49,582 nt of DNA from Actinomycetota bacterium. Its GTDB lineage: Bacteria > Actinomycetota > Acidimicrobiia > Acidimicrobiales > JAJPHD01. Shown piece after piece: positions 1 through 49,582 of this stretch; the first letter of the stretch is position 1; every line of letters starts with the position of its first letter. The notes beneath the pieces are model-generated. The model saw only the letters and a list, made by a program, of their open reading frames with translations. It did not search any database and was not told the origin of the DNA. The stretch is taken from assembly GCA_021325455.1 (NCBI GenBank), contig JAJPHD010000028.1, positions 1-49,582 on the forward strand, given 5' to 3'. Made by a program: the position numbers and the translations under genes.

Positions 1-460
1 GCTCGACACCGAGCAGCCGCTTCCATAGCTTGTGCTGTGACACCCCGTCTGGCCTCCGTGGTCTTGGACCGTCAAGAAGCCCAGAACCGTAGGAGCCATG
101 CGGGGTGGCACCGCGGATGGCCGCTCAACCCACCCACGACAACGTCAGTAGACCCGGAGGCTCTCGTCCGAGGAGGTCTATGCGACGCCACCGCCACGTC
201 CCCCGATGCCACCGGCACACTGCCGCCCGGTGCTGCCGAGCCCACCGCCGTGGTGGACCCGATGGTCGGGAGCGGGTGCCCCGCCCGAGGAGGTCCGAGA
301 TTGGTCGGCAGCGGGAGACCTCGCGGATCGCTCGACCACCGATCCGCGAGCCTCGCGGCAGCAAAGCCGCCGGTCGGGGCACGAGTACCGGGGTCTGGAA
401 GGACCCCGACTGTAGGGGAAGGTTGGCAGTGAAGCTTCGCCGCCTACTCGGCGGGCGGCG
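1..460. other. Non-coding region upstream of the replication-relaxation gene
   Basis: I see no convincing gene here; the open frames have no recognisable protein and overlap one another. The stretch holds a perfect 11-bp inverted repeat (320-330/340-350) and a 14-bp near-direct repeat, 13 of 14 identical, at 165-178 and 282-295 (core CCGAGGAGGTC). A weaker relative of the ATCCGCGAG motif lies at 109-120. It is probably the control region of the mobile element; that role is inferred from repeats shared with 2214-2438. Confidence 0.5.
320..350. repeat. Perfect inverted repeat, CTCGCGGATCG arms with 9-bp spacer
   Basis: CTCGCGGATCG (320-330) and CGATCCGCGAG (340-350) are exact reverse complements separated by 9 bp. 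Each arm contains the 9-mer ATCCGCGAG or its complement, the same core that recurs four more times between the next gene and the recombinase gene. Spaced inverted arms of this kind fit a dimeric DNA-binding protein site (operator or partition/replication site). The binding protein is not identified. Confidence 0.6.
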
Positions 461-2116
461 ATGAACGGGGGCCGCAGCGTTGCGACGAGGATCGATCGGC
501 TCGGCGCTATCGACCACGACATCCTCGCACTGCTCCAGCTCCACCGGGTGCTGACTACGCCTCAGCTCATCACGCTCACCCGTCGTCCGGAACGGACCAT
601 CGACTACCGCCTCAGCCGGCTGCGTGAGCGCTCGCTCGTCGACCGCATCCGTCCGTACGCGGCGTCGGGGTCGGCGCCGTTCTACTGGTGGCTGACCCGT
701 GCCGGCGCACGCCTCGTCGAAGGCACCTCGCCCGCTCCAGGTAAGGGCACGCCCAACCCGCTGTTCCTCCGCCACACCGCTGCCATCGCCGGCCTCTACG
801 TCGCGCTCTTCGACGTGGGCCCGTCGGTCGGACTCACCCTCAGCGAGTGGCGCCGGGACGAGGACGCCTGGGAAGACTGGTCGGGCTATCGGGGCACCGG
901 GCGCATCCGTCCCGACGCCTACGCCGAGGTCCACCTCGACGTCGACGGCCACGACGGCGTGGCCGGCGCGTTCGTGGAAGTCGACTTCGCCACCATGGAC
1001 CAGGCGCGCCTGCGGGCCAAGGTCGCCCGGCACCGGAGCTGCAAGGACACCATCTCGTGGGACCGCCACCCGTGCTGTCCGGCGCTACTCCTCGTCACGA
1101 CGTCTGAGGCCCGGGTGAACCGGTTCCTGGCCGGCGTCGAGAAGGACCGGCCCCGGCCCTCTCTCTACCCGAGTGAGAACCCGGCCCACTACGACGAGCT
1201 GGTGGCGGCGTGTGCAGCCGTCGCTTCGCCGGAGGACGCCGTCATTGCGCCGGTGTGGCGCCAAGCCGTGGGAGACGCACCGACCACGCTGTCCCGGCTG
1301 CTCGCGCCCGACGTGCGCCAGTACCGCCAAGTGGTGGCACTCGTCGAGGCCGCGCAGCGCCAGCACGACGAGCACCGGCGGCGCCAGCTGGTCCACGACC
1401 TCCACCGCGACGCTCCGGCGCTGGCCGACGCCATCGGCGACGAGGAGAGCGCGGCGGTGATCCGGTACCTCTTCGCCGGGCCGCTCAACGTGATCAACGC
1501 TCGCGAGCGGTGGGGCCTGGAGCACCTCGACCTCATCGAGCACACCGCCCGCTGGTGGGCAGAGACGAAGGCCGGGACCAGGGCGGCGGCACCGTCGTCG
1601 GTCCTCGACGCCTGGCGTGCCCTCTACCGGGAGTGCTGGACGGCCCAGGCCGACGTGCTGCTCTCGGGCAACGAGGCGGTCCGCTACGACGACCCGCGGC
1701 TGCACCAGCCGGCTGCCGCCCTCGCCGCCGGCGCGCTCGCCGACGACCGCGACCTCCGGCCGGCGTCCCCGATCGACGGGCGGGCCGTCGTCGACGAGGG
1801 GATGGTCAGGCACGAGCGGCGCCGCTCGGCGTCCGTGACCCGAGCGCTCCGGGACCTCCCACTCCACCGGCGCCTGCGCACGGAGCGGGCGGATCTCGAG
1901 GCCGCCTACGACGCCGAGCACCTCCTCGTCTGCCCGACGTGCGCCGTGCCCTGCAACGACGAGGAGCCGCCTGGCCGCAGCTACCACGCTCAGGCGTGCC
2001 GATGCTGCGGCGGGGCGCTCGTCCGACTGGTCGACGCACCCGAGCTCCCGCCGCCTCTGGCCGAATCGCTCGAACGGATCGCCGCCCGCCGGGCCCGGCT
2101 CCTTGGTGGCCGATGA
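461..2116 (+). CDS. Replication-relaxation family protein
   Basis: 551 aa. The first 90 residues form a winged-helix-like segment (HRVLTTPQLITLT, then RPERTIDYRLSRLRERSLV) followed by YWWLTRAGARL. This is the signature of the replication-relaxation family found on actinobacterial plasmids and integrative elements and thought to act in plasmid replication or mobilisation. The family domain is about 200 residues, so the remaining 350 are unusual; they end in a probable zinc-binding module (CPTC...CRCC, about residues 487-512). The ATG at 461 has only a weak GGGCGGCG upstream, so the start is moderately sure. It lies upstream of a serine recombinase in the same orientation, with motif-bearing non-coding DNA on both sides, which supports a mobile-element gene. 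Confidence 0.75.
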   Translation: MNGGRSVATRIDRLGAIDHDILALLQLHRVLTTPQLITLTRRPERTIDYRLSRLRERSLVDRIRPYAASGSAPFYWWLTRAGARLVEGTSPAPGKGTPNPLFLRHTAAIAGLYVALFDVGPSVGLTLSEWRRDEDAWEDWSGYRGTGRIRPDAYAEVHLDVDGHDGVAGAFVEVDFATMDQARLRAKVARHRSCKDTISWDRHPCCPALLLVTTSEARVNRFLAGVEKDRPRPSLYPSENPAHYDELVAACAAVASPEDAVIAPVWRQAVGDAPTTLSRLLAPDVRQYRQVVALVEAAQRQHDEHRRRQLVHDLHRDAPALADAIGDEESAAVIRYLFAGPLNVINARERWGLEHLDLIEHTARWWAETKAGTRAAAPSSVLDAWRALYRECWTAQADVLLSGNEAVRYDDPRLHQPAAALAAGALADDRDLRPASPIDGRAVVDEGMVRHERRRSASVTRALRDLPLHRRLRTERADLEAAYDAEHLLVCPTCAVPCNDEEPPGRSYHAQACRCCGGALVRLVDAPELPPPLAESLERIAARRARLLGGR

Positions 2117-2213
2117 GCGGGGCGACGGAGCAAGGAGCCGGGGCGCGGCACCCCGAGCACCGGGGCACGACCGGGTGCGAAGGAGCCGGATCGGGCGCCG
2201 CGACGGTTCCCTG

Positions 2214-2438
2214 CCATCCGCGAGGTCACGACGCCGGCCGGGTCGACAGTCCCCCACACGCGGGGGACCTACCCCACCATCCGCGAGGCGCTCGGGAACG
2301 GGCGCGGGCCGAGGTCCCGCGAGCGGGAGAACCCGGCTCGGGAGTCCATCACCATCCGCGAGGGGCACCCCGAAGCGTGCGGGAGGTCCCGCGCCCGGGA
2401 CTGACCGCATCGAGGTCCCACCACGACCTCGCGGATGG
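2214..2438. repeat. Iterated 12-mer CCATCCGCGAGG, three direct and one inverted copy
   Basis: Exact copies start at 2214, 2277 and 2352; the reverse complement CCTCGCGGATGG is at 2427-2438. Start-to-start spacings are 63, 75 and 75 bp. The 9-mer core ATCCGCGAG also forms both arms of the inverted repeat at 320-350, giving six copies in about 0.9 kb of non-coding DNA around one gene. Chance recurrence at this density is very unlikely even at high GC. Iteron, partition site or operator are all possible. Confidence 0.7.
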
Positions 2439-2571
2439 TGGGAGTGCACGTCAGGTGCCAGCCGCGAAGGCGTTCGGGCCCTACGCCCGGGCGCTCGTCG
2501 CCCTCGCCCTGGAGGTGCGCTCGGAGGGCCTTGCTCTCCCCGGCGTTCGGAGGTCTCATGGACCGCTTGGC

Positions 2572-2579
2572 AAAGGAGG
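2572..2579 (+). promoter_or_regulatory. Strong ribosome binding site fixing the recombinase start
   Basis: AAAGGAGG stands 6 nt before a GTG at 2586. From that GTG the protein begins MRCVIYLRVSTKEQ, the canonical N-terminus of a serine recombinase. The longer open frame reaching back to 2103 is therefore not translated as part of this protein. Confidence 0.8.
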
Positions 2580-2585
2580 ATCCCG

Positions 2586-4259
2586 GTGCGTTGCGTGATC
2601 TACCTGCGGGTCTCGACCAAGGAGCAGGCCGAGAAGGACCTGACCGAAGAGGGGTTCTCCATCGCCGCCCAGCGCGAGGCGTGCGTCCGGCGCATCCGTG
2701 ACGAGAGCTGGGAGCTGGTCGACGAGTACGTCGACAAGGGCGAGTCAGCCCGCACGGCCGACCGACCGCGGCTCCGCGCCATGCTCGCCCGGGTCGCCGA
2801 GGACGGCGACGTGGAGGCGGTCGTCGTCCACAAGGTCGACCGCCTGGCCCGGAACATGGAGGACCACATCGCCATCCGGGCGCTACTGCGCCGCCGTGGC
2901 GTGGCGCTCGTCTCGGTGACCGAAAACCTCGACGAGACCGCCTCGGGACGCCTCGTCGAAGGCATCCACGCCCTCATGGCCGAGTTCTACTCGGCCAACC
3001 TGGCGGCCGAGGTGCGAAAGGGTATGGGCCAGAAGGCGAAGCTCGGCGGCTACCCCCACAAGGCCCCGCTCGGCTACCTGAACGTCCGAGAGCCGATCGG
3101 CGGCCGCCAAGTCGCTCACATCGTCGCCGACCCCGAGCGGGCCCCGCTCGTGCGGATCGCCTTCGAGCTGTACGCCACGGGCGAATGGACCGTCGAGCGC
3201 CTGGCCGAGGAGATGGCACATCGAGGCCTTCGCAACCGGCGCCGCGACGGCCACTACCCGGCCAAGGCAGTGACCGTCTCGGGGTTGGCGCACCTCCTCG
3301 CCCACCGGGCCTACGTCGGCGTCGTCGAGTGGGACGGTATCGAGTACGAGGGAAGCCACGAGCCGCTCGTCGACCGGGCCACCTTCGACAAGGTCCAAGA
3401 GCTGCTTGCCGCCCGTGCCATGCGCGGCACGCGCGAGCGCCGGCACCACCACTACCTGAAGGGATTGCTCGTCTGCGGGGTGTGCGGGCGGCGCCTCTCG
3501 ATCCAGTACTCGAAGGGCACCTACACGTACTTCTACTGCCTGGGGCAGAAGGATCGGCGCAACGGGACCGGCTGCCGGGAGCGCTACGTCGCCGCCGACC
3601 ACCTCGAAGCCGAGGTCGAGGACCTCTACGGCCGCATCGAGGTGCCGATCGACTGGGCCGAGGGGCTGCGCCAGGCCATCGAAGCGGAGGTAGCCACCCG
3701 TCACGAGGACACGACGGTCGAGCGCGACCTCCTCGCCACCCAGCACGAGCACGCAGAGTCCGAGCGCTACAAGCTGATGGAGGCCTACTACGCCAACGCC
3801 ATCGACGTCACCATGCTCCGTCGCGAACAGGAGCGCATCGGCGCCGAACTACGGGCCATCGAGTCACGCCGGGCCACCCTCGACGCCAGCCTGGAGGACT
3901 GGCAAGAGGTCATGGACCTCGCTCTCCGGTTCTCCACGCGGTGCGCCACCGCGTACCGGCGCGCTGGAGACCGGACGAGGAAGCTGCTCAACGCCGCGGT
4001 CCTCGACCAGATTCACGTGCGCGACGGCCACGTCGTCGAAGCAGGCTACAAGGAGCCGTTCGATCTCCTCTTCTCTGTGCCGAAGTTCGAATACGACGAT
4101 GTGGTGGGCCGTAGAGGACTCGAACCTCTGACCCCTTGCGCGTCATGCAAGTGCGCTACCAACTGCGCCAACGGCCCGGTCCCGATGCACCTTAGCAGCC
4201 GCCGCCCGGTGGTGGCCCGGGTTGGCGGAACTTTGCTCAGTACCCGCTCGGGGGGTTGA
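2586..4259 (+). CDS. Large serine recombinase / site-specific integrase
   Basis: 557 aa. The resolvase catalytic domain is at the N-terminus (YLRVSTKEQ, nucleophilic Ser10; VVHKVDRLARN; LVEGIHALMAEFYSANL). A recombinase domain follows at about 160-270, then a zinc ribbon (LLVCGVCGRRL ... YFYCLG ... GTGCRERYV, about 295-335), a coiled-coil stretch (about 370-440) and a C-terminal tail. It should catalyse integration and excision of the element to its left. The last 50 or so residues come from reading antisense through the tRNA-Val gene (GRRGLEPLTPCASC) and past it, so this C-terminus depends on the integrated state if the crossover is at or near the tRNA. The start is fixed by an AAAGGAGG site. 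Family assignment is firm; element boundaries are inferred. Confidence 0.93.
   Translation: MRCVIYLRVSTKEQAEKDLTEEGFSIAAQREACVRRIRDESWELVDEYVDKGESARTADRPRLRAMLARVAEDGDVEAVVVHKVDRLARNMEDHIAIRALLRRRGVALVSVTENLDETASGRLVEGIHALMAEFYSANLAAEVRKGMGQKAKLGGYPHKAPLGYLNVREPIGGRQVAHIVADPERAPLVRIAFELYATGEWTVERLAEEMAHRGLRNRRRDGHYPAKAVTVSGLAHLLAHRAYVGVVEWDGIEYEGSHEPLVDRATFDKVQELLAARAMRGTRERRHHHYLKGLLVCGVCGRRLSIQYSKGTYTYFYCLGQKDRRNGTGCRERYVAADHLEAEVEDLYGRIEVPIDWAEGLRQAIEAEVATRHEDTTVERDLLATQHEHAESERYKLMEAYYANAIDVTMLRREQERIGAELRAIESRRATLDASLEDWQEVMDLALRFSTRCATAYRRAGDRTRKLLNAAVLDQIHVRDGHVVEAGYKEPFDLLFSVPKFEYDDVVGRRGLEPLTPCASCKCATNCANGPVPMHLSSRRPVVARVGGTLLSTRSGG
4102..4177 (-). tRNA. tRNA-Val(GAC) with encoded CCA
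   Basis: On the minus strand the molecule starts GGGCCGT (4177 downwards) and ends ACGGCCC-A-CCA. D arm GCGC/GCGC, anticodon arm CTTGC/GCAAG with 7-nt loop ATGACGC, T arm AGAGG/CCTCT with TTCGAGT. The loop places T33 before GAC, so it decodes GUC valine. All four stems pair. It is overlapped on the other strand by the 3' end of the recombinase gene, and its 3' end faces the mobile element, the usual geometry for a tRNA attachment site. Confidence 0.93.
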
Positions 4260-4305
4260 ACATGCCGGCGGGGGGAATGATCCGGGCCATGGGGCTCGTC
4301 CGGCA

Positions 4306-4902
4306 GTGAAGGCGCATGCTGGGGGAGCGTCCCCAGTCTCCCACCAGGTACTGCTCTACGGCAGCGGGGAGGAGTACACAGGGGCCATCGTCCCCTTCGT
4401 CGAGGAAGGCCGTCATCGGGGAGAGCCGGCCATGGTTGCCGTGCCGGGATGGAAGCTCGACATGCTCCGAGGCGCTCTTGGCGGCCACGGGGAGGGAGTG
4501 GACTTCGTCGACATGGCCAGCTTGGGGCGGAACCCGAGGCGCATCATCCCCGAGGTGCTGCGCTTCGCCGAGGACCATGCCGGCCACCGCACTCGCTTCG
4601 TGGGGGAGCCCATGTGGCCCGGCAGGAGCGCCGCCGAGGTGCGGGAGGTGGCCCGCCACGAGGCCCTCATCAACGTGGCCTTCGCAGGCACGGGCACGGC
4701 CGTCCTTTGCCCCTATGACCGGGCCGGGCTGGACGGGGCGGTGATCACGGGCGCCTTGCGCACTCATCCGCAGGTGCGGGACCGGGCCGGGAGCCGGGCC
4801 AGCCCCACCTACGCCGGCAGCGCCGGGGTCGAGGCCGACCACACCCTGCTCCCCCCCCTCCACCCGACGCCACCGCCCTGGCCTTCCACCACCGCGAGCT
4901 GA
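4306..4902 (+). CDS. MEDS-domain sensor half of a frameshifted anti-sigma-type regulator
   Basis: 198 aa as read. HQVLLYGSGEEYTGAIVPFV followed by GEPAMVAVP is the start of a MEDS domain, a sensory module that in actinobacteria is usually fused to an anti-sigma-type ATP-binding domain. The domain runs to about residue 150 (FAGTGTAVLCPYDRAGL). After LLPPLHP the frame becomes out of register with the conserved downstream sequence at a C8 tract (4851-4858); one more C would join it in frame to the kinase-like domain that follows. The GTG at 4306 was chosen as the closest start before the domain; its ribosome site is weak. It could be a pseudogene, an assembly error or a slippery phase-variable gene. 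Confidence 0.7.
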   Translation: MKAHAGGASPVSHQVLLYGSGEEYTGAIVPFVEEGRHRGEPAMVAVPGWKLDMLRGALGGHGEGVDFVDMASLGRNPRRIIPEVLRFAEDHAGHRTRFVGEPMWPGRSAAEVREVARHEALINVAFAGTGTAVLCPYDRAGLDGAVITGALRTHPQVRDRAGSRASPTYAGSAGVEADHTLLPPLHPTPPPWPSTTAS

Positions 4903-4919
4903 GCGGGCTGCGCAGCTTC

Positions 4920-5246
4920 GTGGCCGACCGGGGGGCATCCCTGGGCCTGGCGGGTGAGCGCCTGGAGGACCTGGTCCTGGCCTCCTCCGAGGTGGCCACC
5001 AACGCCTTGGTCCACTCCGGAGCTCCGGCTACCCTGCGCCTCTGGCGGGCGGCTGACACTGGTGCCATCGTGTGCGAGCTGTCGCACCACGGTCACATCC
5101 CGGACGCCCTGGCCGGCCGCCGCCCCCCGTCACCCGACGAGGTCGGAGGCCGGGGCCTGTGGTTGGTGAACCAGGTCTGTGACCTGGTGGAGCTCTACTC
5201 CGGCCACTGGGGCACCATCGTGCGCCTGCACGTCCTTCCTGCGTGA
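4920..5246 (+). CDS. HATPase (RsbW-like) half of the frameshifted MEDS regulator
   Basis: 108 aa from the nominal GTG at 4920, but homology-like sequence begins upstream in this frame (ALAFHHRELSGLRSFVADRG from about 4872). SSEVATNALVHSG matches the N box of the GHKL fold, and GGRGLWLVNQVCD matches the G box, as in anti-sigma factor kinases of the RsbW/SpoIIAB type. In related actinobacterial proteins this domain sits directly after a MEDS domain in one chain. The lack of a good start and the frame relation to 4306-4902 indicate that both were one gene. Confidence 0.7.
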   Translation: MADRGASLGLAGERLEDLVLASSEVATNALVHSGAPATLRLWRAADTGAIVCELSHHGHIPDALAGRRPPSPDEVGGRGLWLVNQVCDLVELYSGHWGTIVRLHVLPA

Positions 5247-5250
5247 GGCC

Positions 5251-5766
5251 CTAGGCGCTCCCCGCCGCCCGGGCCGCCGTCCGAGGGTCCTCACCGGCCG
5301 CCAGCCAGGCCACCGGGCTCACCTTCTCCTCCCCGAGGCGGAGGGCGGGATTGGGTGTCACGAACCACCGGCTCACCTGGGTCGGACCCATGTCTGGTGG
5401 CAGGGCCCCCAGCACCGTCCTCAGGCCCGGCACGAGCTGGCCCCCCACGAACTGCCAGCGGGGGAAGTACCACTGGCCGTCCGGCCCGGGGAAGGCGTAC
5501 ACCTCCCGGTCGCGTACCCAGCGCCGCACCCGGCTCCTCTCGACCATGAGGAGCCGGGCCACGGCCAGGTCGCCCTCCAGGCTGCGGCCCACCAGGTCCT
5601 CGTAGGCCGGATCGGCCCCCGGGACCAGCTGGGCCAGGCCCTCCTCGGCCGCGTCCAGGAGGTGGACGAGCAGGTCCATGGCCGCCGGGTTCGACCTTGC
5701 CCTGGACACGAGCCGGGAGAACCGCGAGATGGCAGCCTCCTCCGCCCGATCCCGGTGCCCGCTCAC
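5251..5766 (-). CDS. Xre/MbcA/ParS-like protein, apparently orphan
   Basis: 171 aa. The central part (VARLLMVERSRVRRWVRD) looks like a helix-turn-helix, followed by YFPRWQFVGGQLVPGL and RWFVTPNPALR...SPVAWLAAGED. This resembles the toxin-binding domain of Xre/MbcA/ParS antitoxins, which normally pair with a RES-domain toxin. No RES gene is adjacent: upstream is a peptidase ending 15 bp away on the same strand, and downstream is the convergent MEDS gene. It may have lost its toxin or act as a regulator. GTG start at 5766. Confidence 0.6.
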   Translation of the reverse strand: MSGHRDRAEEAAISRFSRLVSRARSNPAAMDLLVHLLDAAEEGLAQLVPGADPAYEDLVGRSLEGDLAVARLLMVERSRVRRWVRDREVYAFPGPDGQWYFPRWQFVGGQLVPGLRTVLGALPPDMGPTQVSRWFVTPNPALRLGEEKVSPVAWLAAGEDPRTAARAAGSA

Positions 5767-5781
5767 GGGCGGCTCTGGGCC

Positions 5782-7389
5782 CTAGGGCATGGCGGCCAGG
5801 TCAGCCACGAAGGCGGGAGCCTTGGGCGCCCCCCAACCGGTCGTGGCGTCATAGCCCTTGGTCGTGGGGTAGCCCGCTACCGGGACCTCCCACATCTGGT
5901 TGTCCTGCAGGTCGCCGACCGACTTGTACACGGGGCCACTGACACCGACCTCGCTACCGGCGAAGGACTTGGGAGCGCTGCCGTAGTGCTCGGGGACGAT
6001 GTCGGTGTAGGCACTGGCCCCCAGCCCGTCCTGGTACAGGATGGGGTCGAGGAACCCGATGGGCGCCTTGCCCTCCGCCTCCCGGGCGGCGTTGGCCAGG
6101 GCCACCAGCCCGGCCGTCTGCGGGGTGGCGGCCGAGGTGCCGCCGACAATCTGCCAGCACCCGGTGGTGTTGCCGCAGTTGTACTGGGGATAGGCGGTGA
6201 TCCACACGTCCACGCCGCCGTTCACCGCCGCGTTCCAGGCCGTGTCGGGGAGCAGGCGGTGGTTCCCGTAGGCCGGGTCGACCCCCTGCTGCCAGGAGGG
6301 GCGAGGGTAGATGCTGCTGGCCCCGCCGCCGGTGCCGATCGGGGCCCAGGACTCGTTCCACACGGCCTGGGTGTCGCCTCCCTTGAGGAAGTGCCAGTAG
6401 GCGGGGTTGAACGCCCCGCTGGAGGTGAACGCCTGGTTGCTGGAAGGATCCCAGGTCCACCCGTACTGCAGCTGGGTGCCGCCGACCGACACCACGTAGG
6501 GCGAGCTGGACGGCCAGTTCACCGTGGGGTACGGGTAGGCCCCGGACTCCTTGTGTTGCTTGGAAGAGTTATAGGTCCCGGTGTCGCCGGCGGCAGCGAA
6601 GAAGTTGTCGTGCTTGGCCAGGCCCTGCTTGAACACCCGGTCGAAGCGGGCCGTCTGGGTTGCCGCCGCTCCCCCGAAGTCCTGCTCGGTGGCGGCGAAG
6701 GACATGGAGAAGAGGGTTCCCGGGGGAGTGGCCTTGATCTCGCCCGAGATGGCCTTGAACAGGGTGGGGAAGCCCTGCACCCCGAGGGTCTCCGCAGGGG
6801 GAACGGCCATGAGGACTATGTGGGCCTCGGGGGCGATGGAGTATGCCCACTCGATGTCCAGGGTGGCCTCGCCCGACCATCCGGCGGCCGCGCAGTTGCC
6901 GGACAGCCCGTTGCCGTGGCACGTGTTGTGGTACTGGGGGTTGCCGAGGGGGTAGATCTCCTTGAAGTCCGGCTTGGGCAGGTTCGGGAAGAACGTGTCG
7001 TGGAAGTGCTGCAGGTCTGCGGCAGCGGTGGGGCTGCCGTAGGAGTCGACGAGCACGATGGTCTGGCCCTGGCCATAGTCGGGCTGGCCGTTGGCCAGGG
7101 AGGCGACGGCGCCAACCCCGTAGGCGCTGCGGATGTCCTGGGGCGTGTAGCAGTGGAACCACGAGACGTCGGTGCCGTCGGGCAGCACGCAGGCGGTGGA
7201 GGCCGTCCGGTGCGTAGTCTCCAGCCGCCGCAGGTGCGGCACCGTGATGTCCTGGGGGCTCAGGGCCCCGCCGGCCGCTCTGACGGCTCCCGCTGTGCCG
7301 GCTGCCGGCGAGGCAGCGGTTGCGACCCCGAGGCCCCCCAGGGCCACAGCGAGCGCAATGATGACGGAACGACGGTGTCCCATGGCCAT
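5782..7389 (-). CDS. Secreted sedolisin-family (S53) serine-carboxyl peptidase
   Basis: 535 aa. An N-terminal signal peptide (MGHRRS then IIALAVALGGLGVATAA) suggests export. The S53 catalytic residues are visible: Glu and Asp in GEATLDIEWAYS (about 174 and 178), the oxyanion Asp in FFAAAGDTGTYN, and the nucleophilic Ser in GGTSAATPQ (about 418). A C-terminal calcium-site region includes YTDIVPEHYG and ATTGWGAPK. Classical sedolisins have a propeptide of about 180 residues; here the catalytic domain begins within about 90 residues, so no full propeptide exists. ATG 7389 was preferred over GTG 7392 and ATG 7383 because of the GGGGG just upstream. The Xre/ParS-like gene lies 15 bp downstream. 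Confidence 0.88.
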   Translation of the reverse strand: MAMGHRRSVIIALAVALGGLGVATAASPAAGTAGAVRAAGGALSPQDITVPHLRRLETTHRTASTACVLPDGTDVSWFHCYTPQDIRSAYGVGAVASLANGQPDYGQGQTIVLVDSYGSPTAAADLQHFHDTFFPNLPKPDFKEIYPLGNPQYHNTCHGNGLSGNCAAAGWSGEATLDIEWAYSIAPEAHIVLMAVPPAETLGVQGFPTLFKAISGEIKATPPGTLFSMSFAATEQDFGGAAATQTARFDRVFKQGLAKHDNFFAAAGDTGTYNSSKQHKESGAYPYPTVNWPSSSPYVVSVGGTQLQYGWTWDPSSNQAFTSSGAFNPAYWHFLKGGDTQAVWNESWAPIGTGGGASSIYPRPSWQQGVDPAYGNHRLLPDTAWNAAVNGGVDVWITAYPQYNCGNTTGCWQIVGGTSAATPQTAGLVALANAAREAEGKAPIGFLDPILYQDGLGASAYTDIVPEHYGSAPKSFAGSEVGVSGPVYKSVGDLQDNQMWEVPVAGYPTTKGYDATTGWGAPKAPAFVADLAAMP

Positions 7390-7477
7390 CACCCCCAGGT
7401 TGTGAAGTTGGTAGGCGGCAAGCTAGCAGTGGGAGGGGGAGGGGGACCAATCGGCCGGTGGATCTCGGAGGCGGCCA

Positions 7478-8722
7478 GTGGCAGCGAGCCAGACCTTTGC
7501 AATAGTGGGCGCCGGCCTGGCCGGAGCCAAGGCAGCCGAGGCCCTGAGGCGGGAGGGCTTCGAGGGGCGCGTCGTGCTGATCGGAGAGGAGGCGGCCCGG
7601 CCCTATGAGAGGCCCCCCCTGTCCAAGGCCTACCTGAGGGGTGAGGCCGGCTTCGACCGGGTCGCCGTGCACAAGGAGCGCTTCTACTCCGATCACGACA
7701 TCGAGCTGCTCACCTCCTCGCCGGTCCGCTCGCTGGACCTGAGGGAGCGCCGCCTGGAGCTGGAGGGGGCCAGCTCGGTGCGCTACGACCGGCTGCTGCT
7801 GGCCACGGGTGCCTCTCCCCGACGCCTGGCCCTGGAGGGTGCCGGCCTGGCAGGGGTCCATTACCTGAGGGACATCGGCCAGGCCGACGCCCTTGGCCGG
7901 GCCATCCGCTCAGCCGGTCGGGTGGCCGTGATCGGGGCGGGATGGATCGGGTGCGAGGTGGCCGCCTCGGCCCGGGAGATGGGCGCAGAGGTCACCCTCA
8001 TAGAGATGGCCTCGGTCCCCCTGGAGAGCGTCCTCGGCCCCGAGGTGGGGGCCGTCTACCGCGACCTCCATGCCGATCAGGGCGTGGACCTCCGCATGGG
8101 TGCCACCGTGAAGGCCCTCCGGGGAGGGGCGGCCGTGGAGGCGGTCGAGTTGGGCGGCGGTGAGGTGGTCCCCGCCGACGTGGTGGTGGTCGGGGTGGGC
8201 GTGGCTCCGCGGACGGAGCTGCTGGCAGGTGAAGGGGCGGCCGGCCTGGCGGTGGAGGACGGGGTGGTGGTCGACCAGGGCCTGGCCACCACCGTCCCCG
8301 GCGTCTACGCCGCCGGCGATGTGGCCAGCGCCTTGCACCCCCTCTACCGGTCCCGGATAAGGCTGGAGCACTGGTCGGCGGCCCTCAACCAGGGCCGGGA
8401 CGTGGCCCGGGCCATGCTGGGCCAGCACCTCTCCTACGAGCGGATCCCCTACTTCTACTCCGACCAGTACGACCTCTCCATGGAGTACACCGGCTGGGCC
8501 CCCCGGTGGGCCAGGGTGGTGTTCCGGGGGGACGTGGCCGGGCGGCAGTTCGTGGCCTTCTGGCTCGACGATGCCGACCGGGTGCTGGCCGGCATGAACG
8601 TGAACGTCTGGGAAGTGACCGAGGCCATCGAGGCCATGATCCGATCGGGTCGGCCTGTCGACGTGGAGCGGCTCACCGACCCCGACACCGATCTCGCCAC
8701 CCTGGCCGGGAGCTCTGCTTAG
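7478..8722 (+). CDS. FAD-dependent ferredoxin reductase-like oxidoreductase
   Basis: 414 aa. FAD dinucleotide fold at the N-terminus (IVGAGLAGAKAAEALR), RPYERPPLSKAYL, an NAD-binding fold at about 150 (VIGAGWIGCEVAASARE) and the second FAD motif VYAAGDVA at about 275. The C-terminal reductase dimerisation domain (EHWSAALNQGRDVARAM ... FYSDQYDLSMEY) places it with ferredoxin/rubredoxin reductases of Rieske dioxygenase and P450 systems. Such enzymes pass electrons from NAD(P)H to a ferredoxin. No ferredoxin, dioxygenase or P450 gene is adjacent, so the partner is unknown. GGAGG at 7467-7471 lies 6 nt before the GTG. Confidence 0.9.
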   Translation: MAASQTFAIVGAGLAGAKAAEALRREGFEGRVVLIGEEAARPYERPPLSKAYLRGEAGFDRVAVHKERFYSDHDIELLTSSPVRSLDLRERRLELEGASSVRYDRLLLATGASPRRLALEGAGLAGVHYLRDIGQADALGRAIRSAGRVAVIGAGWIGCEVAASAREMGAEVTLIEMASVPLESVLGPEVGAVYRDLHADQGVDLRMGATVKALRGGAAVEAVELGGGEVVPADVVVVGVGVAPRTELLAGEGAAGLAVEDGVVVDQGLATTVPGVYAAGDVASALHPLYRSRIRLEHWSAALNQGRDVARAMLGQHLSYERIPYFYSDQYDLSMEYTGWAPRWARVVFRGDVAGRQFVAFWLDDADRVLAGMNVNVWEVTEAIEAMIRSGRPVDVERLTDPDTDLATLAGSSA

Positions 8723-8841
8723 CCAGCCGGGGCGGCACGGACAGCTTCGGGTCAGGGGGCCCCGGTCCCCCACGAAACCCCCAGACGGGCGGCTCCCGGG
8801 CAGGCTGGCTTCCCTCCCCGGCCGGGGGCGACACTGGGTGG

Positions 8842-9135
8842 ATGATCGCTGCGTTCTCCATCACGCCGCTCGGGTCGGGGGACTCGGTTGCCGGCCCGGT
8901 GGCCGAGGCGGTCCGCCTGGTCCGGGCCAGCGGGTTGCCCAACGAGACCAACGCCATGTTCACCAACGTCGAAGGCGACTGGGACGAGGTCATGGAGCTG
9001 ATCAAGGCCTGCGTGGACAAGGTGTCCGAGGAGGCCAGGCGGGTCAGCGTGGTCATCAAGATCGACCACCGCCCGGGGGTCTCGGGCGCCCTGCGCCAGA
9101 AGGTGGCCGCCGTCGAGAGCAGGCTGGGCGGCTGA
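8842..9135 (+). CDS. Thiamine-binding (MTH1187/YkoF-like) family protein
   Basis: 97 aa, starting MIAAFSITPLGSGDSV and containing SGLPNETNAMFTNVEGDWDEV and IKIDHRPGVSGAL. This is the pattern of the small MTH1187/YqgV family, a ferredoxin-like fold of about 100 residues; members bind thiamine or related compounds. The ATG at 8842 gives the family's usual length. The longer open frame upstream is not supported. No thiamine biosynthesis or transport gene is nearby, and it is separated from the upstream reductase by about 120 bp. Confidence 0.8.
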   Translation: MIAAFSITPLGSGDSVAGPVAEAVRLVRASGLPNETNAMFTNVEGDWDEVMELIKACVDKVSEEARRVSVVIKIDHRPGVSGALRQKVAAVESRLGG

Positions 9136-9185
9136 GCGGCGGGACTCTGGCCCCCCACCAGCAGGGCCGGTCCCGCCCGCCGGCG

Positions 9186-9965
9186 CTACCGGTCCTCGAA
9201 GTCGGGCTGGCGCTTCTCGATGAAGGCTTGGACCCCCTCCCTGAAGTCGTGGGTCGTGCGCAGGAGACCGTAGGCCAGGCCCTCCAGCTCGAGACCCAGG
9301 GGGAGGGGGCCGTCATAGGCGTGATTGAGGACCCGCTTGGCCAGGGTGAGGGCCAGCCCGGCCTTCCCGGCCAGCTCCTCCACGACCCCGGCCACGGCAG
9401 CGTCGAGGTCGTCGGCGGGCACGACCTGGTTGACCAGGCCCCAGGCCAGGGCCTCCTCGGCCTCGATGCGCCGGCCCCGGAGGATGGCGTCCTTGGCCCG
9501 GCCCAGGCCGACCAGCCGGGCCAGGCGCTGGGTCCCGCCGCTGCCGGGGATCATTCCCAGGTTGATCTCGGGGAAGCCGAGCTCCACGTCTTCGCTGGCG
9601 ATCCTCAGGTCACAGGCCAGGGCCAGCTCGAGCCCCACCCCGAGGACGAAGCCGTGGAGCCGGGCCACGACCGGCTTCGGGCAGCGCTCGGGGGCGGCCA
9701 CGTTCTCCGCCAGGCGGGACAGAGCTTCGGGCTCCCGCTCGAGGAAGCCGGCCACGTCGCCCCCAGCGGTAAAGGCCCGTCCCGGGGCGCCGGCCAGCAC
9801 CACCACCCGCACCGACGGGTCCCGGCCCAGCTCCTCGAAGGCGCGGGCGAGCTGGTCCCGGGCCGGCATGGAGACCCGGTTCAGCTTCTCAGGTCGGTCG
9901 AGGGTGATGGTCGCCACCCGGCGGTCGGGGTCACGCTCCACCCGGAAGCCGTCGTGCTCGGTCAT
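9186..9965 (-). CDS. Enoyl-CoA hydratase/isomerase (crotonase family)
   Basis: 259 aa. Crotonase fold with VATITLDRPEKLNRVS, the oxyanion region AGAPGRAFTAGGDVAGF and HGFVLGVGLELALACDLRIAS; the two catalytic-type glutamates fall near FPEINLGMIPGSGGTQRL. It should hydrate or isomerise an enoyl-CoA. The ATG at 9965 lies 35 bp inside the end of the upstream acyl-CoA synthetase gene, so the two are translationally linked. It is the last gene of the molybdenum-hydroxylase operon, which suggests the CoA thioester made by the synthetase is processed here. Confidence 0.9.
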   Translation of the reverse strand: MTEHDGFRVERDPDRRVATITLDRPEKLNRVSMPARDQLARAFEELGRDPSVRVVVLAGAPGRAFTAGGDVAGFLEREPEALSRLAENVAAPERCPKPVVARLHGFVLGVGLELALACDLRIASEDVELGFPEINLGMIPGSGGTQRLARLVGLGRAKDAILRGRRIEAEEALAWGLVNQVVPADDLDAAVAGVVEELAGKAGLALTLAKRVLNHAYDGPLPLGLELEGLAYGLLRTTHDFREGVQAFIEKRQPDFEDR

Positions 9966-11499
9966 GGTCCCCTCTCTTACCCGGGCCGGCCGGCTCCGCT
10001 GACACCAGCTCCCGGAGCCGGGCGCGGAGCAGCTTGCCGGACGCGTTCTTGGGAAGCTGGCGAAGGAAGTGGTACTCCCGCGGCCGCTTGAACGGGGCCA
10101 GCGCCGGCGAGGCCAGGCAATGGGCCTCGAGGCCGTCGGCGTCCACACCGCGGCCCACCACGAAGGCCACCACCTTCTCCCCCAGCCGGTCATCGGGCAG
10201 GCCGACCACGGCCACGTCCTCCACTCCCGGGTAGGTGGCCAGCACCTCCTCGATCTCCAGGGGGAAGACGTTCTCGCCTCCGGTGATGATCATGTCGTCC
10301 ACCCGGCCCAGGACCCACAGGTCCCCGTCCTCGTCCAGCCGGCCCAGGTCCCCGGTCAGGTACCAGCCGTCCCTCAAGGCCCGGGCGTCGGCGTCGGGAC
10401 GGTGCCAGTAGGAGGTGAAGGCTTCCGGGCTCGACAGGTGGCAGGCCACCTGTCCCACCTCCCCGGGGGGCACCGGAAGAGAGGGGTCCGCCCCCGGCTC
10501 TGGGGCCACCAGGCGCAGGCGCTCGTGGATTCCGGGCCGTCCTGCGCAGCCCGGCTTGGCCACCTGGTCTGGCCCGATGCTGAACGTGTAGATCTCGGTG
10601 GACCCGTAGTGGTTGACGAACACCTCGGGGTCGAAGGCGCTCCGGCACGCCTCCACCAGGGCGGCGGTCATGGGGGCCCCGGCGTAGGCCAGCCTGGGGA
10701 CCCGGGGACAGCCCCCGGGGCGCTGGCGGGCCGCCGCCAAGAGATCGTAGAACAGCGTGGGGGCCAGGTACAGGGCGCTGATCCGCTCGTCCGCCACCGC
10801 CTCCAGGGCCTCGGACCCCCGGAAGGCCGCCTGCACCACCAGGCAGCCGTCCACCGCCACCATGGCGAGGAGCGAGCGCATCCCCATGGTGTGGTAGAGG
10901 GGCATGACCCCCAGGGTCCGTTCCCCGGGCACGTACCGGCACTGGATCACGTGGGCCAGGGCGGATGCCCACTCGGCTCGGTGCGAGCGGGGGACGCCCT
11001 TGGGCCGACCGGTCGTCCCCGACGTGTAGAGCATGATCGCCGGCTCCCCCTCGTCCACCGGCGCCGGCCCGGGTGCCGGCTCGGCACTGGTCAACTGCTC
11101 GAAAGGGGTTCCCGGGCAGCCGGGACCGATGGCCACGAGCCCGCAGCCGGCGGGGACCAGGGTGGCCACCCCGGCGCTCACCTCCTCCACCGCCAGCACC
11201 GAGGCGCCGGCATCCTCCACGCAGTAGGCCACGTCGGCCGGGGTCAGGCGCCAGTTCAGGGGGACAAACCAGGCCCCGAGCCACTGGCTGGCCCAGTAGA
11301 GCAGGACGGTCTCGACCCGGTTGCGCAGGGCGGTGGCCACGCGGTCGCCCGGGCCCACGCCCAGGCCGGCCAGACCCCCGGCCACCCGGCGGGCCCGCTC
11401 CAGGAGGCCGGCGTAGTCGAGGCGCAGGTCCCCCTCCACCAGGGCGGCTGCCTCCGGGCGGCGCTCGGACGCCTCCAGCAGCCTGGACCCGAGGCTCAT
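9931..11499 (-). CDS. Acyl-CoA synthetase (AMP-forming, ANL superfamily)
   Basis: 522 aa. The P-loop-like motif MLYTSGTTGRPKGVPRSHRA, NHYGSTEIYTFS, YLTGDLGRLDEDGDLWVLGR and the C-terminal Lys motif PKNASGKLLRARL are all present, so both domains and the catalytic lysine are intact. It activates a carboxylic acid through an acyl-adenylate and transfers it to CoA. The substrate cannot be read from the sequence. Its ATG overlaps the TGA of the preceding oxidoreductase gene (ATGA), and its own end overlaps the enoyl-CoA hydratase start. This tight coupling suggests it activates the substrate or product of the molybdenum enzyme. Confidence 0.92.
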   Translation of the reverse strand: MSLGSRLLEASERRPEAAALVEGDLRLDYAGLLERARRVAGGLAGLGVGPGDRVATALRNRVETVLLYWASQWLGAWFVPLNWRLTPADVAYCVEDAGASVLAVEEVSAGVATLVPAGCGLVAIGPGCPGTPFEQLTSAEPAPGPAPVDEGEPAIMLYTSGTTGRPKGVPRSHRAEWASALAHVIQCRYVPGERTLGVMPLYHTMGMRSLLAMVAVDGCLVVQAAFRGSEALEAVADERISALYLAPTLFYDLLAAARQRPGGCPRVPRLAYAGAPMTAALVEACRSAFDPEVFVNHYGSTEIYTFSIGPDQVAKPGCAGRPGIHERLRLVAPEPGADPSLPVPPGEVGQVACHLSSPEAFTSYWHRPDADARALRDGWYLTGDLGRLDEDGDLWVLGRVDDMIITGGENVFPLEIEEVLATYPGVEDVAVVGLPDDRLGEKVVAFVVGRGVDADGLEAHCLASPALAPFKRPREYHFLRQLPKNASGKLLRARLRELVSAEPAGPGKRGDHDRARRLPGGA

Positions 11500-12974
11500 G
11501 GCCCCTGCCCTCCCGGGCGCCCGGCAGAGGCGGTCCCGAGGGCCTCGACCAGGGCGTCCACGATGGCGTGGTAGCCGGTGCACCGGCACAGGTGGCCGGC
11601 GAGCAGGCTCCGGATCTCCCGCTCATCGGGCGGGGGGCCGCCGGCTGAGGCCAGCTCGGCCGCCGACATGAGGATCCCGGGGGTGCAGAACCCGCACTGG
11701 AGCCCGTGGTGGCGGTGCAGTGCCTCCTGCAGGGGATGGAGCCGCCCGTCCGGCTCGGCCAGCCCCTCCACCGTGTCCACCCGGGCCCCGTCGACTTGGA
11801 CGGCCAGCATCAGGCAGGAGCGGACCGCCGCCCCGTTCAGGCGGACTGTGCAGGCCCCGCACACCCCGTGCTCGCAGCCGACGTGGGTGCCCCGCAGGCC
11901 CAGGTCATGGCGCAGGAAGTCCGACAGGAGGCGGCGGGGTTCGGCGGCGGCCACCCGGCGGCGCCCGTTGACCTCTACCACGACCCGGCGGGGGGCGGAG
12001 CCCACCTCCCCGGGCGCGGGGCTCTTGGCGGAACCAGGCGCCGTTTGGCCCGAAGCGACGGGGCACGGCGCCGATCGGCGGACCGGCGGCGGCTGGCGGC
12101 CGACCGTCCCGAGGGCCCTCTCCCCGGCTCGCCGGAGGGCCCGGGCCACCAGGACCCCAACCACGTGCCGCTGGTAGGCCGGCGGGGCCTGGAGGGAACC
12201 GACCGGGTCCACCGACTCCCGGGCGGCCCGGACGGCGGCCCCCACCGCCTCGTCGTCCAGCTTCCGGCCGGCGAGCAGATGGCCCACCCCTGGGAGCAGG
12301 AGGGGGCGGTCGGCCACCGCCCCTACGGCCACTCGGGCCCCATCCACCTGGCCGCCCTCCCCGAGGCGGACCACGGCGCAGGCCGAGGCCAGGGCGAAGT
12401 CCCCGCTGCGCATGGCCAGCTCAGCGAACCCCGCCCCCACCCCGGGCCCGTCAGTGGCCGGGAACCGGCAGGCGGTGACCATCTCGCCGGGCTCGAGAGA
12501 CGTCGTGAGGAAGCCGGTGAACAGGTCCCTGGCCCGGACCAGCCGGCGGCCGCCCGGCCCGGCCACTTCCACCTCCCCGTCCAGGGCCAGGAGGACCAGG
12601 GGCAGCTCCCCGGCTGGATCGGCGTGGGCGACCGAGCCGCCGACCGTGCCCCGGTTGCGGGTGACGGTGTGGCCTACGTGGGCCAGGCACTCGGGGAGGA
12701 CCGGGCAGCGCCGGGCGGCCACGGACGAGCGCTCGAGGGCCCGCTGGCGGGCCATGGCCCCCACGACCAGCACTTCGTCCTCCTCCTCGATCCCGTCCAG
12801 CCCGGGGAGGCGGTTGAGGTCCACCACGGTCCCCGGGGCGGCCAGGCGCAGGTTGAGCATGGGCACCAGGCTCTGGCCGCCGGCCAGGGCCCGGGGGTCG
12901 TCACCGGTCCCGAGGGCTGCCACCGCCTCGTCCACCGAGGCCGGCACTACATAGCGAAATGGCGCCGGCTTCAC
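11496..12974 (-). CDS. Molybdenum hydroxylase, fused FAD-binding and 2Fe-2S subunits
   Basis: 492 aa. Residues 1-285 are a CO-dehydrogenase-type medium subunit: FRYVVPASVDEAV, AGGQSLVPMLNLRL and TVTRNRGTVGGSVAHADPA bind FAD. After a Pro/Ala-rich linker (about 290-330) comes a small subunit: plant-type ferredoxin cysteines in GCEHGVCGACTVRLNG and the second cluster in GLQCGFCTPGILMS plus GHLCRCTGYHAIV. These are normally two separate genes, so this is a fusion. Its GTG start overlaps the TGA of the large-subunit gene (GTGA, 12971-12974). The chain should pass electrons from the molybdopterin site through two 2Fe-2S clusters to FAD. Confidence 0.92.
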   Translation of the reverse strand: MKPAPFRYVVPASVDEAVAALGTGDDPRALAGGQSLVPMLNLRLAAPGTVVDLNRLPGLDGIEEEDEVLVVGAMARQRALERSSVAARRCPVLPECLAHVGHTVTRNRGTVGGSVAHADPAGELPLVLLALDGEVEVAGPGGRRLVRARDLFTGFLTTSLEPGEMVTACRFPATDGPGVGAGFAELAMRSGDFALASACAVVRLGEGGQVDGARVAVGAVADRPLLLPGVGHLLAGRKLDDEAVGAAVRAARESVDPVGSLQAPPAYQRHVVGVLVARALRRAGERALGTVGRQPPPVRRSAPCPVASGQTAPGSAKSPAPGEVGSAPRRVVVEVNGRRRVAAAEPRRLLSDFLRHDLGLRGTHVGCEHGVCGACTVRLNGAAVRSCLMLAVQVDGARVDTVEGLAEPDGRLHPLQEALHRHHGLQCGFCTPGILMSAAELASAGGPPPDEREIRSLLAGHLCRCTGYHAIVDALVEALGTASAGRPGGQGP

Positions 12975-15400
12975 CGCACCACGGCCGCCCACACACGGGC
13001 CGGCGTCATCGGCAGCTCCACGTCCTCCACCCCGAGGGCGTCGGCCACGGCGTTGGCCAGGGCGGCGGGGGCGCTCATGGCGTTGCCCTCCCCGAGGCCC
13101 TTGGCCCCGAGAGGGGTCAGGGGAGAGGGGGACTCCCGGTAGGAGGTGACGGGTCGGGGGACCTCGGTGGCCCCCACCACGGCATAGTCCAGCAGGGTGG
13201 CTGTCATCAGCTGGCCCTCGCCGTCGTACACGTGGGCTTCGGAGAGGGCCGCACCGAGGCCGTGGGCCAGCCCCCCGTGGACCTGGCCCTCGGCCAGCAG
13301 CGGATTCAGGATCCGGCCGGCGTCGTGCACGGTGACGTAGCGCAGCACCACGACCTCGCCGGTGTCGGGGTCGACCTCGACGACGGCAACGTCGCAGAGG
13401 AACCCATAGGTCGCCGAGGCGTTGACCCGGTCGTCGGGACCAGGGGGCTCCAGGGTGGGCGCCTGGACGTAGGTGGTGATGGCCAGGCCGGCATCCACGC
13501 CCGGGGGCAAGCCGGCCGGGTCCCAGTGGGCCGTGCCGGCCAGCCGGCGCAGCGAGACGGACCGTCCGGGGTCGCCGGTGACCCGGGCCTGCCCCCCGGC
13601 CAGCTCCACCTGCCCGGCCTCGACACCGAGGACCTTCCCGGCCACCGCCCGGACTTGCTCGGCCAGCCGGGTGGCCGCCACGTGCACGACCCCCGCCCCC
13701 ATGGCGGCGAACCGGCTCGAGTAGTTGCCAGAGCTCACCGTCCAGGGGTTGGCCGCCGTGTCGGCCGCCGTGCGCACGTCGACCAGGCCGGGGTCCACCC
13801 CGAGGGCGTCGGCGACCACCTGGGCGGCCACGGTGGCGTGGCCCTGGCCCTGGGGGGTGGTCGTGAACCGGACGGTCACACCGCCGTGGGGCCCGACGAC
13901 GATCGTGACCCCCTCGGCGTTGCCCGACTTGGGGAGCGAGGAGGCCCGCTCTCCTGGCTCCTGAGCCAGCGTGATGTAGCCCATGTTCGACACCGAGGGC
14001 TCGACCACGCAGGCCAGACCCACGCCCAGCAGGCGGTCGCTGCCCCGGGACGGGGTGGCCGCTGATCTACGGGCCCGCACCTCGGCGTAACCGGCCAGGC
14101 GGAGGGCCTCGTCCAGGCAGGCGGCGTAGTCCCCCGAGTCGTAGACGGCCCCCGAGGCCGTCCGGTAGGGCATGGCCGAGGCGGGGACGAGGTTGGCCCG
14201 GGCCACCTCGGCAGGGTCGAGGCCGAGGCGCCCGGCGGCGATGGCCATGACCCGCTCCAGGGGAAGGTACAGCTGGGGGCCGCCGAACCCCCGGTTGAGC
14301 CCGGTCGGGCACCTGTTGGTGACGACCACCCTGGCCCTGGCCTCGACGTCGGACACGTCGTAGGCGCCGGTGAGGCAGCCGTGCATGCGGTAGAGGGTGG
14401 CCGGCTCGGGGGCTCGCACGTAGGCGCCCACGTCGTCCACCATGTCGAGGCGCAGCCCGAGCAGGCGCCCGGCAGCGGAGAAGGCCGCCTGGATGTCGGT
14501 AACCCGCTCGGTGGCCGAGGACGATGCCAGCAGGTGCTCCACCCGGTCCTCGGTCCAGCGCACCGGCACCCCGAAGCGCCGCGAGGCCAGGGCCATGAGG
14601 ACCACGTACACGTAGAGGGCCGCCTTGGTGCCGAACGAGCCGCCGCTGTCCGGCGGGGTGACGATCCGGAGGCGCGGGGCCGGGATGCCGAGGGCGTGGG
14701 CGGCCACGCCGTGCACGGTGAACGGGCCCTGGAAGTTGGCCCAGGCCGTCACCGAGGCGGTCGCCTCCTCCCACAGGCAGACCACGCCGTAGCCCTCGAC
14801 GGGCAGGCAGGTGGAGCGCGGGTGCCGGAAGCGCTTGCTCACCACCAGGTCGGCCCTGGAGAAGGCGGCTTCCGGGTCCCCGTAGCGGAAGCGGCGGTCG
14901 GAGATGACGTTGCTGCCCACGGCCGGGTGGAGGGCTGGTGCCCCGCCCTCCAGGGCCTGGTCCACGCCCGCCACCACGGGGAGGGGCTCGTACTCGACCA
15001 CGACCGCCTCGGCGGCGTCTTCGGCCAGGTAGCGGTCGGTGGCCACCACCACGGCCACCGGCTCGCCGACGTAGCGCACGACGTCGGTGGCCGCCGCCCG
15101 GTAGTCGACCGGGGCCCCCAGCACCGACGGGAAGGGGCGGGACAGCTCGGCCACGTCGGACCCGGTCAGCACCCCGATGACCCCGTCGGCCGCCAGAGCG
15201 GCCGATGGGTCCACCGAGGCGATCCGGGCGTGGGCCACGGTCGAGCGGACGACGGCCGCCTCGGCGATCCCGGGCAGGGGGCTGAGGTCGTCCATGAACC
15301 AGCCCTCCCCCCGGAGGAGGGAGGCGTCCTCGAAGCGGGGCACCGGGCGTCCGACCAGGCCGCCCGTGGCCGGGGCCTCCGGCCTGGTGATGACCGGCAT
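12971..15400 (-). CDS. Xanthine dehydrogenase-family molybdopterin-binding large subunit
   Basis: 809 aa. N-terminal a/b hammerhead (RFEDASLLRGEGWFMDD ... VVRSTVAHARI) and C-terminal molybdopterin domains: PPDSGGSFGTKA, NRGFGGPQL (compare RGFGGPQ of xanthine dehydrogenases), TTTPQGQGHATVAAQVVADALG and the catalytic-Glu region AKGLGEGNAMSAPAALANA. The form I CO dehydrogenase loop AYXCSFR is absent, so CO oxidation is not supported. It is the first gene of a minus-strand operon with the fused FAD/FeS subunit, an acyl-CoA synthetase and an enoyl-CoA hydratase, which favours an aromatic, heterocyclic or CoA-linked substrate. ATG 15400 fits a leaderless promoter 7 nt upstream. Confidence 0.92.
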   Translation of the reverse strand: MPVITRPEAPATGGLVGRPVPRFEDASLLRGEGWFMDDLSPLPGIAEAAVVRSTVAHARIASVDPSAALAADGVIGVLTGSDVAELSRPFPSVLGAPVDYRAAATDVVRYVGEPVAVVVATDRYLAEDAAEAVVVEYEPLPVVAGVDQALEGGAPALHPAVGSNVISDRRFRYGDPEAAFSRADLVVSKRFRHPRSTCLPVEGYGVVCLWEEATASVTAWANFQGPFTVHGVAAHALGIPAPRLRIVTPPDSGGSFGTKAALYVYVVLMALASRRFGVPVRWTEDRVEHLLASSSATERVTDIQAAFSAAGRLLGLRLDMVDDVGAYVRAPEPATLYRMHGCLTGAYDVSDVEARARVVVTNRCPTGLNRGFGGPQLYLPLERVMAIAAGRLGLDPAEVARANLVPASAMPYRTASGAVYDSGDYAACLDEALRLAGYAEVRARRSAATPSRGSDRLLGVGLACVVEPSVSNMGYITLAQEPGERASSLPKSGNAEGVTIVVGPHGGVTVRFTTTPQGQGHATVAAQVVADALGVDPGLVDVRTAADTAANPWTVSSGNYSSRFAAMGAGVVHVAATRLAEQVRAVAGKVLGVEAGQVELAGGQARVTGDPGRSVSLRRLAGTAHWDPAGLPPGVDAGLAITTYVQAPTLEPPGPDDRVNASATYGFLCDVAVVEVDPDTGEVVVLRYVTVHDAGRILNPLLAEGQVHGGLAHGLGAALSEAHVYDGEGQLMTATLLDYAVVGATEVPRPVTSYRESPSPLTPLGAKGLGEGNAMSAPAALANAVADALGVEDVELPMTPARVWAAVVR

Positions 15401-15407
15401 CGGCCCG

Positions 15408-15413
15408 ATCTTA
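15408..15413 (-). promoter_or_regulatory. Leaderless -10 box of the molybdenum hydroxylase operon
   Basis: On the minus strand TAAGAT is followed by 7 nt and the ATG at 15400. A TANNNT box at this distance puts the expected transcription start at about the A of the ATG, and no Shine-Dalgarno is present. The arrangement matches the boxes at aroC, menE, the SDR and the YyaL gene in this window. Confidence 0.55.
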
Positions 15414-15557
15414 GTTTGGAGGCCGGCCGGGGCGGGGGGGTGGGCGGCCCGGGACGGAACGGGAAAGTTGACTAGCGGAGTCGGGAATGGTGGGCTGGGG
15501 GGAGGAGTTCCTATGTCCAGCCCCCGGGCCGTCCGGGGCACCAGAGGAGGTTGCCAT

Positions 15558-16406
15558 ATGCCCGCCAACCCCGAGGCTCTCGTAACCACCGAGTGGGTCG
15601 CCGAGCACCTGGACGACCCGGGGGTCAAGGTGGTGGAGGTGGACGAGGACGCCTCCGCCTACCACGCCAGCCACATACCCGGGGCGGTGGCCTTCGACTG
15701 GCGAGCCGATCTCCAGGACCCCGTACGGCGGACCTATGTCGATGCCGAGGGGTTCGAGAAGCTCATGGACTCGAGAGGCATTACCAACGACACCCACGTG
15801 GTCCTCTACGGTGGCTCGAACAACTGGTTCGCCGCCTACGCCTACTGGTACTTCAAGATCTACGGCCACCAGAAGGTGAGCCTGATGGACGGTGGGCGCA
15901 AGCGCTGGGAGATGCAGCACCGTCCCATGACCAGCGAGCCGACCGAGGTGAAGCCCACGACCGGCTACAAGGCCGGAACCCCCAACGCCGAGATCCGGGC
16001 CCGGAGGGAGCAGATCCTGTCGGAGTACGTCGGGGCCCCCGAGGGGCGGGCCATGGTGGACGTGCGGTCGCCCGAGGAGTACAGGGGGGAGAAGCTGGCC
16101 CCCGAGCACCTTCCCGGCGAGTCCGCCATGGTGCCCGGGCACATCCCCGGGGCGGTGAACATCCCCTGGAGCAAGGCGGTCAACCCCGACACCGGGGCCT
16201 TCCTCCCCGACGAGGAGCTGCGCCGCCTCTACGGCGACCAGGGCATCACCCCGGACAAGGAGGTCGTGGCCTACTGCCGGATCGGCGAGCGCAGCGCCCA
16301 CACCTGGTTCGTCCTGAAGGAGCTGCTCGGGTTCCCCCAGGTGCGCAACTACGACTGCTCCTGGACCGAGTACGGGTCGCTGGTGGATGTGCCGGTCGAG
16401 AGGTAG
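15558..16406 (+). CDS. Two-domain rhodanese sulfurtransferase (SseA-like)
   Basis: 282 aa with tandem rhodanese domains. The N-terminal domain (VVEVDEDASAYHASHIPGA) is the inactive copy. The C-terminal one carries the catalytic Cys240 in AYCRIGERSAHTWF. DWRADLQDP, DGGRKRWE and SWTEYGSLV are typical of thiosulfate sulfurtransferases, which move sulfane sulfur from thiosulfate to cyanide or a thiol acceptor. AGAGGAGG at 15543-15550 supports the ATG at 15558. It lies opposite the molybdenum hydroxylase operon; sulfurtransferases can mature molybdenum cofactors, but that link is only positional. Confidence 0.92.
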   Translation: MPANPEALVTTEWVAEHLDDPGVKVVEVDEDASAYHASHIPGAVAFDWRADLQDPVRRTYVDAEGFEKLMDSRGITNDTHVVLYGGSNNWFAAYAYWYFKIYGHQKVSLMDGGRKRWEMQHRPMTSEPTEVKPTTGYKAGTPNAEIRARREQILSEYVGAPEGRAMVDVRSPEEYRGEKLAPEHLPGESAMVPGHIPGAVNIPWSKAVNPDTGAFLPDEELRRLYGDQGITPDKEVVAYCRIGERSAHTWFVLKELLGFPQVRNYDCSWTEYGSLVDVPVER

Positions 16407-16427
16407 GCGCCCCTAGCCCAGGGCGCC
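16406..16427. terminator. Possible terminator hairpin after the rhodanese gene
   Basis: GGCGCCC (16406-16412) pairs with GGGCGCC (16421-16427) across an 8-nt loop, beginning in the stop codon of the rhodanese gene. There is no T run after it, so it would be a non-canonical terminator or a transcript-end stabiliser. The convergent thioesterase gene ends about 110 bp further on. Confidence 0.4.
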
Positions 16428-16536
16428 CCTGGGACACCCCGGGTCCGGCGTCGGGCCGGTCCCGAGGGAAGGGCGGCGCGCACCTGTCGCCTCGGGGGCG
16501 ACGAGCCCCCGGGGGGACGAGGGAGCCCGTGCCTGC

Positions 16537-17094
16537 CTACGGGGTGCGGCGTGCCCTGGCCGCCACCATCACCCGGTGGTGGGCTCCGAGGCCGACCAGG
16601 CGGTCCCCCGCCCAGGCCTGGCAGGAGAAGAGGGCCCGTCGGGCCTGCACCTCCTCCAGCCGGGCCACCACCCGCACCTCCTCTCCCACCTCCGCTCGCC
16701 CGAGGTGGTGGACCAGGATGCCCGCCCCCACGTGGGTGAGCTCGGGCGAAGGGGGCGGCAGGAGGTCGCTGGCCACGATCTCGTACCACAGCCCGAGACG
16801 GGGGCTGCCGAGGACGGCCATCGAGGGGTCGGGGTGGCCGAGGGCACCCGCGGTGTCGGCCGTGGCGACGGTGAAGACCTGCTCGGCCAGCTCTCCCACC
16901 TTCGAGGTGATCCCTTCCGTTGCCCCGCTGGAGCCGGGCCCGGCCCGGCCGGAGGAGGCGAGGGCACCGGCCGCAGCCGACAGGGCGTTCCGGTCCTCCT
17001 CGGCCTCGGGCCCGGCCTCTGCCGCCCAGCGGGCGGCGTCGACCAGGGCGATGCGGAGCGTGTCGGCAAGCAGGTGTGCGTGGGAGGGGCGCAC
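16537..17094 (-). CDS. Hotdog-fold thioesterase, FlK-like
   Basis: 185 aa. The C-terminal 110 residues (LGLWYEIVASDLL, ELTHVGAGILVHHLGRAEVG, VRVVARLEEVQARRALF, AGDRLVGLGAHHRVMV) look like the hotdog thioesterases related to fluoroacetyl-CoA thioesterase. The N-terminal 70 residues are less typical and carry a helical, Ala-rich stretch. GGAGG five nt before the GTG at 17094 fixes the start. It is divergent from aroC across 93 bp. The substrate is unknown; acyl-CoA hydrolysis is inferred from the fold. Confidence 0.65.
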   Translation of the reverse strand: MRPSHAHLLADTLRIALVDAARWAAEAGPEAEEDRNALSAAAGALASSGRAGPGSSGATEGITSKVGELAEQVFTVATADTAGALGHPDPSMAVLGSPRLGLWYEIVASDLLPPPSPELTHVGAGILVHHLGRAEVGEEVRVVARLEEVQARRALFSCQAWAGDRLVGLGAHHRVMVAARARRTP

Positions 17095-17175
17095 GGATAC
17101 CTCCGGGGGTGAGGGGACTTCCCCGCCCACCGTACCGAGCCCCCGGCGGGTCCCGCGCCCTCTCGTCCCCCCCGG

Positions 17176-17181
17176 TAGATT
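17176..17181 (+). promoter_or_regulatory. Leaderless -10 box of the aro cluster
   Basis: TAGATT lies 6 nt before the GTG start of aroC at 17188, placing the predicted transcription start at the start codon. No Shine-Dalgarno is present between them. Confidence 0.6.
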
Positions 17182-17187
17182 GCGCCC

Positions 17188-18357
17188 GTGCTGCGCTTCC
17201 TCACCGCCGGTGAGTCGCACGGCAGGGCCCTGGTCGTGATCGTGGAGGGCCTGCCTTCCGGGCTCCCCCTCGTGGCCGAGGAGGTGGGGGGAGAGCTGGC
17301 CCGCCGCCGTCTCGGGTTCGGCCGGGGGCCCCGTATGCGCTTCGAGGCTGACGAGGTGACCCTGGTCGGGGGGGTCCGCCACGGCCGGACACTCGGCTCC
17401 CCGGTGGCCATCGAGATCGCCAACACGGAGTGGCCCAAGTGGGCCGAGGAGATGTCTCCGGGTCCGGGACGCCCCTCCCGGGTCCTCACCCAGCCTCGGC
17501 CCGGCCACGCCGACCTGGCCGGCATGCAGAAGTACGCCTTCGACGACGCACGCGACGTCCTGGAGAGGGCCTCGGCCCGCGAGACGGCGGCCCGGGTGGC
17601 GGCCGGTGCCTGCGCCAAGGCCTTGCTGGCCAAGCTCGGCATGGCCGTCCTGTCCCATGTGGTCCAGATCGGGGACGCTCGCCTGAGCGCCGGTGCCTCG
17701 GGCTGGCCGCGCCCGGGCCCGGAGGACCTGGAACGTGTCGACGCCTCGCCGGTGCGCTGCTTCGACCCCTGCGCCGAGGCGGCCATGGTTGCCGAGGTCA
17801 AGGCGGCGGCCAAGGAGGGCGACTCCCTGGGAGGGGTGGCCGAGGTCCTCGCCTACGGAGTGCCCGTGGGGCTCGGCAGCCATGTCCACTGGGACCGGCG
17901 TCTGGACGGGCTGATGGCACAGGCGGTCATGAGCATCCAAGCCGTGAAGGCCGTGGAGCTGGGCGAGGGGGTCAGGGTGGCCGGCAAGCGGGGCTCCGAG
18001 GCCCACGACGCCATCCGCTGGGATGCTGGAACCGGCACCTATGTGCGCGACACGGCCCGGGCGGGGGGGGTGGAGGGGGGCATCTCCACAGGCTCCCTGG
18101 TGGTGGTGAGGGCCTACATGAAGCCATTGGCCACCCTCAACCGTCCGATCCTCTCCACGGTGGACGTGGTCACCAAGCAGGAGGCCAAGTCCTTCAAGGA
18201 GCGTACGGACGTGACCTCGGTGCCGGCCATGGGCGTGGTGGCCGAGACCATGGTGGCCCTGGTCCTGGCCAGCGAGGCCCTGCGCAAGTTCGGAGGGGAC
18301 TCGCTGGGGGAGCTCGTCCGCAACCACGGCGCCTACCTGGCCAGCCTCCGTGGCTGA
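17188..18357 (+). CDS. aroC: Chorismate synthase
   Basis: 389 aa, full length. [69 protein letters not shown] and the C-terminal [15 protein letters not shown] are family signatures. It makes chorismate from EPSP using reduced FMN. First gene of aroC-aroK-aroB-aroQ; its end overlaps aroK by 8 bp. The GTG start coincides with the predicted transcription start. Its product feeds both aromatic amino acids and the menaquinone route encoded further along the window. Confidence 0.97.
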
Positions 18358-18880
18358 CCACCTGCTGCTGATCGGCATGATGGGGGCGGGCAAGACGACC
18401 GTCGGCCAGCTGCTGGCCGAGCGGCTGGGCCGGCAGTACCGCGACAGCGACCGTCAGGTCCAGGAGGCCACGGGAAAGACGGTGCCCCAGATATTCGCGG
18501 AGGAGGGGGAGGCCGCCTTCCGGGCCGAAGAGGCCAAGGCCCTGGCCCGGGCCGTTGAGGAGGACACGCCCTCGGTGATCTCGGTGGCGGGGGGTGCCGT
18601 TCTCGACCCCGACAACGGCCGGCGGGTGCAGGGGGCGGGGACCGTGGTGTGGTTGCGGGCCCGTCCCGACACCCTGGCCCGGCGGGTGGGCCGAGGATGG
18701 GGGCGTCCCCTGCTGGACGCCGGCCCCGCCGAGACCCTGGCCCGCTTGGATGAGGTGCGCCGTCCTCTGTACCAGGCCCTGGCTGACATCACCGTTGACG
18801 TCGACAGCATGACTCCCTCCGAGGTCGTCGAAGCCATCCTGGCCCTGCTGCCCCCCAGCGGAGAGGGACCAGGGCAGTGA
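18350..18880 (+). CDS. aroK: Shikimate kinase
   Basis: 176 aa. Walker A loop [20 protein letters not shown] at residues 7-26, shikimate-binding [18 protein letters not shown], the GG loop [11 protein letters not shown] (where GGG is more usual) and the LID region GRGWGRPLL. It phosphorylates shikimate with ATP. The GTG start overlaps the end of aroC by 8 bp, and the stop overlaps the aroB GTG (GTGA), indicating translational coupling. Confidence 0.95.
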
Positions 18881-19920
18881 TCAGGGTCCCCGTCGAACTG
18901 GGAAGGCGGTCCTATGAGGTCCTCATAGGTCGGGGAGCTCGCCACGAGCTGGCTGGTGTGATCCCCCCCGGGGCCAGGAGGGTGGCTGTGGTGACCCAGG
19001 AGGGGGTGCCCTGGCAGGTCGACCCGGGTGTGGAGCGCTGCGACCTCGTTGTCGGCCAGGGAGAGGGGGCCAAGTCCCTGGCCACCATCGAGACTCTCTG
19101 CCGGGGCTTTGCCCGGTTCGGCCTGACGAGGAAGGACGCCGTGGTGGCCGTCGGTGGCGGGGTCGTCACCGATGTGGCGGGGTTCGCGGCAGCCAGCTGG
19201 CACCGCGGCGTAGCCGTCATCCATGTGGCCACCACCCTGCTGGCCCAGGTCGACGCAGCCATCGGGGGCAAGTGCGGGGTCAACCTGCCCGAGGGCAAGA
19301 ACCTGGTGGGCGCCTTCTGGCAGCCGGCTGCGGTGCTGTGTGACACCGAGGTCCTGGAGACCCTGCCGGCGGCAGAATGGCGGAGCGGGCGGGGGGAGAT
19401 GGCCAAGTACGCCTTTCTCGGCGTCGAGGGCCTGGGCTCCCTGGACCTGCCCGAGGCCATCGCTCGTTGCGTGGCCCTCAAGTCGTCGGTGGTGGCCGCC
19501 GATGAGCGGGAGGAGGGCGGGGGGCGGGTCCTCCTCAACTATGGGCACACCCTGGCTCATGCTCTCGAGGCATCGGGGTGGGCCGGCGGGGTGGGCACGG
19601 CTGGGACCTTGCGCCACGGGGAGGCAGTGGGCATAGGGCTGGTCTTCGCGGCTCGGCTGGCCGAGCGGCTGGGCCGCATCGGGCCTGCCCGGGTGGCGGA
19701 CCACGAGCGCCTCGTGGGCGGCTATGGCCTGCCGACCCGGCTTCCCCGTGGCAGCGACCCGGACCGGCTGGTGGGCTTGATGGCGGGGGACAAGAAGGCC
19801 GTTGGCGGCCTCACCTTCGTGCTCGACGGTCCCCGGGGGCTGGAGCTGGTGGAGGGCGTGCCACGCCGTTTGGTGCTGGACACCCTGAAGGCCATGATGG
19901 CGGTGGGGGAGGGGCCGTGA
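18877..19920 (+). CDS. aroB: 3-dehydroquinate synthase
   Basis: 347 aa. NAD-binding core AVGGGVVTDVAGFAAASWHRG, TTLLAQVDAAIGGKCGVNLPEGKNLVGAFWQP, and metal-site elements RGEMAKYAF and LLNYGHTLAHALE. Converts DAHP to 3-dehydroquinate. It starts at the GTG overlapping the aroK stop and ends in a GTGA overlap with aroQ. Length and motifs are normal for the family. Confidence 0.97.
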   Translation: MIRVPVELGRRSYEVLIGRGARHELAGVIPPGARRVAVVTQEGVPWQVDPGVERCDLVVGQGEGAKSLATIETLCRGFARFGLTRKDAVVAVGGGVVTDVAGFAAASWHRGVAVIHVATTLLAQVDAAIGGKCGVNLPEGKNLVGAFWQPAAVLCDTEVLETLPAAEWRSGRGEMAKYAFLGVEGLGSLDLPEAIARCVALKSSVVAADEREEGGGRVLLNYGHTLAHALEASGWAGGVGTAGTLRHGEAVGIGLVFAARLAERLGRIGPARVADHERLVGGYGLPTRLPRGSDPDRLVGLMAGDKKAVGGLTFVLDGPRGLELVEGVPRRLVLDTLKAMMAVGEGP

Positions 19921-20396
19921 ACGGGGAGAGAGAGGGAGCCCGGCCGGTCGTGCTCCTCCTGTCGGGGCCCAACCTGGACCTGCTCGGTGACCGCCAGCCC
20001 CAGGTGTACGGGGGGCTGACCCTGGAGGCCCACGTGGCGGCGGCGCGGTCCAGGGCCACGGCCTGCGGGGTGGTGCTCGAGCACTTCCAGTCGAACGCCG
20101 AGGCGGCCCTGGTGGAGGCCGTGCACGGGGCGAGGGGGCGGGCGGCCGCCATCATCGTCAATGCCGCCGCCCTCACCCACTACTCCTGGTCCCTGGCAGA
20201 CGCCTTGGCCGCCTACGACGGCGTGGTCGTGGAGCTCCACCTCTCCAACCCGGCCGGGCGCGAGCCCTGGCGGCACCGATCGGTGGTGGCACCGGTGGCG
20301 AGGGGGACGATCGCCGGCTTCGGGGGCCTGGGTTACGAGCTGGCCGTGGAGGCCGCCGCCCGCCTCATCGCCGAAGGGCCTAACCCTGCTCCCTAG
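19917..20396 (+). CDS. aroQ: 3-dehydroquinate dehydratase, type II
   Basis: 159 aa. LSGPNLDLLGDRQPQVYGGL carries the type II signature with its catalytic Tyr; EHFQSNAEAALVEAVH and VVELHLSNPAGREPWRH include the conserved His. The usual INPGAYTHTS stretch reads VNAAALTHYSWS, a mild divergence in the substrate loop. Dehydrates 3-dehydroquinate to dehydroshikimate. GTG start overlaps the aroB stop. aroE is not in the window. Confidence 0.93.
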   Translation: MNGEREGARPVVLLLSGPNLDLLGDRQPQVYGGLTLEAHVAAARSRATACGVVLEHFQSNAEAALVEAVHGARGRAAAIIVNAAALTHYSWSLADALAAYDGVVVELHLSNPAGREPWRHRSVVAPVARGTIAGFGGLGYELAVEAAARLIAEGPNPAP

Positions 20397-20410
20397 GGCG
20401 CCGATGCCCT
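20395..20410 (+). terminator. Weak hairpin at the end of aroQ
   Basis: AGGGC (20395-20399) pairs with GCCCT (20406-20410) across 6 nt directly at the aroQ stop, followed by TGT rather than a T run. It could weakly separate the aro genes from the downstream block, which has its own promoter-like sequence. Confidence 0.3.
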
Positions 20411-20526
20411 TGTCATGAACGTGGTCTCGTCCGGAGGGCGCTCCCTGGCCGGAGCCGGTCCCTTGCTTCCCCTTCGTTACAAATAGTGGTTACTCGCCGT
20501 CCTCTAGTGGGTGTAATGGCACCTGC

Positions 20527-20555
20527 TTGACACCGACGGTGGTGAACAGTAAAGG
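20527..20555 (+). promoter_or_regulatory. Sigma-70-like promoter before the coiled-coil gene
   Basis: TTGACA (20527-20532), a 17-bp spacer and TAAAGG (20550-20555). The -35 box is perfect, the -10 moderate. It lies in the 267-bp gap after aroQ and about 110 bp before the next gene, so it probably drives the coiled-coil gene and perhaps pepP-efp-nusB. I see no other gene in this gap. Confidence 0.5.
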
Positions 20556-20663
20556 TTGCGGCACTTGAAGGAGCGGGGACATCGTGGGGCAGGAGGCGTG
20601 GGTCCTGGATAGGGGTCCGACACCCGGGGTGGGTGGGGCTCACAGGTCCTCGAGCGCGGGTTG

Positions 20664-21704
20664 ATGCTGGGCCGGCGCAGGAGGCAGGGCGTGATCATCG
20701 GGCCGGTCGAGGAGGAGGCCGCCGGAAGCAGGGCAGAGAGGACCGGGGGGGGTTCGGAGATGGAAGATGTGCCAGCGGGGGAGCCGGTTCGCCCACCTTC
20801 GGCTGCAGCCGGCGCCGAGGGGGAAGCGGGCCGGGCAGAGGGGGGCAGGGGCGAAGACCAGCCTCCGCCCATGGGAGCCAAGGGCGGGGAACGGCCGCCC
20901 AGAGGCGATGAGGCGCACCCCGAGGGTGGCCTCGCCGGGAGGGCGGGGGAGGCAGGCGGCCCAGGGGAAGGCCCCTGGCGGCCGCCGGGCGGGGCGGGGT
21001 ACCAGGGTCCTGCCACCCCGGGGGCACACCAGCGCGAGCCGGTGAGCACCAACTCGGCCGGGGGGACCGGGCCGGCCGGGGCCGAGGCGCCGGCCAATGC
21101 CTTCTCCCGGTTCCTCGGCGCCGGACCGGGTCTACCCGTCGATCTCTACGGCACCGTGGGCATGGAGGTGTCAGCGGTTCTCCGGGCCGCCCACGATGCC
21201 GCCCTGGAGATGACCCAGCGGGCCGAGGAGGACGCCCAGCGCACCCGGGACCAGGCCGAGGAGGATGCCCGGCGCCGGCGGGCCCAGGTGGAGGAGGAGG
21301 TGACCCGCATACGGGCCCAGGCCGAGGAGGAGTCTCGCCGCCTGCGGGCCCAGCTGGACGAGGAGGTCACGTGGCTGCGTTCCCAGGCCGAGGAGGACGC
21401 CCACGAGGTACGGCTCCAGGCCGAGGAGCAGGCCAACCGGCTGAGAGCCAAGGCCGAGGAGGACATCCGGGCCGAGCAGGAGGGCGCCCGGGCCCGGCTG
21501 CAGTCCTCCCTGGAGCGGTTCTCCGTCGAGCGGGTGGCGGGCATGAGGAGCCTGCTCGACCGGCTCCGTGCCGACCAGCAGAGGCTCCAGGGCGAGATCG
21601 AGGCTGCCTGCTCCTGGCTCCGGGATGAGCTGCGCCTGCCCGGTGAGCCCCCGGGAGGGGACGGGACCGGGACCGGCACGGTCCCCCCGCCGGCCGGGGG
21701 TTAG
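20664..21704 (+). CDS. Hendecad-repeat coiled-coil protein of unknown function
   Basis: About 346 aa. The first 140 residues are Gly/Pro/Glu-rich and probably disordered. Then VDLYGTVGMEVSAVLRAAHDAA leads into eight perfect-length 11-residue repeats (residues 187-274, e.g. AEEDARRRRAQ), a further helix (SVERVAGMRSLLDRLRADQQ) and a Gly-rich tail. There are no membrane segments and no known enzyme motif. The pattern is loosely like DivIVA-type or stalk-forming proteins of actinobacteria, but no function can be assigned. It lies between aroQ and pepP, where many actinobacteria have no such gene. The start is uncertain: ATG 20664, GTG 20694 and ATG 20760 are all in frame. Confidence 0.7.
   Translation: MLGRRRRQGVIIGPVEEEAAGSRAERTGGGSEMEDVPAGEPVRPPSAAAGAEGEAGRAEGGRGEDQPPPMGAKGGERPPRGDEAHPEGGLAGRAGEAGGPGEGPWRPPGGAGYQGPATPGAHQREPVSTNSAGGTGPAGAEAPANAFSRFLGAGPGLPVDLYGTVGMEVSAVLRAAHDAALEMTQRAEEDAQRTRDQAEEDARRRRAQVEEEVTRIRAQAEEESRRLRAQLDEEVTWLRSQAEEDAHEVRLQAEEQANRLRAKAEEDIRAEQEGARARLQSSLERFSVERVAGMRSLLDRLRADQQRLQGEIEAACSWLRDELRLPGEPPGGDGTGTGTVPPPAGG
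21222..21485 (+). repeat. Eight tandem 33-bp units encoding hendecads
   Basis: Eight consecutive 33-bp units each encode an 11-residue block, most beginning AEE or a close variant (AEEDAQRTRDQ, AEEDARRRRAQ, VEEEVTRIRAQ, AEEESRRLRAQ, LDEEVTWLRSQ, AEEDAHEVRLQ, AEEQANRLRAK, AEEDIRAEQEG). The register never slips. Hendecad periodicity gives a straight or slightly right-handed coiled coil, unlike the left-handed heptad type. Confidence 0.9.
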
Positions 21705-21715
21705 CGGGCCGTTTT

Positions 21716-21734
21716 CTGGCCGGGCCCCGGCCAG
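21716..21734. other. Perfect 8-bp stem hairpin before pepP
   Basis: CTGGCCGG (21716-21723) and CCGGCCAG (21727-21734) form a stem with a 3-nt loop in the 47-bp gap between the coiled-coil gene and pepP. The T run lies before, not after, the stem, so it is not a standard terminator for the plus strand. It may attenuate read-through or shape the pepP leader. Confidence 0.4.
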
Positions 21735-21751
21735 GGCGCGACAGTGGGGCC

Positions 21752-22861
21752 ATGATCGCCGACCTTCCGCCTCTCGACGTCTCCACCAGGATCCCCCGGC
21801 TCCGGGGGCGCCTGGAGGAGGCGGGCGTGGACGCCCTCGTCGTCACGGGCATGTCCAATGTCCGGTACCTCACGGGGTTCTCCGGCTCGGCCGGGAGGCT
21901 CCTGGTGGGGCCCGAACAGGCCCTGCTCGTCACCGACGGGCGGTACCGCACCCAGTCCGCCGAGGAGCTGGCCGCCGCCGGCGTGGAGGCCGATGTGGAG
22001 ATCGGACGGCCCCCGGAGCAGCAGGAGGTCCTGGTCAAGGCGGCCACGGCCTACCGGCTTCTCGGCCTCGAGGAGGACCACGTGAGCTGGGGATGGAAGC
22101 GGGCCCTGGCCGGAGCCCTGGGCGGGCAGACGGAGCTGGTGGCCACCGCGGGGCTGGTCGAGGGGCTGCGCCGGGTGAAGGACGAGGGCGAGGTGGCCCG
22201 CATCGAGGCGGCCGCCTCCGTCGCCGACCAGGCCCTGGCCCGGGTGAGGCCCCTCATGGCCGAGCGGCCTACCGAGGAGGAGCTGGCCTTGGCGCTGGAC
22301 TACGAGATGCGCCGGCTGGGGGCCGGTGACCGGGCCTTCGAGACCATCGTGGCCAGCGGGCCCAACGCCGGGAAGCCGCATGCCCGCCCGGGCGCCCGGC
22401 GCATAGGGGAGGGTGAGCTGGTGGTGATGGACTTCGGGGCGGTGGTGGAGGGCTATCGCTCGGACATGACGAGGACCCTCTGCCTGGGCCCGCCCGCCAC
22501 CGGCGTCCTGGCCGCCGTGGTGGAGGTGGTGCAGGCCAGCCAGGCCGCGGGCCTGGGGGCGGTATCGGCCGGGGTCGGGGGGGCGGAGGTGGACAGGGCC
22601 TGCCGAGAGGTCGTGGCAGCGGCCGGTTGGGCCGAGGCCTTCGTCCACGGTACGGGCCACGGGGTGGGGCTGGACGTCCACGAGGCCCCCGCGCTGTCGG
22701 TGACGTCGACTGATAGGCTCGAAGAGTCCTCGGTGGTGACCGTGGAGCCCGGTGTCTACCTGCCCGGCCACGGAGGGGCTCGCATCGAGGACACCGTCGT
22801 CGTCGTCGCCGGCGGCCACCGGGTGCTTACGCGTTCACCGCGCGAGGTGGTGGTCTCCTGA
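21752..22861 (+). CDS. pepP: Xaa-Pro aminopeptidase-type M24 metallopeptidase
   Basis: 369 aa. N-terminal creatinase-like domain ([18 protein letters not shown]) and a C-terminal pita-bread domain with all five metal ligands: [17 protein letters not shown] (two Asp), [15 protein letters not shown] (His), [10 protein letters not shown] (Glu) and ARIEDTVVV (Glu). It removes N-terminal residues preceding proline or cleaves Xaa-Pro dipeptides. It lies directly upstream of efp, a common pairing; EF-P helps translate polyproline. The symbol pepP rather than pepQ is a choice by context. Confidence 0.9.
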
Positions 22862-22925
22862 GGGAGGACGGGACGGGTCCCCGAGGACGAGAAGCCGCCC
22901 CACAGAGAAGAAGGTTGCACTAGCG

Positions 22926-23486
22926 ATGACCGTGTCCACCAATGACCTCAAGAACGGGATGACCCTGGACCTGCCTGAGGGCCTCTTCTCGGTCGTGGAG
23001 TTCCAGCACGTGAAGCCGGGCAAGGGAGGGGCCTTCGTCCGTACCAAGCTCAAGAACGTGAGGACGGGTGCCGTGCTCGACCGCACCTACCGGGCGGACG
23101 AGAAGCTGGAGCAGGCCATCGTGGACAAGCGCGAGATGCAGTTCCTGTACCGAGACGGGGACCACTACGTGTTCATGGACACCACCTCCTACGACCAGCT
23201 CCAGGTGGAGTCGTCATCGCTCGGCCAGGCCGCCCAGTTCCTGAAGGAGGGCGACTCGGCGGTGCTGCAGATGTACGGGGGAGAGATCCTGGGGGTGGAC
23301 CTGCCCGCCGCCGTTGAGCTGACCGTGGCCCAGACGGAGCCTGGGATCCAGGGGGACCGCGTCTCGGGAGCGCGCAAGCCGGCCACCCTGGAGACCGGCC
23401 TCACGGTCCAGGTCCCCTTGTTCGTGAACCCCGGCGACACCATCAAGGTGGACACCCGTTCGGGCGAGTACCTGACCAGGGCCTAG
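22926..23486 (+). CDS. efp: Translation elongation factor P
   Basis: 186 aa, three beta-barrel domains. The tip loop [17 protein letters not shown] holds Lys33, the residue that contacts the P-site t[17 protein letters not shown] and the C-terminal [16 protein letters not shown] are standard. It relieves ribosome stalling at consecutive prolines. No lysylation genes (epmA/epmB) are in the window, as expected for the unmodified-lysine type of actinobacteria. AGAAGAAGG upstream supports the ATG at 22926. Confidence 0.97.
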
Positions 23487-23492
23487 GGCCCC

Positions 23493-23984
23493 GTGGACGT
23501 CGTGGCCGACATGCGGGGGCCTCACCCGGGAGCGGGCCCACCCTCCCGCCGCCGGACCGCCCGTGACCGGGCTCTCTCGCTGCTCTACGAGGCGGAGGCC
23601 AAGGACGTCGAGCCGGCGGAGCTCCTGGGGGAGCTGCCGGTGGAGCCCGATCCCTTTGCCGTCACGCTGGTTCGCGGGGTGGGTGAGCACCGGCAGCGCA
23701 TCGACGCCATCATCGCCTCCCGGTCCATCGGATGGGGGTTGGAGAGGATGCCCGTCGTGGACCGCAACCTGTTGCGGATAGGGGTCTACGAGCTCCTGGA
23801 GGAGCCCGAGGTGCCCACCGCCGTGGTGATCTCGGAGGCCGTGGAGCTGGCCAAGACCTACTCCACCGAGGAGTCGGGCAGGTTCGTGAACGGGGTCCTT
23901 GCCCGGGTGGCCGAGGACGTTCGAAGGCCGCCCGGCCCTGAGCGGGGACCGGTAGCGCCTTCAACGCCATCAGCACCCGGATAG
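23493..23984 (+). CDS. nusB: Transcription antitermination factor NusB
   Basis: 163 aa. All-helical NusB fold: RRTARDRALSLLYEAEAKD, RSIGWGLERMPVVDRNLLRIGVYELL, EVPTAVVISEAVELAKTYS and SGRFVNGVLARVAEDV. It binds boxA RNA with NusE to allow rRNA antitermination. It follows efp by 6 bp, the usual efp-nusB order. GTG 23493 and ATG 23511 are both possible; neither has a good ribosome site. It ends the housekeeping block before a structured leader. Confidence 0.95.
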   Translation: MDVVADMRGPHPGAGPPSRRRTARDRALSLLYEAEAKDVEPAELLGELPVEPDPFAVTLVRGVGEHRQRIDAIIASRSIGWGLERMPVVDRNLLRIGVYELLEEPEVPTAVVISEAVELAKTYSTEESGRFVNGVLARVAEDVRRPPGPERGPVAPSTPSAPG

Positions 23985-24177
23985 AGACTATTTGTGCTCA
24001 AAGCCCTTGACTTGACACGCCGGGTGGTCAAGAGGCAGACTGCTTGGCAAGAATAGATAGGGCGAAGCGACGATCCCCGGGTTATGTGGTCGCCCTAGGG
24101 CTTGGGGGGAGCAAAGGCGAAACCGGTCGCCTCAGACCAGGACCGCTAGGGTCCCTGATAAAGGGGGGGGTTTTCGC
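23985..24177 (+). promoter_or_regulatory. Promoter and structured leader of the polysaccharide gene
   Basis: TTGACA (24012-24017) with CAGACT (24036-24041) after 18 bp is a plausible promoter. The transcript would contain a stem AGGGCGA/TCGCCCT (24059-24065/24090-24096), then GGCGA/TCGCC (24116-24120/24127-24131), which competes with GGTC/GACC (24125-24128/24135-24138), then GGACC/GGTCC (24140-24144/24150-24154). A G8 run at 24163-24170 serves as ribosome site 7 nt before the ATG and could pair with CCCC at 24075-24078. Mutually exclusive stems next to a Shine-Dalgarno suggest regulation. No known riboswitch class fits. Confidence 0.45.
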
Positions 24178-26229
24178 ATGGGGGGGAGTCCTGAGGCCCA
24201 ACCGTGGGTGGCGGCCGAGCCGGCCACAGCGACCGGCCCGGGGTCCGGGGTGGTCGCCAGGGCCCGCTCGGTTGCCCGGGAGAGGGGGCTGGTCCAACCG
24301 GTGCTGGACGGGACGGCTTGGGCCGTCGGGCTCTGGGTCGCCGTGCTTCTGCGCTTCAACTTCGTCCCCCCGGTTCCCTACCTGGCCCGCCTGTGGTCCT
24401 TGCTGGCCATGGCCCTGGCGGCCCAGGCCGGGGTGGGCCTGTGGTCAGGCCTCTACCGCCGGCGCTGGCGGCTGGGCTCCTTCGAGGAGGTGGCCGCCCT
24501 GGCCTGGGCGGCGGGGGTCGCTACCCTGGCCGTGTTCCTGTTCAACTGGCTCTCGGGGTCCGGGGGGGCTGCCGAGCGGTTGGAGCCGGCCAGCCTTCCC
24601 CTAACCGGGGGGCTGGTGGCGCTGTCCGGCATGCTGGCGGCACGCTACTGCTGGAGGGTCCGCTACCAGCACCGGTCCCGCCCGGATGCCGCCAAGGCCC
24701 GCCGGGTGCTGGTCTTCGGCGCCGGGGAGGCCGGTGCGGGCCTGGTGCGGGCCATGCTGTCCCGTTCGGACAGCCCCTATCTGCCCGTCGGCCTGCTCGA
24801 CGACAACCCCCGCCGGTCCAACCTCACTATCTGCGGGGTGCCGGTGCTGGGCAACCGGAGCCGTCTGGCCGAGGCCGCTTCGCGGGTGGGGGCCAAGGTG
24901 GTGGTGGTGGCAGTTCCCTCCGCCGGCCCGGCACTGCTGCGGGAGATCTGTGCCCTGGCCGATCGGGCCGGCCTGGAGGTGAAGGCGCTCCCCGGGCTCC
25001 ACGAGCTGGTGGATGGCGTGCCCCGGGTGAGCGACGTGCGCACCCCGACGCTGGGCGACCTACTGGGCCGCCGTCCGGTGCAGACCGACCTCGAGTCGAT
25101 CGCCTCCTATCTGACCGCCCGCCGGGTCCTCGTCACGGGGGCGGGTGGCTCCATAGGGTCGGAGCTGTGCCGCCAGATACGGCGGTTCCGGCCGGCCCGG
25201 CTGGTCATGGTGGACCGTGACGAGTCGGCCCTCCACGCCCTCCAACTCTCCATGGAGGGCCGGGCCCTCCTGGACGACCCGGACATCGTGCTCCTGGACA
25301 TCAGGGACCGGGCCCGGGTGCGGGCCCTGTTCGACGAGGTGATGCCCGAGGTCGTGTTCCACGCCGCCGCCCTGAAGCACCTACCGGTGCTCGAGGTGCA
25401 CCCCGGCGAGGCGGTGAAGACCAACGTCTGGGCCACGGCGTGGGTGCTCGAGGAGGCGGCCCGGGTCGGGGTGGACCGGTTCGTGAACATCTCCACCGAC
25501 AAGGCGGCCAACCCGACCAGCGTGCTTGGCTTCACCAAGCGGATCGGGGAGCGCATGACCGCGGCGGTGGATGCCCGGGCGGTCGGGACCTTCCTGTCGG
25601 TGCGCTTCGGCAACGTGCTCGGGTCGCGCGGCTCGGTGCTCACCACGTTCCATGCCCAGGTGGCTTCGGGCGGGCCGGTGACGGTCACCCACCCTGACGT
25701 GACGCGCTACCTCATGACCGTGGAGGAAGCGGTGGGCCTGGTGATCCAGGCCGGGGCTATCGGCCGAGGAGGGGAGGTCCTGGTGCTGGACATGGGAGAA
25801 CCGGTGCGGATCGCCGACCTGGCCCGGCGCCTGGTGGCCGAGGCCGGAGCCGAGGTCGACATCGTCTACACCGGCCTGCGGCCGGGAGAGAAGCTGGTCG
25901 AGGTCCTGTTCGGCGAGGGGGAGACGGACTCCCGGCCCGTGCACCCCCTGATCTCGCACACAGCCGTCCCGTCCCTTCCGCCCCAGGCCACCGGCTCGCT
26001 CGACCCCTCGGCACCCCCCGGCCAGGTGCGTGAGGCGCTGGCTGCCCTCACCTCCCTCGGCCTGGAGGAGATCCCCCCGCCGGCGGGCGGGTGGACGGAG
26101 CCTTCCGACCACCTCCTGCCCTCGGGGGCCCGCGGGCTGGAGCGGCACCTGGCCCGGTCCACGGGACCGGAGGGCTGCGGTCGCACCGGGCGGGCGGGCG
26201 GTGCCCGGGAGAGGGTGAGCCGCCCGTGA
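24178..26229 (+). CDS. Membrane-anchored nucleotide-sugar 4,6-dehydratase (CapD/WbpM-like)
   Basis: 683 aa. Four predicted membrane helices (about 45-160), a Rossmann-like middle domain (RRVLVFGAGEAGAGLVRAML) and a C-terminal SDR domain from about 318: VLVTGAGGSIGSELCRQIRR, VVFHAAALKHLPVLE, NISTDKAANPTSVLGFTKR and RFGNVLGSRGSV. The Asp-Lys of STDK and the later Lys fit the large membrane-bound 4,6-dehydratases that make UDP-deoxy-sugars for capsule or glycans. The residues after about 620 are Gly/Pro-rich. Its TGA overlaps the GTG of the next epimerase, so the two act together in surface polysaccharide or glycoprotein sugar synthesis. Confidence 0.9.
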   Translation: MGGSPEAQPWVAAEPATATGPGSGVVARARSVARERGLVQPVLDGTAWAVGLWVAVLLRFNFVPPVPYLARLWSLLAMALAAQAGVGLWSGLYRRRWRLGSFEEVAALAWAAGVATLAVFLFNWLSGSGGAAERLEPASLPLTGGLVALSGMLAARYCWRVRYQHRSRPDAAKARRVLVFGAGEAGAGLVRAMLSRSDSPYLPVGLLDDNPRRSNLTICGVPVLGNRSRLAEAASRVGAKVVVVAVPSAGPALLREICALADRAGLEVKALPGLHELVDGVPRVSDVRTPTLGDLLGRRPVQTDLESIASYLTARRVLVTGAGGSIGSELCRQIRRFRPARLVMVDRDESALHALQLSMEGRALLDDPDIVLLDIRDRARVRALFDEVMPEVVFHAAALKHLPVLEVHPGEAVKTNVWATAWVLEEAARVGVDRFVNISTDKAANPTSVLGFTKRIGERMTAAVDARAVGTFLSVRFGNVLGSRGSVLTTFHAQVASGGPVTVTHPDVTRYLMTVEEAVGLVIQAGAIGRGGEVLVLDMGEPVRIADLARRLVAEAGAEVDIVYTGLRPGEKLVEVLFGEGETDSRPVHPLISHTAVPSLPPQATGSLDPSAPPGQVREALAALTSLGLEEIPPPAGGWTEPSDHLLPSGARGLERHLARSTGPEGCGRTGRAGGARERVSRP

Positions 26230-27173
26230 CGCGGGCCGTGGTGACCGGGGGGGCGGGCTTCATAGGGTCCAGCCTGGTGGACGCCCTGGTGGAAAGGGGC
26301 GACGAGGTGGTGGTCCTCGACGACCTGTCCACGGGCTACGAAGACAACGTCAACCCCGCCGCCACTTTGGTGGAAGGCGACGTGGCCGACCCCGAAGCGG
26401 TGGCCCGGGCCGTGGCCGGCGCTGACCTGGTGTTCCACCTCGCCGCTCACCGGGCCGTGCTGCGCTCGGTGGAGCACCCGCTCCAGACCGATCGGGCCAA
26501 CACCGCCGGGACCCTCACGGTGCTCGAGGCGGCCAGGGACGCCGGCGCGCACCGGGTGGTGTGCACCTCGTCGTCCTCTGTCTACGGCGGGGCGGCCCCC
26601 ATGCCCACCCCGGAATCGGCCCCCCTCAGCCCCCGCTCTCCCTATGCAGTGTCGAAGCTGGCCGGGGAGCACTACGCCAGGGTGTTCTGGGAGCTGTACG
26701 GCCTTCCCACCGTCTCCATCCGGCCCTTCAACGTCTACGGCCCCCGCCAGCGGCCCGACAGCCAGTACGCCGCCGTCATCCCGCTGTTCATAGATGCTCT
26801 GCGCCGGGGGGAGCCCCCGGTGGTCCACGGCGATGGGGGCCAGAGCCGTGACTTCGCGTACATCGACGACGCCGTGGCGGCCTTCCTGGCCGCTGCCTCA
26901 GCGCCCGTGGGCGCCTGTGCCGGAAAGGCCTACAACGTGGCCGGCGGGTCCCCGGTCAGCCTGCTGGAGCTGCTCTCGGCCCTGGAAGCGATCATGGGGA
27001 AGGCGGTGGTCCCGGTTCACACCGATCCCCGGCCGGGGGACGTCCGCCACAGCCGGGCCGATCTCTCCGCCGCTGCCGCCGACCTGGGGTGGGCTCCCCT
27101 AGTGGGCTTGGAGGAGGGCTTGAGGCGCACCGTGGCCTGGTTCAGCGAGCGGGCCGGCGCCGGCATCGCCTGA
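26226..27173 (+). CDS. NAD-dependent nucleotide-sugar epimerase
   Basis: 315 aa. NAD motif VVTGGAGFIGSSLVDALVE, LVFHLAAHRAVLRS, the catalytic Ser/Tyr/Lys in CTSSSSVYGG and SPYAVSKLAGEHY, and RPFNVYGPRQRPDSQYAAVIP. This is an extended SDR of the UDP-glucose 4-epimerase / dTDP-glucose dehydratase kind; the exact sugar is not fixed. GTG 26226 overlaps the stop of the upstream dehydratase. Its 3' end overlaps the convergent GGDEF gene by 75 bp. Confidence 0.92.
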   Translation: MTRAVVTGGAGFIGSSLVDALVERGDEVVVLDDLSTGYEDNVNPAATLVEGDVADPEAVARAVAGADLVFHLAAHRAVLRSVEHPLQTDRANTAGTLTVLEAARDAGAHRVVCTSSSSVYGGAAPMPTPESAPLSPRSPYAVSKLAGEHYARVFWELYGLPTVSIRPFNVYGPRQRPDSQYAAVIPLFIDALRRGEPPVVHGDGGQSRDFAYIDDAVAAFLAAASAPVGACAGKAYNVAGGSPVSLLELLSALEAIMGKAVVPVHTDPRPGDVRHSRADLSAAAADLGWAPLVGLEEGLRRTVAWFSERAGAGIA

Positions 27174-28454
27174 CCCCGTCCCCCGCTGGGATGCAGCAAG
27201 GGGCTGACCGGTGGCCGGGAGCAGCCGGTTGCCGCCTTGGGACTTGGCCTGGTACATGGCACGGTCGGCGGCCTCGAGCAGCTGGTCGACGTCGAGCCCG
27301 TCCCGTCCCAGGACCGCCAGGCCGATCGAGGCGGTGACCTGGAACCGATCCTCACCGCCGGGGGTGGAGTGCTGCAAGCCAGCCAGCTTGGCCCTCACCC
27401 TCTCGCCCGCCAACAGGGCGGCATCGGCTCCGGCGCCCGCCAGCAACACCACGAACTCCTCCCCACCGAAGCGGGCGACCACGTCGCTTGGGCGAAGGAC
27501 CGCCTGCAAGGTGTCCGCCACCGCGACCAGCACGGAGTCCCCGATCAGGTGGCCGAAGCGGTCGTTCACGGACTTGAACCGGTCCAGGTCGAGGACCAGG
27601 ACGGCCGCCGGCTCGGCCAGGCGCTGGGCCCGGGCCACCACCCTGGTCGCTTGCTCCCTCCAGTAGCGGGGGTTGGCCAGGCCGGTCTTGGAGTCCGTCG
27701 TGGCCGCCGCGACCAGCTGGGTGTGCAGCACGGCCCGCTGGAGCAGGAAGATCGGGACCAGGGCCGTAGGCATGAGCACCGGGGAGAGGGACCAGAAGAC
27801 GGCCACGATCACCCCCGAGCAGACATCGGCCGCCGACAGGACCCAGGTCTCCTTGCCGGCGAGCAGGGAGCGCCAGCTCGTGGCCGGGGCGACCCGGCGG
27901 ATGACACCGGCGGGGAGCAGCTTGTCGAGGGCAAGGAAGGCGGCCAGGGCCACGCAGAGCCCCGCCAGCCCCCGGGGGGAGGCCAGGGAGAGGAGGCCGG
28001 TGGAGGAAAGGCCGGGGGCCACCAAGGACCGGGCCAGGGCGGCGAGGGCACCGGTCAAAGCCGCCGAGGAGGCATTGAAGACCCACTTGACCCAGGGGAG
28101 GTGGCTCACCCTCAACTGCTCCACCAGGTAGATGGGCAGGGGTATGAGGGCGGCGTAGAACGGGGGCAGGAGCAACACGGCGGGGAAGAGGAATGCCGCC
28201 ATGAGGTCCTGGTAGGCCCGGTCGGGCCGCCGGTGGGGCCTTCCGACCCGGTGGAAGACCTCCACCCCCAGCACCCCGCAGAGGGCGATACCGGCGAAGT
28301 CGGCGAAATGGTCCAGGTGCCAGACCGTCCGGCTGGCCAGGAGCGCCAAGACAGCAACCGCCGCCGCGTCTATGATGAGCACATACCGGCGGGCGCGAGG
28401 TGGCAGCCGCCACAGGCTCCAGGACCGGATCCTCCCGATCCCCCCGTGTCTCAT
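27099..28454 (-). CDS. Membrane-bound diguanylate cyclase (GGDEF)
   Basis: 451 aa. Several hydrophobic segments fill residues 20-240 (e.g. VLIIDAAAVAVLALLAS, PTALVPIFLLQRAVL). The GGDEF domain spans about 255-415: DSKTGLANPRYWREQ, LVLDLDRFKSVNDRFGHLIGD, then the active site RFGGEEFVVLLAG, and LEAADRAMYQAKSQGGNRL. The catalytic motif is intact, so it should make cyclic di-GMP from two GTP. I do not see the usual RxxD inhibitory site. ATG 28454 was chosen as the first start before the membrane part. It is convergent with and overlaps the sugar epimerase by 75 bp. Confidence 0.92.
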   Translation of the reverse strand: MRHGGIGRIRSWSLWRLPPRARRYVLIIDAAAVAVLALLASRTVWHLDHFADFAGIALCGVLGVEVFHRVGRPHRRPDRAYQDLMAAFLFPAVLLLPPFYAALIPLPIYLVEQLRVSHLPWVKWVFNASSAALTGALAALARSLVAPGLSSTGLLSLASPRGLAGLCVALAAFLALDKLLPAGVIRRVAPATSWRSLLAGKETWVLSAADVCSGVIVAVFWSLSPVLMPTALVPIFLLQRAVLHTQLVAAATTDSKTGLANPRYWREQATRVVARAQRLAEPAAVLVLDLDRFKSVNDRFGHLIGDSVLVAVADTLQAVLRPSDVVARFGGEEFVVLLAGAGADAALLAGERVRAKLAGLQHSTPGGEDRFQVTASIGLAVLGRDGLDVDQLLEAADRAMYQAKSQGGNRLLPATGQPLAASQRGTGSGDAGAGPLAEPGHGAPQALLQAH

Positions 28455-28910
28455 GGCTAGTGAGACCGCACTTCGAACCGAGCTTGCGGTGTGGGATCGG
28501 TGGCGGAAGGAGGTGTGGTGCTCATGTTCGAACGGAATACTCGCTGGGAGTAGGGGACCGCGGTGGCCTGTGGCCGACTCGGATCGGCTGGCCACCTTCA
28601 GGTATCGACCGCATCGGGTTCGGCCTTTAGGCGTTTGGCTGACGCCTGAACCGGTCTGAGGGGAGATACCGAGCATCAGCCGCCGGCTCGCCGGACTGCA
28701 ACGACGGGCCGGCGGCTGCTTCGCGCCCGTGGGCGAACGCCTGGCGGGCAGGCAAAAGGGCAGGGGACGCTGCCCCAACGTGCCGACTTGGGTGCCTGGA
28801 AGGGCTCGGGGGAAAGGCCCAAGGGGTGCTCGAGGGGAGTGGCTGACCTTCTCCCCCCTGCCCGCCCCCGGTCCTGGAGCCGGCGGCGCTCCCTCGCTGT
28901 CCGGTGGACG
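28455..28910. other. 456-bp intergenic region upstream of the GGDEF gene
   Basis: No supportable gene. It holds an inverted repeat AGGCGT/ACGCCT (28629-28634/28642-28647) and, near 28526, a TTCGAA-containing palindrome (GTTCGAAC). The GGDEF promoter must lie here, but no clear -35/-10 pair could be set. The part next to the channel gene is G/C-rich without structure I could name. Confidence 0.4.
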
Positions 28911-30095
28911 TCAGCCCCGGAGCGGGGGGCGACCCCTCCCCGGGGAGGCGGGCGGCGGCGCCACGACCGCCCCCGGCCCTGACGGCCCCGATCTCCCTGG
29001 CCGGCGGTCCACGGGGCGCTGGGGAGGGATCTCGGCCACCGGCAGGTGGTGACGGGGCCCGCTCCAGGGCGCAGGCGGGGCCATGAGCAGGTCGGCCAGG
29101 GCATAGACGAGGGACTCGTAGTTGACCCGCCAGCCCCGGAAGTCAGCCCAGGCCTCGGCGGCGGTGCGCTCCATGGGGAAGCCGGCCCGCTGGAGGTGGG
29201 CCACCGCCCCGGCGAACTCCTCGAACTCGAGCTCGAGAGGGTCCTCGGGGTCAGGGTCGGGGTTGAAGGGGATGCGAAGGGCGCGAGCCACCTCCCTGAG
29301 GGCGGTGAACCCCATGCGCAGACACAGGCGGGCCTGGGAGGGGGCCCGGCGGGGGGACAGGGCTAGGTAGAGGGCCGCCGAGTCCAGCACGGCCAGGAGC
29401 CCGATGACCCAGGAGTAGAGAGGGCGGGGGGAGCGGAACCAGAGCAGGGCCGGGTAGTTGGTATGGCTCTCTGCCACGTCGGCGGCCCAGGCCTCCCAGG
29501 AGCCGTAGAAGGTGGGCAGGTCGTCCATGATCCCCACCAGCTGGTGGCGGGCCAGCAGCTCGGGACCCCAGGCCGGGACGCCCGCCCGGCTGTCCAGCAT
29601 GGCCACCAGCACCTCGCGGCGGTTGAAGGCCCCGTAGAGCACGGGCAGGTAGGCGAGCTCCAGGGCCACGATGACCAGGCCGCTGGCGGCAGCGAGGAAG
29701 TCCACGGCCACTCCCGAGGGATGGTGGGAAACGGCGAACCCCAAGGTGAACATGGAGGACCCGGCCTGCCGGAAGGCGGCCCCTATGGTCCCCGTCCCCA
29801 CCCGCCACAGGACGAGGGCCCAGCCCACCAGGGCCAGCCCCACCCAGGTGACGAGCAGGACCAGGAGGCCCACGGGCTCGGTGAGGGTGAGGAGGCGGTC
29901 CTTGGACTCGTAGCGGGAGAGCCGTCGGGCCCCGAGGCGGAACACGCCCCGCACCCCGGTGAGAACGGCCCGGGAGAGGGGTTCCCTGGGGGGACGGGGG
30001 ACCACCAGGAAGCGCACGACGCTCAGGGCCGTCCCCACCAGGATGACGATCCCTGCCGCCAGGCCCAGCCAGGGCAGGCCGCTCCCGGCTCTCAC
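28911..30095 (-). CDS. Channel-like integral membrane protein
   Basis: 394 aa. Hydrophobic helices at about 8-28, 75-98, 135-155 and 225-245. After the second lies AFRQAGSSMFTLGFAVSHHP, which resembles a potassium-channel pore helix plus TLGF filter. The cytoplasmic remainder (VAMLDSRAGVPAWGPELL, MDDLPTFYGSWEAWAADVAESHTNYPAL) is a conserved actinobacterial-type domain of unknown role. A two-helix ion channel with a large soluble domain is the best guess. It is divergent from dnaE across 80 bp. GTG start at 30095. Confidence 0.6.
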   Translation of the reverse strand: MRAGSGLPWLGLAAGIVILVGTALSVVRFLVVPRPPREPLSRAVLTGVRGVFRLGARRLSRYESKDRLLTLTEPVGLLVLLVTWVGLALVGWALVLWRVGTGTIGAAFRQAGSSMFTLGFAVSHHPSGVAVDFLAAASGLVIVALELAYLPVLYGAFNRREVLVAMLDSRAGVPAWGPELLARHQLVGIMDDLPTFYGSWEAWAADVAESHTNYPALLWFRSPRPLYSWVIGLLAVLDSAALYLALSPRRAPSQARLCLRMGFTALREVARALRIPFNPDPDPEDPLELEFEEFAGAVAHLQRAGFPMERTAAEAWADFRGWRVNYESLVYALADLLMAPPAPWSGPRHHLPVAEIPPQRPVDRRPGRSGPSGPGAVVAPPPASPGRGRPPLRG

Positions 30096-30113
30096 GACGC
30101 CTGCCCGGCGCGG

Positions 30114-30161
30114 TAGTCTCTAATCACAGGGTTGTCATTATCCACAGGGGCCTGTGGAGAA
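30114..30161 (+). promoter_or_regulatory. dnaE promoter with DnaA boxes
   Basis: TAGTCT (30114-30119) is a likely -10. Downstream, TTATCCACA (30138-30146) is an exact consensus DnaA box. Its inverted partner TGTGGAGAA (30153-30161) matches 8 of 9, and CTAATCACA (30120-30128) matches 7 of 9. The central pair forms the perfect palindrome TCCACAGG-GG-CCTGTGGA (30141-30158), just before the AGGAGG (30161-30166) of dnaE. Bound DnaA would cover the transcription start, suggesting replication-linked repression of dnaE. Confidence 0.6.
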
Positions 30162-30175
30162 GGAGGAAGAGGGCG

Positions 30176-33100
30176 GTGAGCTCGGGACCGGCACCGGGAT
30201 CGTTCTGCCACCTGCATACCCACACCGAGTTCTCCATGCTGGACGGGGCGGCCCGGATCAACGAGGTGGTGGCCGCCGCCGCCGCCGACGGCCAGCCGGC
30301 GCTGGCCATAACCGATCACGGCAACATGTACGGGGTCCTCGACTTCTACCGGGCCTGCCGGCAGGCCGGCATCACGCCGGTGATCGGGACCGAATGCTAC
30401 ATGGCTGCCGAGTCCCGCCACGAGCGTCCGACCCGGCGGGGCCGGGTGGACGACACAGGGGGGGACGTGGAGGGTGGCCACAAGCTCTACTACCACCTCA
30501 CCCTCCTCGCTGAGTCCGATCTCGGCTACCGCAACCTCATGAAGCTCTCCAGCGACGCCTACCTGGAGGGCTACTACTACAAGCCCCGGGTGGACTGGGA
30601 GCTGCTGGAGCGCCATCACGAGGGGATCATCGCCACCACCGGCTGCCTGGGGGGCATCGTCCTCCAGGCCCTGCTCAAGGGGGATGACGCCGGGGCCAAG
30701 AGGGCGGCGGGACGCCTCCAGGACATCTTCGGGCGGGACAACCTCTTCGTCGAGATCCAGGACCACGGGCTGGCCGACCAGCGCCGGACCAACCCCCAGC
30801 TCATCGAGCTGGCCCGCCAGCTCGGGGCCCCGCTTCTCGCCACCAACGACAGCCACTACACGCGGCGCTCAGACGCCACTGCCCATGACGCCCTGCTCTG
30901 CGTGCAGACGGGGGCCACCATCGACGACCCCAGCCGCTTCAAGTTCGAGGGCGAGGAGCACTACCTGAAGACGGCGGCGGAGATGCGGGCCCTCTTCTCG
31001 GAGGTGCCCGAGGCCTGCGACAACACCCTGTGGATAGCAGAGCGGGCCCAGGTCGAGATCGAGTTCGGTAAGCCCAAGCTGCCCGAGTTCCCCGTCCCGG
31101 AGAGGTTCTGGGAGGGGGCGGCCACCTACGAGCAGGCCGCCTCGGCCTACCTCCGCCACCTCACCCTCGAGGGGGCGGCACAGCGCTACGGGAGCCCCCT
31201 TCCCGCCGAGGTGGCCGAGCGCCTGGAGCGCGAGCTGTCGGTCATCGCCGACATGGGCTTTCCTGCCTACTTCCTCGTCGTCTGGGACCTCATTCGCCAT
31301 GCCAGGGAGTCGGGCATCCGGGTCGGGCCGGGGCGGGGGTCGGCCGCAGGCTGCTGCGTGGCCTACTGCCTGCGCATCGTGGACCTGGACCCGATCCGCT
31401 ACGGCCTCATCTTCGAGCGCTTCCTCAACCCCGGGCGCAAGCAGATGCCCGACATCGACATGGACTTCGACGAGCGCTACCGCGCCGAGATGATCAGGTA
31501 CGCCACCGAGCGCTACGGCTGGGACCGGGTGGCCCAGATCGTCACCTTCTCCACCATCAAGGCCCGGGCCGCGGTGCGCGACGCCGCCCGGGTGCTGGGG
31601 TTGCCATATGCGGTGGGGGACAGGGTGGCCAAGGCCATGCCTCCCCTGGTAATGGGGCGGGACACGCCCCTTTACGCCTGCTTCGAGCGGGTGGAGGGCC
31701 ACGAGGACGGCTGGAGGGCCGCCGCCCAGCTGCGGGAGATGTACGCCACCGACCCGGACGCGGCCCGGGTGATCGACGTGGCGAGGGGCCTGGAGGGCCT
31801 GCGCCGGCAGGACTCCATCCATGCTGCTGCCGTGGTCATCACCCACGAGCCGCTGACCGAGCACCTCCCCGTCCAGCGCAAGCCCGACCCCAACGGCAAC
31901 CCTGAGGACGCCCCCATCGTCACCCAGTACGAAATGCACGGGGTGGAGCAGCTGGGCCTGCTCAAGATGGACTTCCTGGGCCTGCGCAACCTCTCGGTGA
32001 TCGAGCAGGCCCTGGACCTGATCGAGGCGTCCACGGGCACCCGCCCGGACATCGACTCCATACCGCTCGACGACGAGGAGACCCTGGCCATGCTGCGCCG
32101 GGGTGACTCGGTGGGCGTCTTCCAGCTGGAGGGGGGGCCCATGAGGGCCCTCATGCGCTCGCTGGCCCCTACGAGCTTCGACGACGTGGCCGCCCTCAAC
32201 GCCCTCTACCGCCCCGGGCCCATGGCCGCCAACATGCACAACGAGTACGCCGACCGCAAGAACGGCCGCAAGCCCATCACCCACCTCCATCCGGACCTGG
32301 AGGAGGTGCTCTCGGACACCTACGGGCTCATGATCTACCAGGAGTCCATGATGAGGGTGGCCCAGCGCTTCGCCGGCTACTCCCTGGCCGAGGCGGACAA
32401 CCTGCGCAAGGCCTGCGGCAAGAAGATAAGGGCTCTCATCGCCGCCGAGCGGGAGAAGTTCGTGGCCGGGTGTCAACGGACCGGCTACTCGCCAGAGCTG
32501 GGCACCCGCCTCTTCGACATCATCGAGCCCTTCGCCGACTATGCCTTCAACAAGAGCCATGCCTACGGCTACGGGCTGGTGGCCTACCAGACGGCGTGGC
32601 TCAAGGCCCACCACCCCGTCGAGTACCTGGCCGCCCTCCTCACCTCGGTGAAGGACGACAAGGACAAGACCGCCGTCTACCTGGCCGAGTGCCGGGCCCA
32701 TTCGATAAAGGTCCTGGTCCCCGACGTCAACTTCTCCGAGGCCACGTTCACAGCCCGGCCGCCGTCCGAGGAGCACCCGGGAGGTTCCATCCCCTTCGGC
32801 CTGGCGGCCGTGCGCAACGTGGGCACGGGGCTGGTGGCCCACATCGTGGCCGAGAGGGAGAGGGGCGGCCCCTACCGGGACTTCTACGACTTCTGCGCCC
32901 GGGTGGACCCCGCCGTGCTCAACAAGCGCACCGTCGAGTCCCTCATCAAGGCGGGGGCCTTCGACTCCCTCGGCCACCCCCGCAAGGGCTTGTGCCTGGT
33001 CTTCGACCAGATCGTGGATCGCACCCTGGCCCGGCGCCGTGACGCCGAGCTCGGGATCATGAGCCTGTTCGCCTGCGGGGGGGAGGCGGCCCACGGAAGT

Positions 33101-33784
33101 GGGGACGGGGGAGGTGAGGGAGCCGGCAGCCATTTCGACGATGCCCGGGTCCCCATACCCGACCTCGAGTTCGACAAGGCCCAGCGGCTGGCCTTCGAGA
33201 AGGAGATGCTGGGGCTCTACGTGAGCGATCACCCGTTGATGGGTGTGGAGTCGTCGCTGCGCAGGCTCACCGAGGCCACCCTGGCCGACCTGCGCGAAGC
33301 CCGGGAGGGGGAGGTGAAGGTCGTCGGCGGGGTCGTGACCAACCTCTCGAGGCGGTGGACCAAGCGGGGGGACCTCATGGCCACCTTCGTGCTGGAGGAC
33401 CTGGAGGCGGCCATGGAGGTGTTCGTCTTCGCCCGGGTCATGGAGGAGTACGGAGCCCTTCTCGAGGACGATGCCGTGGTGTGCGTGAAGGGAAGGCTGG
33501 ACGCTCGTGACGACCAGCCCAAGCTGGTGGCCATGGAGATCCGCCGGCCCGAGCTGAAGGCCGAGGGCTCTCGGCCCCTCACGATCACCCCACCGCTGTC
33601 CGTGCTCACCCGCTCCAAGGTGGACCAGCTCAAGAGCCTGCTGGCCGGCCATCCCGGCGACTCCCCTGTGCACCTGCGGGTCGGGACCAAGGTCCTGGCC
33701 CTGCCCGAGCAGTTCAACGTGGAGCCCCGCGGCGTGGTGGGCCTTCTGCGGGAGCTGTTCGGGGCCGGGGCGGTCAGTGGCTGA
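30176..33784 (+). CDS. dnaE: DNA polymerase III alpha subunit
   Basis: 1202 aa, DnaE type. PHP domain at the N-terminus (HLHTHTEFSMLDG, ITDHGNMYGVLDFY), palm with the catalytic aspartates in MPDIDMDFDERYR (about 425) and GPGRGSAAGCCVAYCL, fingers and helix-hairpin-helix (YAFNKSHAYGYGLVAYQ), and an OB fold near 1040-1090 (VKVVGGVVTNLSRRWTKRG). It is the replicative polymerase. AGGAGG stands 9 nt before the GTG at 30176. The long intact ORF and normal motifs make the call firm; the DnaA boxes upstream are the unusual point. Confidence 0.97.
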   Translation: MSSGPAPGSFCHLHTHTEFSMLDGAARINEVVAAAAADGQPALAITDHGNMYGVLDFYRACRQAGITPVIGTECYMAAESRHERPTRRGRVDDTGGDVEGGHKLYYHLTLLAESDLGYRNLMKLSSDAYLEGYYYKPRVDWELLERHHEGIIATTGCLGGIVLQALLKGDDAGAKRAAGRLQDIFGRDNLFVEIQDHGLADQRRTNPQLIELARQLGAPLLATNDSHYTRRSDATAHDALLCVQTGATIDDPSRFKFEGEEHYLKTAAEMRALFSEVPEACDNTLWIAERAQVEIEFGKPKLPEFPVPERFWEGAATYEQAASAYLRHLTLEGAAQRYGSPLPAEVAERLERELSVIADMGFPAYFLVVWDLIRHARESGIRVGPGRGSAAGCCVAYCLRIVDLDPIRYGLIFERFLNPGRKQMPDIDMDFDERYRAEMIRYATERYGWDRVAQIVTFSTIKARAAVRDAARVLGLPYAVGDRVAKAMPPLVMGRDTPLYACFERVEGHEDGWRAAAQLREMYATDPDAARVIDVARGLEGLRRQDSIHAAAVVITHEPLTEHLPVQRKPDPNGNPEDAPIVTQYEMHGVEQLGLLKMDFLGLRNLSVIEQALDLIEASTGTRPDIDSIPLDDEETLAMLRRGDSVGVFQLEGGPMRALMRSLAPTSFDDVAALNALYRPGPMAANMHNEYADRKNGRKPITHLHPDLEEVLSDTYGLMIYQESMMRVAQRFAGYSLAEADNLRKACGKKIRALIAAEREKFVAGCQRTGYSPELGTRLFDIIEPFADYAFNKSHAYGYGLVAYQTAWLKAHHPVEYLAALLTSVKDDKDKTAVYLAECRAHSIKVLVPDVNFSEATFTARPPSEEHPGGSIPFGLAAVRNVGTGLVAHIVAERERGGPYRDFYDFCARVDPAVLNKRTVESLIKAGAFDSLGHPRKGLCLVFDQIVDRTLARRRDAELGIMSLFACGGEAAHGSGDGGGEGAGSHFDDARVPIPDLEFDKAQRLAFEKEMLGLYVSDHPLMGVESSLRRLTEATLADLREAREGEVKVVGGVVTNLSRRWTKRGDLMATFVLEDLEAAMEVFVFARVMEEYGALLEDDAVVCVKGRLDARDDQPKLVAMEIRRPELKAEGSRPLTITPPLSVLTRSKVDQLKSLLAGHPGDSPVHLRVGTKVLALPEQFNVEPRGVVGLLRELFGAGAVSG

Positions 33785-33890
33785 GTGGGGCGGGCCCGGG
33801 ACGAGGCCGGGTAGGCGCTGCGTGGCTGACCTGGAGCGCGATCCAATATCCTGGGGGTTCCGGAGTCTGTAGGGAGCGCGTGAACTGACC

Positions 33891-34565
33891 ATGGGAATCG
33901 AGGTCGAGACCAAGGACTGCACGGCACTGAGCGACGCCGAGCTGGCCGAGATGGCCGACATCTGCACAGATGGGCCGGCGGGCTTTGACATGGGCTTTCT
34001 CTCCAAGCAGCCCGACGAGTGGGTGCTCATAACCCAGGCCCGGGACGCGGGCAAGCTGGTCGGCTTCTCGTTCTGCACCCTGGAGCGCATCGGGGGGACG
34101 CCGTCGCTGCTGGTCGGGGTGGCCTCGGTGAGGCGCTGTGCCAAGCGGGACACCATCCTGCGCGCGCTCATGGGGGACCAGTACCGCCGGGCGCTGCTGG
34201 CTTTTCCCGACGAGGATGTGCTGGTGGGCACCCGGATGCTCGGCCCGGGGGCCTTTGTGGCCTTCAAGGGCCTGGAGGACGTCGTGCCGAGGCCCGAGCA
34301 CCGGGCCAGCGGTGAGGAGCGGGCCTGGGGCCGGCGCCTGGCCAAGCGCTTCGGCGCCGAGGGACGCCTGGACGACCGGAACTTCGTGCTCAGGGGCGAG
34401 GGGGGCGCAACGGGGGTGCTGGACTTCGAGCCGGCCAAGGCCGGAGCGGTCGAGGACGGCCTGGATGAGATCTTCGGGCGTCTGGACCGGGACCGAGGCG
34501 ACGTGCTGGTGGCCTTTGGCTGGGCCATGGCCGAGGACCTGGTGGCCGGTCGGCTGGGCAAGTAG
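33891..34565 (+). CDS. Conserved actinobacterial hypothetical, possibly GNAT-like
   Basis: 224 aa. I do not recognise a named family. FDMGFLSKQPDEWVLITQARDAGKLVGFSFCTLERIGG resembles the central strands of an acetyltransferase-like fold, and RRCAKRDTILRALMGDQYRRALLAFPDEDVLVGTRM follows. The second half (NFVLRGEGGATGVLDFEPAKAG) has no recognisable motif. It is soluble, with no signal peptide. ATG at 33891 is preceded by GGGAG 12 nt or more upstream, a weak site. It stands alone between dnaE and a patatin gene. Confidence 0.55.
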   Translation: MGIEVETKDCTALSDAELAEMADICTDGPAGFDMGFLSKQPDEWVLITQARDAGKLVGFSFCTLERIGGTPSLLVGVASVRRCAKRDTILRALMGDQYRRALLAFPDEDVLVGTRMLGPGAFVAFKGLEDVVPRPEHRASGEERAWGRRLAKRFGAEGRLDDRNFVLRGEGGATGVLDFEPAKAGAVEDGLDEIFGRLDRDRGDVLVAFGWAMAEDLVAGRLGK

Positions 34566-34690
34566 CAGCCGGTGTGCGCCCGCCCCGGTAGGGCTTCTTG
34601 CCGGGGGGGCAGGCCCGCCGTGGCCGGTCGGCTGCCCGGTGAGGTCCTCGGCCACGCGCCGTCCGGGGTCCTTGCGGGCCGGCGCCGCCT

Positions 34691-35734
34691 GTGAAGCTCG
34701 GCCTGGTGCTGGGGGCCGGGGGGCTGGTGGGGATGGCCTACCACGCCGGGGTGCTGCACGCCCTGGAGGAGGAGGGGGGCGTGGCGCCCGGCGAGGCATC
34801 CCTCATCGTGGGGACGAGCGCAGGGGCGGTGGTGGGCGCCTACCTGCGCAACGGGTGGACGACCCGGGACTTCTGGGCCATGGCGCTCGCCCCTCCCTCG
34901 CCGTCCCCGGTGCCCGGCCTGGCGCGCCTGCCGATACCCCAGGGGATGCGGCCCCTATCGGTGGTGGCCGACGCGGTGGTCCCGGGCCTGCCACCCGTGC
35001 TGGTGCCGGCCTTCTCGAACCCCTGCGAGGGGCTGAGGCGCAGCCTCGGCTCGGCCTGGGTCCTCTCCCGCCTGGTCCTTCGCCTTCCGCTCCCGCCGTT
35101 GCCGAGGGCGGTCCAGGACCGGTTCCCGGGGGGCATGTTCGGCTTGGAGCAGAGCCGGGTCCGCCTGGAGCAGGACCTCGAGGCTGCTTGGCCGCAGGCC
35201 CCTCTGTGGCTGTGCGCCTTCGACATAGGGAACGGGCAAAGGGTGGTCCTCGGCCGGGACCTGACCTCCGCCGTGACCGTCCCCCGGGCCGTGCTGGCGT
35301 CCAGTGCCGTGCCGGGGCTCTACCCGCCGGTGCGGGTCGGCCGACGGGTGCTGGTGGACGGCGGGTGCCATTCCTGCACGAACCTGGACCTGGCCGTCGA
35401 GGCGGGCTGTGATGTCGTGGTGGTGGTGGCGCCCATGGCCTACGACACCTGCTCGCCGCCCGGGTGGGCCGCCCAGCTGGCGCGTCGCTGGCCGGCCCGC
35501 TCGCTCGCCCGCGAGCGCCGGGAGGCTTGCCGCCAGGGAGCCAAGGTGCTGATGGTGCGTCCCACGGGGGCCGAGATCCGCGCCCATGGGGTGAACCTCA
35601 TGAGGAGAGACGGGCTGGATCGCATAGCCATGGGGGCCTACGAGGCCACGGCCAGGGCGCTTGGCACCGATGTCTTCCGCCAGGCGCTGGGCCGGCGGCG
35701 CCGGAGGCAGCGGGCAGCCGGGAGGCGCGGCTAG
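34691..35734 (+). CDS. Patatin-like phospholipase
   Basis: 347 aa. LVLGAGGLVGMAYHAGVLHA is the oxyanion glycine loop, IVGTSAGAVVGAYL carries the nucleophilic Ser, and VLVDGGCHSCTNLDLA carries the catalytic Asp in DGG, completing the Ser-Asp dyad. It would hydrolyse acyl ester bonds of lipids. The C-terminal tail is Arg-rich (RRRRRQRAAGRRG). No signal peptide is seen, so it acts inside the cell or at the inner membrane face. GTG start at 34691; no strong ribosome site. Confidence 0.9.
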   Translation: MKLGLVLGAGGLVGMAYHAGVLHALEEEGGVAPGEASLIVGTSAGAVVGAYLRNGWTTRDFWAMALAPPSPSPVPGLARLPIPQGMRPLSVVADAVVPGLPPVLVPAFSNPCEGLRRSLGSAWVLSRLVLRLPLPPLPRAVQDRFPGGMFGLEQSRVRLEQDLEAAWPQAPLWLCAFDIGNGQRVVLGRDLTSAVTVPRAVLASSAVPGLYPPVRVGRRVLVDGGCHSCTNLDLAVEAGCDVVVVVAPMAYDTCSPPGWAAQLARRWPARSLARERREACRQGAKVLMVRPTGAEIRAHGVNLMRRDGLDRIAMGAYEATARALGTDVFRQALGRRRRRQRAAGRRG

Positions 35735-35857
35735 CCAGGCCTGGGCGGAGGGGGCATTCGCCCCGCCCCGGCGTGGCGGGCTGGGGCAGCTCCCCCGGGA
35801 GGGCACTCCTCTCACCCTGCGCTAGGGTGTGTTGCGCCTACCTGCAGGAGGTGTGCC

Positions 35858-35929
35858 GTGGGTTGGGATCGGTGCCGGATGCATGAACTGCTCTCGCCCT
35901 TCACCCCGGGTGCGGGACCCGGCCGGTAG
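35858..35929 (+). CDS. Possible 23-codon upstream ORF before the ClC gene
   Basis: A GTG at 35858 follows AGGAGG (35847-35852) at 5 nt, the best ribosome site in this region, and opens a 23-codon frame (begins VGWDRCRMHELLSPF) ending TAG at 35927. It is in the same frame as the ClC gene, whose only upstream start (GTG 35942) lies 12 nt after that TAG. It could be a leader peptide that couples translation, or the TAG could be a sequence error. The rest of the 207-bp gap holds nothing I can name. Confidence 0.3.
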   Translation: MGWDRCRMHELLSPFTPGAGPGR

Positions 35930-35941
35930 CGCCGTGCCGGG

Positions 35942-38317
35942 GTGAGCGGGAGCCGGCGGGGCCGGTGCCGGGAGGGCCTCGGGCGACTGAGGACCCGGCT
36001 GGGCGCCAGGGCCGAGGGACGCCTCCGTGGGCTGCGAGGGCCGGCCCGGGCCCGGGCCGGGCGCGCCGGTGCCGAACAACCGGCTCCCGGCGGCGCGATA
36101 GCCCCTGGCCCCGAGGGCCCGGGGGGGGCCGGAGCGCCGGCCGGCCCCGGTCCCGGGCCGGTCACCAGCCCCGGCCGCAGCGAGGGGGGTAGCCCCCCGC
36201 CGGGCGGCCCCGAGCCCGCCTACCTGGGTCCCGACCGCCGGCCCAAGCACACCGGGGAGAGGGACCTCGGGGACTTCACCACCAGGCCGGCGGTGCTCCG
36301 CCTGGTCCCCCTCGCCATCGTGGTGGGGGCCCTGTCGGCCGGCATCTCGCTGGCCCTGCTCGACATGATCGGGTTCTTCACCCACTTCTTCTACTACCAG
36401 AGCCTGAGCGTGCACCTCACCTCGCCCAACCGCAGCACGCTGGGGCCCATCTCTCTGGTCATCCCGGTGGGAGGGGGCCTGATAGTGGGGCTCATGGCCC
36501 GCTACGGGTCCGAGCAGATCAGGGGCCACGGGATCCCCGAGGCCATGGAGAACATACTGATCGACGGGAGCAAGACCCAGCCCCGTCTCGCCATCCTGAA
36601 GCCGGTCTCCAGCGCCATCAGCATCGGCACGGGCGGGCCCTTCGGTGCCGAGGGCCCCATCATCCTGACCGGAGGGGCGGTGGGCTCCATCGTGGGCCAG
36701 CTGTTCCGGTTCACGGCGGCCGAGCGCCGCAGCCTTCTCGTGGCCGGGGCTGCCGGGGGGATGAGCGCCGTGTTCGGCACCCCGGTGGCGGCCACCCTGT
36801 TCGGGGTGGAGCTGCTCGTCTTCGAGCTGAAGCCCCGGTCCATGGTGCTCATCGCCATCGCCGCTGCCACTGCCGACGCCCTGCGCATCCTGATGGCCAA
36901 GGCCCATCTCGTCTCCCCCCAGCCCCTCTTCCCCGTGCCTCACCACGCCCCCCTGTTCGGCCTGGTCCTCGGGGGGGCGGCCATCATCGGCATCGCCAAC
37001 GGCTTTGCCGCCTGGCTCATGACCCAGGCCGTGTACAAGGCCGAGGACTTGTTCATGAGGCTGCGGCCCTATCTCCACTGGATGTGGTGGCCGACCCTCG
37101 GCGGGGTCATCATCGGGGTTGGTGGGCTCATCGACCCCCGGGCCCTGGGGGTGGGCTACAACACCATCCACGCCGAGTTGCTGGGGAAGCTGGGTCTGGG
37201 GGCTCTGGCCCTGCTGTTCTTCGTGAAGATGGCCATCTGGGCGGGGTCGCTCGGCAGCGGGACCAGTGGGGGCATCCTGGCTCCCATCCTCATGATGGGG
37301 GCAGCCGTGGGGGGGATCATCGGCACGGTGCTACCGGGGGGGAGCCCGGCCGTATGGGCTCTCATAGGCATGGCAGGGGGCATGGGTGGGGTGACCCGCT
37401 CCCCCTTCACGGCCGTCATCTTCGCCTTCGAGCTGACCCACGACCAGGGGAGCCTCCTGGCCCTCCTCATCGCGGCCAGCACGGCCCACCTGGTGAGCGT
37501 GCTCGTGCTCAAGCGCTCCATATTGACCGAGAAGGTGGCCCGGCGAGGGTTCCACGTCATGCGGGAGTATGTGGTGGACCCCCTGGAGGCTCTGTTCGTG
37601 CGGGAGGTGATGAGCACCGACTTCTACACCTTGGAGCCCTACCGTCCGGTGGGGGAGATACATGCCGAGCTGAGCGGTGCGCCCCGCCATCACCAGAGGC
37701 TCTTTCCCGTGGTCCAGGAGGGCAAGCTGCTGGGTGTCCTCCCCTGGTCGACCATTGTCCAGGTGGCCGGTGAGGACGGTGACCTCCCGGTGAGCGACCT
37801 CATGGAGCCGCCCATCGCCGTGGCCTACCCCGACGAGATCCTGCGCGCCGTGGCGGACCGGATGGCCCTGCGGGGAACGGGAGCCATCCCGGTCATCAGC
37901 AGGCTGGAGCCGGGGCAGCTGGACGGGTTGGTGAACCACTGGAACCTCCTGCAGGCCCGCCAGCACCTCCTGGAGGAGGAGCGTCACCGCGAGCGGCTCC
38001 TGCTCTTGCGCCGTCCTCCGAGCGACGGGAGGTGGTCCGCCGGCCGGCCCCGCCCGTCCGGCGCCGGCGCGGTGGGCCGAGGGGCAGGCACGCGGGGGGA
38101 AGGGCCAGGCCCGAAGGCTCAGGGGGCAGGCCAGGAGACGGGTATGGGGAGCGGGCCAGGCGAGGGCCGAGGAGCGGGGCACCAGGGTCTTCCCGCTGGG
38201 GGTCAGGCGACGACCATAGCGGGGAATGGGGGGACCGGGGGTGGGCAAGCTGCCAGGCGATGGAGGAGAGAGAGGGGCTCCGAGCGAGGAAGGGACCGGG
38301 AGGGCCCGGATCTCTAG
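35942..38317 (+). CDS. ClC-family chloride channel with two CBS domains
   Basis: 791 aa. After a low-complexity Gly/Pro/Ala tail of about 105 residues come about ten membrane helices. ClC signatures are GHGIPEAMENILID, GTGGPFGAEGPIILTGGAVG (with the gating-type Glu of the GxEGP motif), FGTPVAATLFGVELLVFEL and GSGTSGGILAPILMMGAAVG. Two CBS domains follow (VREVMSTDFYTLEP, about 555-610; VSDLMEPPIAVAYPDEI, about 615-665), then a Gly/Arg-rich tail of about 110 residues. It moves chloride or exchanges it for protons, gated by nucleotides at the CBS pair. The start is uncertain. A KdpD-type sensor protein follows 23 bp downstream. Confidence 0.93.
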   Translation: MSGSRRGRCREGLGRLRTRLGARAEGRLRGLRGPARARAGRAGAEQPAPGGAIAPGPEGPGGAGAPAGPGPGPVTSPGRSEGGSPPPGGPEPAYLGPDRRPKHTGERDLGDFTTRPAVLRLVPLAIVVGALSAGISLALLDMIGFFTHFFYYQSLSVHLTSPNRSTLGPISLVIPVGGGLIVGLMARYGSEQIRGHGIPEAMENILIDGSKTQPRLAILKPVSSAISIGTGGPFGAEGPIILTGGAVGSIVGQLFRFTAAERRSLLVAGAAGGMSAVFGTPVAATLFGVELLVFELKPRSMVLIAIAAATADALRILMAKAHLVSPQPLFPVPHHAPLFGLVLGGAAIIGIANGFAAWLMTQAVYKAEDLFMRLRPYLHWMWWPTLGGVIIGVGGLIDPRALGVGYNTIHAELLGKLGLGALALLFFVKMAIWAGSLGSGTSGGILAPILMMGAAVGGIIGTVLPGGSPAVWALIGMAGGMGGVTRSPFTAVIFAFELTHDQGSLLALLIAASTAHLVSVLVLKRSILTEKVARRGFHVMREYVVDPLEALFVREVMSTDFYTLEPYRPVGEIHAELSGAPRHHQRLFPVVQEGKLLGVLPWSTIVQVAGEDGDLPVSDLMEPPIAVAYPDEILRAVADRMALRGTGAIPVISRLEPGQLDGLVNHWNLLQARQHLLEEERHRERLLLLRRPPSDGRWSAGRPRPSGAGAVGRGAGTRGEGPGPKAQGAGQETGMGSGPGEGRGAGHQGLPAGGQATTIAGNGGTGGGQAARRWRRERGSERGRDREGPDL

Positions 38318-38340
38318 GGATCGACTAAGGACGGTCGCTC

Positions 38341-39516
38341 ATGTCAACCAACAGGAACGGCACCAATGCCCGGAACGGTCACATCGACGTGGAGGCCCTG
38401 GTCGCTCCGGCCGGGCGCTTCCGCATCTACCTGGGGGCGGCCTCCGGTGTGGGCAAGACCTGTGCCATGTTGGACGAAGGGTGGAGGCGCTACCAGCGCG
38501 GGACCGACGTGGTGGTGGGGTGGGTGGAGACCTTCGGCCGCCCGTACACCGAGCGGCTCCTGCGCGACCTGGAGGTCGTCCCCCGCCTGAGCCTCAAGAC
38601 CGCCGAGGGGGAGACGGTGGAGGAGATGGACCTGGCCCGGGTGCTCGAGCGCCGGCCGGAGGTGGTGCTGGTGGACAACCTGGCCCACGACTGCCCTCCG
38701 GGTGCTCCCCACGCCCACCGATGGCAGGATGTGGCGGCCCTCCTCGAGGCTGACATCAGCGTCATAACCACGCTCGATGTGAGCAGCATCGAGAGCCTGG
38801 CTGATGCGGTGGAGGCCCTGACGGGCGTGCCTGTCGTGGAGAGGGTGCCGGACTCGGTGGTGCGACGGGCCGACCAGATCGAGCTGGTCGACTCCTCCCC
38901 GGAGCAGCTGCGCCGGCGCATGCTGCACGGCAACATCTATGCCAAGGCGCGCATCCCCCAGGCCCTCACGACCCTCTTCCGCACCGAGAACCTGGCGGCC
39001 CTGCGCCAGCTGGCCCTGCGCTACGTGGCCGGGGCCACCGAGGAGGAGCTGCTCACCACGCTCCAGTCCGAGGCGGTGGACGAGGAGGTGACGCCGACCG
39101 ATGAGCGGGTGCTGGTCGGCGTGAGCGGCGCCGAGGGCGACGAGGACATCCTGCGCCACGCGGCTCGGCTATCGGCCCGCTCCCGGGCCGAGCTGGCCGT
39201 GCTCCACGTCGTCAACGAGGACGGTTCTCAGCCGGTGTCCCCGGAGGTCCTGGACCGCCTCCGCCGGCTGGCCGCCCAGGTGGGGGGGACCTGGCACCAG
39301 GCCGGGGAGGTGGACATGGGCCGGGCCCTCCTCGAGTTCGCCCGGGACCACCAGATCACCGAGATAGTGCTGGGGTCCAGCCGGGCAGGGCGCCTGCGCG
39401 CCCTGGCCAGCGGCTCGGTCCTGCAGCACGTCCTTCGGGAGGCGGCCGGCGCGGGCATCAACGTGCACGTGATCGCCAGGGCTCGCAAGCCAGCCAGCCG
39501 GCAGGCACCGGGATAG
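38341..39516 (+). CDS. Stand-alone KdpD sensor and universal-stress domain protein
   Basis: 391 aa. FRIYLGAASGVGKTCAMLDE carries a Walker A at about 33-41; VVVGWVETFGRPYTERLL and VLVDNLAHDCPPGAPHAHRW are the KdpD sensor domain. A universal stress protein domain follows at about 255-385 (VLVGVSGAEGDEDILRHAARL, ITEIVLGSSRAGRLR). Full KdpD continues with membrane helices and a histidine kinase; here the protein stops after the USP domain, and no kdpE or kdpABC is nearby. It lies 23 bp after the ClC gene, so it may gate or tune that channel in response to ions or nucleotides; this is inferred from position only. Confidence 0.88.
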   Translation: MSTNRNGTNARNGHIDVEALVAPAGRFRIYLGAASGVGKTCAMLDEGWRRYQRGTDVVVGWVETFGRPYTERLLRDLEVVPRLSLKTAEGETVEEMDLARVLERRPEVVLVDNLAHDCPPGAPHAHRWQDVAALLEADISVITTLDVSSIESLADAVEALTGVPVVERVPDSVVRRADQIELVDSSPEQLRRRMLHGNIYAKARIPQALTTLFRTENLAALRQLALRYVAGATEEELLTTLQSEAVDEEVTPTDERVLVGVSGAEGDEDILRHAARLSARSRAELAVLHVVNEDGSQPVSPEVLDRLRRLAAQVGGTWHQAGEVDMGRALLEFARDHQITEIVLGSSRAGRLRALASGSVLQHVLREAAGAGINVHVIARARKPASRQAPG

Positions 39517-39612
39517 GGGCCCCGGGCAGGGAGGCGGGGCGGAGGGGCCCCAGGACGGTCCCGCCCCCTCAGGCTGTCGCCAGGGGCGAGCGGGCCGGCG
39601 GTGCCGACCGCC

Positions 39613-40290
39613 TCAGGGAAGGAGGCCCAGGACGGTCTTGTAGCAGTGGCCGCCCTCAGGGGGCGAGAGGGCGAGCAGGAGGTAGCTCACCTGGTGGCCC
39701 AGAACCCGGGCCAGCGCTCCGGCCGACAGTCGGGTCCGCCCGCTGGCGACCACGAGCGAATAGGCCCGCTGCTCCACCAGGGGGAAGAGGTGGTTGAGGC
39801 CATCCCAGTAGAACCCGGCGCGGAGGACCCCTCCCTCGGCCATGATGACGTGCAGGCCCTCGGCGGGGACGAGGGCCAGGGAGGGATGGGTGCCGGCCAG
39901 CTGCCAGTAGGGGATGGTGGGCCCGGGGAAGCTGAGCAGGGGGCGGCCCCGGGGTGCCAGCAACGGGCGCAGGTGCCGGCGGGCCCGGCGGGGGCTGATC
40001 CTGGCGTCGGGAAGGGGGGGGCCGCTCAGCACCACCCCTTCCGGGCGGGACGGGTCCGGCGGGGAGTCGTCCTCGCCCACGACCGCTTTCGCCACCTGGT
40101 AGGGGCGTAGCGCCACGGCCTGGTCCGGGCCGGGGGGCGCCGATCCCGAAGGCCAGCTGGCCCGCACGAAGGCCCCCGAGCCCAGGTCCACGCCCGTGCA
40201 CTCGTTGTCCTGGGCGACCAGCACCAGGATGCTGAGACGGGTCCCGGGCTCTGCCTCCCCCGTGCGGGGAGGGCTGATCAGCACGGTCAC
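39613..40290 (-). CDS. Hypothetical protein of unknown function
   Basis: About 225 aa. Not recognised. Visible blocks are ILVLVAQDNECTGVDLGSGAFVRASW, YQVAKAVVGEDDSPPD, a basic stretch RRARRHLRPLLAPRGRP, and a C-terminal VLGHQVSYLLLALSPPEGGHCY. It has no membrane helix and no catalytic motif I can name. GGAGG lies upstream of clustered GTG codons; GTG 40290 is a reasonable start but 40293 and 40281 are also in frame. It follows the YyaL-type gene by 116 bp on the same strand and may be co-transcribed. Confidence 0.5.
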   Translation of the reverse strand: MTVLISPPRTGEAEPGTRLSILVLVAQDNECTGVDLGSGAFVRASWPSGSAPPGPDQAVALRPYQVAKAVVGEDDSPPDPSRPEGVVLSGPPLPDARISPRRARRHLRPLLAPRGRPLLSFPGPTIPYWQLAGTHPSLALVPAEGLHVIMAEGGVLRAGFYWDGLNHLFPLVEQRAYSLVVASGRTRLSAGALARVLGHQVSYLLLALSPPEGGHCYKTVLGLLP

Positions 40291-40406
40291 CACCCCTCCA
40301 TGGTGGCTCACCGGCGCCGGCCGGGGGTGGATGCCTCCCACTACCCGGCCCAGGTGCCATCCGGCCCCGTGCCGGCGCCCGCCCGCCGCCCCACGGCGCC
40401 GGCCGC

Positions 40407-42395
40407 CTAGAGCTGGTCCACCAGGGCCTCCACCGTCCGCGCCGGCGGCCCGCAGGTGTAGCCACGGCAGACATAGGCGGCCCCGGGGGGCCGGGACTCC
40501 CACAGGGGAGAGGGGTACGGCTCCCCCCAGGCCAGGACGGCGTGGGGTAGCCACCGGGAATGGACCGCCTGTACCAGGTCGTGGCGGGGCCCCACCACGG
40601 CGATCTCGGTGGTCCCGGCCTCCAGGAGGTCGAGGGCCAGCAGGGAATGGGCCAGGGCCAGGGGTTGGGCCGCCAGCAGGGGCTGGGCCAGCGAAAGGAG
40701 GCGCCGGGCGGCGTCGCCGTAGCCGGCGTGGCCGGTGAGGGCCTCCAGGCGCAGCAGGGCCAGGGCTGCCACCGAGCTGGCACTGGGGGTGGCCCCGTCC
40801 TGGAGCTCCCTCGCTGCCACCACCAGGCGTGGCGCATCGCGCCCTGTGGTGAGGAGCCCGCCTGTCTCGGCGTCCCCGAACAGCTCGAGCATGGCGTCAG
40901 CCGTTTCCCGGGCCAGGCCGATGAAGCGGGCCTGTCCGCTCAGCTCGGCCAGGCGCGTGAACCCGTCCACCAGCCAGGCGTAGTCGGCCGCGTAGGCGAG
41001 GTGGTTGGCCCTGCCCTGGCGCCAGGAGCGCATCCAGCGCCCATCGGCTTCCCGCCGCAGGGCCGACACCAGGAAGTCGGCCAGGTCCGTGGCAGCCCTG
41101 CCCCAGTCCTGCCTGCCCGTGGCCGCCGCCGCCTGGGCCAGCGTCGAGCAGAACATGGCGTTCCACTCCGTTATGACCTTGTCGTCGCGGCCGGGGCGCA
41201 CCCGCCCGGAACGGGCCTGGAGCAGGAGCCGGCGAGCCTCCTCTATCTCGGGGGGACGAGCCAGGTCGCCCCTGACCGGCCGGTGGAGGATGGTCGACCC
41301 CTCGAAGTTGCCCGCCGGGGTGACCCCCCACCACTCACAGGCCGGGCCGGCCAGGTCGTCCCCCAGCACCTCGACCAGCTCGTCGGGGCGCCACAGGTAG
41401 AACTTCCCCTCCACTCCCTCGGAGTCGGCGTCCTCGGAGGCCGCCAGCCCCCCGTCCGCCAGGGCCAGGTCCGACAGGACATAGCCCACGGTCTCCTCCA
41501 TCACCTGCCGCCAGCGCCCCTCACCGGTCAGCTGCCAGGCGTGCAGATAGGCGAGGGCCAGGCCGGCCTGGTCGTAGAGCATCTTCTCGAAGTGGGGAAC
41601 GGTCCAGGTGCGGTCCACCGAGTACCGGGCGAAACCCCCACCCAGATGGTCATAGATCCCCCCTGAGGCCATGGCGTCCAAGGTGGTGGTGAGCATGGCC
41701 AGGGTCTCCTGGTCCCGGTGGCGGAGGTGGGCCCGAAGCAGGACCTCCAGGAGCGAGGGCTGGGGGAACTTGGGCGCCTGGCCGAAGCCTCCCCACTGGT
41801 CGTCATGGGCTGCTCGCAGCGAGGCCAGGGCCCGGCCCAGGATGGCCTGCCTCGACGTGGCTCCGCTCGCCCCGTCCCTGCCCGGCCGGGGCAGCGGCCG
41901 GGACCCGATGGCCCGTGACAGGGCGGCCGCCTGGTCCATCACCTCGGGCCGGCGCTCCCGCCACGCGTTGTCGATGGCCCGCAGCACGGCCATGAAGGTC
42001 GGCAGCCCCCTTCCCTCCTGGCTCGGGAAGTAGGTCCCTCCGTAGAAGGGGCGGCCGTCCGGGGTGAGGAACACGGTCATCGGCCATCCCCCCTGGCCGG
42101 TGAGGGCCTGGACCGCCTCCATGTAGAGGCTGTCGATGTCGGGGCGCTCCTCGCGATCCACCTTGATGCAGACGAAGTGGTCGTTGAGGAAGGCCGCCGT
42201 GTCCGCATCCTCGAATGACTCATGGGCCATCACGTGGCACCAGTGGCAGGCGGAGTACCCCACGGACAGGAGGACCGGGCAGTCCCGCTCCCGAGCCTGG
42301 GCGAAGGCCTCTTCACCCCACTCCCACCAGTCGACCGGGTTGTCGCGGTGCTGGAGGAGGTAGGGGGAGGTGGCGCCGGCGAGCCGATTGGCCAT
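40407..42395 (-). CDS. YyaL/SSP411-type thioredoxin-fold protein (DUF255)
   Basis: 662 aa. N-terminal thioredoxin-like domain: [22 protein letters not shown], then [20 protein letters not shown] with a CxxC (CHWC), [19 protein letters not shown] and [20 protein letters not shown]. The remainder is an alpha/alpha-toroid glycosidase-like part ([39 protein letters not shown]). The family is widespread but its biochemical role is not settled. ATG 42395 is 6 nt from a TAGGGT box in a palindromic divergent promoter shared with the SDR gene. Length is normal. Confidence 0.93.
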
Positions 42396-42399
42396 GTGG

Positions 42400-42427
42400 C
42401 CACCCTAGGAGGCCCGTCCTAGGGTGG
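42400..42427. promoter_or_regulatory. Palindromic divergent leaderless promoters
   Basis: CCACCCTAGGA (42400-42410) and TCCTAGGGTGG (42417-42427) are perfect inverted arms around a 6-bp spacer. Each arm carries TAGGGT: on the minus strand 6 nt before the ATG of the YyaL gene (42395), on the plus strand 7 nt before the ATG of the SDR (42433). The two genes thus appear to start from mirror-image -10 boxes only 18 bp apart, so polymerase could probably occupy only one side at a time. Confidence 0.55.
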
Positions 42428-42432
42428 CAGCG

Positions 42433-43191
42433 ATGGAGCTGAGGCTGGACGGCAAGGTGGCCCTGGTGACGGGGAGCTCCCGGGGGATCGGCCTCGCCAT
42501 AGCCACCGCCTTCGCCCGGGCCGGGGCGGCCGTCATGCTCTCCTCCCGCAAGGCCGAGGCCCTGGCCCAGGCCGCCGCCGAGCTCCCCGGCCGCACGGCT
42601 TGGTTCGCGGCCAACGCCGGCGACCCGGAGGCCACCGAGGCCTGCGTGGCAGCCACGGTGCAGCGCCTGGGAGGGCTGGACATCCTGGTCAACAACGCCG
42701 CCACCAATCCCTACATGGGACCTCTGATGGGCCTGGACATCCCCAGGGCGGACAAGACCGTTCAGGTGAACCAGCGGGCCCTGGTCACCTGGACCCAGGC
42801 CGCCTGGCGGGCGGCCATGGCCGAGCGGGGCGGCGTGGTGATCAACCTGGCCTCCATCGGGGGCATGTCCATAGAGCCCGCCATCGGCTGGTACAACGTG
42901 ACCAAGGCTGCTGTCATCCAGCTGACCCGCCAGCTTGCCGCCGAGCTGGCCCCAGGGGTCCGGGTCAACGCCTTGGCCCCCGGCCTGGTGAAGACCGACA
43001 TGGCCCGGGCCCTGTGGGAGCCGAACGAGGAGGCCATCGCTTCCCACCTCCCCCTCGGCCGGCTGGGAGAGCCCCAGGACGTGGCCGGCGCTGCTCTCTT
43101 CCTCGCCTCGGATGCCGCCTCCTGGATCACCGGTCACACCCTGGTCGTGGATGGAGGGGCGCTGGTGGGCGTGCGCAGGGTCACCGGCTGA
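42433..43191 (+). CDS. Short-chain dehydrogenase/reductase
   Basis: 252 aa, classical SDR. VALVTGSSRGIGLAIATAFA binds NAD(P), LDILVNNAATNPYMG is the NNA motif, INLASIGG and WYNVTKAAVIQLTRQLAAEL supply catalytic Ser, Tyr and Lys, and VRVNALAPGLVKTDMAR closes the site. The hydrophobic C-terminus ASWITGHTLVVDGG is typical. Substrate unknown; FabG-like 3-oxoacyl reductases are near relatives. ATG 42433 sits 7 nt after TAGGGT with no ribosome site, fitting leaderless expression. Confidence 0.93.
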   Translation: MELRLDGKVALVTGSSRGIGLAIATAFARAGAAVMLSSRKAEALAQAAAELPGRTAWFAANAGDPEATEACVAATVQRLGGLDILVNNAATNPYMGPLMGLDIPRADKTVQVNQRALVTWTQAAWRAAMAERGGVVINLASIGGMSIEPAIGWYNVTKAAVIQLTRQLAAELAPGVRVNALAPGLVKTDMARALWEPNEEAIASHLPLGRLGEPQDVAGAALFLASDAASWITGHTLVVDGGALVGVRRVTG

Positions 43192-43258
43192 GGCACCCGG
43201 AGGCGTCTCCCCCCGCCGGGCCCAGCCGGGACTCCGCCGACCAGCGCCCCGGCCCCGG

Positions 43259-44437
43259 TCAGGCCCGGGCCAGGGCCGCCCTCCTGACCTTGCCCAGAGC
43301 GGTGCGGGGCAGGCTCCTCACCACCTCCACCTCCTTGGGGGCGGCCCATGGTGATAGCTCCGAGCGCACCAGGTCCCGCAGCTCCTCGAGCGCCGGCGCC
43401 GTCCCGCTGGCCGGCACCACCCAGGCCACCACGCGCTCCCCCCACTCCGGGTCGGGGCGGCCGGCCACGGCCACCTCGGCCACGGCCGGGTGCCGGCGCA
43501 GCACCGCCTCCACGGCGGAGGGCCAGACGTTCTCCCCTCCGGTGATGATGAGGTCGGACAGGCGGCCGTGCACGGTGAGGCGCCCCGAGGCGTCGAGGGA
43601 CCCCGCATCCCCGGTCGGGAACCAGCCCCCGTCCACGAACGGAGCGCTCCCGTCCCGGTAGGAGCGGAACAGCATCGGCCCCCGCAGCAATATCTGCCCC
43701 CGGGCCCCGATGGCGACCTCCACCCCTTCGAGGGGCACGCCGTCGTAGACGACCCCGCTCCCGGTCTCGGTCATCCCGTAGGTCGACACCGCGTTGGGCG
43801 GCATCCGGGGAGGGGGCGCTGAGCCTCCCACCACCACGACACGGAACAGCGATGCGTCCACCCGCCCGAGTGCCGTGCCCACCAGCGATACCAGGGTCAC
43901 GGGGCTGGCCCCCGTGGCTGCCTCCATGACCGCCTCCGCCTCGAAGCGGGAATGGACCTCGACGGGGGTCCCGGTGACCAGGGCCCGGGTGACTACGGAC
44001 AGGCCGCCTATGTGGGCCAGCGGCAGGCAGGCCAGCCAGCGGTCCGTGGCGGGGTCCACGGCCAGCCGGTGGCTGGTGGCCCAGGCCGAGGCGGCCACGG
44101 CCTCGTGGGTCAGCACCACCCCCCGGGGTCGTCCGGTGGTGCCGCTGGTGGCCATCACCAGGGCGTCCCCCTCCTCCACGGGCCGCCCCCCCGCCCGCCG
44201 GTGACGCTCCCCGCCGGCCTCCACCACCACCGAAGGGGCGAGGGCGGAGAGGACGGCTTCCACCGCCGGCTTGGGTAGCCGGACGTCGATGGGGGCCACG
44301 GCCGAACCTTCGTCCCATGCTGCCCTTAGCGCGCCCACGAACTCGGGGCCGCCCGGCATGGCCAAGGCCACCAGGGTCCGCGCCCGGCCTCCTCCCGGAC
44401 CGGGAGGGAAAGGGCGCTCGGTCGTCCCGGAGGGCAC
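43259..44437 (-). CDS. menE: o-Succinylbenzoate-CoA ligase (MenE)
   Basis: 392 aa, a short AMP-forming ligase of actinobacterial MenE size. VMATSGTTGRPRGVVLTHEA is the P-loop-like motif, STYGMTETGSGVVYDG and WFPTGDAGSLDASGRLTVHGR follow, and the C-terminal domain has SLPRTALGKVRRAAL with the catalytic Lys. The function is chosen because menA is divergent from it and a menH-like gene and menD lie within 3.5 kb. It would convert o-succinylbenzoate to its CoA ester. GTG 44437 is 6 nt from a TATGGT box, without a ribosome site. Confidence 0.85.
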   Translation of the reverse strand: MPSGTTERPFPPGPGGGRARTLVALAMPGGPEFVGALRAAWDEGSAVAPIDVRLPKPAVEAVLSALAPSVVVEAGGERHRRAGGRPVEEGDALVMATSGTTGRPRGVVLTHEAVAASAWATSHRLAVDPATDRWLACLPLAHIGGLSVVTRALVTGTPVEVHSRFEAEAVMEAATGASPVTLVSLVGTALGRVDASLFRVVVVGGSAPPPRMPPNAVSTYGMTETGSGVVYDGVPLEGVEVAIGARGQILLRGPMLFRSYRDGSAPFVDGGWFPTGDAGSLDASGRLTVHGRLSDLIITGGENVWPSAVEAVLRRHPAVAEVAVAGRPDPEWGERVVAWVVPASGTAPALEELRDLVRSELSPWAAPKEVEVVRSLPRTALGKVRRAALARA

Positions 44438-44443
44438 GGCACG

Positions 44444-44471
44444 ACCATAATCCGCTGCCCGCCGGTAGCCT
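44444..44471. promoter_or_regulatory. Divergent menE/menA leaderless promoters
   Basis: On the minus strand TATGGT (44449-44444) is followed by 6 nt and the GTG of menE (44437). On the plus strand TAGCCT (44466-44471) is followed by 9 nt and the GTG of menA (44481). The intergenic gap is only 43 bp and has no Shine-Dalgarno sequence for either gene. The two -10 boxes are 22 bp apart, so the promoters overlap. Confidence 0.5.
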
Positions 44472-44480
44472 CCCCTGCCC

Positions 44481-45359
44481 GTGGCCCTGCAGCGCCCGGC
44501 GCACCCCTGGCTGGCCGGCGCCCGCCCCAAGACCCTTCCCGCAGCCATCGTCCCTGTCCTGGTGGGTACGGCGGTGGCCAGCGCGGGAGGCCAGGTCGTG
44601 TGGTGGCGGGCGGTGGCGGCCCTGGTCGTGGCCCTGGCCCTCCAGGTGGGGGTCAACTACGCCAACGACTACTCCGACGGGGTGAGGGGCACCGACGCCG
44701 GCCGGGTAGGGCCCCTGCGCCTGGTGGCCAGCGGCCTCGTCCCCCCCTCCAGGGTGAAGGGGGCCGCCCTGGCCTGCTTCGCCGTCGCCGGCTGCGCCGG
44801 ACTGGCCCTGGCGGTGGCGGTGGCCCCCTGGCTCATAGCGGTGGGGGCGGCCTGCGTGGCGGCGGCCTGGTTCTACACCGGCGGGCGGCGGCCGTACGGG
44901 TACCTCGGCCTGGGGGAGGCGGCGGTGTTCGTCTTCTTCGGGCCAGTGGCCACCGCCGGCACGGCCTTCGTCCAGACGGGGCGGGTGACAGGGATGTCCC
45001 TCCTGGCATCGGTACCGGTGGGCCTGGTCATAACGGCCATGCTCGTGGTCAACAACATCCGGGACCTGCCCGGGGATGCGGCAGCAGGCAAGGCCACCCT
45101 GGCCGTCCGCCTGGGGCAGGCCCGGGCCCGGGCCCTCTACGCCGGCTGCACCCTGGGCCCCTTTGCCGCCGTGGCCGCCCTGGCCGGCCTCTACCGTCCG
45201 TGGGCCGCCCTGGCCCTGGCTGCTCTGCCCCTCGCCGCTCGCCCCACCCGCCGGGTCCTGGCCGGGGCCCAGGGGACCTCGCTCATCGCCGACCTGGTGG
45301 CCACGGGGCGCCTGGAGCTGGCTCTCGGCATCCTGCTGGCGGCTGGGATTGCCCTGTGA
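44481..45359 (+). CDS. menA: 1,4-Dihydroxy-2-naphthoate polyprenyltransferase (MenA)
   Basis: 292 aa, UbiA family. [22 protein letters not shown] at the N-terminus, the prenyl-diphosphate Asp motif [15 protein letters not shown], the second motif [22 protein letters not shown] and about eight hydrophobic helices. It attaches the isoprenoid tail to dihydroxynaphthoate in the membrane. GTG 44481 with a TAGCCT box 9 nt upstream. Divergent from menE, convergent with the menH-like hydrolase. Confidence 0.95.
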
Positions 45360-45397
45360 GCGGACCGTCCTCCCTCATCGCAATGGCGCCCTGGCCC

Positions 45398-46156
45398 TCA
45401 CACCCCTTCCTCCAGGAACCGCAGGACGGCTTGGGCAAAGGCGTCGGGCTGCTCGAGGTGGGCGGCATGGCCGGCCCCCGGCAGGACCTCCACCCTGGCG
45501 TTCGGCCCCACCCCTGCTGCCATCCGGTGGGCGAGGGCGGAGAACTTGGCGTCGAGAGCTCCGGCCATGATGAGGACGGGCATGGACAGGCTGGCCAGCC
45601 GGTCCCAGAGCGGCTCCTGGGTGCCAGTGCCGGCCAGGCGCAGGCTGGCGGCCAGCCCGTCGACGGTGTTGCGCCGGCGGTCCTCGATGCCGGCTCGGTC
45701 GAGGGGCAGGGTGGCGAAGAGGGGCCTGGCCAGCCAGGAGCCCAGGAAGGCGTCGAGGCGCTGGCGCTCGCCGGGGCTCCCCCGCTCGACGGGAGGATGG
45801 TCCAAGGTGAGGGCCAGGGCCTCATCGGCGGCCCGCCGGGCCGCCCGCTCGGCGGGGTCATCGATTCCCGCCGTGGCTCCCACCAGGACCAGCCTCTGGA
45901 CCAGGCCGGGGCGGGCCAGGGCGAGGTGGAGGCAGTGCCGGCCCCCCATCGAATAGCCGACGTAGGTGCACGGGCCGCAGGCGGCGGCCAGCCGGTCGGC
46001 CCCGCCAGGGAGGTCGGCCCGGACGTCGGACGCCTCACCGTGGCCGGGGAGGTCGGGGCAGACCACCTCGTGGCCGGCGGCTGCCAACCGGGCGGCGATC
46101 GGCCCCCAGGAGCGGCCGGTCTGGGTGAAGCCGTGGACCAGGGCGACCCGGGGCAC
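45398..46156 (-). CDS. menH: Alpha/beta hydrolase, likely SHCHC synthase (MenH)
   Basis: 252 aa. VALVHGFTQTGRSW supplies the oxyanion region, TYVGYSMGGRHCLHLAL the nucleophilic Ser in GYSMGGR (typical of MenH), MAGALDAKF the Asp and GAGHAAHLEQPDAF the His. MenH removes pyruvate from SEPHCHC to give SHCHC, the step after MenD, whose gene begins 5 bp away on the opposite strand. A minus-strand TACGCT box inside menD lies 8 nt before the GTG at 46156. Menaquinone context makes MenH more likely than a general hydrolase. Confidence 0.8.
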   Translation of the reverse strand: MPRVALVHGFTQTGRSWGPIAARLAAAGHEVVCPDLPGHGEASDVRADLPGGADRLAAACGPCTYVGYSMGGRHCLHLALARPGLVQRLVLVGATAGIDDPAERAARRAADEALALTLDHPPVERGSPGERQRLDAFLGSWLARPLFATLPLDRAGIEDRRRNTVDGLAASLRLAGTGTQEPLWDRLASLSMPVLIMAGALDAKFSALAHRMAAGVGPNARVEVLPGAGHAAHLEQPDAFAQAVLRFLEEGV

Positions 46157-46161
46157 GGGCG

Positions 46162-47907
46162 GTGAGCGTAGGGGAGGTCCAGGCCACCTTCGCCTCGACC
46201 CTGGTGGACGAGTGGGTGCGGGGAGGGGTGGCCCATGCGGCTGTCTGCCCCGGGTCGCGCTCCACGCCCCTGGCCCTGGCCCTCAGCCGAGCGGCCCGGG
46301 AGGGGCGGCTGTCCCTGAACGTGGTCCTGGACGAGCGCGTGGCTGGCTTCTGGGCCCTGGGGGTGGGACGGGCCACCGGCCGCCCGGCCGTGGTGGTGAC
46401 CACCAGCGGCACCGCCGCCGCCGAGCTGCACCCGGCCGTGGTGGAGGCCCACCACGGTCGGGTGCCGCTGATCGCCTGCACCGCCGACCGCCCCCCTGAG
46501 CTCCACCATGTGGGCGCACCCCAGACCATCGAGCAGGTTGGGCTGTACGCCGGTGCCCTGCGGTGGGAGGTCTCCCCGGGCGTTCCGGACCCGGGGGAGG
46601 CAGCCAGCTGGCGGTCCCTCGGGTCCCGGCTGGTGGCCGAGGCGTGCTCCGGTCCCGCCGGCCCTGGCCCGGTGCACGCCAACTTGGCCTTCCGGGAGCC
46701 CTTGGTGGGCGAGGCGGGGGAGCTGCCTCCGGGCCGGCCCGGGGGGGCGCCCTGGCACCGGGTGGCGAGGCCGGCGCCGCAGGCGCCGGCGGGGCTGGTG
46801 CAAGAGGTGGCCGGATGGGCGGGACGGCGGGGGGTGGTGGTGGCCGGAGCAGGCGCCGGCCCCCAGGAGGCGGTGCACGCCATGGCGGAGGCCCTGGGTT
46901 GGCCCGTCCTGGCCTGCCCCCGCTCGGGGGCCCGGAGGCCCAGGAAGACGACGGTGGCAGCCGCCGACGCCCTCCTGCGGGACCCCGGCTTCGCCTCGCA
47001 CCACCGGCCGGAGGCGGTGGTGCGGCTGGGAGAGCCCTGGGCCTCGAGGGTGGTGGGGGAGTGGTGCGGGGGCCTGGGTGAGGACGTGGACCAAGTGGTG
47101 GTGGGAGAGGGGTGGGCCTGGGCGGACCCGGGGCGGGTGGCGTCGGTGGTGGCGGAGGCAGAGCCGGGCTCGTTCTGCCGGGCGGTGGCGGCCCGGGTGG
47201 GCCGGCGGCCGGCCGAGGGGTGGTTGGCCTCCTGGGCGGACGCCGAGGCTGGCGCCCAGGAGGCCATCTCGGGCGTGCTCGACGAGCACCCGGAGCCCAC
47301 CGAGCCGGGGGTGGCGCGGGCAGTGATGGCCAGTGTGCCGGCGGAGGGCACCTTGGTGGTCGCCTCCTCCATGCCCGTGCGGGACCTCGAGTGGTACGGG
47401 CCGGCACTGGAGGCGCCGGCCCGTGTCCTCGCCAACCGGGGGGCCAACGGGATCGACGGCACCCTGGCCACCGCCCTGGGTGTGGCTGCTGCCACTCCCC
47501 GGGGCGTCGTGGCCCTGGTGGGTGACCTGGCCTTCCTTCACGACGCCGGCGCCCTGGCCGGGGCGGGGGCCGCGGGTGTGGTCGTGGTGGTGGTGGACAA
47601 CGGGGGAGGGGGCATCTTCTCGTTCCTGCCCCAGGCCCGGATGCTGGGGGGGGAGGAGTTCGAGCTGCTCTTCGGCACCCGCCCGAGGGTGGACGTGGGT
47701 GAGGTAGCAGCGGGTTACGGGCTGAACGTGGTCGAGGTGGAGGAGGCGGCGGGGGTGGGTCGGGCGCTGCGGCGGGCCCTCGAGCGGGGGCGAGCGGAGG
47801 TGGTGCGGGTGAGGACGGACCGGGCGGCCAACGTCGCCGTCCACGCCGAGCTGCACCGGGCGGTGGCGGGGGCCATCCGGGAGCGTGGTGAGCGTGGTTG
47901 GTGCTAG
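46162..47907 (+). CDS. menD: SEPHCHC synthase (MenD)
   Basis: 581 aa, thiamine-diphosphate enzyme. FASTLVDEWVRGGVAHAAVCPGSRSTPLAL is the N-terminal signature in order, VVLDERVAGFWALG holds the cofactor-activating Glu, TSGTAAAELHPAVVEAHH and IACTADRPPELHHVGAPQTI follow, and the C-terminal VALVGDLAFLHDAGAL with VVDNGGGGIFSFLPQA binds the diphosphate. It joins isochorismate and 2-oxoglutarate. Chorismate for this route comes from aroC in this window; menF is absent. GTG 46162 lies only 5 bp from the divergent menH start. Confidence 0.95.
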   Translation: MSVGEVQATFASTLVDEWVRGGVAHAAVCPGSRSTPLALALSRAAREGRLSLNVVLDERVAGFWALGVGRATGRPAVVVTTSGTAAAELHPAVVEAHHGRVPLIACTADRPPELHHVGAPQTIEQVGLYAGALRWEVSPGVPDPGEAASWRSLGSRLVAEACSGPAGPGPVHANLAFREPLVGEAGELPPGRPGGAPWHRVARPAPQAPAGLVQEVAGWAGRRGVVVAGAGAGPQEAVHAMAEALGWPVLACPRSGARRPRKTTVAAADALLRDPGFASHHRPEAVVRLGEPWASRVVGEWCGGLGEDVDQVVVGEGWAWADPGRVASVVAEAEPGSFCRAVAARVGRRPAEGWLASWADAEAGAQEAISGVLDEHPEPTEPGVARAVMASVPAEGTLVVASSMPVRDLEWYGPALEAPARVLANRGANGIDGTLATALGVAAATPRGVVALVGDLAFLHDAGALAGAGAAGVVVVVVDNGGGGIFSFLPQARMLGGEEFELLFGTRPRVDVGEVAAGYGLNVVEVEEAAGVGRALRRALERGRAEVVRVRTDRAANVAVHAELHRAVAGAIRERGERGWC

Positions 47908-49582
47908 GAAGGGGCATCGGAGCGCGCCATCCCCCAAGGCGCCGGCCAGCGGGCCGGCTCTGGGTCGGCGTGACGGCCGCGTGCGCCTTGGCCGTGCTCT
48001 CCCTGTCGGGCCCGGTGGCCCCGGTGGGAGGGCCCGTGGCGGTGGTGGCCCGTCAGGCCCCGCCTTCCGTCGTGGACCCGCCTCCCGGGCGGGCGCCCGG
48101 GGTGGCAACCATCGCCGACCACACCGGGGGTAGCGGCCGCCGGAACCTGCCCGTCCGCCTGGTCCCCGCTCGGCAGCGCCCGCGACCACTTCCGCCCCGG
48201 CTGGCCTCCCTGCCAGCCCTGGGACCCCACCAGGTGTTCGCCTTCGCCCCCTGGTGGACGCTCGGCCAGTCGGGCTCCTTCGAGGTGGCCGGCCTCTCCA
48301 CCGTGGCCTACTTCGGGGTGGACGTGGAGGCCGACGGGTCCATCGTCACCCGGGGCCCCGGCTGGCAGGGTCTCCACAGCGCCGAGCTGGCCGCCCTGGT
48401 GGACAGGGCCCATGCCGCCGGTGACCGTGTCGTGCTCACGGCCGAGTGCCTCGACCCCCTCACCCTGGACAGGTTGCTCTCCGACCCCTCCGCCCCCTCG
48501 CGCCTGGCCCGGAACCTGGCCAGGCTGGTTGCCGCCGAGTCACTGGACGGGGTGAACCTCGACTTCGAGGGCACGGGCTCGTCGGGGCGGAGCGGACTGG
48601 TGCGCCTCGTCCGGGAGCTCTCCTTCCGCCTCCGGGCCGCCGATCCCCACTGGCAGCTCACCATGGACACCTACGGGGGCTCGGCGGCGGGACCAGGGGG
48701 CTTCTTCGACATCCCCGCCCTCGCCCCCTATGTGGACGCCTTCTTCGTGATGGCCTACGACATGGGGAGCCGGGCCGAACCCTCGCCCAACGCTCCCCTC
48801 GGCGGACCGGGATGGACCGACGCCGCCGTCGTCCGCTCCTACACCCAGGTGGTGGCACCGGCCAAGGTGATCTTGGGCATCCCCTTCTACGGCTACGAGT
48901 GGGCCACGTCGGGCCCCGACCTCGGGAGCCGGCCCCTGTCGCCAGCCACCCCGGCAAGCTACGCCCAGCTGGCGGGACGGCCGGCCTACTGGGACCGGGA
49001 GGCCTCGGTCCCCTGGACGACCTGGCGCCAGGGGAACACCTGGCACCAGGCCTTCTTCGACGACCCGGCCTCGGTCTACCTGAAGACGGCCCTGGCCTAC
49101 CGGGCCGGGCTGGCCGGCGTGGGGGTGTGGGCTTTGGGGATGGGGGGCGACAGCCCCGCCATGATGGAGGCCTTGTTGGGCCGGGCTTCTGCTCTCAAGG
49201 GCTGGACCGCGCAGCCGAGCCCGCCCCGGGCCGCCCCGGCCCGGCCCGGCTCAGCCAGGCCGGGCCGCCCGGCCGGGGTTCGCGCGGCTCGCAGCGTCGC
49301 TGCCAGCCACTCCCCGAGCGCCCCGCCCGGTTCGCCGTGGGGGCCTGCTCCGCCCCGCGGGGCCGGGGCAGCGGGGCCCAAGAGCCTGACCCCCTCCACC
49401 AGCACCGCCGGGGGACGCCGGGCTCCTGCCAGGGGAGCCGGCCCTGCTCACCCGGCCCCCCTCCGACCCCGCTCCGGGAAGCCATCCACTCCGCCTCCCA
49501 GCACCACGACCACGACCACCGGGACCACCACGACCACGACCACCGGGACCACCACGACCACGACCACCGGGACCACCACGAC
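47901..49582 (+). CDS. Secreted glycoside hydrolase family 18 protein, cut by window end
   Basis: At least 560 codons, open at the right edge. From GTG 47901 (overlapping the menD stop) come a basic n-region (RHPPRRRPAGRLW) and a hydrophobic core (VTAACALAVLSL), a likely signal peptide; GTG 47970 is an alternative. The GH18-like catalytic domain includes VAYFGVDVEADG, LDGVNLDFEGTG (the DxxDxDxE motif with Asn at the second Asp, as in YaaH/SleL-type proteins, and the catalytic Glu kept), FFVMAYDMGSRAEPSP and ILGIPFYGYEWA. After about residue 430 it becomes Pro/Ala/Arg-rich and then a threonine repeat. Probably a wall- or chitin-directed hydrolase. Confidence 0.82.
   Translation, partial: MLGRGIGARHPPRRRPAGRLWVGVTAACALAVLSLSGPVAPVGGPVAVVARQAPPSVVDPPPGRAPGVATIADHTGGSGRRNLPVRLVPARQRPRPLPPRLASLPALGPHQVFAFAPWWTLGQSGSFEVAGLSTVAYFGVDVEADGSIVTRGPGWQGLHSAELAALVDRAHAAGDRVVLTAECLDPLTLDRLLSDPSAPSRLARNLARLVAAESLDGVNLDFEGTGSSGRSGLVRLVRELSFRLRAADPHWQLTMDTYGGSAAGPGGFFDIPALAPYVDAFFVMAYDMGSRAEPSPNAPLGGPGWTDAAVVRSYTQVVAPAKVILGIPFYGYEWATSGPDLGSRPLSPATPASYAQLAGRPAYWDREASVPWTTWRQGNTWHQAFFDDPASVYLKTALAYRAGLAGVGVWALGMGGDSPAMMEALLGRASALKGWTAQPSPPRAAPARPGSARPGRPAGVRAARSVAASHSPSAPPGSPWGPAPPRGAGAAGPKSLTPSTSTAGGRRAPARGAGPAHPAPLRPRSGKPSTPPPSTTTTTTGTTTTTTTGTTTTTTTGTTT
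49499..49582 (+). repeat. 24-bp tandem repeat encoding a Thr-rich octapeptide
   Basis: The GGG of the unit recurs at 49521, 49545 and 49569, an exact 24-bp period. Each unit is built from ACC/ACG codons with one GGG and encodes GTTTTTTT. The array is still running at the window end, so the copy number is unknown. Such Thr tracts are typical exported linkers that may be O-mannosylated in actinobacteria. Confidence 0.85.

Follow-up and report, generated by a model that had tools for sequence, protein, structure and literature searches.

A repeated DNA word on both sides of a Replic_Relax gene in a tRNA-targeting serine-integrase element of Acidimicrobiales: a possible oriT-like region

Genes and features of the locus

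The window, i.e. the whole stretch of 49,582 nucleotides that was analysed, carries the following features near its left end:

180..464, plus strand: ORF1, 94 aa, ribosome binding site AGGAGGTC; its stop overlaps the Replic_Relax ATG as ATGA, and it holds the palindrome
320..350: 31-bp palindromic site CTCGCGGATCG-N9-CGATCCGCGAG inside ORF1, two half-sites 22 bp apart
403..418, plus strand: conserved block ACCCCGACTGTAGGGG, candidate nic region 53 bp after the palindrome
461..2116, plus strand: Replic_Relax (PF13814) protein, 551 aa, proposed binder and relaxase
2113..2598, plus strand: ORF2, 161 aa; its ATG overlaps the Replic_Relax stop as ATGA, and its end lies within the start of the recombinase gene
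2214..2225, plus strand: site copy 1, CCATCCGCGAGG
2277..2288, plus strand: site copy 2
2352..2363, plus strand: site copy 3
2427..2438, minus strand: site copy 4, inverted; its counterpart is direct in L043 and in the L040/L041/L048 clade
2586..4259, plus strand: large serine recombinase (integrase) with Resolvase, Recombinase and zinc beta ribbon domains
4085..4109: right attachment site, consisting of the arm GTTCGAATAC, GACGATG and the core TGGTGGGC, which is the tRNA 3' end
4102..4177, minus strand: tRNA-Val(gac), the insertion target

The initial annotation of this DNA described both flanks of the Replic_Relax gene as non-coding. That description could not be maintained, as both flanks contain overlapping small frames which are kept open in the homologues. 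The four reading frames overlap end to end, which suggests an arrangement resembling a translationally coupled operon. In nearly all aligned homologues the ORF1 frame starts at the same ATG and stays open up to the same ATGA-type overlap. The distance between this ATG and the first codon of Replic_Relax varies by multiples of three, with the exception of the shifted L035; in L043 and L008 the ORF1 start was not found. ORF2 contains the site array in its 5' part and a conserved C-terminal helix in its 3' part, which also displays third-position bias. Its frame is open in most homologues and the indels are nearly all multiples of three; single-base shifts occur in 3 of 14 loci (L038, L041 and L046), on low-coverage contigs. 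The C-terminal part of ORF2 is found in the module loci, in the main subfamily directly before the integrase. Searches against Pfam and NCBIfam gave no family match for ORF1 or ORF2.

The ACCCCGACTGTAGGGG block shows 94% majority conservation compared to 78% in the rest of the ORF1 region, and it also precedes the second Replic_Relax gene of the sister subfamily described below. Instead of being a nic region, it could serve the translation of ORF1 or transcription.

Copies of the site and their chance background

Six exact copies of ATCCGCGAG are present in the window, at 320-328 (minus), 342-350 (plus), 2216-2224 (plus), 2279-2287 (plus), 2354-2362 (plus) and 2428-2436 (minus). For the whole window 0.70 copies are expected, and six copies were reached in none of 100 shuffles. 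The host genome of 2.95 Mb contains 19 exact copies, six at this locus and 13 others; the Poisson probability of six copies in 2.1 kb is about 1e-15. No exact copy beyond the six is found in the window, and a scan that allowed one mismatch added six matches, which are scattered and at background level.

The count of six, far above chance, and the absence of further copies from the flanking coding sequence agree with the initial annotation. The spacings of 63, 75 and 75 bp given there are also correct, because the 12-mer CCATCCGCGAGG begins at 2214, 2277 and 2352 and its inverse at 2427. The perfect inverted pair at 320-350 is present as well, but its arms are longer than had been noted and comprise 11 bp each (CTCGCGGATCG/CGATCCGCGAG, 9-bp spacer).

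Helical phasing of the array was considered and rejected, since the spacings differ by 12 bp and have only their divisibility by three in common. In each spacer between the site copies (2249-2402) a GTCCC..GGGAC-like inverted repeat is seen.

Conservation among homologues

Homologues of the Replic_Relax protein were taken from Acidimicrobiales-type genomes and cover 54-91% protein identity. All intact close homologues of the gene that were examined are accompanied by ATCCGCGAG, even at a protein identity of 54%. The common layout comprises a head-to-head pair 22 bp apart, located about 120-170 bp upstream of the Replic_Relax gene, and two to four copies after the gene with spacings of mostly 75, 63 or 150 bp. 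Within the 31-bp palindrome 18 of 31 columns are invariant among 12 loci, and the 46 downstream copies have the consensus TCCCCCGCCATCCGCGAGGTS. The earlier proposal that the sites belong with the Replic_Relax gene is borne out by their presence at all intact close homologues; the motif is neither evenly frequent across the host genome nor missing beside the homologues.

Two loci with related recombinases (L084, 89% identical, and L085, 71%) contain neither a Replic_Relax gene nor the motif. This is consistent with such an association, but little weight is given to it because both loci look decayed. In the distant Replic_Relax-recombinase pairs L015, L019, L069, L071 and L078 no repeated word exceeded the shuffles. 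No homologues of the Replic_Relax protein were found in viral_contigs and phages, and the plasmid matches are distant and nearly all Streptomyces proteins. A pattern scan of viral_contigs with a 10-N spacer matched four contigs, which were rejected as chance; neither gene is present in them.

A sister subfamily with a changed site

The sister subfamily L010/L024/L086 also possesses an ORF2-like region and a ACCCCGACTGTA block; here the ORF2-like part is not adjacent to the integrase. Nearly all of its site copies, the inverted one included, read ATCCGCAAG with the same CCCCGCC-type flank, and in L010 they are spaced by 66 and 33 bp. The sites have thus changed together, which points to one common trans-acting binder. 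The Replic_Relax proteins of all ATCCGCGAG loci share the recognition helix PERT[IV]DYRL, and the first Replic_Relax protein of L010, paired with ATCCGCAAG, has PERTVQHHL. More distant paralogues contain other recognition helices and the array is absent. L086 encodes a related recombinase, and the product of its Replic_Relax gene that was seen has 309 aa and an unlike recognition helix.

In L010 and L024 two Replic_Relax genes flank the site array, and the promoter-like start is the same as in the main subfamily. The homology among L034-L038 sets in abruptly at a conserved CCCCTTGACTTCGCGGGCGGATCGAGGTCTCAT, which lies roughly 560 bp upstream of the Replic_Relax gene (e.g. at position 5444 in L037) and is probably the promoter of the operon.

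Selection on the DNA of the sites

The sites are translated differently according to where they lie, namely as IRE in ORF1, as HPRG in the direct copies of ORF2 and in antisense in the other copies. The Arg codon of HPRG is CGA, which accounts for 3.7% of the Arg codons in the genes of the window and is standard in the copies, and the His codon is CAT (14%). In the array region change is about equal at all three codon positions. The site columns are conserved above their surroundings, with 0.86 versus 0.71 in the array region and 0.97 versus 0.78 in ORF1. The orientation of the fourth downstream copy differs between clades, being inverted in one and direct at the corresponding place in others, and changes in the palindrome are never compensated. 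An Rfam scan of positions 1-4400 returned the tRNA and one sub-threshold chance hit only. The use of several frames and orientations, the rare codons and the uncompensated changes indicate that selection acts on the duplex DNA. This pattern fits protein recognition of half-sites in double-stranded DNA.

The integrative element

The proposal of an integrative element proved right, with a large serine recombinase which uses tRNA 3' ends. The 3' end of the integrase gene passes through the attachment site into the tRNA gene in antisense orientation. Right ends at tRNA 3' ends could be identified in the window and in ten other loci (L034, L035, L037-L039, L041, L044, L045, L047 and L048). Left ends were recognized as a common stretch ..GTGGGCCGTAGACACTCGTATTCGAAC.. 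in seven loci (L035, L037, L038, L041, L042, L043 and L045). The attachment arms GTTCGAATAC/GTATTCGAAC are inverted, and the elements span about 6-8 kb, with cargo on the left side that varies. An element of only about 4 kb was considered and rejected, since the left ends lie 2-4 kb further out. As the window starts at the first base of contig C16, its own element is cut off on the left.

No T4SS genes were found among the ORFs examined in L034, L037, L038, L043 and L045, which represent part of the cargo ORFs. The host genome encodes two VirD4-like proteins as possible helpers.

The insertion targets vary by host and comprise tRNA genes for Val (gac, cac, tac), Leu (taa) and Tyr (gta). The integrase C-terminus is read from the antisense strand of the tRNA gene (e.g. 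..VVGARGLEPPTSAV*), and the tail of the protein therefore differs for each target.

The Replic_Relax protein

The protein matches the PF13814 profile with 80.3 bits (curated cut-off 25.3, E 2.6e-22), and the domain is matched at full length in L039 and L041. Its domain plan consists of a MarR-type winged helix-turn-helix (residues 1-88), a predicted PD-(D/E)XK core (about 100-228), a helical domain and C-terminal zinc-ribbon-like cysteines. Since the full-length AF2 model is too weak in the N-terminal half, the fold was read from a model of residues 1-240, which was built from 33 sequences and reached a pLDDT of 82.6 and a pTM of 0.79. In this model and in the structure search the winged helix, already proposed in the initial annotation, is of the MarR type (VIA Z 11-13); it also resembles the plasmid partition protein TubR (4asn, VIA Z 11.8).

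Behind the winged helix an alpha-beta-beta-beta-alpha-beta order is predicted. P151, D152 and E173 are at least 90% conserved among the 33 proteins, D175 and K187 are in place, and together these residues would form the catalytic signature P151-D152, E173-x-D175, K187. As the list from the structure search is filled by winged-helix hits, the assignment of a nuclease core is based on the predicted order of the fold and on these residues. After K187 the protein of the window reads ARHRS-CKD, compared to ARHRxYC in nearly all homologues, and one conserved Tyr codon is lost. The Tyr that follows the K-V-A-R-H-R stretch in the homologues is thus missing, and the copy of the window might be impaired.

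These predicted features make a MOBC-type relaxase the probable identity of the Replic_Relax protein. A survey of elements in streptococci lists PF13814 as the MobC relaxase superfamily (PMC5357655), and PF13814 was treated as a relaxase elsewhere (PMC12479173). MOBC relaxases are related to PD-(D/E)XK nucleases according to a review, which names one experimentally studied prototype only (PMC12857230). The prototype is TraX of the conjugative plasmid pAD1. It carries a winged helix at its N-terminus, its active site resembles that of restriction endonucleases, and it recognizes five direct repeats situated some 70-120 bp away from nic (PMC12857230).

Proposed function of the sites

With moderate confidence we suggest that an element-encoded protein binds DNA at ATCCGCGAG as its half-site, that this protein is most likely Replic_Relax as a probable MOBC-type relaxase, and that the array is oriT-like. 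The Replic_Relax protein would grip the half-sites through its N-terminal MarR-type winged helix, and the binding part of an oriT-like region flanking the relaxase gene would consist of the ORF1 palindrome together with the direct array of ORF2. Nicking would take place at a separate point, perhaps in the ACCCCGACTGTAGGGG block; the two inverted repeats at 320-350 and 403-418 are the candidates for nic. The serine integrase would excise the element from the tRNA 3' end, nicking would follow, and transfer would proceed through the channel of a helper, as for an integrative mobilizable element. Binding, nick position and transfer are what we infer here.

Some observations stand against parts of this proposal. 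The L086 gene beside the array encodes the unlike recognition helix, and relaxase repeats are usually closer together than the 63-77 bp seen here. Because the site also travels with ORF2, the binder could instead be ORF2 or ORF1.

The initial annotation had suggested a control of replication, partition or excision. This appears less likely than a relaxase/oriT function, since PF13814 is filed as MOBC (PMC5357655) and the repeats bound by the relaxase are distant from nic in the prototype (PMC12857230).

Among the more specific alternatives an operator function is the main one, but we regard it as unlikely. The Replic_Relax protein, or ORF1 or ORF2, would bind the palindrome and the array and regulate the ORF1-Replic_Relax-ORF2-integrase operon without any role in transfer. 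A MarR-type winged helix and a palindromic site fit a repressor, the ATGA overlaps of the genes look like one operon, and relaxosome proteins commonly autoregulate. This explanation is weakened because in L037 a conserved promoter-like TTGACT-N17-TCTCAT, with which the homologous block starts, is situated about 390 bp before the palindrome and because the array lies deep inside ORF2; moreover, a simple scan finds no sigma-70-like site beside the sites. We consider it improbable that the excised circle replicates from these sites or is maintained through them, with the protein acting as initiator or partition protein. The copies are 63-75 bp apart in GC-rich DNA and do not form tight iterons beside an AT-rich stretch, a ParA, TubZ or Rep partner was not seen among the ORFs examined, and the predicted nuclease core would suit a relaxase better. 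The Pfam name 'Replication-relaxation', the frequent need of excised elements for replication and the likeness to TubR speak for such a role.

Even less can be said for ORF2 as a recombination directionality factor which binds the array and controls integration and excision. ORF2 overlaps the integrase start, and in the main subfamily its conserved C-terminal part is found just before the integrase; in the sister subfamily, however, the corresponding part is not beside the integrase. The attachment sites are at the far end of the integrase gene and at the left end of the element, the palindrome is 2 kb away before the Replic_Relax gene, and large serine integrases need only short att sites. 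That the repeats act as a structured RNA or as a protein-coding repeat and not as a DNA site is very improbable. The palindrome could fold into a hairpin of 11 bp, single-stranded folding of the array region is better than that of shuffles (z -3.4) and the direct copies encode HPRG, but no Rfam family and no compensatory change in the palindrome were found, the fourth copy is flipped in other clades, and the frame differs between ORF1 and ORF2 with rare codons kept.

Comparison to known systems

The proposed relaxase/oriT function is most easily compared to oriT2/TraX of pAD1, the MOBC prototype, which shares the N-terminal winged helix and the restriction-endonuclease-like core, here predicted (PMC12857230). 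In pAD1 the relaxase binds direct repeats away from nic; here the direct repeats are conserved with the gene and would be recognized by its product. Unlike in pAD1, the sites are 63-75 bp apart, lie on both sides of the gene and inside overlapping ORFs, and are accompanied by a palindrome of the same word, and the protein has additional helical and zinc-ribbon-like C-terminal parts. Streptococcal integrative mobilizable elements combine an integrase with a PF13814/MobC protein and have no T4SS (PMC5357655, PMC12479173); here, too, an integrase accompanies a PF13814 protein, and no T4SS gene was seen among the ORFs examined. The S. suis elements encode a VirD4 coupling protein (PMC12479173), whereas none was seen here in the ORFs examined, and the elements described here use a serine integrase in tRNA 3' ends and reside in Acidimicrobiales-type hosts. 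MarR-family operators resemble our case in the MarR-type winged helix and the palindromic site, but here the half-sites are 22 bp apart, a distant array is present and the protein has a predicted nuclease core.

More tentatively, the locus may represent a new oriT architecture, in which one relaxase word occurs as a palindrome before the relaxase gene and as a widely spaced direct array after it. Both would lie inside two overlapping small genes whose proteins would matter less than the DNA sites. The element itself would be a compact one of Acidimicrobiales with a serine integrase that targets tRNA genes, and in its two subfamilies site and recognition helix would have changed together. Literature searches found no description of such elements in uncultured Acidimicrobiales. 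The binding site is known for few MOBC relaxases. Relaxase-DNA recognition could be tested on the natural variants which a short, conserved and co-varying site provides, and mobilizable elements of uncultured Acidimicrobiales could be traced by it.

Further observations at the left ends

In L042 three left-end sequences are found in a row, at 904, 1719 and 2573, which suggests that related elements or their remnants accumulated at a single tRNA. Left of position 156 the window is unlike the other elements. The 108 bp at 49-156 recur with 99% identity at the very start of two other contigs of this genome, C22 and C17, and C22 then holds a second serine recombinase, which is 46% identical (G000:C22:883-2328).
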